64,000 bases of DNA from positions 4,879,412-4,943,411 of the forward strand of contig NZ_JAUSZX010000001.1 of assembly GCF_030818015.1 (NCBI RefSeq), read 5' to 3'. The stretch is from Arthrobacter globiformis (GTDB taxonomy: Bacteria > Actinomycetota > Actinomycetes > Actinomycetales > Micrococcaceae). Below are positions 1-64,000 of the stretch, piece by piece. Within the stretch, counting starts at the first letter, position 1; each line of letters opens with the position of its first letter. The notes beneath the pieces were generated by a model that was not told where the DNA came from, ran no database searches, and saw only the letters and a program-made list of their open reading frames with translations. A program made the position numbers and the translations under genes.

Positions 1-226
1 TGTTGTAATCCACACCCAATGCCACCAGGAACACGAAGCCGAACAGGGGCACGGTGGCGTCGGCTCCGGGAAAACCCAGGATGTTGTTGAATACGAGGGC
101 GGAAACGCCAATGGCGGCCGCATAGGAAAGAACCGCCGAGGCGACAAGCAGGACGGGTGCGAGGACGGAGCGCAGCAGCACCATGAGGATGAGCAGAATG
201 ACGGCCCGCCACATGGACAGTGCCAT
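1..226 (-). pseudogene. MMPL-family transporter, internal fragment (cut at both ends)
   Basis: Read on the minus strand from about position 210 down to the window edge, this encodes transmembrane text typical of MMPL/RND-like lipid or drug exporters: VILLILMVLLRSVLAP, then GVSALVFN, GFPGAD and FVFLVALGVDYN, the conserved Asp-Tyr proton-relay region of the second membrane bundle. The protein continues off the left edge. On the right the family similarity stops near 205-225. Beyond that the frame stays open but reads only the reverse of a regulator gene. The first ~500 residues of a normal ~700-residue MMPL protein are therefore missing. I infer a deletion-truncated gene rather than a working transporter. 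Confidence 0.6.
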
Positions 227-329
227 GGCCGGGTTCACCGCGCAGGAACTCGAGACGGCCGCCCGGTTCTTGGACGCGATGATTGCGGCAACGGTCCGGG
301 CCAGCCAGGAAGCCTCCGGCGCGCCATAA
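225..329 (+). pseudogene. MarR-like regulator, C-terminal fragment
   Basis: The frame from the ATG at 225 to the TAA at 327 encodes about 34 residues (AGFTAQELETAARFLDAM and on), which resembles the last dimerisation helix of MarR-family regulators. The upstream in-frame sequence runs over the antisense of the MMPL fragment and contains no winged helix. MMPL exporters are commonly paired with divergent MarR genes, so the two fragments fit a locus that lost its middle. The family call rests on a short stretch and is tentative. Confidence 0.4.
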
Positions 330-380
330 CGGCCCCTCCTGCTACCTGTCCGAAGTGCGGAGAAGGAGTAGCGTTTCCCT

Positions 381-1196
381 ATGAGCGCGCAGCAGCCGGA
401 AGATGTCTATAGTCACGGCCACCACGAGTCCGTGGTCCGAGCCCATGCCTCGCGGACGGCGGAGAATTCGGCCGCGTTCGTTATCCCGCACCTCACCCCC
501 GGCGTATCGGTGCTCGACGTCGGGTGCGGGCCGGGCAGCATCACCTGTGACTTCGCGCTTCTGGTGGCCCCCGGGAACGTGACCGGGCTGGACCGCTCCC
601 CCGACGTGATCACCCACGCCCGCGAGCTGGCGGCCGACCGCGGTGTGGAGAACGTGGAGTTCGTGGCGGGCAACATCTACGACCTTGATTTCGAAGACGA
701 CACCTTCGATGTGGTCCACGCCCACCAGGTCCTGCAGCACCTGACCGATCCGGTGGAGGCGCTGCGGGAAATGCGGCGGGTCGCCAGGCCCGGCGGCATC
801 GTTGCCGTCCGCGACGCCGATTTCCACGGCATGAGCTGGTATCCCGCCATTCCCGAGCTCGATGAGTGGATGGAGCTCTACCAGCGGATCGCCCGCCGGA
901 ACGGCGCCGAGCCCGACGCCGGCCGCCGGCTCGTCTCGTGGGCCCAGGCCGCCGGCTTCACGGATGTGGCGCCGACCAGCAGCAACTGGCTCTACGCCAC
1001 GGGGCAGCAGCGCCGCTGGCAGGCCAGGGTGTGGGGCGAGCGAGTGCTGCATTCGGCCTTTGCGGAGCAGGCCCTTGAGTACGGCTTCGCACAGGAGGCC
1101 GACCTCACGCGCATCTCGGCCGGCTGGCACCGCTGGGGCTCCACAGACGACGGCTGGTTCCTCATTCCCAACGGCGAGGTCATCGCCCGGGCCTGA
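381..1196 (+). CDS. class I SAM-dependent methyltransferase
   Basis: A 271-residue cytoplasmic methyltransferase of the UbiE/MenG-like Methyltransf_11/25 type. Motif I is VLDVGCGPGS at residues 44-53, the acidic post-I loop follows (TGLDRSPDVI), and the motif near residue 114 reads HQVLQHLTDPVEAL, with RVARPGGIVAV after it. The C-terminal third (~150-271) is probably the substrate-recognition part. A GAAGGAG ribosome-binding site sits about 10 nt before the ATG. The substrate cannot be told from sequence. The gene stands alone, 50 bp beyond the MarR fragment, and a LysE exporter follows 58 bp downstream. Confidence 0.85.
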   Translation: MSAQQPEDVYSHGHHESVVRAHASRTAENSAAFVIPHLTPGVSVLDVGCGPGSITCDFALLVAPGNVTGLDRSPDVITHARELAADRGVENVEFVAGNIYDLDFEDDTFDVVHAHQVLQHLTDPVEALREMRRVARPGGIVAVRDADFHGMSWYPAIPELDEWMELYQRIARRNGAEPDAGRRLVSWAQAAGFTDVAPTSSNWLYATGQQRRWQARVWGERVLHSAFAEQALEYGFAQEADLTRISAGWHRWGSTDDGWFLIPNGEVIARA

Positions 1197-1254
1197 GTGC
1201 CGGCTAAAACGCCCCGCGGAACAGCTCGTCCCGCAAAACCACTAAACTTGCTGG

Positions 1255-1878
1255 GTGCAATTCTCTCTTTGGCTGGCCCTCGCGGGCGCCGGCGTCCTCA
1301 TCAGCTTCACTCCGGGCGCAGGCGCCATCAACACCATGAGCAACTCGCTGACCGCCGGGTTCAAGCGCTCCATCTGGGGCATCCTGGGGCAACAGGCCGC
1401 CCTGATTCTGCACGTCATTGTTGTGGCCCTCGGCGTCGGCGTCCTGGTTGCGGGCTCCCCGGTCGCCTTCAACGCCATCCGCTATGCCGGCGCCGCCTAT
1501 TTGGTGTACCTCGGCATCAGGCAGTTCCTGCGCAAACCGGACCTGGACCAGGAGAAGGTCGCCGCGCTCCGGAACGAGCCTGCCTGGTCCATGTTCCGCA
1601 GGGGCCTGTGGGTCAACCTGCTCAACCCCAAGGCCATCGTGTTCTTCCTGGCCTTCATGCCGCAGTTCATCCGGCCCGCCAGCCCGCTCCTTCCCCAGTA
1701 CGCCGTCCTTGCGGCGACCGTGGTTCTCATCGACATCCTCGTCATGTGGCTCTTTTTCGCGGCGGCGGCAAAATCGTTCCAGCGCTTCACCCACAATGCC
1801 CGCGGCCAAACCGCGCTCAACAGGATTTTCGGTGTCCTGTTCGTCGCGGTGGGCGTGCTGCTGGCGTTCATTCATTAG
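1255..1878 (+). CDS. LysE/RhtB-family amino-acid exporter
   Basis: A 207-residue inner-membrane protein with about six hydrophobic segments and the LysE/RhtB signature near the N-terminus (SFTPGAGAINTMSNSL, where the usual PGP is PGA). A central GAAYLVYLGIRQFL and NLLNPKAIVFFLAFMPQF complete the pattern. The family exports amino acids such as homoserine, threonine, leucine or lysine, and the substrate here is unknown. The start is GTG. There is no Shine-Dalgarno sequence, but TAAACT at 1243-1248 lies 6 nt before the GTG, so the mRNA is probably leaderless. Confidence 0.85.
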   Translation: MQFSLWLALAGAGVLISFTPGAGAINTMSNSLTAGFKRSIWGILGQQAALILHVIVVALGVGVLVAGSPVAFNAIRYAGAAYLVYLGIRQFLRKPDLDQEKVAALRNEPAWSMFRRGLWVNLLNPKAIVFFLAFMPQFIRPASPLLPQYAVLAATVVLIDILVMWLFFAAAAKSFQRFTHNARGQTALNRIFGVLFVAVGVLLAFIH

Positions 1879-2030
1879 CAGGCTCCCGCTGCCAGCCCGT
1901 GCCAGTTCGGAGCCGACCCCGGCGTCCGCTGCAGGGTCACTCCGCGCTCTGCCGCGAGACCCAACTTCGGCACCGCGAAATGTTTTGAACAATAAGAATA
2001 CTTACTAGCCAAGCGGTGTTAGCGTGCTCC

Positions 2031-2615
2031 ATGCTTAGCCGTATGACCTCAATGACGAGACCATACCGGATCATCGCGGTCTGCACCGGCAACATCTGCC
2101 GGTCCCCGATGGCGGAGCTGATGCTAGCGGAGGCCTTTGCAGCGGCGGGGCTCGCCGGCGCCGTCGTCGTGGACTCCGCGGGAACCACCGCCTATGAGGC
2201 AGGACGCCCCATCGACCCCCGGGCCGCGCGGAAACTAACTGCCCACAACCTCCTCTCCGACCGGCACATTGCCCGGGAATGGCGGAAGGAGTGGTTCACG
2301 GAACGCCACCTGATCCTGGCCCTCGACGTGGACCACTACGGCTGGCTGCGGGCGTCGGCCCCGGACGACGAATCCCTCGAGAGAATACGCATGCTGCGCA
2401 GCTTCGACCCCCTAGTGGCAACGAAGGATCCCCTGGATCAGGGCATCGAAGACCCCTGGTACGGGGACCACAGCGACTTTGCGGCGGTGTGGGACCAGAT
2501 CCAGGGGTCGGTGCCGGGAATCGTAGAGTATGTCCGTTCCGCCATCGCCGCGGCCTCGGCGGATGCCGCCCCGCTCCAGCTTAATGACAGCCAGCAGGTA
2601 CGCTCTATTTCATGA
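2031..2615 (+). CDS. low-molecular-weight protein-tyrosine phosphatase
   Basis: A 194-residue LMW-PTP. The catalytic P-loop C-X5-R-S is at residues 18-25 (CTGNICRS), and the general-acid loop is DPWYGD near the C-terminal third. Such enzymes dephosphorylate phosphotyrosine on proteins, often in exopolysaccharide or cell-envelope control. I chose ATG 2031 because TAGCGT (2020-2025) sits 5 nt upstream, in the pattern of leaderless starts seen through the window. ATGs at 2043 and 2052 are alternatives, and an upstream GTG at 2016 is less likely. The stop overlaps the next start (ATGA), so the downstream kinase-PabB fusion is translationally coupled to it. Confidence 0.88.
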   Translation: MLSRMTSMTRPYRIIAVCTGNICRSPMAELMLAEAFAAAGLAGAVVVDSAGTTAYEAGRPIDPRAARKLTAHNLLSDRHIAREWRKEWFTERHLILALDVDHYGWLRASAPDDESLERIRMLRSFDPLVATKDPLDQGIEDPWYGDHSDFAAVWDQIQGSVPGIVEYVRSAIAAASADAAPLQLNDSQQVRSIS

Positions 2616-4663
2616 CCCCCGCACCTGTGATCATCGCCATTGACGGGCGGTCCGGCGCAGGTAAAACCACATTGGCCATCGAGCTCGCGGCCACGCTGCG
2701 GAACCACCACAAGGTCTCTCTGTTCCACCTGGAGGACATCTATCCCGGCTGGGATGGACTGTCCGCCGGCATCGAACGCTACGTCACCACGGTGCTGGCG
2801 CCCCTGAGCCGCGGCGAAGCGGCCACGTGGGTCAGCTGGGACTGGAAAACCCATAACGACGGCGACCCGCGGGTAACGCTGCCCGCCGAGATCGTGATCG
2901 TGGAGGGCGTTGGGGCAGCCGCAGCCGCGGCAAGGCCGCTTCTGGACGCCGTCATCTGGGCGGACGCCCCCGACGGCGAACGCCGCACCCGCGCGCTGGC
3001 CCGCGACGGCGAGACGTACGAGCCGTTCTGGGACCAGTGGGCCGGGCAGGAGGCGGAACTCCTGGCCGTGGACGACATCCCGCAGCATGCCCACGTCCGG
3101 ATCCTCAACCGCGCGGACGGCGCCGCCCCGGCAGACGCCCTGCAGGCCCTCACCTACCTCCCCGCACTCACCACCGCCCTGGTTCCCGAGCTCTCCTCAC
3201 GGCGCGGCCTGCGCCTGCTGTCGGAACGAATCGACGCCAGCCCTGATCCCGCCGCACTTTTTCAGGCGCTGTGCGGGACGTCCCAGAACGCGGTCTGGCT
3301 GGACTCCTCCCTGCGTTCGGCCGGTACGGCCGGTCCTGGCAAGGGAACCCCCGCGGCGGAGCGCAGCCGGTTCAGTATTTTGGCGGACGACGGCGGCACC
3401 TTCGGCCAGTCTGTCGTGCACAGTTCCGGGGTCACCCGGATCACCGCCGGATGCGCCACAGCCAACGTGTCCGGCCCGTTCTTCCGGTGGCTGGAGACGG
3501 TGTGGGGACGGAAGGCGGTGCGCGGACCGGAGGACTACCCGTGCGACTTCGCGCTGGGCTGGCTGGGCTACCTCGGCTATGAGCTGAAGCGTGAAACCGG
3601 CGGGCAGGACATCCTCTCGGACACGCCTGATGCGGGCCTGATCTTTGCCGGCCGGGCCGCTGTCCTGGACCACGCGGACAACACGGTGTGGTTGCTTGCC
3701 CTGGACGCGCCGGACGCCGCGGACTGGCTCGCCCGCGCCCGCGATGCGGTGACCGCCGCGCCTGTTGCCGGCGACGGCGTCGAACTTCCGGCGGCAAATG
3801 CCGCGGCGCCGGCGTTTGCCGGCCGGGACAGCGAGGCGAGCTACAAGCGCAAGATCGCCGAAGCGCAGCACCAGATCGCCGAGGGGAATTCCTACGAGGT
3901 CTGCCTCACCACCACCCTCGCGGCGGAGGTGCCGGCGCTCGACCCGTGGGCGGCGTACCTTGCCCTGCGGCGGCGGAACCCGGCGCCGTTTGCGAGCTAC
4001 CTGCGGTTTGGCGGTCTATCGGTGGCCAGCACGTCGCCGGAGCGATTTCTGCGGATAGCGTCTGACGGCGGCATGCGCGCCGAGCCGATCAAGGGAACCC
4101 GCCGCCGGGCTGCTGACCCGGACACCGACGCCGCCCTCCGCCACGACCTGGCCACGTCCTTGAAGGACCGGGCGGAAAACATCATGATCGTGGACCTGCT
4201 CCGGAACGACCTCAGCCACTTCGCCGAGCCGGGATCGGTGACCGTCAGCCGGCTGTGCGAGATCGAAAGCTATGCCACGGTGCACCAGCTGGTGAGCACC
4301 ATCGACGCCGTTCTCCTGCCCGGGTCGCCGCGGGCCGAGGCCGTGGCTGCCTGCTTCCCGGCCGGCTCAATGACCGGGGCGCCGAAGATCAGCACCATGG
4401 CCATTCTGGACCGGCTGGAGGAGGGTCCGCGCGGTGTCTATTCCGGGGCGATCGGGTACTTCTCGCTGAACGGGGCCACGGACCTGGCGGTGGCCATCCG
4501 TACTCTGGTGGTGCAGGAGGACGCCGCGGGCGAAAAGGTAAGGCTCAGCCTCGGCGTCGGCGGCGCCATCACGGCCGATTCCGTGCCCCAGGACGAGTAC
4601 GAGGAGATCCGCACCAAGGCCTACGGCGTGCTGTCCACCCTGGGGTCCAGCTTCCCCGATTGA
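2612..4663 (+). CDS. pabB: P-loop kinase-like domain fused to aminodeoxychorismate synthase component I (PabB)
   Basis: 683 residues in two parts. Residues 1 to about 190 form a uridine-kinase-like NTPase with Walker A GRSGAGKTT at 12-20. Residues from about 225 to the end form PabB, which aminates chorismate to 4-amino-4-deoxychorismate for folate. The chorismate-binding domain starts near 410, with PIKGTRRR near 490 (the Lys typical of PabB-type enzymes), DRAENIMIVDLLRNDL, and GSMTGAPK further on. The gene overlaps the phosphatase stop by ATGA. PabC is encoded 1.6 kb downstream on the same strand. No PabA glutaminase is seen in the window. The role of the kinase-like half is unknown: it could be structural, or act on a nucleoside or small-molecule substrate. 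Confidence 0.88.
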   Translation: MTPAPVIIAIDGRSGAGKTTLAIELAATLRNHHKVSLFHLEDIYPGWDGLSAGIERYVTTVLAPLSRGEAATWVSWDWKTHNDGDPRVTLPAEIVIVEGVGAAAAAARPLLDAVIWADAPDGERRTRALARDGETYEPFWDQWAGQEAELLAVDDIPQHAHVRILNRADGAAPADALQALTYLPALTTALVPELSSRRGLRLLSERIDASPDPAALFQALCGTSQNAVWLDSSLRSAGTAGPGKGTPAAERSRFSILADDGGTFGQSVVHSSGVTRITAGCATANVSGPFFRWLETVWGRKAVRGPEDYPCDFALGWLGYLGYELKRETGGQDILSDTPDAGLIFAGRAAVLDHADNTVWLLALDAPDAADWLARARDAVTAAPVAGDGVELPAANAAAPAFAGRDSEASYKRKIAEAQHQIAEGNSYEVCLTTTLAAEVPALDPWAAYLALRRRNPAPFASYLRFGGLSVASTSPERFLRIASDGGMRAEPIKGTRRRAADPDTDAALRHDLATSLKDRAENIMIVDLLRNDLSHFAEPGSVTVSRLCEIESYATVHQLVSTIDAVLLPGSPRAEAVAACFPAGSMTGAPKISTMAILDRLEEGPRGVYSGAIGYFSLNGATDLAVAIRTLVVQEDAAGEKVRLSLGVGGAITADSVPQDEYEEIRTKAYGVLSTLGSSFPD

Positions 4664-4671
4664 GTGAGGGG

Positions 4672-6147
4672 CTATTGGACCGTGGCCGTGAGGCGGGCTA
4701 CGTTGTCGACATATCTTGCCGCGAGCGGCCGGCCCATCCAGTCCTCGAGCTTCAGCTCATGGGAGATGTCCCGGTAGGTGTCCTCCACCGCACGCATGCT
4801 GTTGACGATGTCCGCGCCCAGCAGCATCACCGAAACCTCCAGGTTCAGGGAGAAGGAGCGCATGTCCATGTTGCTGGAGCCCAGGACGGCCACTTCGTCG
4901 TCGATGGTGAAGTGCTTGGCATGGAGCACGAACGGGGCCTTGTAGAGGTAGATCCGGACACCGGCCCGCAGCAGGGCCTCGTAGTAGGACTGCTGTGCAT
5001 GGTGGACCAGGAACTGGTCGCCCTTCTCGGAGACGAACAGTTCCACGTCCACGCCGCGCTGCGCCGCAGTGGTGATGGCGTAAAGCAGGGAATCGTCCGG
5101 CACGAAGTAGGGGCTGCACACCGAAATCCGATGCTGCGCCGAGTAGATCAGCGTGTTGAAGAGCCGGAGGTTGTTCTCCGTGGTGAAGCCGGGGCCGCTC
5201 GGCACCACCTGGGCCGTGACGTCGCCCGGCGACGGCTCGGCAGCCAGCTGCAGCTGGTCCTCGAGTGACTCGTCCGTCTCGCTGAGCCAGTCGGTGGCAA
5301 ACACGACATTGAGGGTGGGAACGATCGGACCCCGGAGGCAGGCCATCAGCTCGATCCATTCGCGGCCGGCCTTGCGGTGCTTGGGGTTGTTGTAGGAGGG
5401 CTCGATCAGGTTCTGCGATCCCGTGAACGCGACTTCGCCGTCGATCACCATGATCTTGCGGTGGTTGCGCAGATCCGGCCGGCGCCACTGGCCGTGGATG
5501 GGCAGCAGCGGCAGCATCCGCCGCCACTGGATGCGGCTGGCCCTGAGCCGTTTCAGGAGCTTGTTGTACCCCTTCACGCGCAGGGTTCCGATGTGGTCAA
5601 ACAGCACGCGGACCTGGACGCCGCGGTCCGCCGCCTCCTCGAGGGCCGTGAGGAGGTCGTCCGTGACGTGGTCCGTGCTCATGATGTAGAACTCGGCGTT
5701 GACGAAGCGCTCGGCCTTCCGCACGGCCTCGGCCATGGCGCGGATGGAGTCCGGGTAGCCGGGAATCAGCTCCACATGGTTGCCGTCCACGAGTGGAATC
5801 GACCCGAGCCGGCGGTTGAGTTCGGCCGCGGACAGGACCCATTCGGGGCCGGAATACTCACTGGCGACGTCGGAAAGCGCCGAACTGCCGGCACGGACCC
5901 GCTCGTTGACCAGCTGCTGCTGCTCGGTGCGGCGGCGCGACAGCCTGAAGTTGCCGAAGAGCAGGAAGAGGATCAGTCCAAGGGCCGGCACGAAGAAGAT
6001 GCCCAGCAGCCAGGCCATGGCCGTGGTGGGCCGCCGGTTGCCCGGGATGATGCCCACGGCCAGCACCCTGATGACCAGATCCACTCCGCTGAGCAGCAGG
6101 ATCACCCAGGCCGGCAGTGTTTCCGCTAGCGGAAATGGCCACAACAC
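4672..6147 (-). CDS. cls: cardiolipin synthase (phospholipase D family)
   Basis: 491 residues: two N-terminal membrane segments (about 12-35 and 42-62), then two phospholipase-D catalytic halves, each with an HKD motif (NHRKIMVID with GSQN, and HAKHFTIDD with GSSNMD). Cardiolipin synthase joins two phosphatidylglycerol molecules, or PG with a CDP-diacylglycerol-type donor, at the cytoplasmic membrane. The length and layout match bacterial ClsA. The start is GTG at 6147. The gene lies on the minus strand between pabB and pabC, converging with pabB across only 8 bp and with no obvious terminator. Confidence 0.9.
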   Translation of the reverse strand: MLWPFPLAETLPAWVILLLSGVDLVIRVLAVGIIPGNRRPTTAMAWLLGIFFVPALGLILFLLFGNFRLSRRRTEQQQLVNERVRAGSSALSDVASEYSGPEWVLSAAELNRRLGSIPLVDGNHVELIPGYPDSIRAMAEAVRKAERFVNAEFYIMSTDHVTDDLLTALEEAADRGVQVRVLFDHIGTLRVKGYNKLLKRLRASRIQWRRMLPLLPIHGQWRRPDLRNHRKIMVIDGEVAFTGSQNLIEPSYNNPKHRKAGREWIELMACLRGPIVPTLNVVFATDWLSETDESLEDQLQLAAEPSPGDVTAQVVPSGPGFTTENNLRLFNTLIYSAQHRISVCSPYFVPDDSLLYAITTAAQRGVDVELFVSEKGDQFLVHHAQQSYYEALLRAGVRIYLYKAPFVLHAKHFTIDDEVAVLGSSNMDMRSFSLNLEVSVMLLGADIVNSMRAVEDTYRDISHELKLEDWMGRPLAARYVDNVARLTATVQ

Positions 6148-6240
6148 AGTTGAAACCCCCGTTATTTCTTACCCTCGCAGCCATTCCGTATGGAGCGGTG
6201 AAGCCAGCCTATAGGGCACCGGCCGCACTAAGCTTGAGGC

Positions 6241-7173
6241 ATGACGTCTCGTACCTCCCACACAGTGCTGGTGTTCCTGGATCCGGACTATGAATACGGC
6301 CGGCTTGCCGACCCCGAAAAGCCGCAGCTGATGGCCACTGACCTGGGCGCCACCCGCGGTGACGGGGTGTTCGAGTCCATGCTCGCCGTCGCCGGCCACA
6401 CGCGGAAGATCCAGGCGCACCTGGACCGGCTGGCCCGCTCGGCCCAAGCCCTCGACCTTGAGATTCCGGGGCCGGACGACTGGCGCCGTGCGGTCGGGAC
6501 GGGCGTCGCGGCGTTCCGCTCCGACAACCCCGCCTCCTCCCCGGAGCTGGACGAGGCCGTGGTCAAGCTCATCGTCACCCGCGGCGTCGAGGGCGCCTCC
6601 GCCCCCACCTGCTGGGTGCAGGTGTCCCCGGTGGCAGCCGCCGGCCGGCGCCAGCGCGAGACCGGCATCGACGTCATCCTCCTTGACCGCGGCTACGACA
6701 GCGATGCAGCCGAGCGGGCCCCCTGGCTGCTGCTCGGCGCCAAGACCCTCTCCTATGCGGTGAACATGGCCGCGCTGCGCCATGCCCACAAACAGGGGGC
6801 GGATGATGTCATCTTCACGTCCTCGGACGGACTCGTGCTGGAGGGCCCCACGTCCACCGTGCTGCTGGCGAACGTGGAGAAGAATGACGGCGGAACAACA
6901 GTCAAGCGCCTCGTCACGCCACAGCTGGACAGCGGCATTCTCCCGGGAACCTCACAGGGCGCCCTCTTCGCCGCCGCGAAGGCCGCCGGCTGGGAACTGG
7001 GCTACGGCCCGCTGAAACCCCAGGACCTGGCGGACGCCGATGCCGTCTGGCTGATTTCCAGCATCCGCCTCCTGGCCCCGGTCAATCACATTGACGGGCG
7101 CGAAATCGGCACGCCGGCGCTCCGCAAGCAGCTGACCGCCGAGCTGAACGAACTGTTTGCCGGCATCGAGTAG
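6241..7173 (+). CDS. pabC: aminodeoxychorismate lyase (class IV PLP enzyme)
   Basis: 310 residues of the branched-chain-aminotransferase/4-amino-4-deoxychorismate-lyase fold. It shows RGDGVFES near the N-terminus, the PLP-lysine region LLGAKTLSYAVNM, and the conserved loop LEGPTSTVLLAN. It would convert aminodeoxychorismate to p-aminobenzoate and pyruvate, the step after PabB at 2612. A D-amino-acid or branched-chain aminotransferase is the alternative, but the pabB neighbourhood favours PabC. There is no Shine-Dalgarno sequence. TAAGCT at 6229-6234 lies 6 nt before the ATG, so the mRNA looks leaderless. Confidence 0.82.
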   Translation: MTSRTSHTVLVFLDPDYEYGRLADPEKPQLMATDLGATRGDGVFESMLAVAGHTRKIQAHLDRLARSAQALDLEIPGPDDWRRAVGTGVAAFRSDNPASSPELDEAVVKLIVTRGVEGASAPTCWVQVSPVAAAGRRQRETGIDVILLDRGYDSDAAERAPWLLLGAKTLSYAVNMAALRHAHKQGADDVIFTSSDGLVLEGPTSTVLLANVEKNDGGTTVKRLVTPQLDSGILPGTSQGALFAAAKAAGWELGYGPLKPQDLADADAVWLISSIRLLAPVNHIDGREIGTPALRKQLTAELNELFAGIE

Positions 7174-7182
7174 TAACGAAAA

Positions 7183-7218
7183 GGCACCGTTCGAAAAAAT
7201 GCAGGACAAGACGGTGCC
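7183..7218. terminator. inverted repeat after pabC, possible weak terminator
   Basis: GGCACCGT (7183-7190) and ACGGTGCC (7211-7218) form a perfect 8-bp stem with a 20-nt loop, starting 10 nt after the pabC stop. There is no U-run downstream, so termination efficiency is doubtful. It could equally be an mRNA 3' stabilising stem. Confidence 0.35.
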
Positions 7219-7325
7219 CCGCGTTGTAGTCTTCTTCCACGGCCAACTGCCCGTACCCGCAGGGGTACTGACACGCGGTCTGGTTCCGGGCTCAGCCGGA
7301 ATGAGTACGTATAAAGGAATAGCCG

Positions 7326-8423
7326 ATGTCTTGGGACGAGAACTCCCTTCCCGCATTGACGGATTCACTGCCCACGGGCCTGGGGGCCAAGGCAGTGCTG
7401 CCGGCGGACATAAGGGAAATGACTGTGCGCTGGCAAGCCCACCAGATCATCACTGAACTGCTCGCCGAATCAGATCCGGCCAGTGCGTGGACCCGCGCCC
7501 AGCTGCGCGCCCTGGTCGAGGCCCATCCGGATAATCCCGAACACGTGCTGCTCGAGCACCTCACCGCCACCACCGAGCTGGCTAACGCCGAAAACGGCGC
7601 CGTCCCGGTGAGCGAGCAATCCCAGGGCGTGGCTGCGCCTGAGCCTGTGCCCTTCACCCGGCGCAGCAGGAACCGGATTGAAGCCATCCTTGCCGACAAG
7701 ATGCTGATGACCGCGTTCCAGCCGATCCGCCAGCTTCCGGAAGGCCATGTGATCGGGGTCGAGGCCCTGACCCGTTTCGTCAGCGACGACGGTGCCAGCG
7801 CGGACCACTGGTTCAATGAGGCAGAGTCCGTCGGGCTGGGCACCGACCTTGAACTCGCGGCACTGCACCGGGCCCTTTCTGCGGCGCAGGCCGTGCCCGA
7901 TCACATGTTCATCGCCCTGAACCTGACACCGGCCACGTGTGCGGACCCAAGGATCCCGGGGCTGCTGGAACATTCCCAGCTGGCCATGGACCGGATTGTC
8001 ATCGACCTCAATGGCGCGGTCCCCCTCGAGCTGTACCCGACGCTGACGGCCGCTATCGCCCCGCTGCGGCGCCGCGGACTGCGGATCGCCGTGAACGGCG
8101 CCGAGGTCGGCTTCACGTCCATGGATCAGGTCCTTGAACTTCACCCGGACGTCATCAAACTGGACCGGAGTTTCATCGCAGGCATCGAGGACTCCCCGGG
8201 CCAGCGCCTGAGGGCCGCGGCCATGGCCGAACTCGCCCGGTACATTGATGCCGCGATCGGTGCCCAGGGCGTGGAGACGCCGGAGGAACTCGAGGCCGTG
8301 ACCGAACTTGGCATGGCCGCTGCGCAGGGCTACCTGCTGGGCAGGCCCTCCGTTCACCCGCTGGACTGGAATGGCTGGATCCGTTCCGAAACTGAGACGG
8401 CCACCAGCGGCCCGGCCTCCTGA
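7326..8423 (+). CDS. degenerate EAL-domain protein
   Basis: 365 residues: about 110 residues with no recognised domain, then an EAL domain from about 115 to 360. The signature Glu is present (GVEALTRF, ~146), as are the NLT, KLDRSFI, GVET and QGYLLGRP blocks. However, the metal-binding DDFG position reads NGAEVG, and the Glu-bearing strand reads IDLNGA. I infer that it has probably lost c-di-GMP phosphodiesterase activity and may instead bind c-di-GMP or a partner. An AAAGGA ribosome-binding site precedes the ATG. No GGDEF domain is attached. It ends 16 bp from the convergent CysK-like gene. Confidence 0.8.
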   Translation: MSWDENSLPALTDSLPTGLGAKAVLPADIREMTVRWQAHQIITELLAESDPASAWTRAQLRALVEAHPDNPEHVLLEHLTATTELANAENGAVPVSEQSQGVAAPEPVPFTRRSRNRIEAILADKMLMTAFQPIRQLPEGHVIGVEALTRFVSDDGASADHWFNEAESVGLGTDLELAALHRALSAAQAVPDHMFIALNLTPATCADPRIPGLLEHSQLAMDRIVIDLNGAVPLELYPTLTAAIAPLRRRGLRIAVNGAEVGFTSMDQVLELHPDVIKLDRSFIAGIEDSPGQRLRAAAMAELARYIDAAIGAQGVETPEELEAVTELGMAAAQGYLLGRPSVHPLDWNGWIRSETETATSGPAS

Positions 8424-8439
8424 CGGGTTCCCGACGGCG

Positions 8440-9489
8440 CTAGTCCTCCGCGAGATCTGCGGCCAGGCGGATGTGGTTGTCCGCCAGCCACACAGGATTG
8501 AAGGCCTTGCTCTGGTAGTTGCTGCCCGTGTCCGGGGCGATCGCCACCACCACCGACCCGTGCGGCGCCGCCCTGGCCACCCGGAGCGCTGCCGCCACCG
8601 TCAGGCCCGAGGACGGCCCGAGGGACAGGCCCTCGTCGTTGACCAGCCGGTGCAGCGTGGTGTACACCTCGTCGTTCGGAATCCGCAGGAACCGGTCCAG
8701 CAGGCCGCGGTCGAAGACTTTCGGCCAGTCGGGTTTGGGCCAGGAGTTACCCACGCCGTCCACCAGGATCTGGCCCGGATGCCCGCCGCTGTAAACGGAG
8801 CCGTACGGGTCCGCGCCGATCACCTCCACATGCCCGCCGGACTTCTCCTTGAGGTACCGCCCGTTCCCGCTGATGGTGCCGCCGGTGCCCACTCCCGCGA
8901 CGAAGTGCGTCACCCGGCCCGCCGTCTGCTCCCAGATCTCCGGCGCGGTCCCGTCATAGTGCGCCTGGGGGTTGGCCGGGTTGTCGAACTGCAGCGGACG
9001 CCAAGCGCCGGGAATTTCGGCCGTGATCCGGGCCGCGACCGCCCGCGCGTTCTCCGGTGAATCCGACGGCGCGCTCCAGTCCGTGAACACCACCCGCGCC
9101 CCGTAGCGGTTGAGGGCCTCCAGCTTCTCCGATGAAATGGAGTCACCCGTGACCACCACCACCGGATGGCCGGTCAGCGCCCCGATCAGTGCGAGCCCGA
9201 TTCCGGTGTTCCCGGAGGTGCTTTCCACGATGGTCCCGCCGGGCTGCAGCTCGCCGCTGCGCTCTGCCGCCCGGACCATGCTCAACGCGGTCCTGTCCTT
9301 GATGGAACCGCCGGGGTTCTCCGATTCGAGTTTGACGAAGACAGTGCTCCCCAGCCCGCGGCTCAGCACGTCCAGTGGCACCAGCGGAGTGTTCCCCACC
9401 CGCGCCAGCACCGCACCGGCGTCCACGGCCGGATCCAGTATGGGCGCCACATGCCTTGGCTGGCCGCCGCTTCCTGTCACGGTGGTCAT
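8440..9489 (-). CDS. CysK/CBS-family PLP enzyme (cysteine synthase-like)
   Basis: 349 residues of fold-type II PLP enzymes. The PLP lysine is K64 in GSIKDRTA, the substrate loop is STSGNTG, and the phosphate-binding loop is GVGTGGTISG. Cysteine synthase family members catalyse beta-replacement on O-acetylserine or beta-elimination, and this one is cysteine-synthase or cystathionine-beta-synthase-like without CBS domains. It is the last gene of a coupled operon: its ATG overlaps the stop of the HAL-family gene (ATGA). That context argues for a dedicated catabolic or salvage reaction rather than housekeeping cysteine synthesis, but this is inference. Confidence 0.82.
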   Translation of the reverse strand: MTTVTGSGGQPRHVAPILDPAVDAGAVLARVGNTPLVPLDVLSRGLGSTVFVKLESENPGGSIKDRTALSMVRAAERSGELQPGGTIVESTSGNTGIGLALIGALTGHPVVVVTGDSISSEKLEALNRYGARVVFTDWSAPSDSPENARAVAARITAEIPGAWRPLQFDNPANPQAHYDGTAPEIWEQTAGRVTHFVAGVGTGGTISGNGRYLKEKSGGHVEVIGADPYGSVYSGGHPGQILVDGVGNSWPKPDWPKVFDRGLLDRFLRIPNDEVYTTLHRLVNDEGLSLGPSSGLTVAAALRVARAAPHGSVVVAIAPDTGSNYQSKAFNPVWLADNHIRLAADLAED

Positions 9490-11144
9490 GAGTCTCCTCC
9501 CCCATCACCCGGACTGCGGTCATTCGGCCCGCCCTCATCCGGTACTCGTAATTCGGGCAGTGCTGCCAGCAGGTTCCCCAGGGCAGCACGCGCACTGTCA
9601 ACCAGCACGGCCGCCGGCAGCTGCCCGGCCAGCAGCTCCGACAGCCGCGCCACTACGGCGCCGGTGCCGGCTCCGAGCTGCCGGATCTCCGCCTCCCGCA
9701 GATCCGTGCCCTGCGCCTCCGCCAACAGGTAGGAGGCCGTCAACGCCTCAATGGTGAGGAGCTTGGCCGCGGCCTCCACCGAGCGCTCCAGCTGCTGGAG
9801 GGCCAGCGGGGCCAGCGTGGAGTGGTCCTCCACGTCCGCGGACAGGGTGGGGGCACCGAGGGTGGCAGGCGACGCCAGGAACTTCAGCTCGGCCAGCAGG
9901 CCCGCGGCGGAGTACCAGAGCAGTCCCGGCAGGTCTTCGGACGCGAGCGGCGTGCCGGCCCGGGCCGCCTCGAGGTTGAGCTGCCGGATGAGGCGCTGCG
10001 GCGGATAAAGCTTGGCGATCCGCCGCTCGCTGCTGATTCCGACATGGGCGAGTCCAAGCCGCAGCGCCTCGAACGCCAGGGCCAGCTGCATGGGCTGGAA
10101 GTTTCCGCCGGACACCATCCGGCCCGACGCTATGTCCGTGAGGGGGTTGTCTCCCCTGCCGTTGAGCTCCACTTCGAGCGCCCCCGCCAGGGCCGTGACC
10201 TGGGCCCGGAACGCACCGTGCGTCTGCGGCGCGGCGCGGAAGGACAGGGCGTCCTGGACCGACACCTGCCGCCGCGGGTCCTCCAGCCAGCCGCCGCGCA
10301 CCAGGCGCCGGACGTTGGCCGCCGAGACGCGCTGGCCGTCCACTGCCTTGGCCGACTGCACGGCTGGCGAGAACGGGCTGAGGTTCCCGCCGCCGTCGTA
10401 CCTGGCAGTGGCCTCAAGCGACAGCGCCAGCGCAGTGTCCGCCAGATCGGCGAGCCACCGGATGCGGCGGAGCTCCAGCACACCGGCGCCGATCGAATAG
10501 GAGTTGGCGCTGACCAGCGCCAGGGCCTCGCCCGGCGCAAGGACCACCGGTTCCAGCCCCGCGGCGGTGAGCGCTTCCGCGCCGTCCTGCAGGCCGCCGT
10601 CAGGGGCAAGCGCCTGTCCCTCACCGATGGCGACGGCGGCAACCGCCGCCAGCTGGGTGAGGTCCGACGAACCGACAGACCCGTCGCGCGGTACGGCCGG
10701 CACCACACCCCTGTTGAGCAGCTCGGCATAGAAGCGGGCAGTCTCCGGACGCACCCCCGAGCCTCCACGGGTGAACCCGATGAGCCTTGCCAGGATGAGG
10801 GCGCGGACTTCATTCCGGTCCAGCAGCGCGCCGACGCCGCTGTGGTGGTAGCGCACCACCTGGAGCTGGAAGTCGAGGATGGATTCCTGCTCCACGGCAG
10901 TGTCGCGGCCGGAGCCGAGCAGGGTGTTCAGGCCGTAGACGCGGTGCCCGGAATCGATGGCCGCCTGCACCACCTCGCGGGAGAGGCCCACGAGCTCGAG
11001 GGCCTCGGCGCTGAGGACCACTTCCACTGCGGGATCGGCGGCCACCGCCGCCACGTCGTCGGCACGGATGTGGGCGGTGCCGATCAGGAACGTGCCGCGC
11101 CGGACCCCCGGCATCAGTCCGTCGTGCCCCCTGGCCCCTGCCAT
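9486..11144 (-). CDS. HAL/PAL-superfamily protein lacking the MIO-forming Ala-Ser-Gly
   Basis: 552 residues aligning by eye with histidine/phenylalanine ammonia-lyases: YGLNT at 70-74, EL(N)GRGDNPL and SGGNF in the core. The MIO prosthetic group forms from Ala-Ser-Gly in GSVGASGDL. Here the loop reads GSVGSSDL (155-162), one residue shorter and without the triad. The QDPYSLR motif is QDALSFR, losing the catalytic Tyr. The fold is kept but the chemistry must differ. MIO-independent relatives exist, for example ergothionase, which eliminates trimethylamine. The ATG at 11144 is 4 nt after the monooxygenase stop. An in-frame extension upstream of it covers that gene and is rejected. Confidence 0.75.
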   Translation of the reverse strand: MAGARGHDGLMPGVRRGTFLIGTAHIRADDVAAVAADPAVEVVLSAEALELVGLSREVVQAAIDSGHRVYGLNTLLGSGRDTAVEQESILDFQLQVVRYHHSGVGALLDRNEVRALILARLIGFTRGGSGVRPETARFYAELLNRGVVPAVPRDGSVGSSDLTQLAAVAAVAIGEGQALAPDGGLQDGAEALTAAGLEPVVLAPGEALALVSANSYSIGAGVLELRRIRWLADLADTALALSLEATARYDGGGNLSPFSPAVQSAKAVDGQRVSAANVRRLVRGGWLEDPRRQVSVQDALSFRAAPQTHGAFRAQVTALAGALEVELNGRGDNPLTDIASGRMVSGGNFQPMQLALAFEALRLGLAHVGISSERRIAKLYPPQRLIRQLNLEAARAGTPLASEDLPGLLWYSAAGLLAELKFLASPATLGAPTLSADVEDHSTLAPLALQQLERSVEAAAKLLTIEALTASYLLAEAQGTDLREAEIRQLGAGTGAVVARLSELLAGQLPAAVLVDSARAALGNLLAALPELRVPDEGGPNDRSPGDGGGDS

Positions 11145-11148
11145 GACG

Positions 11149-12477
11149 CTAAAAGTCCAGCAGGTTCCGGCGGAGGCCGCCGTCGCCGTAGCTCGTCCGC
11201 AGCAGTCCCCGCCTCCGAAGCGCCGGCGCCAGTCTGTCCAGCACGCCGTGGATCGTGGCCGGATCCACGAAGCCGGAGAAGAGGAACCCGTCGCCGCCCA
11301 CTGCCGCCCCGGTTTCCTCGAGGTAGTCGGCGATTTCATCGGCGGTGCCGATGATGCTGTCGCCGGCGCCGCCGCTGCGGGCCTGCAGGATCTGCCGCAG
11401 GGTGGAACCTGGCGGCGCGGCCTTGGAGAAGTGCTCCAGCGTGCCCTGGTTGCTGTTGGTGCTGAGCTCGGGGAGGGGCGCGTCAAGGTCGAACTGCTTG
11501 AAGTCGATGACGGACAGGTAGGAGATGGAGTTGAGCTGGCTGTCGATCTCCCGCTGCGTGAGCTCCCGGCGGGCAGCCCGCAGCTCCTCGGCTTCGGCCC
11601 GGGAACCGGTCACCGTGGGTTTCAGGACGAACAGCACCTTGACGTCGTCGGGGTTCCGGCCGGCCCCGGCGGCCTCCGCGCGGATGGAGTCCCGGTACGC
11701 CTTCATGCCGTCCACACCTCGGGCAAGGGCAATGGCAACATCCGCGTTCGCGCCGGCGAAGGCCTTGCCCCGCGGGGATGCCCCGGCCTGCACCAGCACG
11801 GGTTCCTCCGGCAGCGGTGCCGTGTTCAGCGGTCCCCGGACCTTGAAGAACTCCCCGTTGTGGTGGATCGGCCGGACCTTGGTGTGGTCCGCGAAGATGC
11901 CTGCCCGGGTGTCCTCAAGGATGGCGTCCGGTTCCCAGCTGCGCCAAAGCTTGCGCACAACGTCCACGAACTCCTCGGCCTTCTCGTAGCGGAGGTCGTG
12001 CTCGATCTGCTGGTCCAGCCCGTAGTTCTGCGCGGCAAGGTCGCTGCCCGAGGTCACCACGTTCCAGCCCAGCTGCCCGTTGGAGAAGTGCTGCAGCGTG
12101 GCCAGCAGCCGGGCCGCGGTGAAAGGCGGATAGAAAGAGGCGCTGATGGTGGGAACAATGCCGAGGTGCTCCGTGGCGGAGAGCAGGTACGGCACCAGGG
12201 CCAGCGGATCGTGCTTCGGTGCAAAGGACGCCTGCGCCAGCGAGACCTCCGCGCTGCCGCCGTAGGTGTCGGGGACGGTGAGCGAGTCCTCGATGATGAA
12301 CAGGTCCAGCCCGGCCCGCTCGAACTCCCGGACCGCATGCTGGTAGGGGGCGGGCTTCTTCCAGTCATAGCCGATTCCATAGCCGGGCGTCCCCCAGCCC
12401 TGAACCCCGAAGCCATGGCCCACAAACCATCCAAAGTGCAGCATGGGAGTCACTGTATTCGCGGTCGAATCATTCAC
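11149..12477 (-). CDS. NtaA/SnaA/DszA-type flavin-dependent monooxygenase
   Basis: 442 residues of the luciferase-like TIM-barrel family, in the long NtaA/SnaA/DszA/CmoJ branch that uses FMNH2 supplied by a separate reductase. Motifs include FIIEDS, GIVPTISASFYPPF, GQLGWNVVTS and PVLVQAGASPRGK. Family members cleave C-N or C-S bonds in chelators, dibenzothiophene sulfone or S-substituted cysteines. It is the first gene of the three-gene minus-strand operon and is divergent from the SAM-IV-controlled methionine operon. No flavin reductase is encoded nearby. The substrate is not predictable. Sulfur or quaternary-amine compounds are reasonable guesses from the neighbours. Confidence 0.82.
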   Translation of the reverse strand: MNDSTANTVTPMLHFGWFVGHGFGVQGWGTPGYGIGYDWKKPAPYQHAVREFERAGLDLFIIEDSLTVPDTYGGSAEVSLAQASFAPKHDPLALVPYLLSATEHLGIVPTISASFYPPFTAARLLATLQHFSNGQLGWNVVTSGSDLAAQNYGLDQQIEHDLRYEKAEEFVDVVRKLWRSWEPDAILEDTRAGIFADHTKVRPIHHNGEFFKVRGPLNTAPLPEEPVLVQAGASPRGKAFAGANADVAIALARGVDGMKAYRDSIRAEAAGAGRNPDDVKVLFVLKPTVTGSRAEAEELRAARRELTQREIDSQLNSISYLSVIDFKQFDLDAPLPELSTNSNQGTLEHFSKAAPPGSTLRQILQARSGGAGDSIIGTADEIADYLEETGAAVGGDGFLFSGFVDPATIHGVLDRLAPALRRRGLLRTSYGDGGLRRNLLDF

Positions 12478-12605
12478 TGCGGCCTGGTTTCATCCGGCGT
12501 TACGGCGGGTCATCTCCCGTCATTATCCTCCCGGCCACAGGCTTTGTAACCGCAGCGCGGCGACTGCTGTGCCCAGCGGTGACTGGATGCGTTACGGAAG
12601 ATGAC

Positions 12606-12633
12606 GACGACGGCGGTGCGCACCGCCGTCGTC
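12606..12633. repeat. 28-bp perfect palindrome in the divergent intergenic region
   Basis: Positions 12606-12633 are a perfect palindrome centred on GTGCGCAC (14-bp arms, no spacer). As RNA it would fold as a very stable GC hairpin with a GCGC tetraloop. It lies between the start of the monooxygenase operon (12477) and the SAM-IV aptamer (from ~12648). A terminator is not needed between divergent operons unless it stops spurious transcription, so an operator or a leader-RNA stem are alternatives. Confidence 0.6.
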
Positions 12634-12644
12634 AGTGTTACGTT

Positions 12645-12738
12645 TCTGGGGAGTAATGAGTACCGGCATTAAGCCCTGACTGGCCGGTCGGCAACCCTCC
12701 TTCCACGGCGGGGTGCCTCAGGTGAATACTCGGCATAT
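12645..12738 (+). promoter_or_regulatory. SAM-IV riboswitch
   Basis: The leader of the DUF1737-rhodanese-metZ operon carries the SAM-IV aptamer pattern known from actinobacteria: TGAGT, then GCC...GGTCGGCAACCCTCC, GGGGTGCC and GGTGA in the right order. The closing helix P1 pairs GAGTA (12651-12655) with TACTC (12727-12731). SAM-IV aptamers sense S-adenosylmethionine and lower expression of methionine or sulfur genes. No intrinsic terminator follows. CTCCTT inside the aptamer (12697-12702) is complementary to the AAGGAG ribosome-binding site (12767-12772), so control at translation is plausible. That last point is inference. Confidence 0.85.
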
Positions 12739-12779
12739 CGACCACTTCGAGCTGCAAGCGTGAGAAAAGGAGATCCGTC

Positions 12780-13088
12780 GTGTCAGACGCACCCGCCGTT
12801 GCAACGCTGCCGTCCCAGCAGGATAAACCTGAGGAAAAGCTGTCCTACCGCCTGATCACGGGGCCGGACGACCGTGCGTTCTGTGAGCGCATCTCGGCTG
12901 CCCTGGCCGAGGGATACGTGCTGCACGGCAGCCCTGCCGCCACCTTCAACGGCACCAGCGTCATCGTGGCCCAGGCCGTCATCCTGCCTGCCGCCATCGC
13001 CACCGCGGATGCCGCCGTCGCCACCGCCGTGGACCGGCTGGATTCGGACGATGACCTCAGTGAAGAAGCCTACGAGGGCCACGCATGA
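12780..13088 (+). CDS. DUF1737-domain protein
   Basis: A 102-residue small protein. Residues ~22-70 (YRLITGPDD..FC..ISAALAEGY.LHGSPA) match the DUF1737 pattern, a short domain of unknown function. The N- and C-terminal ends are probably disordered, with an acidic tail. It is the first gene behind the SAM-IV riboswitch, with a strong AAAAGGAG ribosome-binding site before a GTG start. Its stop overlaps the rhodanese start (ATGA). Position suggests a helper in sulfur transfer to homoserine, but no function is established. Confidence 0.8.
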   Translation: MSDAPAVATLPSQQDKPEEKLSYRLITGPDDRAFCERISAALAEGYVLHGSPAATFNGTSVIVAQAVILPAAIATADAAVATAVDRLDSDDDLSEEAYEGHA

Positions 13089-13495
13089 GCTACGCTGGAG
13101 ACCTCACCCCGCAGGACGCGTGGGCCAAGCTCGAGGAGGGCGCCATCCTGGTGGATGTGCGCACCGAGGGCGAATGGGCGCACATCGGCATTCCGGACAC
13201 CAAGGCCACGGAGAATGATCCCCTGTTTATCCAGTGGACCTTTCCCGGCGGCATTCCCAACCCCGACTTCGTCGAGCAGCTGAAGCAGCAGGCGCCTGAA
13301 GACACCCGGGTGGAGCTGCTGTTCCTGTGCCGCTCCGGCCAGCGCTCCATCGCCGCCGCCATCGCCGCCACACAGGCCGGATTCACCGCCTACAACGTCC
13401 TCGAAGGCTTCGAGGGCGAGCCCGACCGCTACGGTGAGCGCACCGTGAACGGCTGGAAGAACCGCGGCCTGCCGACGAACCTGGGAAAGAACTAA
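13085..13495 (+). CDS. rhodanese-like sulfurtransferase
   Basis: 136 residues, a single rhodanese domain. DVRTEGEW is near the N-terminus and the active-site loop is CRSGQRS with Cys82, the residue that carries the persulfide. It is cytoplasmic, with no signal peptide. It is translationally coupled to the DUF1737 gene upstream (ATGA), and metZ starts one base after its stop. Within this SAM-regulated operon it probably delivers or handles sulfane sulfur for homocysteine synthesis. Confidence 0.88.
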   Translation: MSYAGDLTPQDAWAKLEEGAILVDVRTEGEWAHIGIPDTKATENDPLFIQWTFPGGIPNPDFVEQLKQQAPEDTRVELLFLCRSGQRSIAAAIAATQAGFTAYNVLEGFEGEPDRYGERTVNGWKNRGLPTNLGKN

Positions 13496-13496
13496 G

Positions 13497-14705
13497 TTGA
13501 CCTTTAACCACGACGCCGCCGGCTGGAGCCCCGATACGCAGGCCGTCCGCGGCGGGCTTGACCGCACCAATTTCCAAGAGACCACCGAGCCCGTCTTCCT
13601 GAACTCCGGGTTTGTTTACGAGTCCGCCGCTGCCGCCGAGCGCGCCTTCACCGGCGAGGACGAACGCTTCGTCTACTCGCGCTACGGCAACCCGTCCGTG
13701 GCCACCTTCCAGGAACGTCTCCGGCTGCTCGAAGGCACGGAGGCGTGCTTTGCGACGGCGTCCGGCATGTCCGCTGTGTTCACGGCCCTTGGCGCCCTGC
13801 TCGGGGCCGGGGACCGGGTGGTCGCCAGCCGATCCCTGTTCGGCTCCTGCTTCGTGATCCTCAACGAAATCCTGCCGCGCTGGGGCGTGGAGACCGTATT
13901 CGTGGACGGTCCGGACCTCGAGCAGTGGCGCGCGGCCCTCTCGGTGCCCACCACGGCCGTCTTCTTCGAATCCCCGTCCAACCCGATGCAGGAAATCGTG
14001 GACATCGCCGCGGTCAGCGACCTCGCCCACGCCGCCGGCGCCAAGGTGGTGGCGGACAACGTCTTCGCCACCCCGCTGCTCCAGCGCTGCGGAGACCTCG
14101 GCGCTGACGTGATCGTCTACTCCGGAACCAAGCACATCGACGGCCAGGGCCGGGTGATGGGCGGCGCCATCCTGGGCACCAAGGAATTCATCGACGGGCC
14201 GGTCAAGCAGCTCATGCGCCACACCGGCCCGGCGCTCTCCGCGTTCAACGCCTGGGTGCTCACCAAAGGCCTGGAGACCATGGCGCTCCGCGTGAACCAC
14301 TCCTCCGCCACGGCCCTGCGCCTGGCCGAATGGCTGGAGACCCAGCCCGCCGTCAACTGGGTGAAGTACCCGCTGCTCAAGTCGCACCCGCAGTTCGAAC
14401 TGGCGGCCAAGCAGATGAAGGCCGGCGGCACCGTCCTCACGCTGGAGCTTGCGACGACGGCAGGACAGTCGGGCAAGGAAGCTGCCTTCGCGCTGCTGGA
14501 CGCCCTGAAGATCATCGACATCTCCAACAACCTGGGCGACGCGAAGTCACTGATCACCCATCCCGCCACCACGACGCACCGGGCCATGGGGCCGGAAGGA
14601 CGCGCCGCGATCGGGCTGAGCGATGGAGTGGTGCGGCTGTCCGTGGGCCTGGAAGATGCGGATGACCTCATCGCGGACCTGGAGCAGGCGATCAAGCAGA
14701 TCTGA
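13497..14705 (+). CDS. metZ: O-succinylhomoserine sulfhydrylase
   Basis: 402 residues of the Cys/Met-metabolism PLP family. It shows the YGNPSVATFQ substrate loop, ATASGMSAV, and the PLP lysine in SGTKHIDGQGR (~K212). The HIDGQGR form is typical of MetZ, which makes homocysteine directly from O-succinylhomoserine and sulfide. MetY or a cystathionine synthase are alternatives. The start codon is TTG, one base after the rhodanese stop. It is last in the operon controlled by the SAM-IV riboswitch, consistent with feedback by S-adenosylmethionine. Confidence 0.87.
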   Translation: MTFNHDAAGWSPDTQAVRGGLDRTNFQETTEPVFLNSGFVYESAAAAERAFTGEDERFVYSRYGNPSVATFQERLRLLEGTEACFATASGMSAVFTALGALLGAGDRVVASRSLFGSCFVILNEILPRWGVETVFVDGPDLEQWRAALSVPTTAVFFESPSNPMQEIVDIAAVSDLAHAAGAKVVADNVFATPLLQRCGDLGADVIVYSGTKHIDGQGRVMGGAILGTKEFIDGPVKQLMRHTGPALSAFNAWVLTKGLETMALRVNHSSATALRLAEWLETQPAVNWVKYPLLKSHPQFELAAKQMKAGGTVLTLELATTAGQSGKEAAFALLDALKIIDISNNLGDAKSLITHPATTTHRAMGPEGRAAIGLSDGVVRLSVGLEDADDLIADLEQAIKQI

Positions 14706-15034
14706 CCTTTTACGGATCTGACGTCGCTGGATCTGGCTGTTTCTTACTTCCAATGGCGGGCTGTGAACGTGCGTTGAGCTGCACGTCTCTTCGTTTCGGG
14801 CGTCCTTGAGAACGGGACTGCGGCACGGTTTAGTGGGTGGACAGGCAGGGTTTACCCAGGGTTTACACGGATAGTGTTGTTAGGCTCCGTGTGCACTGGG
14901 CAGACTCTAATAACACCGATGAACCGATCAAACCACTGTCGGTTCACCACCCACCCGAGGACAGACGCAGCGATGCGTTCGGGGCCGCTGCCGCGAAGAC
15001 GCTGCGCGCAGCCTCCCTGACCGGAAGGACCGCC
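14706..15034. other. 329-bp intergenic region without a recognised gene
   Basis: No convincing coding sequence or strong terminator was seen after metZ. The element GGGTTTAC occurs twice within 20 bp around 14849-14866, followed by A+T-richer DNA with TTGTTAG, and this may hold the promoter of the downstream YegP-like gene. GATCTGAC also occurs twice just after metZ. None of this is decisive. Confidence 0.4.
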
Positions 15035-15409
15035 ATGGCCGGAGTATTTGAAGTTTTTCTTGATGCAGAGTCCCAGTTCCGGTTCCGGCTGAAGGCCCCC
15101 GATGGCACCGTGCTGGCGATTTCCACACCGTTCGAGGACAAGCGCGCGGCCGCGGCCGGGATCGCCGACGTACGCGAATGCGCCGGGACGGGGCTCATCA
15201 CGGATCTCTCCCCGGCGGCACCCCAGGTCACGGCCAACGCCGCAAAGCAAGGACGTGCTGTGCCGCAGGTGCCTGCCCAGGCGCCCCTGTCGGCACGGGC
15301 CGACCACCGCAGGCAGGGATTCGGCACCAAGCGCGTACCGTCGGATGCCACCGGAACGCCGCTGCGCAGGCCGGCGGCAGCGCCGGCCCGGTGGACCGGG
15401 GCGGCCTAG
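15035..15409 (+). CDS. DUF1508 (YegP-like) small protein
   Basis: 124 residues. Residues 3-54 (FEVFLDAESQFRFRLKAPDG and following) form one DUF1508/YegP repeat, a compact beta-alpha module of unknown function. E. coli YegP has two repeats and this protein has one. The remaining ~65 residues are rich in Ala, Pro, Arg and Gln and probably disordered. I chose ATG 15035 because GGAAGGAC lies just upstream and the domain begins immediately. A longer in-frame extension back to 14837 has no domain match. Confidence 0.72.
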   Translation: MAGVFEVFLDAESQFRFRLKAPDGTVLAISTPFEDKRAAAAGIADVRECAGTGLITDLSPAAPQVTANAAKQGRAVPQVPAQAPLSARADHRRQGFGTKRVPSDATGTPLRRPAAAPARWTGAA

Positions 15410-15463
15410 CCGCCGACAGGGACTGGGCATTGCACGGCGTAACAGGCGGCCCGACGGTTTTAC

Positions 15464-15482
15464 TTAGGTAAGGCTTAACTAA
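15464..15482 (+). promoter_or_regulatory. IdeR/DmdR-type iron box
   Basis: TTAGGTAAGGCTTAACTAA matches 16 of 19 positions of the DtxR/IdeR consensus TTAGGTTAGGCTAACCTAA and is nearly a perfect dyad. It ends one base before TATCAT (15483-15488), a likely -10 box lying 6 nt before the GTG at 15495. Repressor binding with Fe2+ here would block the promoter of the downstream gene. The site is seen directly; the regulation is inferred. Confidence 0.8.
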
Positions 15483-15494
15483 TATCATCTTGCG

Positions 15495-18038
15495 GTGACC
15501 ACGCAGCTTGATTTCGCGCGGGTGCCCTTCGCCGCCGATCTCGCGGGCCACGGGGACAGGCCCGCCATTCTCACCGACAATTTCACTCTCACCTACCGGG
15601 AACTGGCCGACAGGGTTGATGCCCTCGCACTCCGGCTGGGCACCCAGCGGCGCCTGGTGGCACTGGCTGCGGCGAACGACGTCGACTCCCTGGTGGCCTA
15701 CCTCGCTGCCCTGGTTGCCGGCCACCCGCTGATCCTGCTTCCGGAGGACAAGCCGGCGGCGCTCGAGTCCCTGGTGGCCGCGTACGACCCCGACGTCGTG
15801 TTGCGTTCCGCCAACGGACAGACGCTGCTCGAGGAACGCAGGGCGGGCACCCGGCACGAACTCCATCCGGACCTCGCGCTTCTGCTCAGCACCTCCGGTT
15901 CCACGGGCTCGCCGAAGCTGGTGCGCCTGTCCGCCACCAATCTGCAGGCCAATGCGGAGTCGATTGCCGAGTACCTGAAGATCGGCCCGGCAGACCGCGC
16001 CGCAACCACCCTGCCGATGTCCTACTGCTACGGGCTGTCCGTGATCAACAGCCACCTGCTCCGGGGTGCGGGCCTGGTGCTCACCGACCTGTCCGTTGTT
16101 GATCCGTGCTTCTGGGAGCTTTTCCGCACCAGCGGGGCAACGTCGTTCGCCGCGGTGCCCTACACCTTCGAACTGCTCGAACGCGTGGGCTTTGCCGGGA
16201 TGGACCTCCCTGGCCTGCGGTATGTCACCCAGGCCGGAGGCCGGCTCGCCCCCGAACGCGTACAGGGCTACGCCGAACTCGGCCGCCGGAAGGGCTGGGA
16301 ACTGTTCGTCATGTACGGCCAGACGGAGGCCACCGCCCGGATGGCCTACCTTCCGCCCGGGCTGGCCGCCGAACACCCCGGCGCCATTGGCATCCCGGTG
16401 CCGGGCGGCGCCTTCCGCATCGAGCACGTGCCCGGCCTCGAGCACGGCGAACTCGTCTACACCGGGCCCAATGTCATGCTCGGCTACGCGGAGACACCGG
16501 AGGATCTCGGCGCCGGCCGCACGGTCCACGAACTCCGCACCGGGGATCTGGCCAGGAAGCACCCGGCCGGCGTCTACGAAGTGGTGGGGCGGCGCAGCCG
16601 GTTCGTCAAGATCGTTGGCCTCCGGGTTGACCTCGGCCAGGTGGAGCGCATCCTGGCCGACCTCGGCGTTGAAGCGGCGAGCGCTGGCACGGACCAGGGC
16701 CTCGTCGTCGCGGTCGAGGGCAGCCACGACACGCAGCTGCTGGCCAAGGTCCTCGCGCAGGGCATCGGGCTGCCCCGTGCGGCCCTGGAGCTGCACGTCG
16801 TCGAGCATCTCCCCCGCCTGGCCACCGGCAAAGTGGACTACCCGGCGGTCCTTGCACTGTCACAAACTGCCATGCCACAACCGGAGCCGGCCGGCTCCGG
16901 ACCGGACGACGTGCGCCGGATCTTCCGCGAGACCCTGGAGCGCACGGACATCGGCGACGGCGACACGTTCGTCTCGCTCGGCGGCGACTCGCTGTCCTAC
17001 GTGGCCACGTCCGTCCGCCTGGAGCAGCTGCTGGGGCACCTCCCGCCGGATTGGCACGTGACGCCGGTCCGCGACCTGGAGCAGCACCCGGGGAAAAAGC
17101 CTGCCGGGAGGATGCGTCGGTTCTTTGCCCCGCTCGAAACCAGCATCGTGCTCAGGGCCGTGGCCATCGTGCTCATCGTCGGCACCCACGTGGGGCTGAT
17201 GAAATGGCCGGGAATGGCCCACGTGCTCATGGCGGTGGCCGGCTACAACTTCGCCCGGTTCCAGCTCAGCGGGGAACGCCTTCCGCGGTTCAGGCGCCAA
17301 GTCACCAGCCTGGCACGGGTGGCGGTGCCCAGCATGGCCTTCATCGGAGTGGCCTACCTGATCACCGACCGGTACACCGTCGCCAATGTCCTGCTCCTCA
17401 ACTCCGTGATCGGCCCCGAAGCCGTGACCACGCAGTGGCATTTCTGGTTCATCGAGGTGCTGGTCTACATCCTCCTGGGCATGACGGCGCTGCTGGCCAT
17501 CCCCTGGGCGGACCGGGCGGAGCGGCGGTTCCCGCTGCTCTTTCCGCTTGCCCTCACTGGCCTCGCGCTGCTCTCGCGTTATGACATCGTTGATCCCGGC
17601 ATCCCCCACCCGTCGCCAACCCTGTGGCTGTTTGTCCTGGGGTGGTGCGTTGCTCGGACCCGGACATGGATCCAGCGGTGTGCGGTGTCAGTCCTCGCGA
17701 TCCTCACGGTCCCCGGATACTTCTTCGGGGACACACACCGTGAGCTGACACTTGTTGCGGGGATCCTGCTGCTCACCTGGCTGCCCACCGTCCCCGTGCC
17801 CAGGGGCCTGCAGCGGCTGGCGGTCCTCCTGGCCAGCGCCTCCCTCTACGCGTACCTCGTGCACTGGCTGGTCTACCCCCTGCTGGATGCGGTCAGCCCG
17901 GCGCTTGCCGTGGCAGCGTCCCTGGCGGCCGGGGTGGCCTACTGGGCGCTGTGCACGCGTGTCATGGGCGCCTTTGGCCGGGGTGGCTGGAAGCCACTCC
18001 GGGACAGGCTCAAGCGGCCGAAGGCTCAAACCGCCTGA
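15495..18038 (+). CDS. adenylation - carrier - acyltransferase-3 fusion protein
   Basis: 847 residues in three modules. Residues 1 to ~455 are an AMP-forming adenylation domain: LSTSGSTGSPK near 131, YGQTEAT, RSRFVKIVGLRVD, and a catalytic Lys in LATGKVDY. Residues ~460-530 are a peptidyl-carrier domain with the phosphopantetheine serine in GGDSLS (~499). Residues ~550-840 are a polytopic membrane domain of the acyltransferase-3 type (about ten segments). The parts imply that an acid is activated, held on the carrier and passed to an acceptor at the membrane, as in a one-chain analogue of the Dlt system. An iron box overlaps its promoter and the mRNA is probably leaderless. The substrate and acceptor are unknown, and no siderophore cluster is adjacent. 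Confidence 0.82.
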   Translation: MTTQLDFARVPFAADLAGHGDRPAILTDNFTLTYRELADRVDALALRLGTQRRLVALAAANDVDSLVAYLAALVAGHPLILLPEDKPAALESLVAAYDPDVVLRSANGQTLLEERRAGTRHELHPDLALLLSTSGSTGSPKLVRLSATNLQANAESIAEYLKIGPADRAATTLPMSYCYGLSVINSHLLRGAGLVLTDLSVVDPCFWELFRTSGATSFAAVPYTFELLERVGFAGMDLPGLRYVTQAGGRLAPERVQGYAELGRRKGWELFVMYGQTEATARMAYLPPGLAAEHPGAIGIPVPGGAFRIEHVPGLEHGELVYTGPNVMLGYAETPEDLGAGRTVHELRTGDLARKHPAGVYEVVGRRSRFVKIVGLRVDLGQVERILADLGVEAASAGTDQGLVVAVEGSHDTQLLAKVLAQGIGLPRAALELHVVEHLPRLATGKVDYPAVLALSQTAMPQPEPAGSGPDDVRRIFRETLERTDIGDGDTFVSLGGDSLSYVATSVRLEQLLGHLPPDWHVTPVRDLEQHPGKKPAGRMRRFFAPLETSIVLRAVAIVLIVGTHVGLMKWPGMAHVLMAVAGYNFARFQLSGERLPRFRRQVTSLARVAVPSMAFIGVAYLITDRYTVANVLLLNSVIGPEAVTTQWHFWFIEVLVYILLGMTALLAIPWADRAERRFPLLFPLALTGLALLSRYDIVDPGIPHPSPTLWLFVLGWCVARTRTWIQRCAVSVLAILTVPGYFFGDTHRELTLVAGILLLTWLPTVPVPRGLQRLAVLLASASLYAYLVHWLVYPLLDAVSPALAVAASLAAGVAYWALCTRVMGAFGRGGWKPLRDRLKRPKAQTA

Positions 18039-18679
18039 AGCTCGCGGGATGCCACGGCGGAGATGAGCATGGAGCCGGCCGCCGTGACGGGGTCAATGAC
18101 AGGTATCCCGAGCCTGCGCCGGAGGACGTCCGTCATGCCGATGCTCGTCAGGCCTGTGCTGGCCTCCAGGATGACGTCCGCTCCGGCGTCCACCAGCATG
18201 TGGGCAGCTGCGAGCGCGTCGAAGATGCCCGTCGGAAGCAGGAAAGCGTCGGGCGTCTCCACGCTCTCGGGGCCGTCGATCAGGAGCACGCGGTCACCCA
18301 AGGCATCGGAAATGGGACCCGGCACTGAGTGCTTCAGGCCCAGCACGCCCACCCGGCCGCCGAAGGCGAGGGCTGCCGCTGCGGCTGCGGAGCCGGCGCC
18401 GATCACGGGGATGTCCAGCAGGGCGCGCGCCTCCGGCAAACCGGGATCGGCGGCGCAGCTGATGACCAGGGCGTCGACGTCCGGCGCCATGTCCAGCGCG
18501 AGTTCCACCACCTTCGGTACGGCACGCTGCAGCGAGTCAGCGTCATAAACTCCCGAAGGCTGGTCCGGAATGCACCGCGTTGTGACATCGAACCCGAAGG
18601 TCTCGCGCAGCAGCCTTCCGTGAGAGTTGAGCAGACGCCGGTCTGTGGTGGTCATAGCCCTGATGATTCCTACGCGCAT
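18026..18679 (-). CDS. Asp/Glu/hydantoin racemase-family protein with altered second catalytic site
   Basis: 217 residues of the aspartate/glutamate/hydantoin racemase fold. The first catalytic cysteine is C75 in ISCAADPG. The second, normally in a GCTGM-type motif, reads LEASTGL with Ser174 in the cysteine's place. Racemases of this family need two cysteines, so this enzyme may instead act as a one-cysteine decarboxylase, lyase or isomerase. The gene converges on the upstream acyltransferase fusion and overlaps its 3' end by 13 bp. The start is ATG, with GGAAGG upstream. Confidence 0.75.
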   Translation of the reverse strand: MRVGIIRAMTTTDRRLLNSHGRLLRETFGFDVTTRCIPDQPSGVYDADSLQRAVPKVVELALDMAPDVDALVISCAADPGLPEARALLDIPVIGAGSAAAAAALAFGGRVGVLGLKHSVPGPISDALGDRVLLIDGPESVETPDAFLLPTGIFDALAAAHMLVDAGADVILEASTGLTSIGMTDVLRRRLGIPVIDPVTAAGSMLISAVASRELQAV

Positions 18680-18782
18680 GGTCCGTTCCTTCCCCCGGGC
18701 GGTACTTGTGGTTCCACACTAGCCAGCAGACATTTCAGGCGGTTTACCGGAAAATGACCATCGGAAACATCCCCGCACCACC

Positions 18783-18847
18783 AGCGCGAACGGACAGATA
18801 AGGCCCTAAAAAAGCTCGGGAAAGGGCCCCAAGTGTCCGTTCGCGCT
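18783..18847. repeat. palindromic intergenic repeat, copy A
   Basis: AGCGCGAACGGACA (18783-18796) and TGTCCGTTCGCGCT (18834-18847) form a perfect 14-bp inverted pair around a 37-bp core. The core carries a weaker inner stem, GGCCCT and AGGGCC. It lies just 3' of the glutamate-cysteine-ligase gene. The same half-site recurs at 20160-20225 and 36551-36597. Confidence 0.85.
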
Positions 18848-18877
18848 CCCGGTTCGCGGCTGGAGGGAGTGCGCGGG

Positions 18878-20113
18878 TCAGAGCTGCCGGACGCGCAGCA
18901 GTTCCGGAGCGCGGTCAGCGTCGGGGTCCGCGTCTCCCACCGTTCCCTTCAGCGTGGCCCGTACGGCGTGCGCGACGACGGCACCCAGCCCGCCGTCGTC
19001 GGGCTCTGCTTTGTCCATCACCACCTGCCGGACGTTGCGCTGCTCAGCCGCGCCGGTGCCGCGCGCGAAGATGTCCTCGATGCCCTGCCGGGCAAGGTCC
19101 AGCTCGCCATTCTCGGCCAGGACCGGCTCCAGGAAATCGACCAGCGAGCGCACCACGTCCCCGGCGGGCGCCGGCCGGAAGCTGCCGAAGTCCAACAGTT
19201 CACCGCGCAGGCCAAAGTTGCTGGCCTGCCATGCGGCCATCCGGAGCAGCACCGTCGGCACGGGCGCCGGCTCCACACCCTCGCGCCATTCCCGGCACGC
19301 CGACTCCACGAGCGCACGGACCAGGACGGCAATCAGCGCGGCATCCTCGGCACGGAGGCAGACGTCCGCCACCCGCACCTCCACGGTGGGATGATTCCGG
19401 GAGAGGCGCGCGTCGAAGTAGATCATGCCCTCGTCCAGCACCACGCCGCTGTCCAGCAGCCGGGTCACCACCCGGCGGTAGGAGGACAGGCTGCCGTAAA
19501 TGGCGGACGGGCCCGACGACGGCCAGCGGTTCCACGCCTGCGTCCGGTAGCTCTCGAATCCGGTTTCCACGCCGTTCCAGAACGGTGAGTTGGCGCTGAG
19601 CGCGATCAGGACGGCCAGCTTGTCCCGGATCCTGTCGAGCACGGCCACGCCTTCGTCCGGGGATTCGATGTAGGTGTGGACGTGGAAGCCGCAGGTGAGC
19701 TGTTCCTGGGCGGTCAGGCCGAACCGTTCCAGCATTTTGGCGTAGCGCGGATCCGGCGTGGTGTGGCTGGAGAGGGCCAGCGGTGAGGTGGCCAAGGCGG
19801 CAATCCGCGCACCGTGGCCCTGTGCGGCTTCGTCCGCAAGTGCCCTGCCGGCACGGATCTGGCGCAGCAGTTCCCTATGGTCCAGGCACGGACGCGTCTG
19901 GGTCTCGATCTGTTCAAGCTTGAGTTCGGCGCTCAAGCCCATTTCGTCGTCGTCGCACTTGGTTTCGGCCACCTTCTTCACCAGCCGGGGCTTGCCCGGG
20001 GCGTCGTCGGCGGCGAGTTTGCGGCCCGCCAACATGGCATCGGCGAGCGCCAGCGGTTCCCCGCTGTCCGGATCAACGATCAGGAGCTCTTCCTCCACGC
20101 CAAAAGTCCGCAT
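18878..20113 (-). CDS. ybdK: YbdK-type carboxylate-amine ligase (glutamate-cysteine ligase 2)
   Basis: 411 residues of the GCS2 family, with the N-terminal signature [25 protein letters not shown] (the usual GxHVHV block) and [18 protein letters not shown]. The E. coli relative has weak glutamate-cysteine ligase activity. Actinobacterial members may make gamma-glutamyl amides other than glutathione precursors. The gene stands alone on the minus strand between two copies of a palindromic repeat that could act as boundary terminators. Confidence 0.85.
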
Positions 20114-20159
20114 GCCTACATTGTGCGCCAGACCAACGAAAACGTCCCCGACATGACGA

Positions 20160-20225
20160 AGCGCGAACGGACACTTGTGGCCCTTAACCGGCAGGTCAAA
20201 GGGGGCTTAAGTGTCCGTTCGCGCT
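20160..20225. repeat. palindromic intergenic repeat, copy B
   Basis: AGCGCGAACGGACACTT (20160-20176) and AAGTGTCCGTTCGCGCT (20209-20225) are perfect 17-bp inverted arms around a 32-bp core, with a partial inner stem of GCCC and GGGC. It lies between the 3' end of the HTH-MurA gene and the 5' end of ybdK, so as RNA it could form a terminator-like hairpin for the MurA message. Confidence 0.9.
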
Positions 20226-20235
20226 CGAAGTGGGG

Positions 20236-21759
20236 TCAGTCCTGGAAGTACTCGATTTTGGCGCCGATGGTATTGAGCCGCTCGGCGAGGTCCTCGTAAC
20301 CGCGCTCAATGACGTAGATGTTGCGCAGCTCGGACACTCCGCGGGCCGCCAGCATGGCCAGCAGCAGGCAGGCAGCCGGACGCAGCGCGGGCGGGCAGCC
20401 CACCTCCGCGGCGCGCCACCGGGTGGGGCCGTTGACATAGATCCGGTGCGGGTCCAGCAGCTGCACCCGGGCGCCCAGCTTGTTCAGCTCCGTCAGGTAG
20501 ATGGCGCGGTTCTCGTAGACCCAGTCGTGGATCATGGTCTGGCCCTCGGCGTTGCCGGCGATCACCGCGAAGAACGGCAGGTTGTCGATGTTCAGCCCGG
20601 GGAACGGCATCGGGTGGATCTTGTCCTCGGGCGCACGCAGCTCGGAAGGCTTGGTGGTCACGTCCACCAGCCGTGTGCGCCCGTTGCGGGCCATGTACTC
20701 ACCGGACACCTCCAACTGCTGGCCCATCTGCTCCAGCGTGGCCAGCTCGATCTCCATGAACTCAATGGGCACGCGGCGGATGGTCACCTCGGAGTTGGTG
20801 ACGACGCCGGCGGTGATGAGGCTCATCGCCTCGATGGGGTCTTCCGAGGGGAAGTACTCGATGTCGACGTCGATGGTCGGCTTGCCGGTGATCTTCAGCG
20901 TGGTGGTCCCGACGCCGTCGATCTCCACGCCCAACCGCTGCAGGTAGAAGCAGAGATCCTGGACCATGTAGTTGGGGCTGGCGTTGCGGATGACCGTGGT
21001 GCCGCGCCGGTGGGCAGCCGCCATGATGGCGTTTTCGGTCACGGTGTCGCCGCGTTCGGTCAGCACGAAGGAGCGGTCGAGGTCGTCGGTTGGGGGTGCC
21101 TGCACGGAGTAGAAGCCTGAGCTGGCCTCCACGGACAGGCCGAACTGCCGCAGTGCCTGCATGTGCGGCTCCACGGTGCGGATGCCCAGATCGCAGCCGC
21201 CGGCGTAGGGCAGCCGGTATTCATCCGTCTCATCAAGCAGTGGACCGAGCAGCATGATGACGCTGCGGGTCCGGCGTGCGGCCTCGACGTCCATGGAGGC
21301 CAGGTCAAGGTCCGCGGGACGGCGCAGGCGGAGGTCGTTGCCGTTGAGCCAGGTGCATTCGACGCCGATGCTGCTCAGAACCTCGACGATGCGGTTGACT
21401 TCCTCGATGCGGGCCAGCCGGCGCAGCGTCGTGGTGCCGCGGTTGATGAGGCTGGCGCAAAGAAGAGCGACGCCGGCGTTCTTGCTGGTGTTGACGTCAA
21501 CGGAGCCCGAAAGCGTCCGCCCGCCCTCCACGCGGAGGTGGGTCATCTGGGGTTTTCCGAGTTGGACGATGCTGCGGCCGAAGATCGCCTCCAGGCGCTG
21601 GATCATCTTCAGGCTCAGGTTTTGTTTGCCCTGTTCCATGCGGGCCACGGCACTCTGGCTGGTGCCAAGTTCCGCGGCAAGCTGGCCTTGGGTCCACCCC
21701 TTCTGGCCGCGGGCGTCGCGGAGCAGAAGGCCGACGTGTTCAGCGGTCTGTTGAGTCAT
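20236..21759 (-). CDS. murA: HTH (XRE) domain fused to MurA-family enolpyruvyl transferase
   Basis: 507 residues. Residues ~10-65 are a Cro/C1-type helix-turn-helix (WTQGQLAAELGTSQSAVARMEQG). From ~75 on the protein is a UDP-GlcNAc 1-carboxyvinyltransferase, the first committed step of peptidoglycan synthesis. The PEP-site residues are kept: K93-N94 in SKNAG, the reactive Cys189 in AGGCDLG, DNLPFF and LRPAACLL. The HTH and enzyme are in one uninterrupted frame. The fusion suggests that the enzyme may also bind DNA, possibly its own promoter. Whether this is the essential MurA or a second copy cannot be told here. Confidence 0.88.
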   Translation of the reverse strand: MTQQTAEHVGLLLRDARGQKGWTQGQLAAELGTSQSAVARMEQGKQNLSLKMIQRLEAIFGRSIVQLGKPQMTHLRVEGGRTLSGSVDVNTSKNAGVALLCASLINRGTTTLRRLARIEEVNRIVEVLSSIGVECTWLNGNDLRLRRPADLDLASMDVEAARRTRSVIMLLGPLLDETDEYRLPYAGGCDLGIRTVEPHMQALRQFGLSVEASSGFYSVQAPPTDDLDRSFVLTERGDTVTENAIMAAAHRRGTTVIRNASPNYMVQDLCFYLQRLGVEIDGVGTTTLKITGKPTIDVDIEYFPSEDPIEAMSLITAGVVTNSEVTIRRVPIEFMEIELATLEQMGQQLEVSGEYMARNGRTRLVDVTTKPSELRAPEDKIHPMPFPGLNIDNLPFFAVIAGNAEGQTMIHDWVYENRAIYLTELNKLGARVQLLDPHRIYVNGPTRWRAAEVGCPPALRPAACLLLAMLAARGVSELRNIYVIERGYEDLAERLNTIGAKIEYFQD

Positions 21760-21763
21760 GGAT

Positions 21764-21790
21764 AAAATATATCAGGTATGAGTTATCTAG
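21764..21790. promoter_or_regulatory. A+T-rich promoter region with weak dyad upstream of HTH-MurA
   Basis: Just upstream of the murA start is a markedly A+T-rich block (ATAAAATATATCAGG). It is bounded by GATAA and TTATC, with TCA-GGTA-TGA inside, which gives a weak two-fold symmetry. It is a natural candidate for promoter and autoregulatory HTH binding. The symmetry is short, so this is a suggestion only. Confidence 0.3.
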
Positions 21791-21998
21791 TCGCCTCCTG
21801 TGCGGATATTGCGCACCGGACGCCCTTGATGTACCCGTTACACGCATAAACTTTCAGTAACGGGCTGGAGTCGTGTGACAGAATCCGTGGAGGCGCCTGA
21901 GTGCCCAGTCAAGCGCCCGCTGCCCGCCTTGACCACGGGGCGTACCCGGGAGCAAGCTAGCGGTACCTGTTGCGGCCATAGGGGAACGGGAGGCCGCC

Positions 21999-22991
21999 GT
22001 GTCCATTTTCAGCTCCGCTGTGCTAACCAGGAGGCGCCCCGTCGGGCGCCGGGCTTCAGCGCTGCTGTCCTTCATGGTCGCGACCGCCGTGGGTTTTATC
22101 CCGGGACCGAGGCTCGACGACGGCGCGCCGCCGGCACCCGAAACAACCGTCACCCGGGCATCACCCAAGGCTTCCGCCACTCCCGGCGACGCCCCGCAGG
22201 CGCAGCCGCCCGCGTCCCGGCAAGCCCCGCAGCCGGCGGACCGGCAACCCACGCGGCAGCCGTCAGGGTCCGCCCCGACCCTGCCTGGCAACGAAGCCCT
22301 GCTGGGCAATGACGTCTCCTGGCCGCAGTGCACCAGCGACCTGCCTGACGACCCCGCGTTCGCGATTGTCGGAGTCAACAACGGGCTGGCGAACACCACG
22401 AACCCATGCCTCCACCAGCAGCTTGACTGGGCGGATGACTCGGGCGGCGGTACCGGCCAGCCGCGCCTGGCGCTCTACGTGAACACGGCCAACCCGGGTC
22501 TGCGAGGCTCCTGGTGGCCGACGAACAACGAGTACGGCGGCGAGGTCGTGGCCAACTCCTACGGCACTTGCCAGGGGCAGGAGGACGCGGCGTGCGCCTA
22601 TGTGTACGGGTACGCGAAGGCCTTCGACGACGCCTACCTCCGCACCATCCCCGAGCCTGAGACGTACCTCTGGTGGCTGGACGTGGAGACGGGCAACAGC
22701 TGGTCAGGCGACAGGAACGCAAACCGGGCGGCCCTCGAAGGCATGGCCGACTTTTTCCACAGCATAGGCGCCAGAGTGGGAATCTACTCCTCCGCCCGGC
22801 AGTGGGGGCAGATCGTGGGCGAAGTGGGATCGGCCAGTAGCCTCTACTCCCTGCCAAGCTGGCTCGCCGGAGCGCACACCGCCGCCGAGGCCAACAGCCT
22901 GTGTTCCGCGGCGCCCCTCACCGCAGGGGGCAACGTGGTCCTCACCCAGTTCGTGGCCGACGGCTTCGACCACGACCACTCCTGCATCTGA
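21999..22991 (+). CDS. secreted DUF1906-like glycoside-hydrolase-fold protein
   Basis: 330 residues. A basic N-terminus (VLTRRRPVGRR) and hydrophobic segment (~20-38) form a Sec- or Tat-like signal or anchor. A Pro/Ala/Gln-rich linker runs to about 100, and then a TIM-barrel-like domain to the end. LGNDVSWPQC opens the barrel, WWLDVETGNSW carries Asp and Glu as in GH25-type lysozymes, and VGIYSSARQW follows. DUF1906 proteins are predicted cell-wall glycosidases. Paired cysteines (for example DHSCI at the end) fit an exported, disulfide-bonded protein. The start is GTG with GGGAGG upstream. The substrate is unknown. Confidence 0.78.
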   Translation: MSIFSSAVLTRRRPVGRRASALLSFMVATAVGFIPGPRLDDGAPPAPETTVTRASPKASATPGDAPQAQPPASRQAPQPADRQPTRQPSGSAPTLPGNEALLGNDVSWPQCTSDLPDDPAFAIVGVNNGLANTTNPCLHQQLDWADDSGGGTGQPRLALYVNTANPGLRGSWWPTNNEYGGEVVANSYGTCQGQEDAACAYVYGYAKAFDDAYLRTIPEPETYLWWLDVETGNSWSGDRNANRAALEGMADFFHSIGARVGIYSSARQWGQIVGEVGSASSLYSLPSWLAGAHTAAEANSLCSAAPLTAGGNVVLTQFVADGFDHDHSCI

Positions 22992-23023
22992 GGTCCACGG
23001 CTGGCAACATTAGACTCGGCCCC

Positions 23024-23518
23024 ATGGATCACACCTGCAGCGTCCGCCAGGCCGCATCCGAAGACGCTGAGGCGCTGGCCCGGCTCCACCTGGAATGCTG
23101 GCGCGAAACCTACGCACACCTGCTTTCACCAGGCTTTATGGCCACGCAGGGCGTGGAAGGACGGCTGGCCATGTGGCGGCACCTCCTGGCCGGCCCGCAT
23201 GCGGCCCGCCAGTACGTAGCGGTCGACGGCGCCAACCTGGTGGGGTTTGCCGGCTCGCTTCCGCCCGAGGACGGGGTGCGGGAGCAGACCGAGCTCTGGG
23301 GCATCTATCTCCTCGCCTCCCACCATGGCCTCGGGCTCGGCCAGGCACTGCTCGATGCCGCGATCGGGAATGAGCCGGCTGCGCTGTGGGTCGCCGAGGA
23401 GAACCCGCGCGCCCAGGCCTTCTACCAGCGCAACGGCTTCGTCTTCACCGGCGCCCGGGACACGATCGAGGACTGGGAAGGGCTGGCCGAGGTCCGGATG
23501 GTGCGGCCTGCGGGTTAG
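23024..23518 (+). CDS. GNAT-family N-acetyltransferase
   Basis: 164 residues. The acetyl-CoA-binding block is LASHHGLGLGQALL (98-110, the R/Q-x-x-G-x-G/A equivalent) and the C-terminal motif is ENPRAQAFYQRNGFV, both typical of GNAT enzymes. The RLHLECWRETY opening is common in this branch. The acceptor is unknown. TAGACT (23011-23016) lies 7 nt before the ATG with no Shine-Dalgarno sequence, so it is probably leaderless. Its stop overlaps the 3' end of the convergent ykoC gene. Confidence 0.85.
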   Translation: MDHTCSVRQAASEDAEALARLHLECWRETYAHLLSPGFMATQGVEGRLAMWRHLLAGPHAARQYVAVDGANLVGFAGSLPPEDGVREQTELWGIYLLASHHGLGLGQALLDAAIGNEPAALWVAEENPRAQAFYQRNGFVFTGARDTIEDWEGLAEVRMVRPAG

Positions 23519-24318
23519 GAGCCTTCCAGCCACACCATGTTCCATGTGCCCGCCCACAGTGCGGCGGCCACGGCGCCGGCAGCAATGAGGACGCCGCCGA
23601 GCAGCACCCAGATGTCCAGCACACTGTAGGTGGACACGCGCGCCCAGGTCCGGCTGGCCCCGCCGAATCCCCGGGCCTCCATGGTCACGGCAAGCCGCGT
23701 GGCCCGGCGGATAGCCTGGACCAGGAGGCCGAAGCTCTGTCCCAGGGTGGCCCGCATCCGCTGCCACGGGTTGCCGCGGGATCCGACGCCGCGGGCGCGC
23801 CGGGCCATGCCGATGGTCTGCCATTCCTCGGCCATCAGCCCGACCAGCCGCATCGCGGCCAGGGTCCCCAGCACAAAACGATGCGGCAGCCGGGCCTTCT
23901 GGGCGAGAGCGTCCGCCAGGTCGGTGGGATCAGTGCAGCTCATCAGCAGCACCGCAGGCAGGGCGATGGCCAGGCCCCGCAGCAGAAAACCCAGCCCCAG
24001 CTGAAGGGAACCTTCGCTCATGGACCAGAGGCCGACGTCGAGCAGTATCCTTCCGCTGTCCGGCGCCAGGATGGACGTGCTCCAGCCGCCCACAGCTGCA
24101 GCCAGGATCAGCGGCCAACCGCGCTGCCACAGCAGCGAAAACGTCAACCCGGCCAGCGGAAAGACCAGGAGCTCGCACGCGAGCGCCACCGAGGCGGACA
24201 TCCAGTCGATGGACAGCGCCAGGACCAGGGTGATCAGGAAGACGGCAGCGAATTTGGCCAGCGGGTTGGCGCGTGTCAGCACTGCGCGGTTTCCGGCGAG
24301 TGTCAGTGCGTCCCTCAT
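23515..24318 (-). CDS. ykoC: ECF transporter transmembrane T component
   Basis: 267 residues, with about five to six membrane segments and the cytoplasmic coupling helix motif MARRARGVGSRG (the Ala-Arg-Gly signature of EcfT). It is the energy-coupling membrane subunit of a vitamin importer. It is third in the ykoE-ykoD-ykoC operon, its ATG overlapping the ATPase stop (ATGA). The TPP riboswitch at the operon head points to a thiamine precursor as substrate. Confidence 0.87.
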   Translation of the reverse strand: MRDALTLAGNRAVLTRANPLAKFAAVFLITLVLALSIDWMSASVALACELLVFPLAGLTFSLLWQRGWPLILAAAVGGWSTSILAPDSGRILLDVGLWSMSEGSLQLGLGFLLRGLAIALPAVLLMSCTDPTDLADALAQKARLPHRFVLGTLAAMRLVGLMAEEWQTIGMARRARGVGSRGNPWQRMRATLGQSFGLLVQAIRRATRLAVTMEARGFGGASRTWARVSTYSVLDIWVLLGGVLIAAGAVAAALWAGTWNMVWLEGS

Positions 24319-25958
24319 GTCGCCGCCTGTTCTGAAGTTGGTTCGGCGTCTGAAGTTGGTTCGGCGGGTCTGGGCTCGGGCCGGCCGCCGGAGCCCAGCC
24401 GCAGCTCGGTGCCGCCGAGCACATGGGTGAACTCCTCGTCATGCGTCACGGACACGACGGCCGTGCCGGCGTCGAGCAGCTCGGAAAGGAATGAGGCAAG
24501 CTCCGCCCAAGTGTTGGCGTCCTGGCCGAAGGTGGGCTCGTCCAGGACCAGCACCTGCGGGTGAGCGGCCAGGACAGTGGCCACGGACAGCCGGCGTTTC
24601 TCCCCGCCGGACAAGGTGTACGGGTTGGCGTCCACGAGATGCGTGAGGCGAAGGCGCTCCAGCAGCTCGTCGACGCGGTCTTCGCCGTGGCCCAGATGGC
24701 GCGGGCCGAACTGCAGCTCGTCCAGGACGCGGCCGGTGACGAACTGGTGCTCGGGTTCCTGGAACACCGTGCCGATCCGGGCGATCAGCTGCTCGGCCCT
24801 CCACTTGTACGGGTCAATTCCGGCTCCGCCGCTCAGCTCAACAGTCGCGGAGACCTTGCCGTCCACCGGCGGCAGCAGCCCGGCGAGGGTCAGCGCAAAG
24901 GTGGACTTGCCGGCACCGTTGGGACCCGTGACGGTCAGCGCCTCCCCCGCCCGGACCTGTGCCGTGACGTCCCGCAGTACGGGCTCGGGCGGTACGGAAC
25001 GGAATCCGCGGCGCCGGGGCCGTTCCCGCGACACTGCGAGCTTTTCGGCGGCGAGCAGCAGCCGGCCGCTGTCAATGCCGGGGATACCGGCAGCCAAACG
25101 GCGCCGGGTTTCGGGGACGTAGCCCGGGACCCAGACACCGGCGGCGGTAAGCATCCCGCGGGCCTGTTCGAGGACCTCGTCCGGCGTCCCGTCGATAAGC
25201 ACCGCGCCGTTCGCGGTGGACCCTGGCTGCAGGACCACGATGCGGTCCACGAGATCTTTCCAGGCCGCGACCCGGTGCTCCACCACCACCATGGTGGCCC
25301 CCGTCTTGTCGAGGCAGCGGCCCACGGCGTCCCGGACCTCCAGGACGCCGGCAGGGTCGAGGTTCGCGGTCGGCTCATCCAGCAGGATGAGTCCCGGACG
25401 CATCGCCAGGATGCCGGCGAGCGCCAGGCGCTGCTTCTGGCCGCCGGACATGGCCGACGTCGGGTGGTTCAGCGGCAGGTGTGACAGTCCGACGTCGTCC
25501 AGTGCCTCGTGCACGCGGCGCCAGATCTCGTCGCGTGGAACGGAGAGATTCTCGGCGCCGAAGGCGACGTCGTCGCCGAGGCGGGAGAGGACCACCTGGG
25601 TTTCCGGGTCCTGCTGCATGAGTCCGGCACGGCCTCGTTGGGCGCGTGGAGGCGCGCCGTCGATGAGGAGCTCGCCGCTCTCGTCGGCGTCGTCGCGGTC
25701 CGGCGCCCCGGTGTCAAGGGTCCCGGCGTCATCAGCGGAACTGCTGCCCGCGTCGCTGTCCCCCAGCACGCCGGCCAGGGCGTGGAGCAGCGTGGACTTG
25801 CCGGCCCCGGACGGGCCCAGCAGCAGGACGCGTTCGCCGGGGCGGATGTCCAGGTCCAGGGCGTGAACGGCGGGTTTGGTGCGGCCGGCGTGGCGCCAGC
25901 CCCACCCGCGGGCGTGTACCGCGGCGGGGCGGACGCCGCCGTCGTGGGATGCGGGCAT
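24315..25958 (-). CDS. ykoD: ECF transporter ATPase, two ABC domains in one chain
   Basis: 547 residues with two complete ABC domains. Domain 1 (~10-265) has Walker A GPSGAGKST and signature MSGGQKQRL. Domain 2 (~300-545) has GPNGAGKST and LSGGEKRRL, each followed by a LLDEPT/VLDEPT Walker B. This is the YkoD layout in which both EcfA-type ATPases are fused. The linker in domain 1 (~65-90) is an Asp/Ser-rich insertion. The start is ATG 25958, overlapping the ykoE stop by one base. It powers uptake with YkoC and YkoE. Confidence 0.88.
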   Translation of the reverse strand: MPASHDGGVRPAAVHARGWGWRHAGRTKPAVHALDLDIRPGERVLLLGPSGAGKSTLLHALAGVLGDSDAGSSSADDAGTLDTGAPDRDDADESGELLIDGAPPRAQRGRAGLMQQDPETQVVLSRLGDDVAFGAENLSVPRDEIWRRVHEALDDVGLSHLPLNHPTSAMSGGQKQRLALAGILAMRPGLILLDEPTANLDPAGVLEVRDAVGRCLDKTGATMVVVEHRVAAWKDLVDRIVVLQPGSTANGAVLIDGTPDEVLEQARGMLTAAGVWVPGYVPETRRRLAAGIPGIDSGRLLLAAEKLAVSRERPRRRGFRSVPPEPVLRDVTAQVRAGEALTVTGPNGAGKSTFALTLAGLLPPVDGKVSATVELSGGAGIDPYKWRAEQLIARIGTVFQEPEHQFVTGRVLDELQFGPRHLGHGEDRVDELLERLRLTHLVDANPYTLSGGEKRRLSVATVLAAHPQVLVLDEPTFGQDANTWAELASFLSELLDAGTAVVSVTHDEEFTHVLGGTELRLGSGGRPEPRPAEPTSDAEPTSEQAAT

Positions 25959-26578
25959 CAGTTGAAGACGGGCTCCGTAGCTGCCTTGCGGGACGCGAAG
26001 GAACTCAGCACGCCCGTCTTGGCCAGGCCGCGGGTGGCGATCCAGGACAGGGCCCCGGCGATGATCGCGCCGGAGATGGACGTGAAGATGATGTACGCGA
26101 GCTTGTCGCCGGCGGTGTAGGCGATGTTCCAGCCCCACGGTGCGAACGAGTCGTTGAGGCCGCAGAACAGCCCGGCGCCGGCACCCGCAAGCAGCGAAGC
26201 CGGGAGGTTGAACTTCCGGTACACCAGAGCGGCGAACACGAGCTCCGCGCCCAGGCCCTGAAGGACACCGGAGATCAGCACCGTGGTGCCGTACTGCGAG
26301 CCCATGAGGAGCTCGCCCGTGGCAGCCACCGTTTCGCAGAACAGCGCCGCACCGGGCTTGCGGATGATGAGCATGCCCAGGACCGCCGGAATCATCCAGC
26401 CGCCGGCGTACAGGCCGGTCAGCGGCGGGTAGACGGCGTTGACCGGGGTGGAGATGAGGTTGGCACCCTGGGACCAGGCCCAGAAGATCACGCCGCCGGC
26501 GACGGCAATGAGCGCCGCCACCACGATGTCGGCCACGCGCCAGTTGTAGCTCGTCTTCTTGATTGCTGCAGTTGTCAT
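25958..26578 (-). CDS. ykoE: ECF substrate-binding S component for thiamine precursor
   Basis: 206 residues with about six membrane helices. VADIVVAALIAVAGGVIFW opens the protein, and the YPPLTGLYAGGWMIPAVLG and NDSFAPWGWNIAY blocks are characteristic of YkoE. In Bacillus the YkoEDC system imports the hydroxymethylpyrimidine part of thiamine. A TPP riboswitch lies in the leader, and AGGAGG precedes the ATG at 26578. The Shine-Dalgarno sequence can pair with an upstream CCTCCT, giving a likely off state when TPP is abundant. Confidence 0.88.
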   Translation of the reverse strand: MTTAAIKKTSYNWRVADIVVAALIAVAGGVIFWAWSQGANLISTPVNAVYPPLTGLYAGGWMIPAVLGMLIIRKPGAALFCETVAATGELLMGSQYGTTVLISGVLQGLGAELVFAALVYRKFNLPASLLAGAGAGLFCGLNDSFAPWGWNIAYTAGDKLAYIIFTSISGAIIAGALSWIATRGLAKTGVLSSFASRKAATEPVFN

Positions 26579-26584
26579 GATGGT

Positions 26585-26617
26585 CCTCCTGAGGAACAGG
26601 AGGGGAAAGCGTTCCCC
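26585..26617 (-). promoter_or_regulatory. Shine-Dalgarno-sequestering hairpin with competing stem in ykoE leader
   Basis: On the transcript, CCTCCT (26603-26598) can pair with the ribosome-binding AGGAGG (26590-26585) across a 7-nt loop. Just upstream, GGGGAA and TTCCCC (26617-26612 and 26607-26602) form a second stem that shares two bases with the first, so the two are mutually exclusive. This arrangement fits an expression platform acting on translation. Pairing is read directly; switching is inferred. Confidence 0.55.
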
Positions 26618-26655
26618 CGACTGCCGGCGGCTGGGCCACCTGCTGCCGGGCACTC

Positions 26656-26738
26656 TGAGAACTCGACTCCCTTGCGCCGGTACTAGCCGGATCAGGTTCG
26701 AGGGTCTGCGGCTGTCCGCACTCTCAGCGCCCATCCGC
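26656..26738 (-). promoter_or_regulatory. TPP (thi-box) riboswitch
   Basis: On the minus strand the leader contains the conserved blocks of the TPP aptamer in order: GCTGAGAGTG, then GACCCTCGAACCTGATCC and the closing CCGGCGCAAGGGA. It binds thiamine pyrophosphate and normally lowers expression of thiamine synthesis and transport genes. It precedes ykoE by about 80 nt, and no intrinsic terminator is seen in that interval. Confidence 0.93.
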
Positions 26739-26882
26739 GGTTGCGCTGGCAGTTGCCTTTGCATCCCGACGGCGGCGCTCCCCTGTCGTGATAAATCTGC
26801 CCTTGTGGGCTGGTCCAGTTTACACCTCGGCGACCCCGAAAACCCCGGGGCGCCGTCACAAACCGGAAGCCTTCCTGCGCTG

Positions 26883-26900
26883 TCCGGACGGCCGTCCGGA
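26883..26900. repeat. 18-bp perfect palindrome at the promoter of the UPF0303 gene
   Basis: TCCGGACGGCCGTCCGGA is fully self-complementary and ends one base before TACATT (26902-26907), the probable -10 box of the next gene. Its position is that of an operator or a regulator site. It could also be a chance GC palindrome. Confidence 0.5.
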
Positions 26901-26913
26901 GTACATTGGGGCC

Positions 26914-27465
26914 ATGACGCAACAGGACTCCGGCAGCGCTGCCCTGCGCGCCTTTGACCCCGATTCCTCCGAAGGCCAGCCCGCGGGATCCCTGGAAAAC
27001 CTGATCGGTCAGATCGAGGGTGAAATCGCCGAACTGCAGTTCCCGAGATTCAGCAAGGACGATGCCTTGGCGCTCGGCCTGGAACTGGTGGAACGCGGCA
27101 AGGAGGAGAACCTGCCCATCGCCATCGACATCACCAAGGGCGAACAGGTCCTCTTCCACGTTGCGCTCGAAGGCGCTACCCCGGACAACGAGGGCTGGGT
27201 GCGGGCCAAACAGCGTACTGCCGTGCGCTACGAGGAGCCCTCGCTGCTGGTTGGCCTGCGCGGCAGGGTGGGCGGGGGACGGATCGAGGACAACGCCTGG
27301 TTCGACGAGTCCACCTACGCCGCCCACGGCGGAGCCTTCCCCATCTATGTTCGGGATGTCGGAGCGGTGGCCGTGGTCACTGTGTCCGGGCTGCCGCAGA
27401 TGGCGGACCACGACCTCGTGGTGCAGGCGTTGCGGGAAATCCACCGGTCCATGCGGCTAGGCTAG
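26914..27465 (+). CDS. UPF0303/DUF336 (HbpS-like) family protein
   Basis: 183 residues matching the UPF0303 branch of DUF336: DALALGLELVERG, then IAIDITKGEQVLFHVALEG, DNEGWVRAKQ.TAVR and GGAFPIYV.DVGAVAVVTVSGLPQ.DHDLVV. Relatives bind haem or act as small cofactor-binding proteins, and the role here is unproven. The first ~30 residues are an extra, probably disordered leader. I chose ATG 26914 because TACATT lies 6 nt upstream (leaderless pattern) and an 18-bp palindrome adjoins it. Confidence 0.82.
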   Translation: MTQQDSGSAALRAFDPDSSEGQPAGSLENLIGQIEGEIAELQFPRFSKDDALALGLELVERGKEENLPIAIDITKGEQVLFHVALEGATPDNEGWVRAKQRTAVRYEEPSLLVGLRGRVGGGRIEDNAWFDESTYAAHGGAFPIYVRDVGAVAVVTVSGLPQMADHDLVVQALREIHRSMRLG

Positions 27466-27522
27466 CGTTTCATGCCGATAGGCTAGGGAAAGACCAGTGT
27501 TCATCACGCGAGGAGTTCCGGA

Positions 27523-27786
27523 ATGAGTTTCTTCATCAAGCTGGTTGGCACCGGCATCAGCCTGCTGGCAGGCTTCGCCGGCACCAAGGCCGTCGATACC
27601 ATCTGGGAAAAGGTAACCGGGCAAAAGCCCCCCAAAGGCGACAAGGACGACGTCCCCACCACGCTGCGCACCGCCCTGACGTTCGCCCTCATCTCCGCGT
27701 CTGCGAGCGCGGTCATCCAGGTGCTGGCCAACCGCGGCACCCAGCGGGCCATCACCCGCTTCGCCAAGACCCAGGACATCGTCTAG
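27523..27786 (+). CDS. DUF4235 membrane protein
   Basis: 87 residues with two hydrophobic segments (about 4-24 and 49-66) separated by the loop TIWEKVTGQKPPKGD, which is characteristic of DUF4235. This actinobacterial family of small membrane proteins has no known function. GAGGAG ends about 10 nt before the ATG, and TAGGCT at 27479 is a likely -10 box. Confidence 0.82.
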   Translation: MSFFIKLVGTGISLLAGFAGTKAVDTIWEKVTGQKPPKGDKDDVPTTLRTALTFALISASASAVIQVLANRGTQRAITRFAKTQDIV

Positions 27787-27839
27787 GCCGCTACGCCGGC
27801 CGAACCTGTAGAGCCTAACGAGGCCCGCATCCCCCACAC

Positions 27840-28199
27840 GTGATGGGTCGGGCCCAGCCCGTTCCGGGCCGGGACCGGGTTTCCCCAAGCACGGCAGGCC
27901 ATACTGTTGCTGTTCTGAACCTGGCAGCGCTGATGACCTCGGCCGGGCTCACAACAGCCGGACCCGGCACGGGTCCCCCCACGCCGCCGTCAAGAGCCTT
28001 GGACTCCAAGGTTTTTCCAACTCGAACCCTCTACGACACCACGCCCGGACGGGCCGTCACCAAGATCGGCACCGCGCAGGTGGACACCCTCGGTGCATGG
28101 TCCTACCGGGTCAAGCCGGGACCGAACCGCCAGATCACCAGCGTCCTGGTCCAGTCCAGCCGTGGCGAGACCGCAACCGGGGTGCTCGCAACCCGGTAG
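27840..28199 (+). CDS. uncertain ORF with Ig-like beta-domain text, possibly a gene remnant
   Basis: 119 codons from GTG 27840. The last ~55 residues (TPGRAVTKIGTAQVDTLGAW, then VKPGPNRQITSVLVQSSRGE) look like one repeat of a secreted Ig-like or beta-sandwich surface protein. The N-terminal half is Pro/Thr/Gly-rich without a clear signal peptide or ribosome-binding site. It may be a leftover piece of a larger exported protein. I do not recognise a family with confidence. Confidence 0.35.
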   Translation: MMGRAQPVPGRDRVSPSTAGHTVAVLNLAALMTSAGLTTAGPGTGPPTPPSRALDSKVFPTRTLYDTTPGRAVTKIGTAQVDTLGAWSYRVKPGPNRQITSVLVQSSRGETATGVLATR

Positions 28200-28213
28200 A
28201 TACCAGCCACTAA

Positions 28214-28255
28214 CAGTCAGGCCCCCGCCTGCACAGCAGACGGGGCCCTGACAGC
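28214..28255. terminator. GC hairpin, probable terminator or 3' stem
   Basis: GTCAGGCCCC and GGGGCCCTGAC form a near-perfect stem (one bulged C) around a loop of about 16 nt, 15 nt after the uncertain ORF. Only a short T-run follows (GCTTAAGG). It separates this ORF from the XRE fragment on the other strand. Confidence 0.45.
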
Positions 28256-28290
28256 TTAAGGAGGTTGGTGAGTCCACTTAGGAGCGCTGG

Positions 28291-28380
28291 TCAGTCCTCG
28301 ACCCATTCGAGCAGGTCACCGAGCTGGCAGCCGAGCACTTTGCACATGGCCTCCAGCGTGCCCGAGGACAGCGCCGCCAA
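28291..28380 (-). pseudogene. XRE-family regulator, C-terminal remnant
   Basis: On the minus strand, 29 codons ending in TGA encode LSSGTLEAMCKVLGCQLGDLL plus a short tail, the typical last helices of small Cro/C1-type (HTH_26) regulators. Immediately upstream the sequence runs into a hexanucleotide repeat, where the frame reads Trp-Cys repeats and then a stop. The DNA-binding half has therefore been lost or replaced. I treat it as a broken gene. Confidence 0.6.
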
Positions 28381-28440
28381 CCAGCACCAGCACCAGCACC
28401 AGCACCAGCACCAGCATCAGCATCAGCATCAGGATCAGGA
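28381..28440. repeat. hexanucleotide tandem repeat (CCAGCA)n
   Basis: Ten contiguous hexamers: six CCAGCA, two TCAGCA and two TCAGGA. Each step is a single-base change, so this is one decaying microsatellite. It abuts the truncated XRE gene and lies 60 bp beyond the 3' end of mnhG. Slippage could vary its length between strains. On the plus strand it reads as poly(His-Gln), which I consider non-coding. Confidence 0.92.
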
Positions 28441-28499
28441 GCATCGGCACCCCGGGATCATCCGCGTTCAGCATGATGTAGATGAAGTCCTATCGACTT

Positions 28500-28910
28500 T
28501 CAATCGCTACGATTGCCGTCGCCCTCTTCCGATTTACGGGCCGCCTTGGCGGCCTTCACCACCACGGCCTCCAGCTCATCGGTGCTGAGCAGTTCCTTGT
28601 GGAGGTGCTTGGTGCGGTAGCCGGCGCGCCCCACCATGTGGGCCGAGACCGGCACGGTGAGCAGCTGGAAGATCCAGGCCACCAGCAGCACCGGCCACAC
28701 CCACCAGGTGCGCAGCTGCAGCCCTACCGCCGCCAGCAGCAGGAACAGCCCGAGCACCTGCGGCTTGGTGGCGGCGTGCATGCGGCTCATCAGGTCCGGG
28801 AAGCGGAGCAGGCCGATGGCGGCGGCGAGGGACATCAGGGCGCCCACCACCATGAACACGGCCGACACAGCATCGACCACGGTATCCACGGCGTTCGGTT
28901 CAGGACTCAC
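28500..28910 (-). CDS. mnhG: Na+/H+ antiporter subunit G
   Basis: 136 residues with three membrane helices and the MnhG core LLRFPDLMSRMHAATKPQVLG. The last ~30 residues are a charged cytoplasmic tail. It is the final gene of the seven-function Mrp operon, overlapping mnhF by 11 bp. Mrp complexes exchange Na+ for H+ and resemble the membrane arm of complex I. Subunit G is needed for assembly. Confidence 0.92.
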   Translation of the reverse strand: MSPEPNAVDTVVDAVSAVFMVVGALMSLAAAIGLLRFPDLMSRMHAATKPQVLGLFLLLAAVGLQLRTWWVWPVLLVAWIFQLLTVPVSAHMVGRAGYRTKHLHKELLSTDELEAVVVKAAKAARKSEEGDGNRSD

Positions 28911-29178
28911 TGGGCTGCTCCCGCCTGTCGGCCACGAAGCGTGCCACCGTTACCGAGCCGATGAATCCGATGACGGACACGGCAACCACCAACATCAGGT
29001 TGTTCAGGTGCCGGTTCACGGCCATGTCGATGCACAGCGCCGCCCCGAGGATGGCAAGCAGCACATCCGCCGCGAGGACCCTGTCCAGCAGCGAGGGGCC
29101 GCGGGCGATGCGGATGATCGCGCCCGCGGCGGCGAGGGCCAGCGCCACAGCCGTGATGGTGAGGACCAGCTCCATCAT
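28900..29178 (-). CDS. mnhF: Na+/H+ antiporter subunit F
   Basis: 92 residues with three hydrophobic segments and the conserved RIARGPSLLDRVLAADVLLA block of MrpF. It overlaps mnhE by 4 bp at its start and mnhG at its end, so translation is coupled along the operon. Small membrane subunit of the Mrp Na+/H+ antiporter. Confidence 0.92.
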   Translation of the reverse strand: MMELVLTITAVALALAAAGAIIRIARGPSLLDRVLAADVLLAILGAALCIDMAVNRHLNNLMLVVAVSVIGFIGSVTVARFVADRREQPSES

Positions 29179-29720
29179 GCGCCAACCTCCTGCGTCAGGG
29201 CGGCAAGCTCTTCCTTCGTTCCCATAATCCGGATGAGCCCCGCCTCGGTGTCCCGGACTTCCTTGCGCAGTTTGAGGACGTCTTCCCCGTTCCGCACGTT
29301 GAGCCCGTGGATGTAGAGCGTGGAGGTGGACCTGTCCACCTCCACAACCAGCGACCCGGGAATCAGGGAAATCACGTGGCCGGTCGCCGTCATGATCAAG
29401 TCCGAATGGCTGCGCAACGGAACGGCAACGACGGCGTTGGTCACCTTGGGCCCCTGGGCCACCGCCAGGTAGAACACCTGGCAGCTGGCGGCCACCACCT
29501 TGCCGAGGAACACCACCGCGAACGGAACGGCCCGCAGCACGTTGAAGCGGCCACTCAGCTCAACCGGCGGCAGGTAGAACAGGCGCGCCACCGCAACCGC
29601 CAGCAGGGCGCCGAAGAGCAGATTGCCGGGGCTGAAGTCCTGCCAGAGTGCTCCCCAGACGATGACCAGCCAGACCAGCAGCGGCAGTTCCTGCCGCAGG
29701 GACACCCTTTGCCGGCTCAC
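29175..29720 (-). CDS. mnhE: Na+/H+ antiporter subunit E
   Basis: 181 residues. It has N-terminal hydrophobic segments (LLVWLVIVWGALWQDFSPGNLLFG), then the MrpE hallmarks VFYLAVAQGPKVTNAVVAVP, ISLIPGSLVVEVD and LYIHGLNV. The final ~30 residues are charged. It sits between mnhD and mnhF with 4-bp overlaps on both sides. Needed for stable Mrp complex function. Confidence 0.92.
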   Translation of the reverse strand: MSRQRVSLRQELPLLVWLVIVWGALWQDFSPGNLLFGALLAVAVARLFYLPPVELSGRFNVLRAVPFAVVFLGKVVAASCQVFYLAVAQGPKVTNAVVAVPLRSHSDLIMTATGHVISLIPGSLVVEVDRSTSTLYIHGLNVRNGEDVLKLRKEVRDTEAGLIRIMGTKEELAALTQEVGA

Positions 29721-31306
29721 TTTCCGCCTCCGCCCAGCGCCAGGGCCGGGACGGGCGCGCCCTCACCGAGCACCGCCTGGATGTAGGCGGATCTGTCCAG
29801 CATGGCCGCGGCGGACTGGTCCGCCACCTGGAAGAGGGGTCCGGCGAAGACGGTGAGCGCCACACCCAGCACCACCAGGCCCAGTGTGGACCCGACCATG
29901 GTCCGGGGCAGGAGGCGCACCGCCGTCGTGCCCCTTTCCGGGGCCGGGACCGCCAGGAGTACCGGGTCGGGGTGCTCCGCGTCCTCGGCCTTGCGCCAGA
30001 AGGCACGGTTCCACACCCGGGCGACGGCCAGGAGGGTCAGCAGGCTGGTCAGCACGCCGCCGATCACCAGGGCGTAGGCCAGCGGGGTTCCCAGTCCGAT
30101 GCCGGCCTGGATCAGGCCGAGCTTGCCCAGGAAGCCCGAGAACGGCGGGATGCCAGCCAGGTTCATGGCGGGAACGAAGAACAGCAGGGCCAGTAGCGGG
30201 GACAGTTTGGCCAGCCCGGCCAGCCGGTCCACCGAGGAGCTGCCGCCGCGGCGCTCAATCAGCCCGGTGACCAGGAAGAGGCTGGTCTGGATGGTGATGT
30301 GGTGCGCCACGTAGAACACGGCAGCAGCGAGGCCGGCCACGGAGGACATCGCCAGGCCAAACACCATGTAGCCGATGTGGCTGACCAGGGTAAAGGACAA
30401 CAGACGCTTGATGTCGCTCTGGGCGAGGGCACCCAGGATGCCGACCACCATGGTCAGCAGCGCCACCACCATCAGCGGCGTGTTGAGGCTGTCGCCGGGG
30501 AACAGCAGGGTTTCCGTGCGGACCATGGCGTAGACGCCCACTTTGGTCAGCAGGCCGGCGAACACGGCAGTGACCGGGGCCGGCGCGGTGGGGTATGAGT
30601 CCGGAAGCCAGAAGGACAGGGGGAAAACGGCGGCCTTGATGCCGAAGGCCACCAGCAGCATGACGTGCAGGAGCGTCTTGGTTCCCTGGTCCAGTTCCGA
30701 CAGCTTGATGGCCAGGTCCGCCATGTTGATGGTGCCGGTCGCGCCGTAGACCATGGCGATGGCAATCAGGAACAGCACCGACGACACCACCGAGACCACC
30801 ACGTAAGTGACGCCCGCACGGATGCGCGGGCCTGTGCCGCCGAGGGTCATCAGCACATAGCTTGCCGTCAGCAGGATCTCGAAGCCGACGTAGAGGTTGA
30901 ACAGATCCCCGGACAGGAACGCGTTGGAGACCCCGGCCACGAGGATCAGGTACGTGGGGTGGAAGATCGACACGGGGGCGTCCTGGTCGCCGTCGGCCAT
31001 GCCCTGGCCGGTGGCATACACGAGGACGGCGAGACTCACCGCGGAGGACACCACGAGCATGAGCGATGAGAACTGGTCCACCACCAGGACGACTCCCCAC
31101 GGCGGCACCCAGCCGCCGATATTCACCGCCGCTGTGCCGCCGTTCCAGACGGACGCCAGGAGCAGGCACTCCAGCAGCAGGGTGAGCGAGAGCAGGGCAA
31201 TGCTCACCGCACGCTGCGCGCGGGAATGCCGGATTAGCACGAACGTCAGCGCCGCGCCCAGGATGGGAAGTACGACGGCGAGCGGGGCAAGGCTTGCGAG
31301 GTTCAC
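29717..31306 (-). CDS. mnhD: Na+/H+ antiporter subunit D
   Basis: 529 residues, about 14 membrane helices of the complex-I ND2/ND4-like proton-conducting family. The key glutamate is in LYVGFEILLTASYVLMTLGG and the lysine-containing helices follow (AFGIKAAVFPLSFWLPDSYP). It is one of two proton-translocating subunits of the Mrp antiporter, with MnhA. It overlaps both mnhC and mnhE by 4 bp. Confidence 0.93.
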   Translation of the reverse strand: MNLASLAPLAVVLPILGAALTFVLIRHSRAQRAVSIALLSLTLLLECLLLASVWNGGTAAVNIGGWVPPWGVVLVVDQFSSLMLVVSSAVSLAVLVYATGQGMADGDQDAPVSIFHPTYLILVAGVSNAFLSGDLFNLYVGFEILLTASYVLMTLGGTGPRIRAGVTYVVVSVVSSVLFLIAIAMVYGATGTINMADLAIKLSELDQGTKTLLHVMLLVAFGIKAAVFPLSFWLPDSYPTAPAPVTAVFAGLLTKVGVYAMVRTETLLFPGDSLNTPLMVVALLTMVVGILGALAQSDIKRLLSFTLVSHIGYMVFGLAMSSVAGLAAAVFYVAHHITIQTSLFLVTGLIERRGGSSSVDRLAGLAKLSPLLALLFFVPAMNLAGIPPFSGFLGKLGLIQAGIGLGTPLAYALVIGGVLTSLLTLLAVARVWNRAFWRKAEDAEHPDPVLLAVPAPERGTTAVRLLPRTMVGSTLGLVVLGVALTVFAGPLFQVADQSAAAMLDRSAYIQAVLGEGAPVPALALGGGGK

Positions 31307-31881
31307 TTCGCCCCTCCATCCGTGTCAGTGTCTGTGTCCGCGCCGGTGATGTTGCCGGATCCCGGTTTCTCTTCCAGCGCCGCGTGCTCTGCCAGAAGGG
31401 TCCGGCCGCCTGCCTCGACAACCGCCGTCGGGTCTGCCGCGGCGGAACGGTCCGGTCCGCGCACGGGCAACGGGAACTCTGAGGTTTCCACGGGGATGAC
31501 GGCGTCGTCCTCCGCGTCGAAGCTGGGGGTTTCGGCCACGCGGCGGTCCTCGATGTCGTCCTGGATGTCGTCCTGGCGGGCAAGCACCCAGGTCCGGTAG
31601 ATGATGCCCAGCATGAACGCGGTCACCGCGAAGGAAATGACGATGGACGTCAGGATCAGTGCCTGCGGCAGGGGGTCGTTGTACGACCCGGGGTCCGTGT
31701 CCTTGCTGAAGAAGGGGGCCAGCCCGGCATAGCCGCCGGTGGCAAGGATCAGCAGGTTGGTGGCGTTGGTCAGCAGCATCAGCCCCAGCAGCACACGCGT
31801 GAGGCTGCGTTCCAGGATGAGGTAGATGCCGCAGGCGTAGAGGGCGCCCATGACGGTCAGCAGGGTCAGGTTAACTGTCAT
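31303..31881 (-). CDS. mnhC: Na+/H+ antiporter subunit C
   Basis: 192 residues. The first ~105 form the three-helix NuoK-like MrpC core (YLILERSLTRVLLGLMLLTNATNLLIL and DPLPQALILTSIVI). The last ~80 residues are an acidic, probably disordered extension rich in Asp, Glu and Thr that most MrpC proteins lack. It overlaps mnhA and mnhD by 4 bp each. The tail may contribute to cytoplasmic regulation, which is a guess. Confidence 0.92.
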   Translation of the reverse strand: MTVNLTLLTVMGALYACGIYLILERSLTRVLLGLMLLTNATNLLILATGGYAGLAPFFSKDTDPGSYNDPLPQALILTSIVISFAVTAFMLGIIYRTWVLARQDDIQDDIEDRRVAETPSFDAEDDAVIPVETSEFPLPVRGPDRSAAADPTAVVEAGGRTLLAEHAALEEKPGSGNITGADTDTDTDGGAK

Positions 31882-34800
31882 GCGGTGCCGCCTCGGGTTG
31901 ATCCGGCCGGGATGCCGCCGGGCACCTCTTCGCTGCCCTCGTCGCTTTCCTGCGCGTCCTGCTGCAGGGGACGCTCTTCAAAGTGCTCGTCAATTTCGGC
32001 GCCAAGGCTGCGGAGCACATCCAGCACCAGGCCGACGACGACGATGTAGACGCCGGTGTCGAAGATGGTGGAGGTGACGAACTTGATGTCGCCAAAGACC
32101 GGCAGCCAGAACTCGATCATGGCGCTCTGGAACACCTGGCCGCCCAGAAAAACGGGCGCGGCGCCAGACAACGCGGCCGTGGCAAGGCCGATCCCGAGCA
32201 GGGTGCCGGCGCTGATGGGGGTGGCCTCCCGCAGTTCGAAACGGCCGCCTGCAAGGTAGCGCAGGGTGAGGGCCAGTCCGGCCATGAGGCCGCCGGCGAA
32301 GCCGCCGCCGGGGAGGTTGTGTCCGGCCAGCAGCAGGTAGAGCGAGAAGATGATCATCGAGTGGAAGAGCAGCCGGGTGACGACTTCGAAAATGATGGAG
32401 CGGCGCTCCGGTGCCAACGTGCGTCCGGCAACGAGCCACGGGTCCCGCGTGGCCGAGGCGAACTTGCGCGTCAGGGCCAGGGCGGCGCCGTCCCGCGAGG
32501 ATTTGTCCACGCCGTGGCGGCGGCCTACGGTCCCTTCCGCCACCGCGGACGCCGTGCGCAGCCGGTCCCCGCGGCCCCGGACGAAGATGAGGCTTGCCAC
32601 GCCCGTTGCTGCCAGCGCCAGCACGGAGATCTCACCGAAGGTGTCCCAGGCGCGGATGTCCACGAGGGTGACGTTGACGATGTTGAGCCCGCCGCCGCCC
32701 TCGTAGGCCAGCTTGGGGAACTCGAGGGAAACGGGCGTGGCGATCCGGGCGCCCATAGCTTGGATGGCGGCGAAGACCATGGTTGCGCCGAAGGACAGGC
32801 CGATGATCACGCGAACCACCCGGTACTTGCCCCGGGTGCGGTCCCGCAGCTCAGCCGGGAGGCTGCGCATGGCCAGCACGAACGCCACCAGGATGATCGT
32901 CTCCACGAGCATCTGCGTCAGGGCGAGGTCAGGGGCGCCCTGTAGCGCGAACATCAGCGCGATACCGTAGCCGGTGACGGAAACCATGAGCACGGCAAGG
33001 AAGCGCTTGTTGGCCCGGACGGCGGCGAGTGCCCCGATGACGATCCCGGCTCCCGCCACCAGCTGCAGCGGCGAGTTGGGGTCGACGAAATACAGCCCTT
33101 CGGGAAGAGGCTTGTTCGCGGCGATCAGGGCGGACAGGGGCAGGACAAAGGCCACGCTGAGGATCACGGCAAGGTAGAAATACAGCGAACCACGCTGCGT
33201 GCGTCCGGTGATCCACACGGCGACGTCGTCCAGCGCGCCTATGGTCAGCTGGTAGCCGCGGTCGGCGTCGAGCCAGGGCGGAACGGCGCTCTGAATCCGG
33301 TCCACCACCGCTCGTCCGTAGAACATTGCCGCGCCGGCGGCGAAGGTGATGGCGGTCAGACCCAAGGCATGGGTCAGCCCGTGCCACAGTGCGAGGTGCC
33401 CTGCGGCACCCGCCGCAGCGGCGGCGTCGTGCGTTCCCTCAGTAAACAGGGCCGCGTAGGGCTGGATCCAGGCATCCACCGGAACCGGCCACAGGCCGTA
33501 AACGATGGTGAAAACGCTCAGGACGGCAGGGGCCGCCAGGAAGGAGGGCCGGATGGCCTTGAACGGGGTGCGCTCGACGCCCGGCTTCACGGCGAAGGCG
33601 CCCCACATGAAGCGGGCGCTGTAGGCGAAGGTCAGCACGGAGCCGAGCACCACGCCGGCGAGGACCACTGCGCCCCAAGGGCCGTTGCCGGGCGCGGCGG
33701 CGAAGTGCACGAACGCCTCGAGCACCGACTCCTTGGCCACGAAGCCGCCGAGCAGCGGGACACCGGCCATGGAGGCGGCGCCGACGCCGGCCACGATGCC
33801 GAGGGCCCGGGAGGAGCGGAAAACGCCCGAGAGTTTGCGGATGTCGCGCGTGCCGGACTGGTGATCGATGATGCCCACCACAAGGAAGAGCGTGGCCTTG
33901 AAGAGCCCGTGCGCCAGCAGCATGGCCAGGCCGGCGAGCGCGGCATCGGGCTTTCCGAGCCCCACCACCATGGTGATGAACCCCAGCTGGCTCACGGTGC
34001 CATGGGCCAGGATGAGCTTGATGTCCGTCTGGCGCAGCGCCCGGTAGCCGCCCACCAGCATGGTGGCCAGCCCGAGCCCGAGGACCGCCGGCAGCCAGTA
34101 GGCTGTGTCGGTGAAGCCAGGTGCGAGGCGCGCCACGATGTACACGCCGGCCTTCACCATCGCGGCGGCGTGCAGGTATGCGCTCACGGGAGTTGGTGCG
34201 GCCATGGCGCCCGGAAGCCAGAAGTGGAAGGGGACCAGTGCGGATTTGGTTACCGCACCGATCAGGATAAGGACGACGGCGGCGCCCACGGTTCCCGCTG
34301 CCGGCCCGGAGACCAGCTGCGGCGCCTGTTCGAGGATGCCGGAAATCCGGTAGGTGCCGGCTGTGGCGCCGACCATGATCAGGCCGACGAGCATGGCCAG
34401 GCCGCCGGCGGTGGTGACCATGAGGGCCTGCAGCGCGGAGCGGCGGGCAGCAAGCCTTGTCCGTGCGTAGCCGATCAGGAGGTAGGACAGGACCGTGGTG
34501 AGTTCCCAGAAGATGAACATCATCAGCAGGTCATCCGCGGTGACCAGCCCGAACATCGCGCCGGCGAATCCCAGCAGCTGCGCGCCGAACCCGCCAAGGT
34601 AGCTGTCCTTGTCCTTGAAGTACCGCGCGCAGTAGACCAGCACCAGGGCGCCGACGCCCAAGACCAGCAACGACATGACCCACGCCAGGGCGTCCATGCG
34701 GAAGGCGAATTCGATGCCGAGGCTTGGGATCCACGGGACGATTTCTGCGGGGGTACCGGTCTGTGAGGGGGCTCCTGTATTCGCAAGCGCTCCGGTGCCG

Positions 34801-34946
34801 TAGACGGCGGCGTGCTGGAACAGGAGCCAGACGAATGAACCGGCGGGCACCGCGGCCAGCGCATAGAACGAGTTGCGGCCGAACTTCCGGAAGACGAACG
34901 GCGCCACAGCGGCCACCGCGAAGTGCACGGCAAGGACTGTGATCAC
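31878..34946 (-). CDS. mnhA: Na+/H+ antiporter subunit A (MnhA-MnhB fusion)
   Basis: 1022 residues. Residues ~1-780 are the NuoL-like MrpA proton channel: FIFWELTTVLSYLLIGYARTR carries the essential Glu, and VPFHFWLPGAM and LFKATLFLVVGIIDHQ follow. An internal DUF4040 part comes next. The last ~200 residues are MrpB-like (SMIIFSLYLLLAGHNLPGGGFAGGL). The operon therefore reads A/B-C-D-E-F-G with no separate mnhB. The start is GTG at 34946. The head of the operon faces the MFS gene at 35137 across a shared 190-bp promoter region. Confidence 0.93.
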   Translation of the reverse strand: MITVLAVHFAVAAVAPFVFRKFGRNSFYALAAVPAGSFVWLLFQHAAVYGTGALANTGAPSQTGTPAEIVPWIPSLGIEFAFRMDALAWVMSLLVLGVGALVLVYCARYFKDKDSYLGGFGAQLLGFAGAMFGLVTADDLLMMFIFWELTTVLSYLLIGYARTRLAARRSALQALMVTTAGGLAMLVGLIMVGATAGTYRISGILEQAPQLVSGPAAGTVGAAVVLILIGAVTKSALVPFHFWLPGAMAAPTPVSAYLHAAAMVKAGVYIVARLAPGFTDTAYWLPAVLGLGLATMLVGGYRALRQTDIKLILAHGTVSQLGFITMVVGLGKPDAALAGLAMLLAHGLFKATLFLVVGIIDHQSGTRDIRKLSGVFRSSRALGIVAGVGAASMAGVPLLGGFVAKESVLEAFVHFAAAPGNGPWGAVVLAGVVLGSVLTFAYSARFMWGAFAVKPGVERTPFKAIRPSFLAAPAVLSVFTIVYGLWPVPVDAWIQPYAALFTEGTHDAAAAAGAAGHLALWHGLTHALGLTAITFAAGAAMFYGRAVVDRIQSAVPPWLDADRGYQLTIGALDDVAVWITGRTQRGSLYFYLAVILSVAFVLPLSALIAANKPLPEGLYFVDPNSPLQLVAGAGIVIGALAAVRANKRFLAVLMVSVTGYGIALMFALQGAPDLALTQMLVETIILVAFVLAMRSLPAELRDRTRGKYRVVRVIIGLSFGATMVFAAIQAMGARIATPVSLEFPKLAYEGGGGLNIVNVTLVDIRAWDTFGEISVLALAATGVASLIFVRGRGDRLRTASAVAEGTVGRRHGVDKSSRDGAALALTRKFASATRDPWLVAGRTLAPERRSIIFEVVTRLLFHSMIIFSLYLLLAGHNLPGGGFAGGLMAGLALTLRYLAGGRFELREATPISAGTLLGIGLATAALSGAAPVFLGGQVFQSAMIEFWLPVFGDIKFVTSTIFDTGVYIVVVGLVLDVLRSLGAEIDEHFEERPLQQDAQESDEGSEEVPGGIPAGSTRGGTA

Positions 34947-35136
34947 TGGTATCTCCGCAAAGTCAGAATTCGGTTATCAAAAGTTGGAGCAGGCGGTCAT
35001 TCGTTGGGTTCGGTCCCGACAGTTTACCAAGGGGGCACTGACAGTTTTCCCCGCGTTGGCGGGCCGCAGGGCAAGTTTCGCCAGCCTGCGGGAGAGTTTC
35101 CGTTCCCTGTTCGCCGCGGGCGGATAGCATCGGCCT

Positions 35137-36540
35137 ATGAACTCCGCAGCCGCATCCGAGGCAACGCAGCCGTCGTCGGAACTTGAAGCAGGGCCCCGGG
35201 CGTCCAGCAAGGGCCGCGTTCTGGCCTGGGCAGCCTGGGACTGGGGGTCCGCGGCGTTCAACGCGGTCATGACGACGTTCGTCTTCACCGTCTATCTGAC
35301 GTCCCAGGCATTCGGCGGCGAAGACCGGGCCTCGGCGGTGCTCGGCGGAGCGCTGGCCATTGCGGGGGCGGCCATCGCGCTGCTGGCGCCCGTCACGGGC
35401 CAGCGGTCGGATAATGGGGGCCGCCGCAAGCTATGGCTGGGAGTGAACACGGCCGCCGTCGCGGTCCTGACGGCACTGTGCTTCTTCGTGTTTCCGCGGC
35501 CCGAGTTCCTCCTCCTGGGAGTGTCCCTGATCGCCCTGGCCAATGTGTTCTTCGAGTTCGCGGGCGTCAACTACAACGCCATGCTGGCGCAGATATCCAC
35601 GCCGCGGAATATCGGCAAGGTCAGCGGGTTCGGCTGGGGCATGGGCTACCTCGGCGGCATCGTGGCCCTGCTCGTCGTGCTTCAGCTTTTCGTGCAGCCG
35701 CGCTTCGAGTGGTTCGGCGCCTCCACGCAGGACAGCCTCAACATCCGGCTGGTGGCGGTGTTCTCCGCCCTGTGGTTCTTCATCTTCGCGCTGCCGGTGA
35801 TGTTCGCGGTCCCGGAGCTGCCCAAGCCGAAGCGGGCGGCGAGCCTCGGGTTCCTGGCGTCGTACGGTCTGCTGGCGCGCAGGATCAAGGCGATCTACCG
35901 GACCAGCCCGCACACCATCTTCTTCCTGCTGGCCAGCGCCATCTTCCGGGACGGGCTGGCGGCGGTCTTCACCTTCGGCGGGATCATCGCGGCCGGCACC
36001 TTCGGCTTCGCACTGCCGCAAGTCATCTTCTTTGCCATCTTCGGCAACATCGTGGCGGCCGTGGGCGCGATCGTCGGCGGTTTCCTGGACGACAGGGTGG
36101 GGCCCAAGGCCGTGATCATCGGTTCCCTGACCGGCCTGCTGGTGGCCGGAACGGTGATCCTGGTGCTCGGCAACGACAACCACACGTTCTTCGGCGTGCC
36201 TTGGTCAGGTTCCACGACGTTCTGGGTTTTCGGCCTGTTCCTTTGCCTGTTCGTCGGCCCCGCACAGTCCTCCTCGCGCGCCTACCTCGCCCGGCTGGCC
36301 CCGCAGGGCGAATCCGGTGAGCTCTTCGGTCTGTACGCGACCACCGGCCGCGCCGTCAGCTTCCTCGCACCTGCCCTGTTCACGCTGTGCATCACCATTG
36401 CCACTCCCCTGGTGGCCCAGGGGGAAGCCCAGCGCTGGGGCATCCTCGGCATCATGGTGGTGCTGCTCGCGGGGCTGCTGGTCCTCCTGCCGGTCAAGGC
36501 CCCGAGCGAAGCCGAGATCGCGGTCGTCCCGCAGTCCTAG
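35137..36540 (+). CDS. MFS transporter, UMF1 family
   Basis: 467 residues, twelve predicted membrane helices. The opening WAAWDWGSAAFNAVMTTFVFTVYL and the FFEFAGVNYNAMLAQI block are typical of the UMF1 (Atg22-like) branch of the major facilitator superfamily. Related proteins export amino acids or peptides, and the substrate is unknown. TAGCAT (35125-35130) lies 6 nt before the ATG with no Shine-Dalgarno sequence, so it is probably leaderless. It is divergent from mnhA and followed by repeat copy C. Confidence 0.87.
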   Translation: MNSAAASEATQPSSELEAGPRASSKGRVLAWAAWDWGSAAFNAVMTTFVFTVYLTSQAFGGEDRASAVLGGALAIAGAAIALLAPVTGQRSDNGGRRKLWLGVNTAAVAVLTALCFFVFPRPEFLLLGVSLIALANVFFEFAGVNYNAMLAQISTPRNIGKVSGFGWGMGYLGGIVALLVVLQLFVQPRFEWFGASTQDSLNIRLVAVFSALWFFIFALPVMFAVPELPKPKRAASLGFLASYGLLARRIKAIYRTSPHTIFFLLASAIFRDGLAAVFTFGGIIAAGTFGFALPQVIFFAIFGNIVAAVGAIVGGFLDDRVGPKAVIIGSLTGLLVAGTVILVLGNDNHTFFGVPWSGSTTFWVFGLFLCLFVGPAQSSSRAYLARLAPQGESGELFGLYATTGRAVSFLAPALFTLCITIATPLVAQGEAQRWGILGIMVVLLAGLLVLLPVKAPSEAEIAVVPQS

Positions 36541-36550
36541 CCCGGCTCTG

Positions 36551-36597
36551 AGCGCGAACGGACACTTGCGGCCCCGGGCCTGGCGCGAACGGACATT
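36551..36597. repeat. repeat copy C: two half-sites in direct orientation
   Basis: AGCGCGAACGGACACTT (36551-36567) is followed by GGCGCGAACGGACATTT (36582-36597) in the same orientation, not inverted as in copies A and B. It lies between the UMF1 gene and khtT. The arrangement looks like a partly degraded or recombined version of the same element. Confidence 0.8.
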
Positions 36598-36660
36598 TAA
36601 GCTCCCGGCAGGGCGCACGGTTTCAGCCGAAATCGCAGGTTCGCGGACTAGGCTGATGTT

Positions 36661-37143
36661 ATGTACATGGAAGAGACAGACCTTCCGGGTCTGGGCAGGC
36701 GCAAGGACTTCATGACCGCATCCGGCCGGCGGATCGGGGTGGTGGAACTGCGCGAGGGCCAGACCGAGCTGTTCGTTTCCACCTGGGATGACCCGGACAC
36801 GTGCCAGGCCTCAATTCCGCTGACCAGCGAGGAGGCGGCATGCCTGGGGAATCTGCTGGGAGGCCAGCACCTTGCCATGACGCTGACCGAGGCCCACCGG
36901 GAGGTTCCCGGCATCGCCACCCGGCAATTCTCCATTGCCGCCGACTCCCCGTTCCAGAACCAGCCCATGGGCAAAGCCCGCATCCGCACCCGGTGCGGCG
37001 TTTCGATTGTGGCGATCATGCGTGAAGGGGAGGTGGTTCCTTCGCCAGGTCCCGACGTCCTCCTTCACCCCGGTGACTTGCTGGTCGCCGTCGGCACGCA
37101 AGAGGGATTGGACGCTGCGGCCGACATCCTGCGCAACGGCTGA
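36661..37143 (+). CDS. khtT: TrkA-C domain regulatory subunit of K+/H+ antiporter
   Basis: 160 residues: an N-terminal ~75 residues with alternating strands, then an RCK/TrkA_C domain (~85-158) with CGVSIVAIMREGEVVPSPGPD and LHPGDLLVAVG. In Bacillus, KhtT binds nucleotides and controls the KhtU antiporter, which is encoded 5 bp downstream here. TAGGCT (36649-36654) lies 6 nt before the ATG, again leaderless in appearance. Cytoplasmic and peripheral to the membrane. Confidence 0.88.
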   Translation: MYMEETDLPGLGRRKDFMTASGRRIGVVELREGQTELFVSTWDDPDTCQASIPLTSEEAACLGNLLGGQHLAMTLTEAHREVPGIATRQFSIAADSPFQNQPMGKARIRTRCGVSIVAIMREGEVVPSPGPDVLLHPGDLLVAVGTQEGLDAAADILRNG

Positions 37144-37148
37144 CCCTC

Positions 37149-38333
37149 ATGGACCGCGTGGCCCTGTTCCTCATCGAATTGGGGGCAGTCGTGTTCTGCC
37201 TCGGTCTGCTGGCGAGGCTTGCGGGGCGGATCGGGATGTCCCCCATTCCGCTGTATCTGGTCGGCGGGCTGTGCTTCGGGGCCGGCGGCGTGGTGGAACT
37301 GAGCGGCATGAAGGAGTTTTCCCACCTCTCGGGTGAGATCGGCGTCATCCTGCTCCTGCTTATGCTCGGTCTGGAATATACGGCAACGGAACTAGTGACC
37401 GGCCTGCGCAGATCGTGGAAGGCCGGCATCCTCGACTTCGTCCTGAACTTCGTTCCCGGCGCTGCCCTGGCTGCATTCCTCGGGTGGGGAGTCGTGGGCG
37501 CCATGGTTATGGGCGGCGTCACGTATATATCGTCGTCGGGCATCGCGGCCAAGGTCATCACGGACCTTGGCCGTATCGGTAACCGCGAGACGCCCGTGGT
37601 CCTCTCCATCCTGGTCTTCGAGGACCTGGCCATGGCGATTTATCTGCCGATCCTCACCGCCACGCTTGCCGGGGTCAGCTTCCTGGGCGGCCTGCAGACC
37701 GTGGGCGTCTCGCTGGCTGTCGTCACCGTGGTGCTACTGGTGGCCCTGCGGCACGGGCACCACGTCTCCAAAGCCGTGCACAGCGAGAATTCAGAGGTTT
37801 TCCTGCTGAACCTGCTTGGGGCCGCCCTGCTGGTATCGGGCGTGGCGGCGGCGCTGCAGGTGTCCGCCGCGGTGGGCGCCTTCATGCTCGGCATCGCGAT
37901 CTCCGGCGCCACGGCCGACAGTGCGACGCGGATCCTTGAACCGCTGCGGGACCTGTTTGCCGCCATCTTCTTCGTGGCGTTCGGGCTCAACACCGACCCC
38001 GCCTCCATCCCCCCGGTGCTGGCGTGGGCGCTTGTACTCGCGGTGTTCACCGCCGCCACCAAGATCATCACCGGAGCCTGGGCCGCCAAGCGTGCAGGCA
38101 TAGCGCGTCCGGGACGCTTCCGCGCAGGGGCCGCGCTCATAGCCCGGGGCGAGTTCTCCATTGTCATCGCCGGCCTCGCCGTGACGTCCGGCGCGGGCAC
38201 GGACGAACTCGCTGCCCTGGCCACGGCGTACGTCCTGATTATGGCGATCCTCGGGCCCTTGGCTGCCCGCTACGTCGAACCCCTCGTCAAAAAGTTCTCC
38301 CGGCCGGCGCGGCCGGAGCCTGTCCCGGCCTGA
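37149..38333 (+). CDS. khtU: KhtU/KefB-type K+/H+ antiporter (CPA2 family)
   Basis: 394 residues with about 12 membrane helices. GMSPIPLYLVGGLCFG, the ISSSGIAAKVITDLGRIGNRETPVVLSILVFEDLAMA stretch with the conserved Asp, and the RGEFSIVIAGLA block identify a CPA2 exchanger without a cytoplasmic RCK domain. That function is supplied by KhtT just upstream. Export of K+ in exchange for H+ helps at high pH or high K+, matching the Mrp operon nearby. Confidence 0.88.
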   Translation: MDRVALFLIELGAVVFCLGLLARLAGRIGMSPIPLYLVGGLCFGAGGVVELSGMKEFSHLSGEIGVILLLLMLGLEYTATELVTGLRRSWKAGILDFVLNFVPGAALAAFLGWGVVGAMVMGGVTYISSSGIAAKVITDLGRIGNRETPVVLSILVFEDLAMAIYLPILTATLAGVSFLGGLQTVGVSLAVVTVVLLVALRHGHHVSKAVHSENSEVFLLNLLGAALLVSGVAAALQVSAAVGAFMLGIAISGATADSATRILEPLRDLFAAIFFVAFGLNTDPASIPPVLAWALVLAVFTAATKIITGAWAAKRAGIARPGRFRAGAALIARGEFSIVIAGLAVTSGAGTDELAALATAYVLIMAILGPLAARYVEPLVKKFSRPARPEPVPA

Positions 38334-38450
38334 GCTGGTTCGCCGGCTCGAATCCTTTAGCTCCGCCAGTCGAGACGCGAGATCTCAAGGTGGTGCCGGC
38401 CGCCGTAGTTTAATCCCGGGCGCCGGAAGGTCGGCCCGAGGAAGGCCGCG

Positions 38451-39026
38451 CTAAATGTCGGTCCGGTGGAAGTTCAGGTGGCTGCGGCTTGCGGTGGGTC
38501 CGCGCTGGCCCTGGTAGCGGTTGCCGTACTCGCCGGATCCGTAGGGAAACTCCGCGGCGGAGGACAGCCGGAAGAAGCAGAGCTGGCCGATCTTCATGCC
38601 CGGCCAGAGCTTGATGGGCAGCGTGGCCATGTTGGACAGCTCCAGCGTAACGTGCCCCGAGAAGCCGGGATCGATGAAGCCGGCAGTTGAGTGCGTCAGC
38701 AGGCCGAGGCGGCCAAGCGAGGACTTGCCCTCAAGGCGCGCGGCGATGTCGTCAGGCAGCGTGACGGTTTCGTAGGTGGAGCCGAGCACGAATTCACCGG
38801 GGTGCAGGATGAAGGCTTCGCCCTCCTCCACCTCCACCAGCCGGGTCAGCTCGGGCTGCTCTTCGGCGGGGTCGATGTGGGCGTACTTGTGGTTGTCGAA
38901 CAGCCGGAAAAAGCGGTCAATCCGCACATCCACCGAGGACGGCTGGACCATCGCGGCTTCGTACGGATCGAGGACGATCCGTTCGGAATCAATTTCGGCA
39001 CGAATGTCGCGGTCAGAGATCAGCAC
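38451..39026 (-). CDS. dcd: dCTP deaminase
   Basis: 191 residues, the usual length. It deaminates dCTP to dUTP. The opening [25 protein letters not shown], the catalytic [10 protein letters not shown] region with Arg/Ser, [16 protein letters not shown] and [16 protein letters not shown] are all standard, with [11 protein letters not shown] at the C-terminus. Actinobacterial members may be bifunctional dCTP deaminase/dUTPase, which cannot be told here. I chose GTG 39026 because the protein then starts exactly as in the family. The longer upstream frame is noise. Confidence 0.94.
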
Positions 39027-39316
39027 ACCCTCAAAAATACCATTGCAAAAATCCCGTCGCCGCCCCCCTCCCCTGCGCAATGGTCCGACGGCCGCCTCAC
39101 CCTGTATCCAGGGCAGCTGGCGGGCGGGCACGTTCTGGTGTACCGGGGTTCGGGAGGTCCGGGTTCGGGAGGGCGTCGCCCAAAGCCGAAGCCCGGACAC
39201 TGGTCGCCAGCGGGTGGGGGTGACGTAACGGCCGTCCGCGCTCTCCACGGCGTCACTGGCGCCTACTCCGTCGGCCTGGTCATGCAGCGCACCGGCATCG
39301 CCGGGCAGTGGAAGTC

Positions 39317-39763
39317 TCAGTCCGCCGTCGTCCGCTCTTCGATGACGCGCGGCAGCTTCGCAAGCTGTCCCACGGCCGCCCGGAGCTGGCGCCGGCATGC
39401 TGGACGGATGAAGCTCCAGAAGCCAAGTGTCGGGGCTTCCAGTGCAAACCGCACCCGGGTCCCGGCGCTCTCTGTGCTGAGGTAAAAACCACCACGCAGA
39501 AGGGACGGACCGGCCACCACCTGAAACTGGATTTCGGCGCCGGGCCGCGCCTGGGTGATCTCGTAATCGCGCGCCACCGGCCGGCCCCGGGTCCCGTCCA
39601 TGGTGACCTGATACCTGGCTCCCATGCTGCCGGCGCTGCCCGAACTGAGCCCTACGCTCCGGACGTCGGCCTGCCATCTGGGTAAATTCGCGCCGTCCAG
39701 GAGGAATGAGTAGACCGTCATGGCGTCGCGCGCAACGAGGACCTCGTGTTCTGCACCTGCCAT
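39317..39763 (-). CDS. SRPBCC (START-like/polyketide-cyclase) family protein
   Basis: 148 residues with the helix-grip pattern: an N-terminal strand [40 protein letters not shown], a central strand pair, and a C-terminal helix ending in basic residues. Family members bind hydrophobic ligands, and no specific ligand is suggested. It is encoded alone, 290 bp upstream of dcd on the same strand. Confidence 0.78.
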
Positions 39764-40006
39764 GGGGATCCTTTTCCGACGTCGGGCCTGCCTTGCGTAG
39801 CCCGTTCCCCTTACTGCAGCTAACGAGATTCAGGATAGTCACCCGCGCCGGCCCGCGGCCGCGCACCGCCCGGGCCTTTACCGAACAGTTACGGGAGGTC
39901 TTTCGGCCGGGTTTCCCGACGCGCGCGGACTCGGGATCCGGATGGCCGGCGTCGCCGTACAACTGCGCTAAGCTAGGTTCTGCCCCGGGCAGTTTCCGGT
40001 GCGACT

Positions 40007-40080
40007 GCGGCTGTAGCTCAATGGTAGAGCGCTAGCTTCCCAAGCTTGATACGCGGGTTCGATTCCCGTCAGCCGCTCCA
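40007..40080 (+). tRNA. tRNA-Gly (anticodon CCC)
   Basis: A 74-nt cloverleaf with encoded CCA. The acceptor GCGGCTG pairs with CAGCCGC. D-stem GCTC/GAGC, anticodon loop TTCCCAA, and T-arm GCGGG-TTCGATT-CCCGT. The anticodon stem CTAGC/GCTTG has one U-U mismatch at 28-42. The CCC anticodon reads GGG glycine codons, which are common in this high-GC genome. Confidence 0.96.
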
Positions 40081-40109
40081 AGCCACCCTTGAATGCACCG
40101 CCTCCGGCG

Positions 40110-41438
40110 TCATGCCGCCCGGCTCACCACCCTCAGCGGTCCCCGCCGGTTCCGCAGGTCCACCTTCAGCGTCAGCTCACCTTTGCGGGCAAGCACGACG
40201 GCGACAGTCGCCGCAGCGAACGCCGGCACCCCTCCGGCCACCAGCAGCCCGGCGTGCGGATCGAGGTGTTCGGCAATGAACCCGATCATCGGTCCGCCGA
40301 GGGCCTGGCCACCGATCAGCACCATGATGTACAGGCTCATCACGCGGCCGCGGATGCTCATGTTGGAGCTGGTCTGCACCAGCTGGTTCGACGCGGTGAG
40401 GAACATCAGGCACCAGAACCCGGACAGCACCAGCGCGGCGCCGAAGAACGGCAGGGTGGGGACGGCGGCGGAAAGGCACAGCATCAGCCCGTACATCCCG
40501 GCGGCCAGGACCACCGACCGCAGACGGAGCTGCCGGCGCCGGGTGGAGGCGACCGCCCCGGTCAGCGCCCCGAGTGCCACCAGGGCATTCAGCATGCCGT
40601 ACCCGCCCGCGCCGATTCCGTACACGCGGTCCGCGAAGGCGGCCAGCAGCACCGGCAGGCTCATGGCGAACACGGAGATGAATCCCACCATGAGCCACGG
40701 CCAGTAGATAGTGGGCTTGCTCAGCGCGTACCGCAGCCCTTCCCGCAGCATGCCCTTGGACTTGGCTGCCGGCGCGCTGACGAACAGTTCGTCCCGGCGC
40801 AGCAGCAGGAGCATCGCCACCGTGGAGCAGCAGGCCGCGGCGTTGGCGGCGAAGGCCCAGCCGGCGCCGACGGCGGTCAGCAGCACCCCGGCGATCGCCG
40901 GACCGATGAGCCCGCCCAGCTGGAACGTCGTCGAGTTCACGCTGATGGCGTTGCGCAGGTACCGGGGCCCCACCAGCTCATGAACGAACACCTGCCGGGC
41001 GGGCTGGTCCAGCACCGTGACCAGGCCGAGCACCAGTGCGATGACGTAAACGTGCCAGACCTCAATCCTCCCGGTGAGTGCGAGGGCGGCGAGCGCAGCT
41101 GCCAGGATGGCCGCGGCGGACTGGCACATGATGAGGATCCTGCGCTTGGAGAACCGGTCCGCGACCATTCCGCCCCACGGCCCCAGGAGGAGGGACGGCA
41201 GGAACTGCAGCGCCACCGTGAAGCCGACGGCGGTGACCGATCCGGAGAGCTGGAGCACCAGCCAGTCCTGGGCGATCCGCTGCATCCAGATGGCGATGAC
41301 GGCAATAAAGTGGCCCGTGGCGAAGAGCCTGAAGTTGGGAACCCGGAGTGAGATGAAGGTGTGACGCCACGGAAGGCGTTCACTGACGACGGCGACGGGC
41401 TGGGTGACGGTGGCCAGTGGCGGCGGTGGGGGTGTCAC
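40110..41438 (-). CDS. MFS transporter (drug/metabolite exporter type)
   Basis: 442 residues, about twelve membrane helices. The MFS loop-2/3 signature reads GGMVADRFSKRRILI, and the VLDQPARQVFVHELVG and INSTTFQLGGLIGPAIAG blocks are typical of the enterobactin-exporter-like MFS_3 branch. The export substrate is unknown. It is divergent from a LysR regulator across a 132-bp region with a dyad, so that regulator probably controls it. The 3' end converges on tRNA-Gly. Confidence 0.86.
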   Translation of the reverse strand: MTPPPPPLATVTQPVAVVSERLPWRHTFISLRVPNFRLFATGHFIAVIAIWMQRIAQDWLVLQLSGSVTAVGFTVALQFLPSLLLGPWGGMVADRFSKRRILIMCQSAAAILAAALAALALTGRIEVWHVYVIALVLGLVTVLDQPARQVFVHELVGPRYLRNAISVNSTTFQLGGLIGPAIAGVLLTAVGAGWAFAANAAACCSTVAMLLLLRRDELFVSAPAAKSKGMLREGLRYALSKPTIYWPWLMVGFISVFAMSLPVLLAAFADRVYGIGAGGYGMLNALVALGALTGAVASTRRRQLRLRSVVLAAGMYGLMLCLSAAVPTLPFFGAALVLSGFWCLMFLTASNQLVQTSSNMSIRGRVMSLYIMVLIGGQALGGPMIGFIAEHLDPHAGLLVAGGVPAFAAATVAVVLARKGELTLKVDLRNRRGPLRVVSRAA

Positions 41439-41527
41439 AGTGCTTCCTCAGGTGAGCGGGCCGGCGGGGATGTCCTCAACGCTATGGCGCGCGCCTTCAA
41501 TTGTGGAAGACTATTGCTCCTATAACT

Positions 41528-41548
41528 ATCATTGCTGAACGTAATGAT
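41528..41548. promoter_or_regulatory. dyad in MFS/LysR intergenic region, candidate LysR operator
   Basis: ATCATT (41528-41533) and AATGAT (41543-41548) form an interrupted dyad with 9-bp spacing, in an A+T-rich patch between the divergent MFS and LysR genes. Size and T-N11-A style fit a LysR-type recognition site. Not tested. Confidence 0.45.
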
Positions 41549-41570
41549 GCCCCGCCGTCGAGGAGGACGA

Positions 41571-42425
41571 ATGTTCGAACCGGCCCAGCTCCGATCGTTC
41601 CTCGCCGTCGCCGAAACGCTGAGCTTCACCAAGGCGGCCGAACGGCTGGGCCTGGCCCAGCCGACGGTCAGCCAGCACGTTCGCAAGCTCGAAGTTGCCG
41701 CCAAGCGGACGCTGATCAGCCGGGACACGAGGGACGTCAGGCTGACGGACAACGGCGATGCGATGGCAGGCTTCGCACGGAGCATCCTCGCGGCCCACGA
41801 TGCCGCCGCCCGCTATTTTTCCGGCTCGGCCATGCGCGGGCGCCTGCGCTTCGGCACCGCCGACGACCTCGCCATTACCGGCCTGCCGCGGATCCTGCGC
41901 GAATTCCGGCAGATCTACCCGCAGATCAACCTCGAGCTCACCGTCGGCCAGAGCGACCAGCTGTACAAGCGCCTGAACTCCGGCCAGCTGGACCTCGTCT
42001 TCGTAAAGTGGGTGGCCGGCGCCAAGGACGGCACCGTAGTCCAGCACGACACCTTTTCCTGGGTGGGCCTCGAACAGACCGCACTGGAGCCGGGCCATCC
42101 CGTGCCGCTGATCGCGTACCCAGCCCCCAGCCTGAGCCGCAAGCTTGCCATCGACGCCCTCGAATCAGTGGGCCGGACGTGGCGCATCACGTGCACCACC
42201 AAGCAGATCAGCGGCGTGCTGGCGGCTGTCCGCGCCGGCATCGGGGTGGCCGTGATGCCGTCCTCGCTGGTGCCGGAGGACCTGAAAGTCATCACCCGGC
42301 GCTTCGAGCTGCCGCCTGTGGGGGATGTCGATTTCACGCTGATCAGGAACCCGCTGGCGAACGCCGAGGTCGTCGACGCGCTGACCCAGGCCATCATGGG
42401 AAGGACCCTGAAGAAGCCCGTTTAG
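41571..42425 (+). CDS. LysR-family transcriptional regulator
   Basis: 284 residues. An N-terminal winged helix (FLAVAETLSFTKAAERLGLAQPTVSQHVRKLE) is followed by a periplasmic-binding-like effector domain (~90-280). I chose ATG 41571, which is preceded by AGGAGGACGA, rather than a longer in-frame start at 41532. It is divergent from the MFS exporter at 41438, the standard layout for a LysR regulator and its target. The inducer is unknown. Confidence 0.87.
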   Translation: MFEPAQLRSFLAVAETLSFTKAAERLGLAQPTVSQHVRKLEVAAKRTLISRDTRDVRLTDNGDAMAGFARSILAAHDAAARYFSGSAMRGRLRFGTADDLAITGLPRILREFRQIYPQINLELTVGQSDQLYKRLNSGQLDLVFVKWVAGAKDGTVVQHDTFSWVGLEQTALEPGHPVPLIAYPAPSLSRKLAIDALESVGRTWRITCTTKQISGVLAAVRAGIGVAVMPSSLVPEDLKVITRRFELPPVGDVDFTLIRNPLANAEVVDALTQAIMGRTLKKPV

Positions 42426-42515
42426 GCGTCGCCGATAGCGCTACGGCGGCATTACGGCGGGGGTACAGCGGGGTTCGGAGGCAGGTGTGCGGCCGGGCTG
42501 GGGCCGGAAAAATGA

Positions 42516-42545
42516 TTGATAACGGTTTGGCAGCTGGCCTATGCT
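42516..42545 (+). promoter_or_regulatory. sigma-A-type promoter of the zinc-ribbon gene
   Basis: TTGATA (42516-42521) and TATGCT (42540-42545) are separated by 18 bp, giving a good -35/-10 pair. Transcription would start about 90 nt before the GTG at 42640, leaving a leader that contains a 9-bp-stem hairpin. Confidence 0.6.
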
Positions 42546-42593
42546 GTGAATGTTGCGGTCATGCAGCGGCTGTCAACACACAGGTTTCGAAAA

Positions 42594-42626
42594 CGAACAC
42601 GCTTGGCAACGCCGCCCGCGTGTTCG
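42594..42626 (+). promoter_or_regulatory. hairpin in the 5' leader of the zinc-ribbon gene
   Basis: CGAACACGC (42594-42602) pairs perfectly with GCGTGTTCG (42618-42626) around a 15-nt loop. It ends 13 nt before the GTG start. In a transcript from the promoter at 42516-42545 it could affect ribosome access or serve as a protein site. It does not match a riboswitch that I recognise. Confidence 0.4.
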
Positions 42627-42639
42627 GGATAGGTACGCC

Positions 42640-42894
42640 GTGACCACAGCCGCAAACCCCCGCTATACCCGCCGCTCCATGACCGTGGACGCCGAATATG
42701 TCGGCCAGCCCAACTGCGAAAAGTGCGGAACAGACGAGTTCATCTACCTCGAGTCCTTTGTGCCGCCCAAGCAACGCCAGGACGGCACCGTCCGGAAGCT
42801 GGGCGAAGTCGCGTACACCTGCACGCGCTGCGAGGACTTTTCCGCACACAGCGTCCCCGCATCATGGGCCCCGCCCGGCTGGTATCTGGGCTAA
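42640..42894 (+). CDS. small zinc-ribbon-like protein
   Basis: 84 residues with two CxxC pairs, NCEKCG and CTRCED, spaced about 35 apart, as in zinc ribbons. The linker is polar and the C-terminus reads APPGWYLG. I do not recognise a named family. It may bind a nucleic acid or a protein partner. GTG 42640 gives the longest sensible N-terminus, and ATG 42679 (MTVDAEYV) is an alternative. It ends at a very strong bidirectional terminator shared with putA. Confidence 0.7.
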   Translation: MTTAANPRYTRRSMTVDAEYVGQPNCEKCGTDEFIYLESFVPPKQRQDGTVRKLGEVAYTCTRCEDFSAHSVPASWAPPGWYLG

Positions 42895-42899
42895 GCAGC

Positions 42900-42958
42900 A
42901 ACAGACAAATAGATCGGGCGGGCACCTGGAGGGTGCCCGCCCGATCTATTTGTCTGTT
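42900..42958. terminator. 27-bp perfect inverted-repeat terminator
   Basis: Arms 42900-42926 and 42932-42958 are perfectly complementary (27 bp) around the loop TGGAG. The stem has a GC-rich top (CGGGCGGGCACC) and an A/T-rich base with ATCTATTTGTCTGTT on the exit side. It lies between the convergent zinc-ribbon gene and putA, so it can terminate both. It is unusually long and free of mismatches. Confidence 0.9.
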
Positions 42959-42982
42959 AGAGCCGCTGAATCAGCGGGCTTC

Positions 42983-45900
42983 CTAGATCAGTGAATCGGA
43001 GAGGTGGTTCGGCGTGCCGAACCGGTGCGCCGTGATGCTGACGGCCTGCTCGTGCAGGAACGGCAGCATCTCAACGCGGCCGGCCTCCGTGACCTCGTGG
43101 GCGTAGATGGCCAGGTCCGGGCGGCCGCCGGTAGCCTCGGCGAGATCGGCTGCAGAGCCGCCGATCAGGCGGATGCGCCCGCCGGACAGCTTGCCCGCCG
43201 CGGCGAGACGGCCCGCGGATGCCAGCCACGCGGCGTCGTCCTCCACCGTCACGGGGATGTCCAGCCCGGTGAGCACGGAACGCAGCTGGGCGGGAAGTCC
43301 GACGCCGGACGAAACGGTGACCGGGGCACCGGCAAGTACGCCGGCGGCAACTGTCCGGACGAGCGCGCGGAGGGATCCGCCGTCGGACAGCCGGACGGTG
43401 ACCGGCAGAGCACGGTAGCGGAAGATGTTCCGCTCGGCGCTCAGGCCCGAGACGTCCTTTGCCGTGCCGAATTCGTCCGCCCAGGCCAGGGCGTCGGAGC
43501 CCAGCGCCCGCTGCAGGGCCTCGATGTCAGCAGCGGCGAGTTCGCCCTTCACGGCTTCCACGAGCCGCTGCACCCTGCGGTTGGCGATGCCTGCCGCGGC
43601 GCCCTGGGCGCTCTCGGTGCTGGTCCAGTCGCCGAGGCCGACGAGGTAGTTGGGGCCGCCAGCCTTGGTGCCGGCGCCAACCGCCGACTTCTTCCAGCCG
43701 CCGAACGGCTGGCGCTGCACGATGGCACCGGTGATGCCGCGGTTGATGTAGAGGTTGCCTGCCTGAATGGTGTCCAGCCAGAGTCCCAGCTCGTCGGTGT
43801 TGAGGGAGTGCAGGCCGGCGGTGAGGCCGTACTCGATCTGGTTCTGGATGGCGATGGCCTCTTCCAGGGTGTCCGCGGTCATGACGCCGAGGACGGGGCC
43901 GAAGAATTCGGTCAGGTGGAAGTAGGAGCCGCGCTTGACGCCGTAGCGCACGCCCGGGCTCCAGAGCCGGCCGGTGTCGTCGAGCTTGCGGGGCTCGACG
44001 GCCCAGTTCTCACCCTCGCCGAGGGTGGTCAGCGCGTTGAGCAGTTTGCCCTTGGCCGGCTCGATGATCGGACCCATCTGGCTGGTGGGGTCCTGCGGGT
44101 AGCCCACCTTGAGGGAGGTCACGGCGTCGATCAGCTGGTTGTGGAACCGCTTCGAGGTGGCCACGGAGCCCACCAGGATCACCAGCGAGGCGGCGGAGCA
44201 CTTCTGTCCGGCGTGGCCGAAGGCTGAGTAGGCCACGTCCTTCGCGGCCAGGTCCAGGTCAGCGCTGGGGGTGACGATGATCGCGTTCTTGCCGCTGGTT
44301 TCGGCCAGCAGCGGCAGGTCCTTGCGGAATGAACGGAACAGTTCGGCGGTCTCGTAGCCGCCGGTGAGGATGACGCGGTCCACCGCGGGGTGGGAGATCA
44401 GCTGCTGGCCGAGCTCGCGTTCACCCAGCTGCACCATGGTGAGCACGTCCCGCGGCACGCCGGCCTCCCACAGTGCCTCGATCATCACGGCGCCGCTGCG
44501 GCGGGCCTGCTTGGCCGGCTTGATCACGACGGCGGAGCCGGCGGCCAGTGCCGCGAGCGTGGAACCGGCGGGGATGGCCACCGGGAAGTTCCACGGCGGA
44601 GTGACCACGGTGAGCTTCGCCGGAACGAAGGTGGCGCCGTCGACCTGGTCCAGCTTGCGGGCGGACTCGGCGTAGTAGTGGGCGAAGTCAACGGCCTCGC
44701 TGACCTCGGGATCGCCCTGGTCGATGGTCTTGCCGGTCTCGCTGGCCATGACCTCCAGCAGCTCCGCGCGGCGGGCCTCGAGGACGTCGCCGGCGCGGTG
44801 CAGGATCTCGGCACGCTCGGCGCCGGTCAGCGCACCCCATGCCTTGCCCTTTTCTACGGCCGTGGCAATCACGGTGTTCAGCGTGTCCGCGTCCGCGATG
44901 GTGGCAGCCTCGACGGAGGCGTTGCCCAGGGTCGACGTCGGGACCCGGTCCAGGATGGCCCGGCCCCAGTCGCGGTTGGCGGGCAGGGACGGGTCCGTGT
45001 CCGGGGTGTTCCGGAAGCCTGTGCGGGGCATCAGCTCTGCCGGGAGGCTGCGGTTCTGCCGGCGGTTGGGCGGCGGCACCTCGTCGTCGAGCTCTTCCAG
45101 GGAGGACAGGAAGCGCTGCTTTTCGCGCTCGAACAGTCCTTCGTTTTCGCTGAGCTCGAAGACGGCGGACATGAAGTTTTCCTGGCTGGCGCCCTCTTCG
45201 AGGCGGCGGATCAGGTAGGCGATGGCAACGTCGAATTCGGCCGGGTGCACCACCGGTGTGTAGAGCAGCAGGGAGCCGACGTCCTTCTTGACCGCCTCGG
45301 CCTGGCCCTGTGCCATGCCGAGCAGCATCTCGAATTCGATGCCCGACTCGACGCCGCGCTGCTTGGCCAGCAGCCAGGCGAAGGCGATGTCGAACAGGTT
45401 GTGGCCGGCGACGCCTATGCGGATGTTGCCGATCCGGTCCGGGTGCAGCGCGTAGTTGATGACGCGCTTGTAGTTCGTGTCCGAGTCGAGCTTGGTGCCC
45501 CACGTGGCCAGCGCCCAGTCGTGCAGCGAGGATTCCACCTGCTCCATGGGAAGGTTGGCGCCCTTGACCACGCGGACCTTGATGGCCGCGCCGCCGTCAG
45601 CGCGGCGTGCGGCAGCCCAGTCCTGCAGCCGGATCATGGCGGCGAGCGCGTCCGGAAGGTAGGCCTGGAGCACGATGCCGGCTTCCAGGTTCTTGAACTC
45701 GGGCTTGTCCAGAATCCTGGTGAAGACCGCGATGGTCATGTCCAGGTCCTTGTATTCCTCCATGTCCAGGTTGATGAACTTCGGCTTGGGGAAGGAGGCG
45801 GCACGGGCGAACAGCGGCGTGAGCTTCTCGACGACGTGCTCCACGGCCTCGTCGAAGGCCCAGGCGGAGTGCGGGGCAACGGTGGAGGACACCTTAATGG

Positions 45901-46507
45901 AGACGTAGTCCACATCCGGGCGGGCCAGCAGCGTGTGGGTTCCCTCGAGCCGGCGGGAGGCCTCGTGCTCGCCGAGCACGGCCTCACCGAGCAGGTTCAC
46001 GTTGAGCTTGATGCCGTCCTTGCGGATCTTGGCGATGGCCGGGCCGAGCTTGGAGTCGGTGGCGTCAACGATGAGGTGGCCCACCATCTCGCGGAGGACC
46101 TTGCGGGCCACCGGAATGACAACCTGCGGCAGGACCGGGGCCATGAGGCCGCCCAACTGGACAGCGCTGCGCATGTACCAGGGCAGGAAGGCGGGAACCT
46201 TCGGAGCGAGGGCTGCGAGGTTGCGGGCGGCCACGTGCAGGTCCTCGGGACGGACCACGCCGTCGACGAAGCCCACGGTGAAGTCCAGGCCGTTCGGGTC
46301 CTTGAGGACGCCGGCGAGCTGCTCGGCGGATGCGTCCACGGGAACCTTGCTGGCTTCGGTCAGCCAGCGGCGGACGAGGGCGATTGCGTCCGTGGCCAGG
46401 GCCGTCGCTTCGGCGACGTCGGACCCTGCCGAGGGGGTGGCGACGGCGCCGGTAACAGCGGCGTCCTTGCCTGCCTGCACGCGGTGATCCGTTGCGGTGT
46501 TGGTCAT
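42983..46507 (-). CDS. putA: bifunctional proline dehydrogenase / L-glutamate-5-semialdehyde dehydrogenase
   Basis: 1174 residues. Residues ~30-480 form the FAD proline dehydrogenase barrel (NLDMEEYKDLDMT, RVVKGANLPMEQVES, LLGMAQGQAEAV). Residues ~520-1030 form the NAD aldehyde dehydrogenase, with ETSGKNAIIV and the catalytic Cys in GQKCSAASL. A ~130-residue C-terminal domain follows. The enzyme oxidises proline to glutamate in two steps with channelling. There is no N-terminal ribbon-helix-helix, so it does not repress itself as the enteric PutA does. The start is ATG 46507. Confidence 0.93.
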   Translation of the reverse strand: MTNTATDHRVQAGKDAAVTGAVATPSAGSDVAEATALATDAIALVRRWLTEASKVPVDASAEQLAGVLKDPNGLDFTVGFVDGVVRPEDLHVAARNLAALAPKVPAFLPWYMRSAVQLGGLMAPVLPQVVIPVARKVLREMVGHLIVDATDSKLGPAIAKIRKDGIKLNVNLLGEAVLGEHEASRRLEGTHTLLARPDVDYVSIKVSSTVAPHSAWAFDEAVEHVVEKLTPLFARAASFPKPKFINLDMEEYKDLDMTIAVFTRILDKPEFKNLEAGIVLQAYLPDALAAMIRLQDWAAARRADGGAAIKVRVVKGANLPMEQVESSLHDWALATWGTKLDSDTNYKRVINYALHPDRIGNIRIGVAGHNLFDIAFAWLLAKQRGVESGIEFEMLLGMAQGQAEAVKKDVGSLLLYTPVVHPAEFDVAIAYLIRRLEEGASQENFMSAVFELSENEGLFEREKQRFLSSLEELDDEVPPPNRRQNRSLPAELMPRTGFRNTPDTDPSLPANRDWGRAILDRVPTSTLGNASVEAATIADADTLNTVIATAVEKGKAWGALTGAERAEILHRAGDVLEARRAELLEVMASETGKTIDQGDPEVSEAVDFAHYYAESARKLDQVDGATFVPAKLTVVTPPWNFPVAIPAGSTLAALAAGSAVVIKPAKQARRSGAVMIEALWEAGVPRDVLTMVQLGERELGQQLISHPAVDRVILTGGYETAELFRSFRKDLPLLAETSGKNAIIVTPSADLDLAAKDVAYSAFGHAGQKCSAASLVILVGSVATSKRFHNQLIDAVTSLKVGYPQDPTSQMGPIIEPAKGKLLNALTTLGEGENWAVEPRKLDDTGRLWSPGVRYGVKRGSYFHLTEFFGPVLGVMTADTLEEAIAIQNQIEYGLTAGLHSLNTDELGLWLDTIQAGNLYINRGITGAIVQRQPFGGWKKSAVGAGTKAGGPNYLVGLGDWTSTESAQGAAAGIANRRVQRLVEAVKGELAAADIEALQRALGSDALAWADEFGTAKDVSGLSAERNIFRYRALPVTVRLSDGGSLRALVRTVAAGVLAGAPVTVSSGVGLPAQLRSVLTGLDIPVTVEDDAAWLASAGRLAAAGKLSGGRIRLIGGSAADLAEATGGRPDLAIYAHEVTEAGRVEMLPFLHEQAVSITAHRFGTPNHLSDSLI

Positions 46508-46676
46508 GGCTTTCCTCGTTCTTTCAGTGCGATGGGATCGTCTTATTCATCAGTATGAGCCTCACGTAGCTTAAGATAAAGCGATCTTTGCTGAGCAATA
46601 CACGTTAGAAAAACCGATCGTTCTGTATTTCCGCCAGGCACCCCAAAATGCCGCCCCCGCCTGTGCCGCAGAGAAG

Positions 46677-46710
46677 TGAGGAAGGGTCGCCGAAACCAAA
46701 CCCTTCCTCA
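46677..46710. terminator. hairpin in the putA-permease interval
   Basis: TGAGGAAGGGT (46677-46687) and ACCCTTCCTCA (46700-46710) form a perfect 11-bp stem with a 12-nt loop, upstream of putA and downstream of the permease terminator. On the minus strand no long T-run follows. It may be a second terminator or a leader structure. Confidence 0.45.
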
Positions 46711-46730
46711 GCTTTCGTCGCCCAAAGAAG

Positions 46731-46761
46731 AACCCTCCCGCACCTGAGGTGCCGGAGGGTT
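46731..46761 (-). terminator. rho-independent terminator of the amino-acid permease gene
   Basis: AACCCTCCCGCACCT and AGGTGCCGGAGGGTT form a 15-bp stem with one mismatch and almost no loop. On the minus strand it is followed by the T-rich TTCTTCTTT. It begins 28 bp after the permease stop. Confidence 0.8.
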
Positions 46762-46788
46762 CGTCAGTAATGCGCCGAACGGAGAGAG

Positions 46789-48249
46789 CTACACGGGCGT
46801 GTGCATCTCCACCGCCTCGTCGTGCCGCGGGCTGTTCGGGTTCATCAGGGAGTGCCGCTTGCCGTAGCCGAAGTAAATCACCAGGCCGATCACGAGCCAG
46901 ATGCCGAAGCGCAGCCAGGTCTCCCAGTGAAGCTGGAACATCAGGAAGGCGGACGCCAGCACGCCAAATGCGGGGACCACCGGCATCAGCGGCAGGCGGA
47001 AGGTCCGGGGCGCCTCCGGCTTGGTGTAGCGGAACATGATCACGGAAACACACACCACAACGAACGCAGCGAGGATACCGATGTTGGTGAGGTCGGCGAC
47101 GGCCTTGATGGGGAACACGCCGGCCAGAAGCGCGGACGCAATGCCGCCGATCCAGGTCACGCGCTGCGGTGTACCGTGCCGGTCCGTCTTCGAGAACCAG
47201 CCGGGGAGAAGGCCGTCACGGCTCATGGAGAACCACACACGGGTGACGCCGAGGAGGAACGTGAGCATCACGGTAAGGATGGACAGCACGGCGAAGACGG
47301 AGATGATGGTGGCGATGACGGGAAGGCCGACGCCCTGGAACGCCGAAGCGAACCCGGCGGCGGGATCGATGTCCTTATAGTTCTGCATGCCGGTGAGCAC
47401 GAGCGTCGCGGCAACGTACAGCAGCATGGCGATGATCAGGGACAGGACGATGGCCTTGGGCATGTGCTTCTTGCCGTCGGTCGCCTCTTCGGCCGCAGTA
47501 CTCATGGCGTCGTACCCGAACACCGCGAAGAACACGGTGGCCGAGCCAGCCAGGACGGGTCCGAAGCCGCTAGGCATGAACGGGTTGAAGTTCTGGGTGT
47601 TGATGTAGAAGACGCCCAACCCGATGATGAAGAGAATCAGGACAACCTTGATGGCAACGGCAATCAGTTCAAACCGGCCGAAAGTCTTGGTGCCGCGGGA
47701 GAGGATCCAGGTCACCAGCAGGCAGACAAGGATGGCAGGGACGTTGATGATGCCACCCTTGCCTTCGTCCACGGTGGACGTCATCCATGCGGGCATGTGG
47801 ATCCCGATGCCGGACAGGAACGCGTCGAAGTAGCCGGAGATGCCGATGGCCACCACAGCCACGATTGCGATGTACTCCAGCAGCAGGTCCCAGCCGATGA
47901 ACCAGCCGATGATTTCGCCCAGGGCCACGTAGCCGTAGGTGTACGCGGAGCCGGCGCGCGGAATCATGCCGGCGAACTCCGCGTAGGACAGCGCCGCGGC
48001 AGCCGAGGCCAGGCCGGCGATCAGGAAGGAAATCAGCACCGCAGGCCCGACACCGGGCGTGTCAGCACTGCCGTGCGCCACAAGACCAGCCAGCGAAAAG
48101 ATGCCGACGCCGATGATGCCGCCGACGCCGATGGCGGTCAGCTGCCACAGTCCGAGGGACTTGAATAGGCCGCTGTGCTTGTTCTCTACTTCGATGTCGT
48201 CAATGGGCTTGCGCCTCAATATTGACTGCGTGGGATCTGTTGTACTCAT
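46789..48249 (-). CDS. APC-superfamily amino-acid permease (CAT/YfnA type)
   Basis: 486 residues with 12 or more membrane helices. The first-helix signature is GVGGIIGVGIFSLAGL, AGMIPRAGSAYTYGYVALGE is the conserved loop, and FGYDAMSTAAEEATD the helix-6/7 block of cationic-amino-acid-transporter-like permeases. It probably imports amino acids, perhaps basic ones or proline given putA next door on the same strand. It is divergent from a LysR regulator with a dyad between them, and carries its own terminator. Confidence 0.88.
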   Translation of the reverse strand: MSTTDPTQSILRRKPIDDIEVENKHSGLFKSLGLWQLTAIGVGGIIGVGIFSLAGLVAHGSADTPGVGPAVLISFLIAGLASAAAALSYAEFAGMIPRAGSAYTYGYVALGEIIGWFIGWDLLLEYIAIVAVVAIGISGYFDAFLSGIGIHMPAWMTSTVDEGKGGIINVPAILVCLLVTWILSRGTKTFGRFELIAVAIKVVLILFIIGLGVFYINTQNFNPFMPSGFGPVLAGSATVFFAVFGYDAMSTAAEEATDGKKHMPKAIVLSLIIAMLLYVAATLVLTGMQNYKDIDPAAGFASAFQGVGLPVIATIISVFAVLSILTVMLTFLLGVTRVWFSMSRDGLLPGWFSKTDRHGTPQRVTWIGGIASALLAGVFPIKAVADLTNIGILAAFVVVCVSVIMFRYTKPEAPRTFRLPLMPVVPAFGVLASAFLMFQLHWETWLRFGIWLVIGLVIYFGYGKRHSLMNPNSPRHDEAVEMHTPV

Positions 48250-48313
48250 CGGGACTCCTGCGTAGGTGCGGCCCCATCATTTCGCCCTGTGATGGGGGTA
48301 ACTCAATCTGTTT

Positions 48314-48351
48314 AGTATGCAAGCAGTGTTGCATTAGATAAAGTGCATACT
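48314..48351. promoter_or_regulatory. dyad between permease and LysR genes, candidate operator
   Basis: AGTATGCA (48314-48321) and TGCATACT (48344-48351) are perfect 8-bp inverted arms 22 bp apart, with a further TTGCAT between them. The site lies centrally in the A+T-rich 157-bp interval between the divergent permease and LysR genes. This is a likely binding site for the regulator at 48407. Confidence 0.6.
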
Positions 48352-48406
48352 TCTAATCAGTATTCGTTAGTCCAACCATTCATTTGTGCAAACCAAGGAA
48401 CAGCCC

Positions 48407-49426
48407 ATGCTTGATGTCCGCCGGTTGAGGCTGCTCCGCGAGCTGAAGATCCGGGGCACGCTCGCCGAGGTGGCCGCAGCCCTGCAGTACAGCCCTTCCT
48501 CAGTCTCCCAACAATTGGCCCTGCTTGAGAAGGAAGTAGGGGTGGAACTGCTCAGGAAAACTGGGCGCCGTGTGCAGCTAACGCCGCAGGCCGAGGTTCT
48601 GGTGGCACATACGGCCCACCTGCTGGAAACGCTGGAACAGGCGGAGGCAGACCTGGCAGCATCGCTGACCACGGTCTCGGGCACCGTACGGATCGCCGTC
48701 TTCCAGTCCGCAGCGCTGGCGCTCATGCCGGATTCGCTGACCCGCCTCGCCACGACCTACCCCGAGGTCCGGATCGAAATGACACAGCGCGAACCGGAGA
48801 CGGCGCTGCATGAGACGTGGGCCCGGGACTTCGACCTGGTCATCGCCGAGCAGTATCCCGGCCACGCGGCGCCCCGCTACCCCGAGCTGGACCGCGTACG
48901 CCTCACGAGTGACGCCATCCGGCTTGCGGTCCCGCCGGCTGCCGAGGGAAGGAAGAAAGTCGACTCACTCGCAGACACGGCAGAGATGCCCTGGGTGATG
49001 GAACCGCGCGGCGCGGCGTCGCGGCACTGGGCAGAGCAGGCCTGCCGGAGTGCAGGCTTCGAGCCCGACGTCCGCTTTGAAACAGCAGACCTCCAGGCCC
49101 AGATCCGCCTGATCGAGTCCGGAAACGCCGTCGCCCTGATGCCGGACCTGGTGTGGACCGGACGGGGCACCACGGCCCAGCTGCTGGACCTCCCCGGCAA
49201 GCCGAGGCGGACGGTCTTCACGTCCGTGCGGCGCTCCGGGGCGCAGCGCCCCGCCATCCTCGCGGCACGCGAGATCCTTGCCTCCACGGCCGCCTCCATC
49301 GCGGCCGCCCAGGAGATCGACACTGGCGCGGATGCCTCCGGTGCCCCCGCGACAACGCCGGCAATCGCGGTAACACCGGCAACGCCAGCGGCTGAAGGAG
49401 CAGCAGGACGCGGAGAAGGCGTGTAA
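48407..49426 (+). CDS. LysR-family transcriptional regulator
   Basis: 339 residues with an N-terminal winged helix (RELKIRGTLAEVAAALQYSPSSVSQQLALLEKEVG) and an effector domain (~90-295). The last ~40 residues are Ala/Thr/Pro-rich and probably disordered. ATG 48407 is preserved by an AAGGA ribosome-binding site 6 nt upstream. A GTG at 48386 would add seven residues. It is divergent from the amino-acid permease at 48249, which is its likely target. Confidence 0.87.
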   Translation: MLDVRRLRLLRELKIRGTLAEVAAALQYSPSSVSQQLALLEKEVGVELLRKTGRRVQLTPQAEVLVAHTAHLLETLEQAEADLAASLTTVSGTVRIAVFQSAALALMPDSLTRLATTYPEVRIEMTQREPETALHETWARDFDLVIAEQYPGHAAPRYPELDRVRLTSDAIRLAVPPAAEGRKKVDSLADTAEMPWVMEPRGAASRHWAEQACRSAGFEPDVRFETADLQAQIRLIESGNAVALMPDLVWTGRGTTAQLLDLPGKPRRTVFTSVRRSGAQRPAILAAREILASTAASIAAAQEIDTGADASGAPATTPAIAVTPATPAAEGAAGRGEGV

Positions 49427-49483
49427 CAGGGTGTTCCCTGGGTCACAGCCAAGCGTTGACCCCGGCGCTAGACTGTTGACGTT

Positions 49484-49912
49484 ATGAATCGCACAATGTT
49501 CAAGTCCAAGATCCACCGCGCCACTGTCACGCACGCGGACCTGCACTACGTGGGGTCGGTCACCGTAGACCTGGACCTGCTGGATGCTGCCGACATCATG
49601 CCTGGCGAGCTCGTGGCCATTGTGGATGTCACCAACGGCGCCCGCCTTGAGACCTACACCATCGCCGGCGAGCGCGGTTCCGGCGTCATCGGGATCAACG
49701 GCGCGGCCGCGCACCTGATGCACGAAAACGACATCGTCATTCTGATCACCTACGCCCAGATGACCACGGACGAGGCCAAGGCCTACACCCCCAAGGTGGT
49801 CCACGTGGACAAGGACAACAAGATTGTCCAGATCGGCAACGACCCCGCGGAGGGCCACACCACCGGTCTCATGCGCCCGCCGTTCGCGTTGAACAACGCC
49901 ACGTGCAGCTGA
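49484..49912 (+). CDS. panD: aspartate 1-decarboxylase proenzyme
   Basis: 142 residues. The self-cleavage site that generates the pyruvoyl group is Gly24-Ser25 in YVGSVTVD, the same position as in E. coli. INGAAAHL and [11 protein letters not shown] follow. The enzyme makes beta-alanine for pantothenate and CoA. The C-terminus is about 15 residues longer than usual. TAGACT (49469-49474) lies 9 nt before the ATG. No other pantothenate gene is adjacent. Confidence 0.93.
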
Positions 49913-50055
49913 CGGCTCCCCTCAACTGATCCATCGCACCTGGCTGCCCCAATGGCGAGATCCCGGCCACAAGGTGAACCGCCGCTGAATAAATCTGATT
50001 AGGCTGGGGTGGTGGACGCCCCCGCCTGTAGACCCGAGCCTTCAGAGACACCCGG

Positions 50056-50982
50056 ATGCTAGGCGTCCTCGCAGGCTTTTTTGTTGTGTGGTCCATCATC
50101 CTGGTGGGCATGTTCGTGGGCAGGCGCAAGATCCTGGGCGAGAATGCCCGGCAGGTCCTGAGCGGGCTGACCTTCTTCGTGGCCAGTCCCGCGCTGCTCT
50201 TCGAGACGCTGAGCAGGGCGAGCCTGCGCGATGTGTTCGCGGCGCCGCTGCTCGTGGCCGCAGTCGGCGCCGTCACCACCGCCGCCTTGTTCTTTGTCAT
50301 CGTCAGGTTCCTGCTCAAGCGCACCGTTCCGGAATCGCTGATGTCGTCCATGAGCGCCTCGCTGGCCAACTCCGCCAACCTGGGCATCCCGATTGCCGTG
50401 TACGTCCTCGGCGACGCCAGCCATGTCGCTCCGCTGCTGATCTTCCAGCTGGCGTTTTTCACGCCGATGTTCCTCATGGCCCTCGATGCCACCACCAGCT
50501 CGCACCGGACCACGCCCCTCCGGTTCGTGATGCTGATCCTGAAGAATCCGATGATCGTCGGTTCGGCCCTGGGGCTGCTGGTCGCGGGAACAGGCTGGCA
50601 GGTCCCGCCACTGCTTCTGGAGCCCGTCCACCTGATCGGCGGCGCCGCGATTCCGGCCATGCTGATGGCCTTCGGCATGAGCCTGAACGGGTCAAAGCCG
50701 CTGCAGGCGGCCGCCGGCCGGAGAACCGATGCCCTGCTGGCCAGCGGCTTCAAGCTCTTCGTGCACCCGGCCATCGCCTATCTCTTTGCACGCTTCGCCC
50801 TCGGGCTGGACGGCCCGGCGCTGTTCGCCGTGGTGGTCACGTCGGCCCTGCCCACGGCGCAGAACGTGTTCGTCGCCGCCAGCCGCTACAAGGCCGGGCT
50901 CACGGTCGCGAAGGACACCGTCCTGATCACCACGATCGTGGCCGTGCCTGCGATGATCGGTGTGGCCCTGCTTCTGGCATAA
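50056..50982 (+). CDS. AEC-family (auxin efflux carrier-like) transporter
   Basis: 308 residues with ten predicted membrane helices in the two-fold AEC pattern: FFVVWSIILVGMFVGRR, ARQVLSGLTFFVASPALLFETLS, ANLGIPIAVYVLG, and LPTAQNVFVAASRYK near the C-terminus. Bacterial members carry malate, malonate or other organic acids. It is followed after 53 bp by an FAD amine oxidase on the same strand, so it could handle that enzyme's substrate or product. Confidence 0.86.
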   Translation: MLGVLAGFFVVWSIILVGMFVGRRKILGENARQVLSGLTFFVASPALLFETLSRASLRDVFAAPLLVAAVGAVTTAALFFVIVRFLLKRTVPESLMSSMSASLANSANLGIPIAVYVLGDASHVAPLLIFQLAFFTPMFLMALDATTSSHRTTPLRFVMLILKNPMIVGSALGLLVAGTGWQVPPLLLEPVHLIGGAAIPAMLMAFGMSLNGSKPLQAAAGRRTDALLASGFKLFVHPAIAYLFARFALGLDGPALFAVVVTSALPTAQNVFVAASRYKAGLTVAKDTVLITTIVAVPAMIGVALLLA

Positions 50983-51035
50983 CCGCCGCCCCGTCCCCGA
51001 CCGCTCCCCGGCTGCCGCCCGAATTGGAGGAAATC

Positions 51036-52157
51036 TTGAACACCACCCTGGACACAGTGATTATCGGAGGCGGAGCCATGGGTTCCGCTGCCGCCTGGGC
51101 GCTGGCTGCCCGTGGGCGCGACGTGACCCTGCTCGAGCAGTTCACGCTCGGTCACCACAAGGGTGCCTCGCACGGCGCAACCCGGAACCTGAGCCTTGCC
51201 TACGCCGAACCCGAGTACGTGGCCATGCTGGCCGAAACGCTGAAGCTCTGGGCCGAGCTCGAAGTCGAGAGCGGCGAACGGCTGCTGGCGCGCACCGGCG
51301 TCGTCAACCACGGCCCCGACCCCCGCCTCGGCGACATCCACGCAGCGCTCAGCGGCGCCGGCCTGCGGGCCGACTTCGTGCCGCTCGCCGAAGCCGGCGA
51401 GCGCTGGCGCGGCATCCGCTTCGACCAGCAGGTTCTTCACATGCCCGACGGCGGCCAGCTCAACCCCGAGGCCGCCCTCCCGGCGTTCCAGCGGCTCGCG
51501 GCACGGAACGGTGCGGCTATTCGGCATGGCGTGAAGGTTGTGGGGCTGGAAATACTCGACGACGGCGTCCGGCTCACTGTGGACGACGGCGGCCGGACGG
51601 AGCTGCTCACCGCCCGGCAGGCGGTGGTCACCGCGGGCGGCTGGACCTCCAAGCTCCTCGCAGGCTCAATCGCCACGCCGCGCCTGACGGTCACGCAGGA
51701 GCAGCCTGCCCACTTCGGCATCACCGACGACGGCGCCACCTGGCCCGGGTTCAACCATTTCCCCGGCGAGGGCGGGGACTACGCGGGCTTCTACTCCCCC
51801 GTGTACGGCATGCTGACCCCCGGCGAGGGCGTCAAGGCGGGCTGGCACGGAGTGGGGCCGGTGGTGGACCCGGACAGGAGGTCCTACCTGCCCGAACCGC
51901 GCCAGCGCGCCGCCCTGCAGCAGTACGCGAGGGACTGGCTGCCCGGGGTGGACGCCGACGCCATGACGGACATCAGCTGCACCTACACGACCGCTCCGGA
52001 CCACAACTTCGTGCTGGACAGGATCGGCCCGGTGATCATCGGGGCGGGCTTCGCCGGCCACGGCTTCAAGTTCACGCCGGTGGTGGGCCGGATCCTCGCT
52101 GACCTTGCCACCGGGGAAGGCCCCGCGCCGGCCATATTCGCGGCTTCCCGGGCCTAA
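51036..52157 (+). CDS. monomeric sarcosine oxidase / N-methyltryptophan oxidase-like flavoenzyme
   Basis: 373 residues. The dinucleotide-binding motif IIGGGAMGSAAAWALA starts near residue 8, and GASHGATRN is the FAD-contact loop of MSOX-type enzymes. The cysteine in SCTYTTAPDHNF aligns with the residue that binds FAD covalently in monomeric sarcosine oxidase. It would oxidise an N-methyl or secondary amino acid to an imine and H2O2. The start is TTG with GGAGG upstream. The exact substrate is open. Confidence 0.85.
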   Translation: MNTTLDTVIIGGGAMGSAAAWALAARGRDVTLLEQFTLGHHKGASHGATRNLSLAYAEPEYVAMLAETLKLWAELEVESGERLLARTGVVNHGPDPRLGDIHAALSGAGLRADFVPLAEAGERWRGIRFDQQVLHMPDGGQLNPEAALPAFQRLAARNGAAIRHGVKVVGLEILDDGVRLTVDDGGRTELLTARQAVVTAGGWTSKLLAGSIATPRLTVTQEQPAHFGITDDGATWPGFNHFPGEGGDYAGFYSPVYGMLTPGEGVKAGWHGVGPVVDPDRRSYLPEPRQRAALQQYARDWLPGVDADAMTDISCTYTTAPDHNFVLDRIGPVIIGAGFAGHGFKFTPVVGRILADLATGEGPAPAIFAASRA

Positions 52158-52199
52158 GAAACCCCGAGGCTGAAACCCCGCCCCATGACCGCCCCAGGT

Positions 52200-54851
52200 T
52201 CAGCTCCGCTGGTGCCGGTCCAGGAGCCGGGCGCAACGGATGAATCCGAGGTGTGAGTACGCCTGCGGGTGGTTTCCCAGGTGCGTCTCCGTGCCGGGGT
52301 CGTACTCCTCCGGCAGCAGGCCCGTGGGTCCGAACAGGTTGACCAGCTGGTCGAAGAGGTCCCAGGCGTCGGCGATCCGGCCCACCGCCACATACGCCTC
52401 GATCAGCCAGGTGGTGCAGATGTGGAACCCGCCCTCCAGGCCCGGCAGGCCGTCGTCGTACTTGTACCGGAAGACAGTGGGTCCCACGCGGAGTTCCCGC
52501 TCCACGGCCGTGACGGTGTCCAGGAACCGCTGATCCTTGGCGTCGAGCAGGCCGGACAGTCCGATGTGCAGGACCGCGGCGTCAAGGTCGGGGCTGTCGT
52601 AGGCGACGGTGTAGGACGCGGCGGTGTGGTCCCACCCCTCGCGGAGCACCTCATCCCGGATGGTCGAGGCCGTGTCCGCCCAGGCAGGTTCGGGACTGCG
52701 GCCGTGGCGTGCGGCGGTGCGCAGGGCCCGGTCCAGGGTGACCCAGCACATCACTTTGGTGTAGACGTGGTGCCTCGGTGCGCGGCGCGCCTCCCAGATG
52801 CCGTGGTCCGCCTCGTGCCACCGAGCCAGCACGGCACTGGCCATCTGGACCAGCAGCTCCCAGTGCGCGTCAGCCAGCGAACCCCGGGACTCGCTCAGCC
52901 CGTGGATCAGCTCGGCTATCGGGCCAAAGACATCGAGCTGGACCTGGTGGTCCGCGGCGTTGCCGATCCGCACAGGACGCGAGCCCGCATATCCGGGCAG
53001 GCTCTCGATGATGGCCTCCGTGGACAGCGGCGCGCCGGTGACCGAATACAGCGGATGCAGCCACTCCGGCCCCGGGGCGTTGGCCAGGATGCCGGTCAGC
53101 CACCTCAGGAAACCGTCGGCCTCCACCGTTGACCCCAGATCCACCAGGGCACTGACGGTCATGGAGCCGTCGCGCAGCCAGCAGTAGCGGTAATCCCAGT
53201 TGCGGGTGCCACCGATGCCCTCCGGAAGGGACGTGGTGGGGGCCGCGAGCACCGCGCCGGTGGGCTCGTGGACCAGCGCGCGCAGCACCAGGGCCGAGCG
53301 CCGCACCAGGGACGGCTTGACGGATGGCAGCGTCAGGTTCTGGACCCAGCGGCGGGAATGATGGGCGACGGCGGCCCTGCGGTCCGCTTCATCCGTCGCC
53401 GCTTTGTCCTTCCAGGACGCGTGCTGGGGCTCCGTATCGCCGCACCGGAGGTTGAGGACGACCGGTCCGTGCTGCAGGTTAACCTCGGCGGTGGCCGTTG
53501 CGTGCCGCCCGTCCGAGGTGATGGCGAAGCTGACGTCCGGCGCCAGCAGGATGATGGGGTCGGACGTGCCGACGACGTGAAGCTCCCCGCCGCGTGCCTC
53601 CATGCTGAAGGGCGCATTGGCGTAATCCGGCCGGGGCGCGAAGACGATCCGGGCCGCCCCGGTGCCGGACAGCACCCGGACCAGACTTGTAATGCCTTCC
53701 GGGGCAGGCTCAAGATAGTCGGTCACGGTGACGTCCGCCCACCGTGTTTCCACGATCATGGTGCTGTCCACGTACCGCTGGCCCAGCACCCGCGACGCCT
53801 TGACCGGCTCCACGGAGAAGTGCCCGGCAGCGTCGCCGCCCAGGATGTGGGCAAAGAGGGAGCCCGAGTCCGGCAGGGGGTGGCTCATCCAGCAGATCTT
53901 TGCCTCGGGCGTCACAAGCGCCGTGGAGGAGCCGTTCCCGATCATCGAGTGCCGCTCCAGGCCCACGGCGTCCTCACCGAAAAGCCAGGCGCGGCGCAGC
54001 TCGAAGAGGATCCCCAACACGCGCGCGAACGATTCCGGATCCTTCAGCCGGTGTTTGGCCGGCGACGGCAGGTCCCCCACCCACAGCCCCATGTCCGGGC
54101 CGCGCAGCGTGGCCATGGCCAGTTCATCGCTCACGGCATCCCCCGCGTACAGCGCAGCGCTCACACCCAGCCGGGCCCGCAGGTGGTCCAGGGCATCGGC
54201 TTTGGAGGGCTGCACCACGGACAGGTCCAGGACGGAGCCGTCCACAATGAAGAACAGCCCAAGGGCCCGGGCAACCTCCTCCGCCTTCCTGGCACACTTG
54301 GCCACGGCATCCGGCGCGGCGGATCTGGTGTGGACAGAGACCGCGACGGGTTTCCGTTCGATGGTGATTCCTTTGTAGGCGCCCACCGCTTCCAGCAGCG
54401 CCTGGTTGGCCTGCTGCAGCACCGACTCGGTGGCCAGGGACAGGCCGTGTGCGAATCCCATGTCGAACTCTGCCCCGTGCGAGCCCACCAGGTGGACCTC
54501 GGCGGGAAGCCTGGAGACCGCGGCCAGGTCACGCAGGGACCGTCCGGAGATGACGGCGGCGTGCGTGTTGGGCAAGGCGGCCAGGGCCCGGAGGGCGATG
54601 GCAGCGCCGCCAAGCGGCAGTGTTTCCGTGGAGATGCCTTCCGCGGCACACAGGGTTCCGCCGTAGTTGCAGGCGACGAGCAGCCCCGGGGTCCGGGCCA
54701 GGATCTTCAGTTCGCCGAGCAGCTGGGGTGTGAGCCCGTCGTCGGACGCCTCCGACTGGACGAAGGCCCGCAGCAGGCCCAGCGGCAGGGATTTGGTCAG
54801 CAGTGCGGAATCGGCCACCGTCTGGTTGAGCGGAGTGGGCATGCGCGGCAA
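52200..54851 (-). CDS. trehalose-phosphatase-like (degenerate) - GH15 glucoamylase/trehalase fusion
   Basis: 883 residues. Residues ~50-290 form an OtsB-like HAD domain, and ~300-883 form a GH15 (alpha/alpha)6 hydrolase. The GH15 catalytic acids are visible in DHGIWEAR and GLLPEEYDP, and WLRDGSM is the substrate loop. Actinobacterial GH15 enzymes hydrolyse trehalose. In the HAD part the DxDGT nucleophile motif reads NYGGT (N62, G64), and GDDxTD reads GDAVSD. The phosphatase is therefore probably dead while VGSHGAEF and the general fold remain. The start is ATG 54851. It is monocistronic. Confidence 0.87.
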   Translation of the reverse strand: MPRMPTPLNQTVADSALLTKSLPLGLLRAFVQSEASDDGLTPQLLGELKILARTPGLLVACNYGGTLCAAEGISTETLPLGGAAIALRALAALPNTHAAVISGRSLRDLAAVSRLPAEVHLVGSHGAEFDMGFAHGLSLATESVLQQANQALLEAVGAYKGITIERKPVAVSVHTRSAAPDAVAKCARKAEEVARALGLFFIVDGSVLDLSVVQPSKADALDHLRARLGVSAALYAGDAVSDELAMATLRGPDMGLWVGDLPSPAKHRLKDPESFARVLGILFELRRAWLFGEDAVGLERHSMIGNGSSTALVTPEAKICWMSHPLPDSGSLFAHILGGDAAGHFSVEPVKASRVLGQRYVDSTMIVETRWADVTVTDYLEPAPEGITSLVRVLSGTGAARIVFAPRPDYANAPFSMEARGGELHVVGTSDPIILLAPDVSFAITSDGRHATATAEVNLQHGPVVLNLRCGDTEPQHASWKDKAATDEADRRAAVAHHSRRWVQNLTLPSVKPSLVRRSALVLRALVHEPTGAVLAAPTTSLPEGIGGTRNWDYRYCWLRDGSMTVSALVDLGSTVEADGFLRWLTGILANAPGPEWLHPLYSVTGAPLSTEAIIESLPGYAGSRPVRIGNAADHQVQLDVFGPIAELIHGLSESRGSLADAHWELLVQMASAVLARWHEADHGIWEARRAPRHHVYTKVMCWVTLDRALRTAARHGRSPEPAWADTASTIRDEVLREGWDHTAASYTVAYDSPDLDAAVLHIGLSGLLDAKDQRFLDTVTAVERELRVGPTVFRYKYDDGLPGLEGGFHICTTWLIEAYVAVGRIADAWDLFDQLVNLFGPTGLLPEEYDPGTETHLGNHPQAYSHLGFIRCARLLDRHQRS

Positions 54852-55065
54852 TCCTTCGGATTATCCCCAATCGGTCTTGGACACCTCAAGTGTCCGCGGC
54901 GGCCGTTTCCCCTGAATATCCCGGTTATTGCGTTCGTGTAACTTTATCGGCTCTGTTCGTGCTGGCTGAAACTCAGCAGTTGGGCGAATCGTTTTCGTAG
55001 GCTCCGGCATTGGCGGCGGCCGTTCCGGCGCAGTCCCCGTTCTGATATTTCTTTGCGTTAGAGGT

Positions 55066-56055
55066 TCACACGCTCACCAGTCCGGCTACCTCTGCAAGGA
55101 GCTCAACCGAGCGCAGCCGTTCTGCGGTTCCGGTGCTCTGGTGCGCCACGATGAGCTCGTCGGCCCCGGCATGCCGGGCGAAGCCGTCCAGATATTCCAG
55201 CACGACGTCCGGGGTGCCCACGGCCGAGTACTTCATCATCTGCGAGATGTGCTGTCCCTGCGGCGAGTCCAGGATCATGTCCGCTTCGTCGTCGGTGAAT
55301 TGCCGCCCGCCGCCAAAGAACAGTGAGACGCGGGCACGCATAGTGGCGCGCAGCATCTCCTGGGCGTCCGAGGCAGCATCGGCGGCCACCACGTTGACGC
55401 CTGCAATAACGTGCGGCGCGGCCAGCTGCTTCGACGGCTTAAACTCGCGGCGGTACACGGCGACCGCGTCCTGCAGCGCGTTCGGGGCGAAGTGGGAGGC
55501 GAAGGCGTACGGCAGCCCCAGCTGCGCCGCCAGCCTCGCTCCGAAGAGGGAGGACCCCAGAATGTAGAGGGGCACGTTGGTTCCCCTGCCCGGCGTCGCC
55601 TCCACGCCCTGCATGCGGGTGGGCCCGGTGAGGTAGCCCTGCAGCTCCAGGACGTCCTGCGGGAAGGTGTCGGCCGAATGCGGGTCACGGCGCAGGGCGC
55701 GCATGGTGTTCTGGTCGCTGCCGGGCGCACGGCCGAGGCCCAGGTCAATCCGGCCGGGATGCAGGGTCTCCAGTGTGCCGAACTGCTCGGCGATGGTAAG
55801 CGGGGAATGGTTGGGCAGCATCACTCCGCCGGCGCCCAGCCTGATGCTCTCGGTGTGGGCGGCTACGTGGGCGATCAGCACAGACGTGGCAGACGATGCA
55901 ATTGAAGACATGTTGTGGTGCTCGGCGTACCAGACCCGCCGGTAGCCGAGTTTTTCGGCCAGCTGGGCCATGGCGACGCTCCCGGCAAGGCTCTCCGCCG
56001 CCGTCTGGCCCTTGCCGATGGTTGCCAGGTCGAGGATGGAGAGGGGAACAGTCAC
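55066..56055 (-). CDS. luciferase-like (LLM class) flavin oxidoreductase
   Basis: 329 residues of the short LLM group with the MsnO8 pattern: [46 protein letters not shown], and [11 protein letters not shown]. It uses FMN or F420-type flavin chemistry on an unknown substrate. GTG 56055 gives the family-typical opening, whereas the upstream extension is low-complexity. The start is divergent from the HerA-like gene at 56210. Confidence 0.86.
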
Positions 56056-56209
56056 GGCGGGATGGCCTTTCGTAGGGGGTTGTGCAGCTGCCGGCCTCGC
56101 GGTGGCCCGGCACGTTGGGAACAACGACGGCGGAGCCCGGGTTATTTCTTTGCGCGCCGGTGACGCTGTCCACATATCCCGTCCATGCGCCTCCCGCTAT
56201 GCTGGCGGC

Positions 56210-57922
56210 ATGGCCAACAAGTCCACCGCAGATAAAGTAGCCACCATCCAAAAGGGCTACGCCCTGGAGGGTGCCACCATCGAGCTGGGCGCCGCCATCG
56301 TCGACGGCGAACTGCACAAGGACGCGCCGGTCCGGCTGCCGCTGTCCATGATGAACCGGCACGGCCTCGTGGCCGGCGCCACCGGCACGGGCAAGACTGT
56401 CACCCTGCACATGATGGCAGAGCAGCTCTCGACCGCCGGGGTGCCCGTATTCCTGGCAGACATCAAGGGCGATCTTTCAGGGCTTGCCACGGCGGCCGCC
56501 GGAAGCGACAAGCTGGCCAAGCGGACCGAGAGCATCGGGCAGGCATGGTCAGGGAAGACGTTTCCGGTGGAGTTCCTGGCCCTCGGTGGGGACGGCGACG
56601 GCATCCCCGTCCGCGCCACGATTACGTCGTTCGGGCCCATCCTGCTCTCCCGGGTCCTGGAGCTCAACGACACGCAGGAATCCAGCCTCCAGCTTGTGTT
56701 CCACTTTGCGGACAAGAACAACCTTGAGCTGGTGGATCTGAAGGACCTGCGTGCAGCCATTCAGTTCCTCATCTCCGACGAGGGCAAGGAAGCGCTCAAG
56801 GACCTGGGCGGCTTGTCCAAGGGCACCGCCGGCGTCATCCTCCGCGAACTGGTGACCCTCGAGGCGCAGGGCATGGAGCGGTTCTTCGGCGAGCCCGAGT
56901 TCGACACCGCCGAGCTGCTCCGCACGGCGCCTGACGGGCGTGGCGTCATCAGCTGCCTGGAGCTGCCCACCCTGCAGACCAAGCCGTTGGTCTTCTCCAC
57001 CTTCCTCATGTGGCTGCTCGCGGATCTGTTCGAGGACCTGCCCGAAGCCGGCGACCTCGACAAGCCCAAGCTCGTGTTTTTCCTTGACGAGGCGCACCTG
57101 CTTTTCAACGACGCTTCCAAGGCCTTCCTGGAAGCCATCACCACCACGGTCCGCCTGATCCGTTCCAAGGGCGTGGGCATCTTCTTCGTTACACAGACCC
57201 CGAAGGATGTCCCTGCGGACGTCCTGGGGCAGCTTGCCAACCGCGTCCAGCACGCCCTCCGGGCATTCACGCCGGAGGATGCGAAGGCCCTCAAGGCCAC
57301 CGTCTCCACGTTCCCGGTCAGTGACTACGACCTCGAGGAAACCCTGACGTCCGCGGGCATCGGCGAAGCCGTCATCACGGTGATGAACGAGAGAGGAGCA
57401 CCGACGCCGGTTGCCCTGACCCGCCTCCGGGCGCCGGAGTCCGTCATGGGTCCCAGCGCCGTCGAACTGGTCAGGAGCACCGTGGCGGGGTCTGCGCTGC
57501 TCGCGAAGTATGGCACTGCGGTGGACAACGTCTCAGCGTACGAGAAACTGACCGGCAAGGCCGGGGCGTCCACAGGCGCCGCGGCACCCGGTCAGCCGCC
57601 GGTGCCTTCGCCCGAAGTGTTCGTCCCGGGCAGTCCTGGCACAACAGCCATCGACGACGAAGCCCGCCGCATCGAGGAGGAGATCCTCGGCCGTCCCAGC
57701 AGCAGGCAGCCCAGTAGCGGGCAGGCCGGCGGCGGGTCCGTACCTCCGCCGCCGGCCAGGCGCCAGGCTCCCCAATCCGGCGGCATGATGGACGACATCA
57801 CCGGCGCTCTCGGCGGGGTCCTTGGCAGCGGCCTGAAAAGCATGGCCCGGTCCATGGGAACGCAGCTCGGCCGGGAACTCCTGCGGGGCGTTTTCGGCAC
57901 CTCATCCCGGCGCCGCCGCTAG
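56210..57922 (+). CDS. DUF853/HerA-like ATPase (YjgR family)
   Basis: 570 residues. Walker A GATGTGKT is at 56-63 and Walker B is KLVFFLDEAHLLF. VTQTPKDVPADVLGQLANRVQHALRAFTPEDAKALK is the DUF853 hallmark. From ~430 on the protein is Pro/Gly/Ser-rich with a basic C-terminus. These HerA/FtsK-related ATPases are presumed DNA translocases of unknown function. TATGCT (56198-56203) lies 6 nt before the ATG (leaderless pattern). No NurA nuclease is next to it. Confidence 0.87.
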   Translation: MANKSTADKVATIQKGYALEGATIELGAAIVDGELHKDAPVRLPLSMMNRHGLVAGATGTGKTVTLHMMAEQLSTAGVPVFLADIKGDLSGLATAAAGSDKLAKRTESIGQAWSGKTFPVEFLALGGDGDGIPVRATITSFGPILLSRVLELNDTQESSLQLVFHFADKNNLELVDLKDLRAAIQFLISDEGKEALKDLGGLSKGTAGVILRELVTLEAQGMERFFGEPEFDTAELLRTAPDGRGVISCLELPTLQTKPLVFSTFLMWLLADLFEDLPEAGDLDKPKLVFFLDEAHLLFNDASKAFLEAITTTVRLIRSKGVGIFFVTQTPKDVPADVLGQLANRVQHALRAFTPEDAKALKATVSTFPVSDYDLEETLTSAGIGEAVITVMNERGAPTPVALTRLRAPESVMGPSAVELVRSTVAGSALLAKYGTAVDNVSAYEKLTGKAGASTGAAAPGQPPVPSPEVFVPGSPGTTAIDDEARRIEEEILGRPSSRQPSSGQAGGGSVPPPPARRQAPQSGGMMDDITGALGGVLGSGLKSMARSMGTQLGRELLRGVFGTSSRRRR

Positions 57923-58045
57923 CGGAAGGTAGCGCCGAAACCGGCGGGTGGGGCCCCGCCGTCGGGCGTTCCTGCGCATTGGGCCGGCGTCATGGGGACC
58001 GGCGCTACTCCAGAGTTGCCTGCCGTTGCAGGTAACGTGGGGTGC

Positions 58046-59044
58046 GTGCAAATGAGTCAAGCGTTGGTGAAGACGGCGGCCGGATGGCTGCTGGGCCTCA
58101 TGCTTGCCATCGTTGGCGCCATCGTTTCGGTCAATCTGGTCAACTCCTCCGTGGCCAGTCCGCAGCAGCCCGTGCGCGAATATCTGGAGGCCCTGCAGCA
58201 CGGCGAAGGCGAGCGGGCGCTTGGCCTGCTCCGCGCGTCGGTGCCGGACGCCGACGCCGCCATGCTCGACGGAACTGCCCTGCAGACGTCGGCATCGCGG
58301 ATCACGAACGTCAAGCTTGGCGCCGCAGTAGGGCGCGGCAGCAACCGGGTGATGGTGCCGATGGACTACACCATCGACGGCAGTCAGCTGCACACCGAGT
58401 TCCTGCTGGAGAGCACCGGTACCGAATGGCTGTTCTTCCACAAGTGGTCCTTCGTGCCGACCACCCTGCCCACCGTGGACGTGACGGTGGTGAACTCCGG
58501 CGAGGCAACGATGAACGGCGTGCCGGTGAACATGCCCGCCGGCCACAACAGCTTCGCGGTGTTCTACCCGGGTGAGTACGAGGCGTCCCTCAACGGCCAG
58601 TACTTCGCGGCTCCGCCCACGCGGGCCACAGTCTCCGGACGGGAAGCTCCCGCTGCACCGCTGAACCTGCTGACACATGCCACAGACGAACTCAAGCAGG
58701 CGGTGTCCGCCCGGGTCAAGGAGTTCCTCGACAAGTGCGCGGCGGAAGCCGGCCAGCAGCAGAAGCTCCAACCCGATTGCCCGTTCTACCACGTGACCAA
58801 CAACCGCGTGGTGGACGGGACCATCAAGTGGAACATCACCGAGTACCCGAAAATCACCATCGAGCCTTTCGACGGCAAGTGGGTGGTGGCGCCGCTGGAC
58901 GGCAAGGCAAAGATCACGGCCCAGCAGATCGACCTGTTCACCGGAGCCGTCTCGCCCCTGGACGTGGAGCACGATTTCAGCTTCACCACGCGGCTGGACA
59001 TCGAGGGCGACACCATCAAGGTCACGCCCCTGCTCACCTTCTAG
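58046..59044 (+). CDS. membrane-anchored exported protein of unknown function
   Basis: 332 residues with one N-terminal membrane anchor (about 13-33, GWLLGLMLAIVGAIVSVNLV). A large outside domain follows: an N-terminal DUF4878-like alpha/beta part (VREYLEALQHGEGERAL), then beta-rich repeats to the C-terminus. There are two cysteines near 235-255 (DKCAA, PDCPFY). GTG 58046 is favoured by TAACGT 7 nt upstream, and ATG 58052 is an alternative. I do not recognise a specific function. Confidence 0.72.
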   Translation: MQMSQALVKTAAGWLLGLMLAIVGAIVSVNLVNSSVASPQQPVREYLEALQHGEGERALGLLRASVPDADAAMLDGTALQTSASRITNVKLGAAVGRGSNRVMVPMDYTIDGSQLHTEFLLESTGTEWLFFHKWSFVPTTLPTVDVTVVNSGEATMNGVPVNMPAGHNSFAVFYPGEYEASLNGQYFAAPPTRATVSGREAPAAPLNLLTHATDELKQAVSARVKEFLDKCAAEAGQQQKLQPDCPFYHVTNNRVVDGTIKWNITEYPKITIEPFDGKWVVAPLDGKAKITAQQIDLFTGAVSPLDVEHDFSFTTRLDIEGDTIKVTPLLTF

Positions 59045-59053
59045 GGCCGACTC

Positions 59054-59074
59054 GCTGGGCCGGACCGGCCCAGC
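59054..59074. terminator. bidirectional terminator between convergent genes
   Basis: GCTGGGCCGG (59054-59063) and CCGGCCCAGC (59065-59074) form a perfect 10-bp stem around one base, in the 31-bp gap between the exported-protein gene and the thioredoxin-NHL gene. The flanking T-run is short (CTTTAG). Confidence 0.7.
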
Positions 59075-59075
59075 T

Positions 59076-61058
59076 TTAGTCCATGCCGCGCAGGTCCAGC
59101 ACCAGGTCGGTGTCGCCGTCGGCCTGCAGCACCACGGGGATGCCCCAGTCCTGCTGGTACAGGTGGCAGGCGGCGTGGTCGGGGATCTCGCCGTCTTCGG
59201 TTTCAGGGCCGTCACAGGCAGCTGCGCGGGCCGTAATGTGCAGGATGCCCTCCGGAACGTCGGAGGCCAGCTCGAGCGTACGGAGCAGGCCCACGGAGGT
59301 CCCGCCGCCGGCCACGAGCAGCTCCGGCGGGGTGGAGGAGATCTTCAGCTGCGTGGGGTCGCCCCAGCGGTCATCGAGCTTCTGGCCGGTGGGCGCCGTG
59401 AAGCGGACAGTGAGCTCCAGCAGACCGGGCGCCACAGGGCTCTTGGGCCTGTGCGTCTGGGCGGCGCCCTCGTCCACCTGCTGCGCTTCCTTGGGGATGG
59501 GCACGTACACAAGCTGGTGCTTGTTCGCCTCGACCACCACCAGCAGCGGCTCGGAGCCGGCCACCTGGGTGTGGTCGACGATCACATCGGACGGCTCGGC
59601 CAGGCCCCGCGCCAGCGTGGACACGGTGCCGGCGGCCGGATCGTAGCGGCGCACAGCTCCGTTGTAGGTGTCGGCAATGGCTACGGACCCGTCGGGCAGC
59701 ACGGTGACGCCGAGCGGATGCTGGAGGCGCGCCTCGGACGCCTCGCCGTCGCGGAAGCCGAAGTCGAAGAGGCCCTTGCCCACCGCTGATTCAACGGTGA
59801 CTGTTCCGTCGTCGCCGATCACCAGCTTGCGCAGGGCAGAGGTCTCGGAGTCCGCCACCCAGATGTTTCCGTCGGCGTCCTCGGCCACACCTGACGGCTG
59901 GGCGAACCAGGCCTCGTGGGCGGGCCCGTCCAGCAGGCCTTCGAGTCCGTTGCCGGCGACGATCGAGACATCCCCGGTGAGCGGCTCGTAGCTGAAGATC
60001 TGGTGCACACCGGCCATGGCGATCACCACGGCGTCCAGCTTGCTGGACCAGACGACATCCCACGGCGAGCTGAGCGCCACGTCCAGGGGGTGGTCCCCCA
60101 GGCGTCCCGTGAAGCCGGCCGCGTCCTCGTCCACGCGGGCGGGCCCGGTTTCGAGGAGCCGCTGCACGCCGCTGCCGACGAGGGTGGTGACGGTTCCGTC
60201 CGCGAGCGACAGTCCCCGCAGGCGGTGGTTGACGGAGTCGGCAATTACGACGTCGTAGCCCGTCTTCGCTGCCACCTCTTCCGGCAGCAGGACAAGACCC
60301 TGCGGTTCGTTGAACCGGGCGGTGCCGGCGGCACCGTCGGAGTGGCCTTTCTCCCCGGAACCGTACGTGCTCAGCACGGTGTGGAAGTCGGTGCCGAGCT
60401 CCAGAACGCGGTGGTGGCCGGTATCGGTGACAAGCCAGGTGCCGGCGTTAGCGGTGCCGGCGGCAGCACCGGCGTCGGACGCTGAACCACGGCCGGACGG
60501 AAGGTAGAGCGCCTTGCCCGGGAAGCGCAGGGTTCCCGACGTCGGCTCCGGGGCCACGTAGGGGCCGTTGCCGCGGTGCAGGGTGCCGCGGGCCTCGTGC
60601 TCGGCGATCAGCTCGGGAATGAGCACGCCCAGGCCGTCAGCATGGCCTTCGCCCGAAAGGTGCGCCACGATGTAGCCCTCCGGGTCAATGACCACCAGCG
60701 TGGGCCAGGCGCGGGCCGTGTAGGCCTTCCACGTTTCCAGTTCGGGATCGTCCAGGACCGGGTGGTGGATCTCGTAGCGCTCCACGGCGGCGGCCAGCGC
60801 GACGGGATCGGCCTCGTGCTCGAACTTAGGCGAGTGCACGCCAACTGTGACCAGGACGTCGGAGTACTTTTCCTCCAGCGGGCGGAGCTCGTCCAGCACG
60901 TGGAGGCAGTTGATGCAGCAGAAGGTCCAGAAGTCCAGGAGCACGATCTTGCCGCGCAGGGCGTGGAGGTCCAAGGTCTTGCCGCCGGTGTTCAGCCAGT
61001 TGCGGCCCACCAGTTCGGAGGCGCGCACCCGGTGGTGAGTGCGTACGGTTTCGCTCAT
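59076..61058 (-). CDS. thioredoxin-like domain with NHL-repeat beta-propeller
   Basis: 660 residues. Residues ~20-190 are a TlpA/thioredoxin fold with the redox pair C48-I-N-C51 in FWTFCCINCLHVLDEL. Residues ~200-520 are NHL repeats (FNEPQGLVL, DVALSSPWDVVW, WFAQPSGVAEDADGNIWVADSE, LQHPLGVTVLPDGSVAIADTYN). A C-terminal beta domain follows. There is no signal peptide, so it is probably cytoplasmic. It is coupled to the CopD/CtaG gene upstream (TGATG), which suggests a link to copper or oxidase assembly. Confidence 0.85.
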   Translation of the reverse strand: MSETVRTHHRVRASELVGRNWLNTGGKTLDLHALRGKIVLLDFWTFCCINCLHVLDELRPLEEKYSDVLVTVGVHSPKFEHEADPVALAAAVERYEIHHPVLDDPELETWKAYTARAWPTLVVIDPEGYIVAHLSGEGHADGLGVLIPELIAEHEARGTLHRGNGPYVAPEPTSGTLRFPGKALYLPSGRGSASDAGAAAGTANAGTWLVTDTGHHRVLELGTDFHTVLSTYGSGEKGHSDGAAGTARFNEPQGLVLLPEEVAAKTGYDVVIADSVNHRLRGLSLADGTVTTLVGSGVQRLLETGPARVDEDAAGFTGRLGDHPLDVALSSPWDVVWSSKLDAVVIAMAGVHQIFSYEPLTGDVSIVAGNGLEGLLDGPAHEAWFAQPSGVAEDADGNIWVADSETSALRKLVIGDDGTVTVESAVGKGLFDFGFRDGEASEARLQHPLGVTVLPDGSVAIADTYNGAVRRYDPAAGTVSTLARGLAEPSDVIVDHTQVAGSEPLLVVVEANKHQLVYVPIPKEAQQVDEGAAQTHRPKSPVAPGLLELTVRFTAPTGQKLDDRWGDPTQLKISSTPPELLVAGGGTSVGLLRTLELASDVPEGILHITARAAACDGPETEDGEIPDHAACHLYQQDWGIPVVLQADGDTDLVLDLRGMD

Positions 61059-63220
61059 CAGCGTCCTTCCAGCTTTGAGTCGCGTTCAGCCAGCTTGGCG
61101 TCACGTTCAGCCAATTTGGCAAACATATCGTTGTAAGCGGTGAGATCGGCGTCGTTATTCCTGTCCGCTGCCCGGTCGGTGCGGCGGGTCTCGCGTTCAT
61201 CGGACCTGGACCACATGATGGCGACGCCGATCGCCACCAGCAGCGTGGGAACTTCGCCGATGCCCCAGGCCACGGCTCCGCCCATTTGCTGGTCCAGGAG
61301 CGCAGAGGGGCCCCAGCCGCGGCCGAGGTTGCCGAAGTAGTCGGCGGCCAGCAGGTTGGTGCCGCCCATGATGGCCACGCCGAAGAAGGCGTGGAAGCCC
61401 ATGGTGGCCAGCAGGAGCAGGAGCCGCAGGGGGTACGGCGCGCGCCGGGGAAGCGGGTCGGTGCCGATCATGCTGAGCACGAAGATGTAGCCCGTCAGCG
61501 CAAAGTGCAGGTTCATCAGTTCGTGGCCCACGTGTTCCCGCATCGCGAGGCTGAAGGCGTCCGAGTAGTAGAACAGCACGATGGAGCCGGCGAAGTTGGC
61601 GGCGGCGAACAGCGGGTGGGTGACCACCTGCGAGAACTTCGAGTGGACGAACAGCAGGAGCCATTCCCGGAGGCCGCGGGACCCGTCCTTCCGGGCCGGA
61701 AGGGCCCGGAGCGCAAGCGTCACGGGGGCGCCGAGCACCAGGAAGATCGGGGCAACCATGGTGAGGGCCATATGGTCCACCATGTGCGCCGAGAACAGTA
61801 CGCGGCCGTATACCGACGGCGGTCCCGACGTGATGTAGGTCAGCACCAGCAGGCCGATGATCCAGTTTGTCGTGCGGAACCAGGCCCACTTGTCCCCGCG
61901 CACGCGGACCTTGGCCACGCCCAGGAGGTAGGACACCAGGCCGAAGATGACGACGGCGATCCAGAGCCAGTCCAGGCGCCATTCGGTGAGCCAGCGCTCG
62001 GGCGTCAATTCCGGGGGCAGCTCGTAGCCGGAGAGGATGAACGCCGGCGAGGCGTCCGCGGCATAGGTTGTTGGTTCCGGCGGCGCTGACCGGCCCAGTG
62101 CGACGGCGATGCCGGACGTGGCGCCCATAATGAGGAGTTCGATGAGAATCAGCTGCCAGAGCACGCGCCGCGCGGACATGGCAGCCCCCGCACGGGCCAG
62201 CTGCGGGATGACCCACTGCCGGTGCATGAAGCCGATTCCGCCCAGTACCAGTGTGGCGGCGGACTTCGCGAGGATCAGCTGCCCGTAGGCCGAGCCGAAG
62301 AGGTCAGCCCAGCTGGTCACGCGGATGCTGGCGTTGATGACGCCCGATGCGAACACCAGCGCAAATGCGAACCCCGCGAGTGACGAGAACCGGCGGAGGA
62401 CCGGTTCGGTGATGTCGTGGTCACCCGGCTGGGACGGCTGGCCGCTGCGGGCCTGGTTGCGCGGGGCGAGGCTACCGGAGAGGAGGGCGAGCAAGATGAT
62501 GCCGCCCACCCAGACGCTGACCCCCACCAGGTGCAGGCCCAGCGAGTTGATGGCGCCCTCGTGGTCGTTGGAGCTGGCGGAGTGGCCGATCAGCGCGGTG
62601 GGGACGAGGCCAATCAGTGCCAGCAGCAGCGTCAACACCAGGCCGGTCAGGGAACGCACCCCGAAGAGGGCGGTTGTCACGACGGCGGCGATGATCGTGA
62701 CGGCCAGCCAGGCGCGCCCGGTTTCAATGTCTGTCATGAAGTAGACGAGGGCACGGGTGAATTCGGCATCCCCGGAGATGCCCTGCCCCGCCACATCAGA
62801 GTACGTCAGCACCAGGACGGCAATGGAGGACAGCGTCCAGGCCACGCCTGCGGCTGCCGCGATGGCAAGGGCGCGGGTGAAAACGGGGTGCTCGGGCGCG
62901 TCATTGTCCTTCGACCGCGCACCACCGAGCTTGTGCGGCAGGATACCCGCAGCGAAGATGAGCCCGCCGACTACGGCGGCAAGGGAGACATTGTGGATGG
63001 CCTTGCTGACCGGCAGGCCCCAACGTACCAGCGCGCCGGGGTCGGAAACTTCACGGGCGGCCGCGGCACCGGAGAACAGCAAGGCGGCCACCAGCCCCAG
63101 GAAGAGGGCACCGAGTCCGGCCAGCTGCCAGGCCCGCTGAATACCGAAGGCACTGTCAGTGGCCCGCGTGCCCGAATCGGGCGCGGGTTGCGGAGTAAGG
63201 GGTTTTGCTGCTGAGGGCAC
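61058..63220 (-). CDS. CopD copper-resistance domain fused to CtaG-type cytochrome oxidase assembly protein
   Basis: 720 residues, about 15 membrane helices. Residues ~20-350 contain the CopD-like part (NSLGLHLVGVSVWVGGIILL). From ~400 on is the caa3_CtaG domain (YLLGVAKVRVRGDKWAWFRT, SAHMVDHMALTMVAPIFLVLGAP, ALTGYIFVLSMIG), with histidines fit for copper. The C-terminus is a charged, repetitive tail (AERDAKLAERDSKLEGR). The fusion is common in actinobacteria and is presumed to supply copper to cytochrome oxidase. The start is GTG 63220. Confidence 0.88.
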   Translation of the reverse strand: MPSAAKPLTPQPAPDSGTRATDSAFGIQRAWQLAGLGALFLGLVAALLFSGAAAAREVSDPGALVRWGLPVSKAIHNVSLAAVVGGLIFAAGILPHKLGGARSKDNDAPEHPVFTRALAIAAAAGVAWTLSSIAVLVLTYSDVAGQGISGDAEFTRALVYFMTDIETGRAWLAVTIIAAVVTTALFGVRSLTGLVLTLLLALIGLVPTALIGHSASSNDHEGAINSLGLHLVGVSVWVGGIILLALLSGSLAPRNQARSGQPSQPGDHDITEPVLRRFSSLAGFAFALVFASGVINASIRVTSWADLFGSAYGQLILAKSAATLVLGGIGFMHRQWVIPQLARAGAAMSARRVLWQLILIELLIMGATSGIAVALGRSAPPEPTTYAADASPAFILSGYELPPELTPERWLTEWRLDWLWIAVVIFGLVSYLLGVAKVRVRGDKWAWFRTTNWIIGLLVLTYITSGPPSVYGRVLFSAHMVDHMALTMVAPIFLVLGAPVTLALRALPARKDGSRGLREWLLLFVHSKFSQVVTHPLFAAANFAGSIVLFYYSDAFSLAMREHVGHELMNLHFALTGYIFVLSMIGTDPLPRRAPYPLRLLLLLATMGFHAFFGVAIMGGTNLLAADYFGNLGRGWGPSALLDQQMGGAVAWGIGEVPTLLVAIGVAIMWSRSDERETRRTDRAADRNNDADLTAYNDMFAKLAERDAKLAERDSKLEGR

Positions 63221-63288
63221 CTATCCATTGTCCGCTACCGTCGCCAACGCGGCGAATCGGAGGTTCGGCCACCCGACGGTTAACAGCA

Positions 63289-63322
63289 AGAGGAGCGGCA
63301 ACCCGCAGGTTGCCGCTCCTCT
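63289..63322 (-). terminator. rho-independent terminator of the HU gene
   Basis: AGAGGAGCGGCAACC (63289-63303) and GGTTGCCGCTCCTCT (63308-63322) form a perfect 15-bp stem with a 4-nt loop. On the minus strand it is followed by TTGCTGTTAACC. It starts 14 bp after the HU stop. Confidence 0.85.
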
Positions 63323-63335
63323 GAGCTGCGAAAGA

Positions 63336-63620
63336 CTACTTCTTGGAGACAGCGGCCTTCAGCTTGGAGCCGGCGGTCAGCTTGACGCTGTGGCCGGCTG
63401 CAATCTGGATGGTCTCGCCGGTCTGCGGGTTGCGGCCAGTGCGGGCTGCACGGTCGGTGCGCTCAACTGCGAGCCAGCCCGGGATGGTGATCTTCTCGCC
63501 GGCGGCGACAGAAGATTCGAAAACCTCGAACAGTGCATCGAGCACGGAGTTGACGGCTGCCTGGCTGGTGCCGGCCTTGCCTGCTACCTCTGAAACAAGT
63601 TCACTACGGTTCTTAGCCAT
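63336..63620 (-). CDS. hup: HU family DNA-binding protein
   Basis: 94 residues, the classic HU length. KNRSELVSEVAGKAGTSQAAV is the N-terminal helical pair, and the beta-arm carries GRNPQTGETIQI with the intercalating proline. It bends and compacts DNA as a dimer. It lacks the long Lys/Ala-rich tail of some actinobacterial HupB/HLP proteins. An AGGAGG ribosome-binding site lies 7 nt before the ATG, and a strong terminator follows. Confidence 0.95.
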   Translation of the reverse strand: MAKNRSELVSEVAGKAGTSQAAVNSVLDALFEVFESSVAAGEKITIPGWLAVERTDRAARTGRNPQTGETIQIAAGHSVKLTAGSKLKAAVSKK

Positions 63621-63787
63621 GTATGTCCTCCTGGACGCTCTTGATTCTGGATCCTGCATGCGGCGTGCGTGCAAGCCACTGTTCGAAAACTTACCAGCTT
63701 GCACCCGAGAGGGGGATAAATTCCGCGTGTTTCCGCGACTTTTTGACCTAAATCACCGCTATTTCAAGGATTTCCAGCCAAAAGCGG

Positions 63788-63916
63788 CCTCCGGCCCGGA
63801 TCCTCCCTCAGTTCCTGCCGCCTCAATCCGGACGCCTCCTCACGTCCCGCCGCTCCAACCCGGACGCGTCTTCACATCCCGTCGCCTCAATCCGGACGCT
63901 TCCTCACGTCCCTGGC
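63788..63916. repeat. degenerate 32-bp tandem repeat, about four units
   Basis: Units at 63788-63820, 63821-63852, 63853-63884 and 63885-63916 share the pattern CTCAAtCCGGACGC-TCcTCACgTCCC with a few differences. The period of 32-33 bp is not a multiple of three, so a coding repeat is unlikely. It lies about 170 bp upstream of the HU start, in an otherwise empty 380-bp region to the window edge. Confidence 0.8.
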
Positions 63917-64000
63917 CGGGCAAAGGCCAGATGCTGGTCGAGCCTGTCCAAACCAGGCCCCGTCCGTGTGGGTGCCCCTCCCACGGCATTGCGAGAGCGG

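Follow-up and report, generated by a model that had tools for sequence, protein, structure and literature searches.

A coupled three-gene unit in Arthrobacter globiformis combines a MIO-less HAL-fold lyase with an NtaA/DmoA-family monooxygenase and a CysK/CBS-like enzyme

In Arthrobacter globiformis, a monooxygenase, a HAL-fold lyase that has lost its MIO loop and a cysteine-synthase-like PLP enzyme are encoded by three closely joined genes, which we tentatively interpret, with slightly less than even confidence, as a three-step catabolic or salvage unit: MIO-independent elimination from a betaine, with trimethylamine as the probable leaving group, would be followed by oxygenative C-S cleavage and by capture of the sulfur. 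For the lyase, elimination chemistry of the ergothionase type is fairly well supported by comparison of sequences; the sulfur link of the unit is circumstantial. The operon provides a concrete handle on the function of MIO-less enzymes, namely three coupled genes in named Arthrobacter and Paenarthrobacter strains. No description of it was found in a literature search that reached few subscription papers and that included passages of PMC13405746, PMC9764809 and PMC8364193; those of PMC3903478 concern a mutant only.

Organization of the unit and its neighbours

The features of the unit, located in a window of 64,000 nucleotides (the whole stretch of DNA analysed here), are given in Table 1. A gap of four nucleotides (CGTC) separates the monooxygenase stop codon from the ATG of the lyase gene, and the lyase stop and the start of the CysK-like gene are joined by an ATGA overlap, which verifies the coupling claimed in the first-pass annotation. 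The lyase starts at the in-frame ATG at 11144; a longer ORF of 666 aa begins inside the upstream monooxygenase gene. A transporter, a urocanase and a flavin reductase are all absent among the three genes, and an anti-phage check with PADLOC returned no match for any of the three proteins. The divergent, SAM-regulated methionine operon, likewise proposed earlier, was recovered with its SAM-IV riboswitch and with metZ, which is preceded by an ORF of 102 aa and by a rhodanese-like one. The rhodanese label was assigned by eye, and the only NCBIfam match of that ORF is a weak one to MoeB. Upstream of gene 1, a conserved stretch with GTAAC can be made out by eye, as can a palindrome rich in GC; the two might mark a shared operator.

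Table 1. Positions in the window of the three genes, of two lyase motifs and of the divergent neighbours
Feature	Position	Strand	Evidence
Gene 1: NtaA/DmoA-family FMN-dependent monooxygenase, 442 aa, GTG start	11149..12477	-	TIGR03860, PF00296
Gene 2: MIO-less HAL-fold lyase, 552 aa	9486..11144	-	PF00221
Gene 3: cysteine-synthase / cystathionine-beta-synthase-like PLP enzyme, 349 aa	8440..9489	-	PF00291
GSVGSSDL codons (lyase residues 155-162), MIO loop	10659..10682	-	direct reading
QDALSFR codons (lyase residues 297-303)	10236..10256	-	direct reading
SAM-IV riboswitch of the divergent metZ operon (neighbour, outside the unit)	12652..12766	+	RF00634, 94 bits (gathering 38)
O-succinylhomoserine sulfhydrylase (metZ), neighbour	13497..14705	+	NF005870, 754 bits (cut-off 618)

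Loss of the MIO loop in the lyase

HAL and PAL enzymes are the textbook MIO family. The lyase matches PF00221 (Pfam) at 361 bits and carries all the fold motifs attributed to it (YGLNT, DNPL, SGGNF), and it scores 295.4 bits against the NCBIfam hutH equivalog, under the cut-off of 539.15. At the place where HAL carries Ala-Ser-Gly the lyase reads GSVG-SS-DL, a loop of two residues, so that MIO cannot form in the HAL way. The loop is one residue shorter than the GSVGASGDL of P. putida HAL and leaves a gap in the alignment, which excludes a displaced Ala-Ser-Gly at that place, the very finding that was to overturn the first-pass annotation. All 120 homologs listed, from 385 at E<=1e-3, share GSVG(SS|SA)DL (111 with SS, 9 with SA). 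The tyrosine of QDPYSLR is missing as well, as had been noticed: the lyase reads QDALSFR, with Leu for HAL Tyr280 and with Arg303 (HAL Arg283) retained, and QD(A/P/S)LSFR occurs in every one of the 120 listed homologs. The position of HAL Asn195 is Ser in the alignment. Tyr70, His100, Gln297, Arg303, Phe349 and Glu439 are invariant throughout a 54-row alignment with identities down to 39%; His100 we take to be the HAL/TAL ring-selectivity position.

An ordinary ammonia-lyase or aminomutase that draws its MIO from Ser-Ser-Asp or another odd tripeptide would agree with the PF00221 match and the HAL-like fold, but it can hardly be reconciled with a loop that is short by one residue and whose two residues vary among relatives (AG, TG, AA, MA, SG and others), unlike an MIO triad. 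An unusual triad or a displaced MIO was accordingly judged unlikely, and we consider such an enzyme highly improbable.

Structure and phylogeny

An AlphaFold2 model of the lyase (mean pLDDT 87.7) has ergothionase 6s7j as its top structure match by Z (40.6), effectively tied with the next at 39.8; aminomutases tie with 6s7j and HALs follow closely, and by Foldseek E-value P. putida HAL is ahead of ergothionase. In the tree, the MIO-less rows fall on one side (93/93), the QDxLSFR rows group together (89/90), and the clade of the window lyase is joined to a wider MIO-less clade (99/98). The best tree pairs 6s7j with an Azospirillum protein (L135; 86/90, an unmarked node), 6s7j being a long branch and the sole characterised ergothionase included. 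The Azospirillum protein has the loop and the motif, and a betaine transporter is absent among the ORFs searched beside it.

The wider MIO-less clade and its genomic contexts

The idea that the middle protein is an isolated oddity is contradicted by this larger clade. Among the 120 relatives listed for a second query sequence, 118 have a two-residue loop, and members of the wider clade have the short, ergothionase-like loop and mostly also QDxLSFR. The window lyase is a single branch within this clade, which is annotated as ammonia-lyase. The PF00221 proteins met here carry ammonia-lyase names in annotation, and given the size of the MIO-less clade many such labels on PF00221 proteins are probably wrong.

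Three other MIO-less relatives are accompanied by genes resembling ABC transporters of the betaine family: one in the same A. globiformis genome (L029; ProV-type ATPase 297 bits, OsmF-type binding protein 87 bits), one at L117 (329 and 183 bits) and one on an Agrobacterium plasmid (L133; 284 and 85 bits). Of these scores, only that of the L117 ATPase exceeds the cut-off of its model (326.6 for ProV, 400 for OsmF). Urocanase adjoins the first two lyases, and the third adjoins CoA-transferase, dehydrogenase and hydratase genes. These three neighbourhoods make a betaine substrate likelier for the window lyase. Neighbourhoods of the wider clade, read by eye, revealed no shared sulfur genes, and among the distant MIO-less relatives L109-L117 no common theme was seen in the translated ORFs, which were read by eye and partly by family searches.

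The A. globiformis genome holds, at another locus, a HutH with Cys-Ser-Gly adjoining one hutU copy and, at L029, a second MIO-less lyase whose neighbours are a betaine-type transporter and the other urocanase copy; the L029 cluster may already serve histidine-type betaines. Its lyase has matches at E<=1e-70 in 7 of 149 genomes, and this set overlaps that of the window lyase in the window's own genome only, which gives no sign of dependence between the two. EgtD had no match in the genome, a result with a weak control, as the 14 control genomes were also all under the cut-off; on this result, the substrate would be external.

The partner enzymes

The monooxygenase exceeds the TIGR03860 cut-off (371.5 against 279.7 bits) and matches PF00296 at 134 bits. 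Its best PDB match is dimethyl-sulfide monooxygenase 6ak1 (259 bits), followed by DszA 5tlc (247 bits); YtnJ structures match at 216 bits, and RutA and riboflavin lyase are also in the match list. It stays under the equivalog cut-offs for SfnG (66 of 383 bits) and alkanesulfonate monooxygenase (59 of 518 bits), a DmoA equivalog being absent from the NCBIfam models listed for it. Among the genomes sampled its orthologs form a separate group, with at least 83% identity within and at most 48% to proteins outside. A 43% relative (L118) adjoins an O-acetylhomoserine-sulfhydrylase-like gene, both proteins being under curated cut-offs; apart from this case no consistent neighbours were seen by eye beside the 42-48% relatives.

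The CysK-like protein matches PF00291 (PLP fold-type II) at 245 bits against a gathering threshold of 35, its best PDB match is the CBS Rv1077 (293 bits), and both the Lys in GSIKDR and the STSGNTG loop are present. It is under the equivalog cut-offs for cysK (270 of 351 bits), cysM (266.5 of 394) and CBS (346.5 of 510), and it reaches no NCBIfam cut-off among 25 of 33 models listed. A length of 349 aa with PF00291 as the sole match implies that CBS (Bateman) domains are absent.

RutA and riboflavin lyase, both related to NtaA/DmoA, cleave C-N bonds. The monooxygenase might open or oxidise the product of a sulfur-free aromatic betaine (for example hercynine, or a tyrosine- or tryptophan-type compound) that the lyase had eliminated without MIO, the CysK-like enzyme then performing a beta-replacement other than with sulfide. 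The L029, L117 and L133 clusters speak for this alternative, as they adjoin urocanase or CoA-transferase, dehydrogenase and hydratase genes and not sulfur genes; the CysK/CBS-like partner and the sulfur neighbours speak against it, as does the lack of such a downstream pathway in the unit, and we regard it as unlikely.

Enzymes of the YtnJ/YxeK type in B. subtilis oxidatively attack S-(2-succino)cysteine. The YtnJ structures among the monooxygenase matches would suit a second alternative, in which the lyase is a MIO-independent C-S lyase that expels a thiolate or sulfonium from the alpha carbon of a sulfur-containing acid, such as a thioether of the S-(carboxyalkyl)cysteine type, while the monooxygenase attacks the same class oxidatively. 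A thiolate leaves well, and CysK-like enzymes handle such thiols. Yet the relatives with transporters indicate betaines, the retained His100 suggests a ring substrate, and we know of no MIO-less HAL-fold enzyme with a C-S lyase reaction, so that this possibility seems distinctly improbable.

Distribution and selection

Orthologs of the lyase and of the monooxygenase occur in an identical set of 9 of 149 Micrococcaceae genomes, and the full three-gene array is intact in 32 of 37 named loci. The expectation that the genes travel together across Micrococcaceae therefore holds for their association and fails for their breadth: at 9 of 149 sampled genomes, the unit is not general in the family. The stretches fetched contain metZ at 33 of the 37 loci; those of the Psychromicrobium and Renibacterium-MAG copies do not. 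A sulfate-permease-family gene (PF00916) stands between metZ and the lyase gene at L103, and more luciferase-like monooxygenases surround the unit at L088. Two copies are decayed: in Arthrobacter sp. OVS8 (L107) the lyase gene is broken across three frames, and in a Paenarthrobacter MAG (L098) the CysK-like gene matches residues 26-240 only, in one frame.

In 12 comparisons of the three genes with four relatives, dN/dS was 0.056-0.158 (lyase 0.097-0.158). The lyase gene is under purifying selection. Decay or loss in a single strain is ruled out by this range and by the 120 of 120 listed homologs with the short loop. The lost MIO and the altered HAL Tyr280 and Asn195 positions could also mark a pseudoenzyme, a non-catalytic regulatory or scaffold subunit that is structural for its two partners. 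This is very unlikely in view of the low dN/dS of the lyase, the six residues invariant in 54 sequences, and ergothionase, which according to PMC13405746 is active though it has no MIO.

Proposed pathway

The reading that we favour, betaine elimination followed by sulfur release and capture, would proceed as follows. The lyase would eliminate as ergothionase does, Tyr70 (HAL Tyr53) abstracting the beta-hydrogen while Arg303 grips the carboxylate and Glu439 occupies the HAL Glu414 position; the leaving group, good enough to depart without MIO, would most likely be the trimethylamine of an amino acid with an alpha-N-trimethyl (betaine) group, and the product an acrylate. The conserved His100 would favour an imidazole-like or other polar ring in the substrate. 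The NtaA/DmoA-type enzyme would then use FMNH2 and O2 to break a C-S (or ring C-N) bond in the product or substrate, and the CysK/CBS-like enzyme would use the sulfur set free to make cysteine or an S-substituted form of it.

A thio-histidine betaine (ergothioneine, or its S-methyl or sulfonate form) is the leading candidate for the substrate class. The earlier proposal of a sulfur-containing or betaine-type substrate is strengthened on the betaine side by the ABC neighbours, while on its sulfur side the indications come from the family of the monooxygenase, its CysK/CBS-like partner and metZ nearby, to which the neighbours at L103, L088 and L118 may be added. Several observations weigh against the pathway: the substrates of the CysK-like enzyme and the monooxygenase cannot be read from sequence; Tyr411 and Arg80 stand at ergothionase Lys positions, and Foldseek ranks HAL above ergothionase; the unit has no transporter, urocanase or flavin reductase of its own, and the L029 cluster is in the same genome; EgtD has no match, the wider clade has no common sulfur genes, and L135 has no betaine transporter. 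The fullest version of the proposal, an undescribed O2-dependent sulfur salvage from thio-betaines, in which the lyase, from a large MIO-independent family annotated in soil actinobacteria as histidine/aromatic ammonia-lyase, strips trimethylamine, the DmoA-like flavoenzyme cuts the C-S bond of the thio-acrylate and the CBS-type enzyme makes cysteine, is rather doubtful. If the substrate were ergothioneine or a relative, an aerobic, monooxygenase-based route would be added to the soil turnover of this fungal and actinobacterial thiol.

Comparison with known systems

The window lyase and HutH (L001/L030 of the same genome; P. putida 1b8f) share PF00221, the fold and the YG(L/I)NT-type, DNP, GNF and EDH motifs; unlike HutH, the window lyase has neither Ala-Ser-Gly/MIO nor Tyr280 and misses the hutH equivalog cut-off. 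With ergothionase (ergothioneine trimethylamine-lyase of Treponema denticola, PDB 6s7j/6s7q; 25% identity) it shares, in contrast to the aligned HALs, the short loop, QDxLSFR (QDPLSFR in 6s7j, QDALSFR here), Ser at HAL Asn195 and a two-residue deletion before QD. It differs in Tyr411 and Arg80, where ergothionase has Lys in the alignment, presumably Lys384 (catalytic) and Lys64, and the unit lacks a urocanase-like hydratase. Ergothionase, named earlier as a relative, is the nearest functional parallel known, as the top Z row, the short loop and QDxLSFR support, although that Z score is only tied; the lyase itself is no proven ergothionase.

The L029, L117 and L133 clusters resemble the window unit in the lost MIO loop of a HAL-fold enzyme and differ in combining it with transporter genes and with either urocanase or genes of CoA type; in the stretches read, neither a CysK nor a monooxygenase of the NtaA/DmoA kind was seen. 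The monooxygenase belongs with the NtaA/DmoA (SnaA/DszA) family (6ak1, DszA, YtnJ) by its TIGR03860 score and forms an orthologous group of its own there, with a substrate not readable from sequence. The CysK-like enzyme has the PLP fold, the Lys and the STSGNTG loop of Rv1077-type CBS and cysteine synthase, with CBS as best model, and is unlike cystathionine beta-synthase in having no CBS (Bateman) domains.

NCBIfam includes models for thiourocanate and S-methyl-thiourocanate hydratases. According to PMC13405746, a thiourocanate desulfhydrase frees H2S in anaerobic gut bacteria; a catabolic pathway for ergothioneine sulfonate is the title of a work cited there. The window unit would share with these known routes of ergothioneine breakdown the overall logic of releasing sulfur after a MIO-less lyase, but in place of their hydratase or desulfhydrase it encodes a luciferase-like monooxygenase together with an enzyme of the CysK/CBS type.

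Organisation and conservation of the gene unit

The window forms the final 64 kb of contig C1 in a genome of 5.09 Mb. In it a monooxygenase (gene 1), a HAL-fold lyase (gene 2) and a CysK/CBS-like enzyme (gene 3) succeed one another with a spacing of 4 nt (CGTC) between genes 1 and 2 and an ATGA overlap between genes 2 and 3. The divergent SAM-regulated methionine operon proposed in the first-pass annotation is borne out by a SAM-IV riboswitch (94 bits) with a 102-aa ORF, a rhodanese-like ORF (by eye) and metZ downstream, the latter scoring 754 bits against a model cut-off of 618. The near-palindrome GACGACGGCGGTGCGCACCGCCGTCGTC, a candidate for either a terminator or an operator, is present with changes in several Arthrobacter loci.

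Features of the window and of the compared loci
Feature	Position	Strand or orientation	Remarks
Three-gene unit	12477 to 8440	minus	genes consecutive
Gene 1, luciferase-like monooxygenase		minus	442 aa; first in unit
Gene 2, HAL-fold protein		minus	552 aa; second in unit
Gene 3, PLP enzyme		minus	349 aa; third in unit
ORF	7326-8423	plus; convergent to CysK-like gene	EAL-type motifs by eye
GC-rich near-palindrome	12600-12640		lies between the two divergent transcription units
SAM-IV riboswitch	12652-12766	divergent from unit	
TPP riboswitch	26651-26794	minus	58.6 bits; gathering score 54.3
L028	5325-9536	lyase convergent to aromatic meta-cleavage-like set (by eye)	MIO-less lyase, loop AA; set of dioxygenase, hydratase, aldolase
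L029 (own genome, C1, about 2677575-2685000)	5869-13295		second MIO-less HAL paralog
L109	3685-7476		MIO-less lyase
L116	to 7180		MIO-less lyase
L133 (Agrobacterium tumefaciens plasmid pAt15-1187-1-2a1)	4434-12361		HAL-fold protein, MIO motif wholly absent (GSVGYLIATSH)

Among 149 Micrococcaceae genomes, including the source genome, orthologs of the lyase (58-100% identity) and of the monooxygenase (83-100%) occur in the identical nine; the next-best matches are far lower (45% and 43%), and the CysK-like gene lies immediately downstream of the lyase in all eight other ortholog-bearing genomes. A second sample, which shares several strains with the first, comprises 37 named loci from Arthrobacter, Paenarthrobacter, Psychromicrobium and one Renibacterium MAG. 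With a gene scored as intact when a single frame spans at least 85% of the query, the full array is present, in order, in 32 of them; the remaining five are L088 (CysK-like gene divergent, on the opposite side of the lyase), L090 (monooxygenase cut by the contig end), L098 (a MAG with a broken CysK-like gene), L103 and L107 (split lyase). Intact lyase frames are found in 36/37 loci, as is a CysK-like gene directly 3' of the lyase; the monooxygenase is present in 36/37 and was not found in the 13.5-kb stretch of L103. In all 33 measurable loci the lyase has an in-frame start codon between -1 and +5 nt relative to the monooxygenase stop; at 32 of the 35 loci measurable for the CysK-like gene, its in-frame start codon sits at -4. 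The Psychromicrobium copies of the unit and that of the Renibacterium MAG have another location, behind trehalose-synthesis-like genes (by eye), and therefore the triplet has moved, or been retained, as one block. The three-gene unit is real, and its genes co-occur.

Loss of MIO in a maintained lyase

The MIO tripeptide is missing from the lyase, as had been claimed: the phmmer alignment with HAL has a gap within it (GSVG-SS-DL versus GSVGASGDL), and the displaced Ala-Ser-Gly named as evidence against the loss was not found there. The loop GSVG(S)(S/A)DL occurs in 120/120 of the matches listed (385 homologs found), with SS in 111 and SA in nine. Leu replaces HAL Tyr280, within QDALSFR, and Ser replaces HAL Asn195. 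Because the loop is kept in homologs, Tyr70, His100, Gln297, Arg303, Phe349 and Glu439 are unchanged throughout a 54-row alignment (down to 39% identity), and Nei-Gojobori dN/dS is 0.056-0.158 (all three genes, against four relatives), the gene encodes an altered but maintained enzyme.

The genome samples all come from one phylum; among 396 genomes sampled across it, orthologs of both lyase and monooxygenase are present in two, the source genome counted. Nine others, in which the monooxygenase has no match at E<=1e-85, carry a MIO-less lyase that is more distant (E<=1e-90), and a further four have a monooxygenase relative (42-48%) with no lyase match. All nine distant lyases possess a two-residue loop. 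A search from one distant lyase (2219 found) recovered this loop by pattern in 118 of the 120 matches listed, one of the other two fitting another string and one being unmatched; QD(P/A)(L/I)SFR occurs in 102 of those listed, with four near variants and 14 unmatched. Outside the phylum, MIO-less forms are found in Azospirillum (L135), Agrobacterium (L133) and as Treponema denticola ergothionase. A tree of 25 rows unites the MIO-less ones against five HALs (support 93/93), joins the window clade to a wider clade (99/98), and groups the QDxLSFR rows, ergothionase included, at 89/90, under the tool's confidence mark. An earlier tree agrees, but places ergothionase at 82/52; the placement of ergothionase and of the L003 paralog, another compared protein, is unsure because both are long branches.

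In two genomes of a single actinobacterial genus (L109, L116) the MIO-less lyase lies 3' of a ribulose-phosphate 3-epimerase-like gene (by eye); at L109 a glutamate decarboxylase-like gene (by eye) also precedes it.

Possible sulfur or betaine substrates

Residue roles in HAL catalysis, like the selectivity position His83/His89, are known from general HAL/TAL work. In the proposed mechanism Tyr70 would act as the base, Arg303 would hold the carboxylate and Glu439 would be placed in the amine pocket; the lyase would form an acrylate by eliminating trimethylamine or a different good leaving group, and flavin-dependent C-S cleavage and PLP-dependent sulfur capture would follow. The first-pass interpretation, breakdown of a sulfur-containing or betaine-type amino acid, is supported in part: residues, missing tripeptide and gene unit are directly observed, and every reaction of the pathway we infer.

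Gene 1 scores above the NtaA/DmoA cut-off, and its nearest PDB matches are dimethyl-sulfide monooxygenase and DszA; gene 3 is CysK/CBS-like, but below all curated cut-offs among the matches listed. The neighbours likewise fit sulfur metabolism: metZ lies inside the fetched stretch in 33/37 named loci (some close, others ~2 kb further); at L103 the opposite strand carries, between metZ genes and lyase, a member of the sulfate-permease family (262 bits to PF00916, below the sulP cut-off of NCBIfam); near L088 one more NtaA/DmoA gene and one MsnO8-type gene exceed their cut-offs, with a partial third; and at L118 an O-acetylhomoserine-sulfhydrylase-like gene adjoins a 43% relative of gene 1, both below curated cut-offs. 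Against a sulfur role weigh the metZ linkage, which is a single conserved synteny block, metZ not being seen beside transposed copies of the unit, and the fact that enzymes related to gene 1 also cleave C-N bonds. A role of the unit in sulfur metabolism is tentatively suggested.

Three other MIO-less HAL-fold proteins adjoin betaine-transporter-like genes: L029, L117 (another actinobacterium) and L133. The L029 lyase (loop GGIGTADL, QDPYCLR; matched at E<=1e-70 in 7/149 family genomes) is accompanied by a gene resembling an IclR regulator (by eye), by four transporter genes (family search covered the ATPase and the binding protein) and by a second urocanase copy (895 bits, above the hutU cut-off); the whole resembles a cluster for the catabolism of hercynine- or ergothioneine-type compounds. 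L117 has an incomplete urocanase at the contig end (278 bits). At L133 the HAL-fold gene has a betaine-type ABC transporter on one side and, on the other, genes annotated as CoA-transferase, dehydrogenase and hydratase; the locus may be an operon for the degradation of an aromatic betaine. At all three loci the ATPases and binding proteins score best against ProV and OsmF, but the L117 ATPase alone exceeds its cut-off, so the betaine label is probable rather than certain. MIO loss beside a betaine-type importer fits a leaving group that does not need MIO. The betaine case rests on relatives, since the window's unit itself is without an importer; nor was a betaine transporter found among the ORFs searched at L135, though loop and motif are present.

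Comparison with ergothionase

Ranked by Z, the top structural match of the AlphaFold2 model of the window lyase (mean pLDDT 87.7) is ergothionase 6s7j (40.6, rmsd 2.4, 487 residues, 25% identity), with tyrosine aminomutase (39.8) and HALs (38-39) as ties or near-ties; Foldseek E-values rank a P. putida HAL first. Features that ergothionase has in common with the window lyase are the short loop, aligned without gaps, its QDPLSFR motif and IEDH. In the window lyase Arg80 and Tyr411 occupy the positions of T. denticola Lys64 and Lys384, which we take to be catalytic lysines. These substitutions and the tree, in which the lyase is not paired with the long-branched ergothionase, argue against naming it an ergothionase. 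No EgtD match was found in the source genome, a weak negative because no control genome in that search exceeded the cut-off; ergothioneine, if it is the substrate, would accordingly come from outside the cell.

No description of this operon was found in the literature searched, and MIO-less HAL-fold lyases are already a known kind: ergothionase lacks MIO, and its definitive identification is limited to few microbes, according to a 2026 paper (PMC13405746). Also cited there are a catabolic pathway for ergothioneine sulfonate and a thiourocanate desulfhydrase, which liberates H2S; sulfur release downstream of an ergothionase step therefore has established precedents of other kinds.
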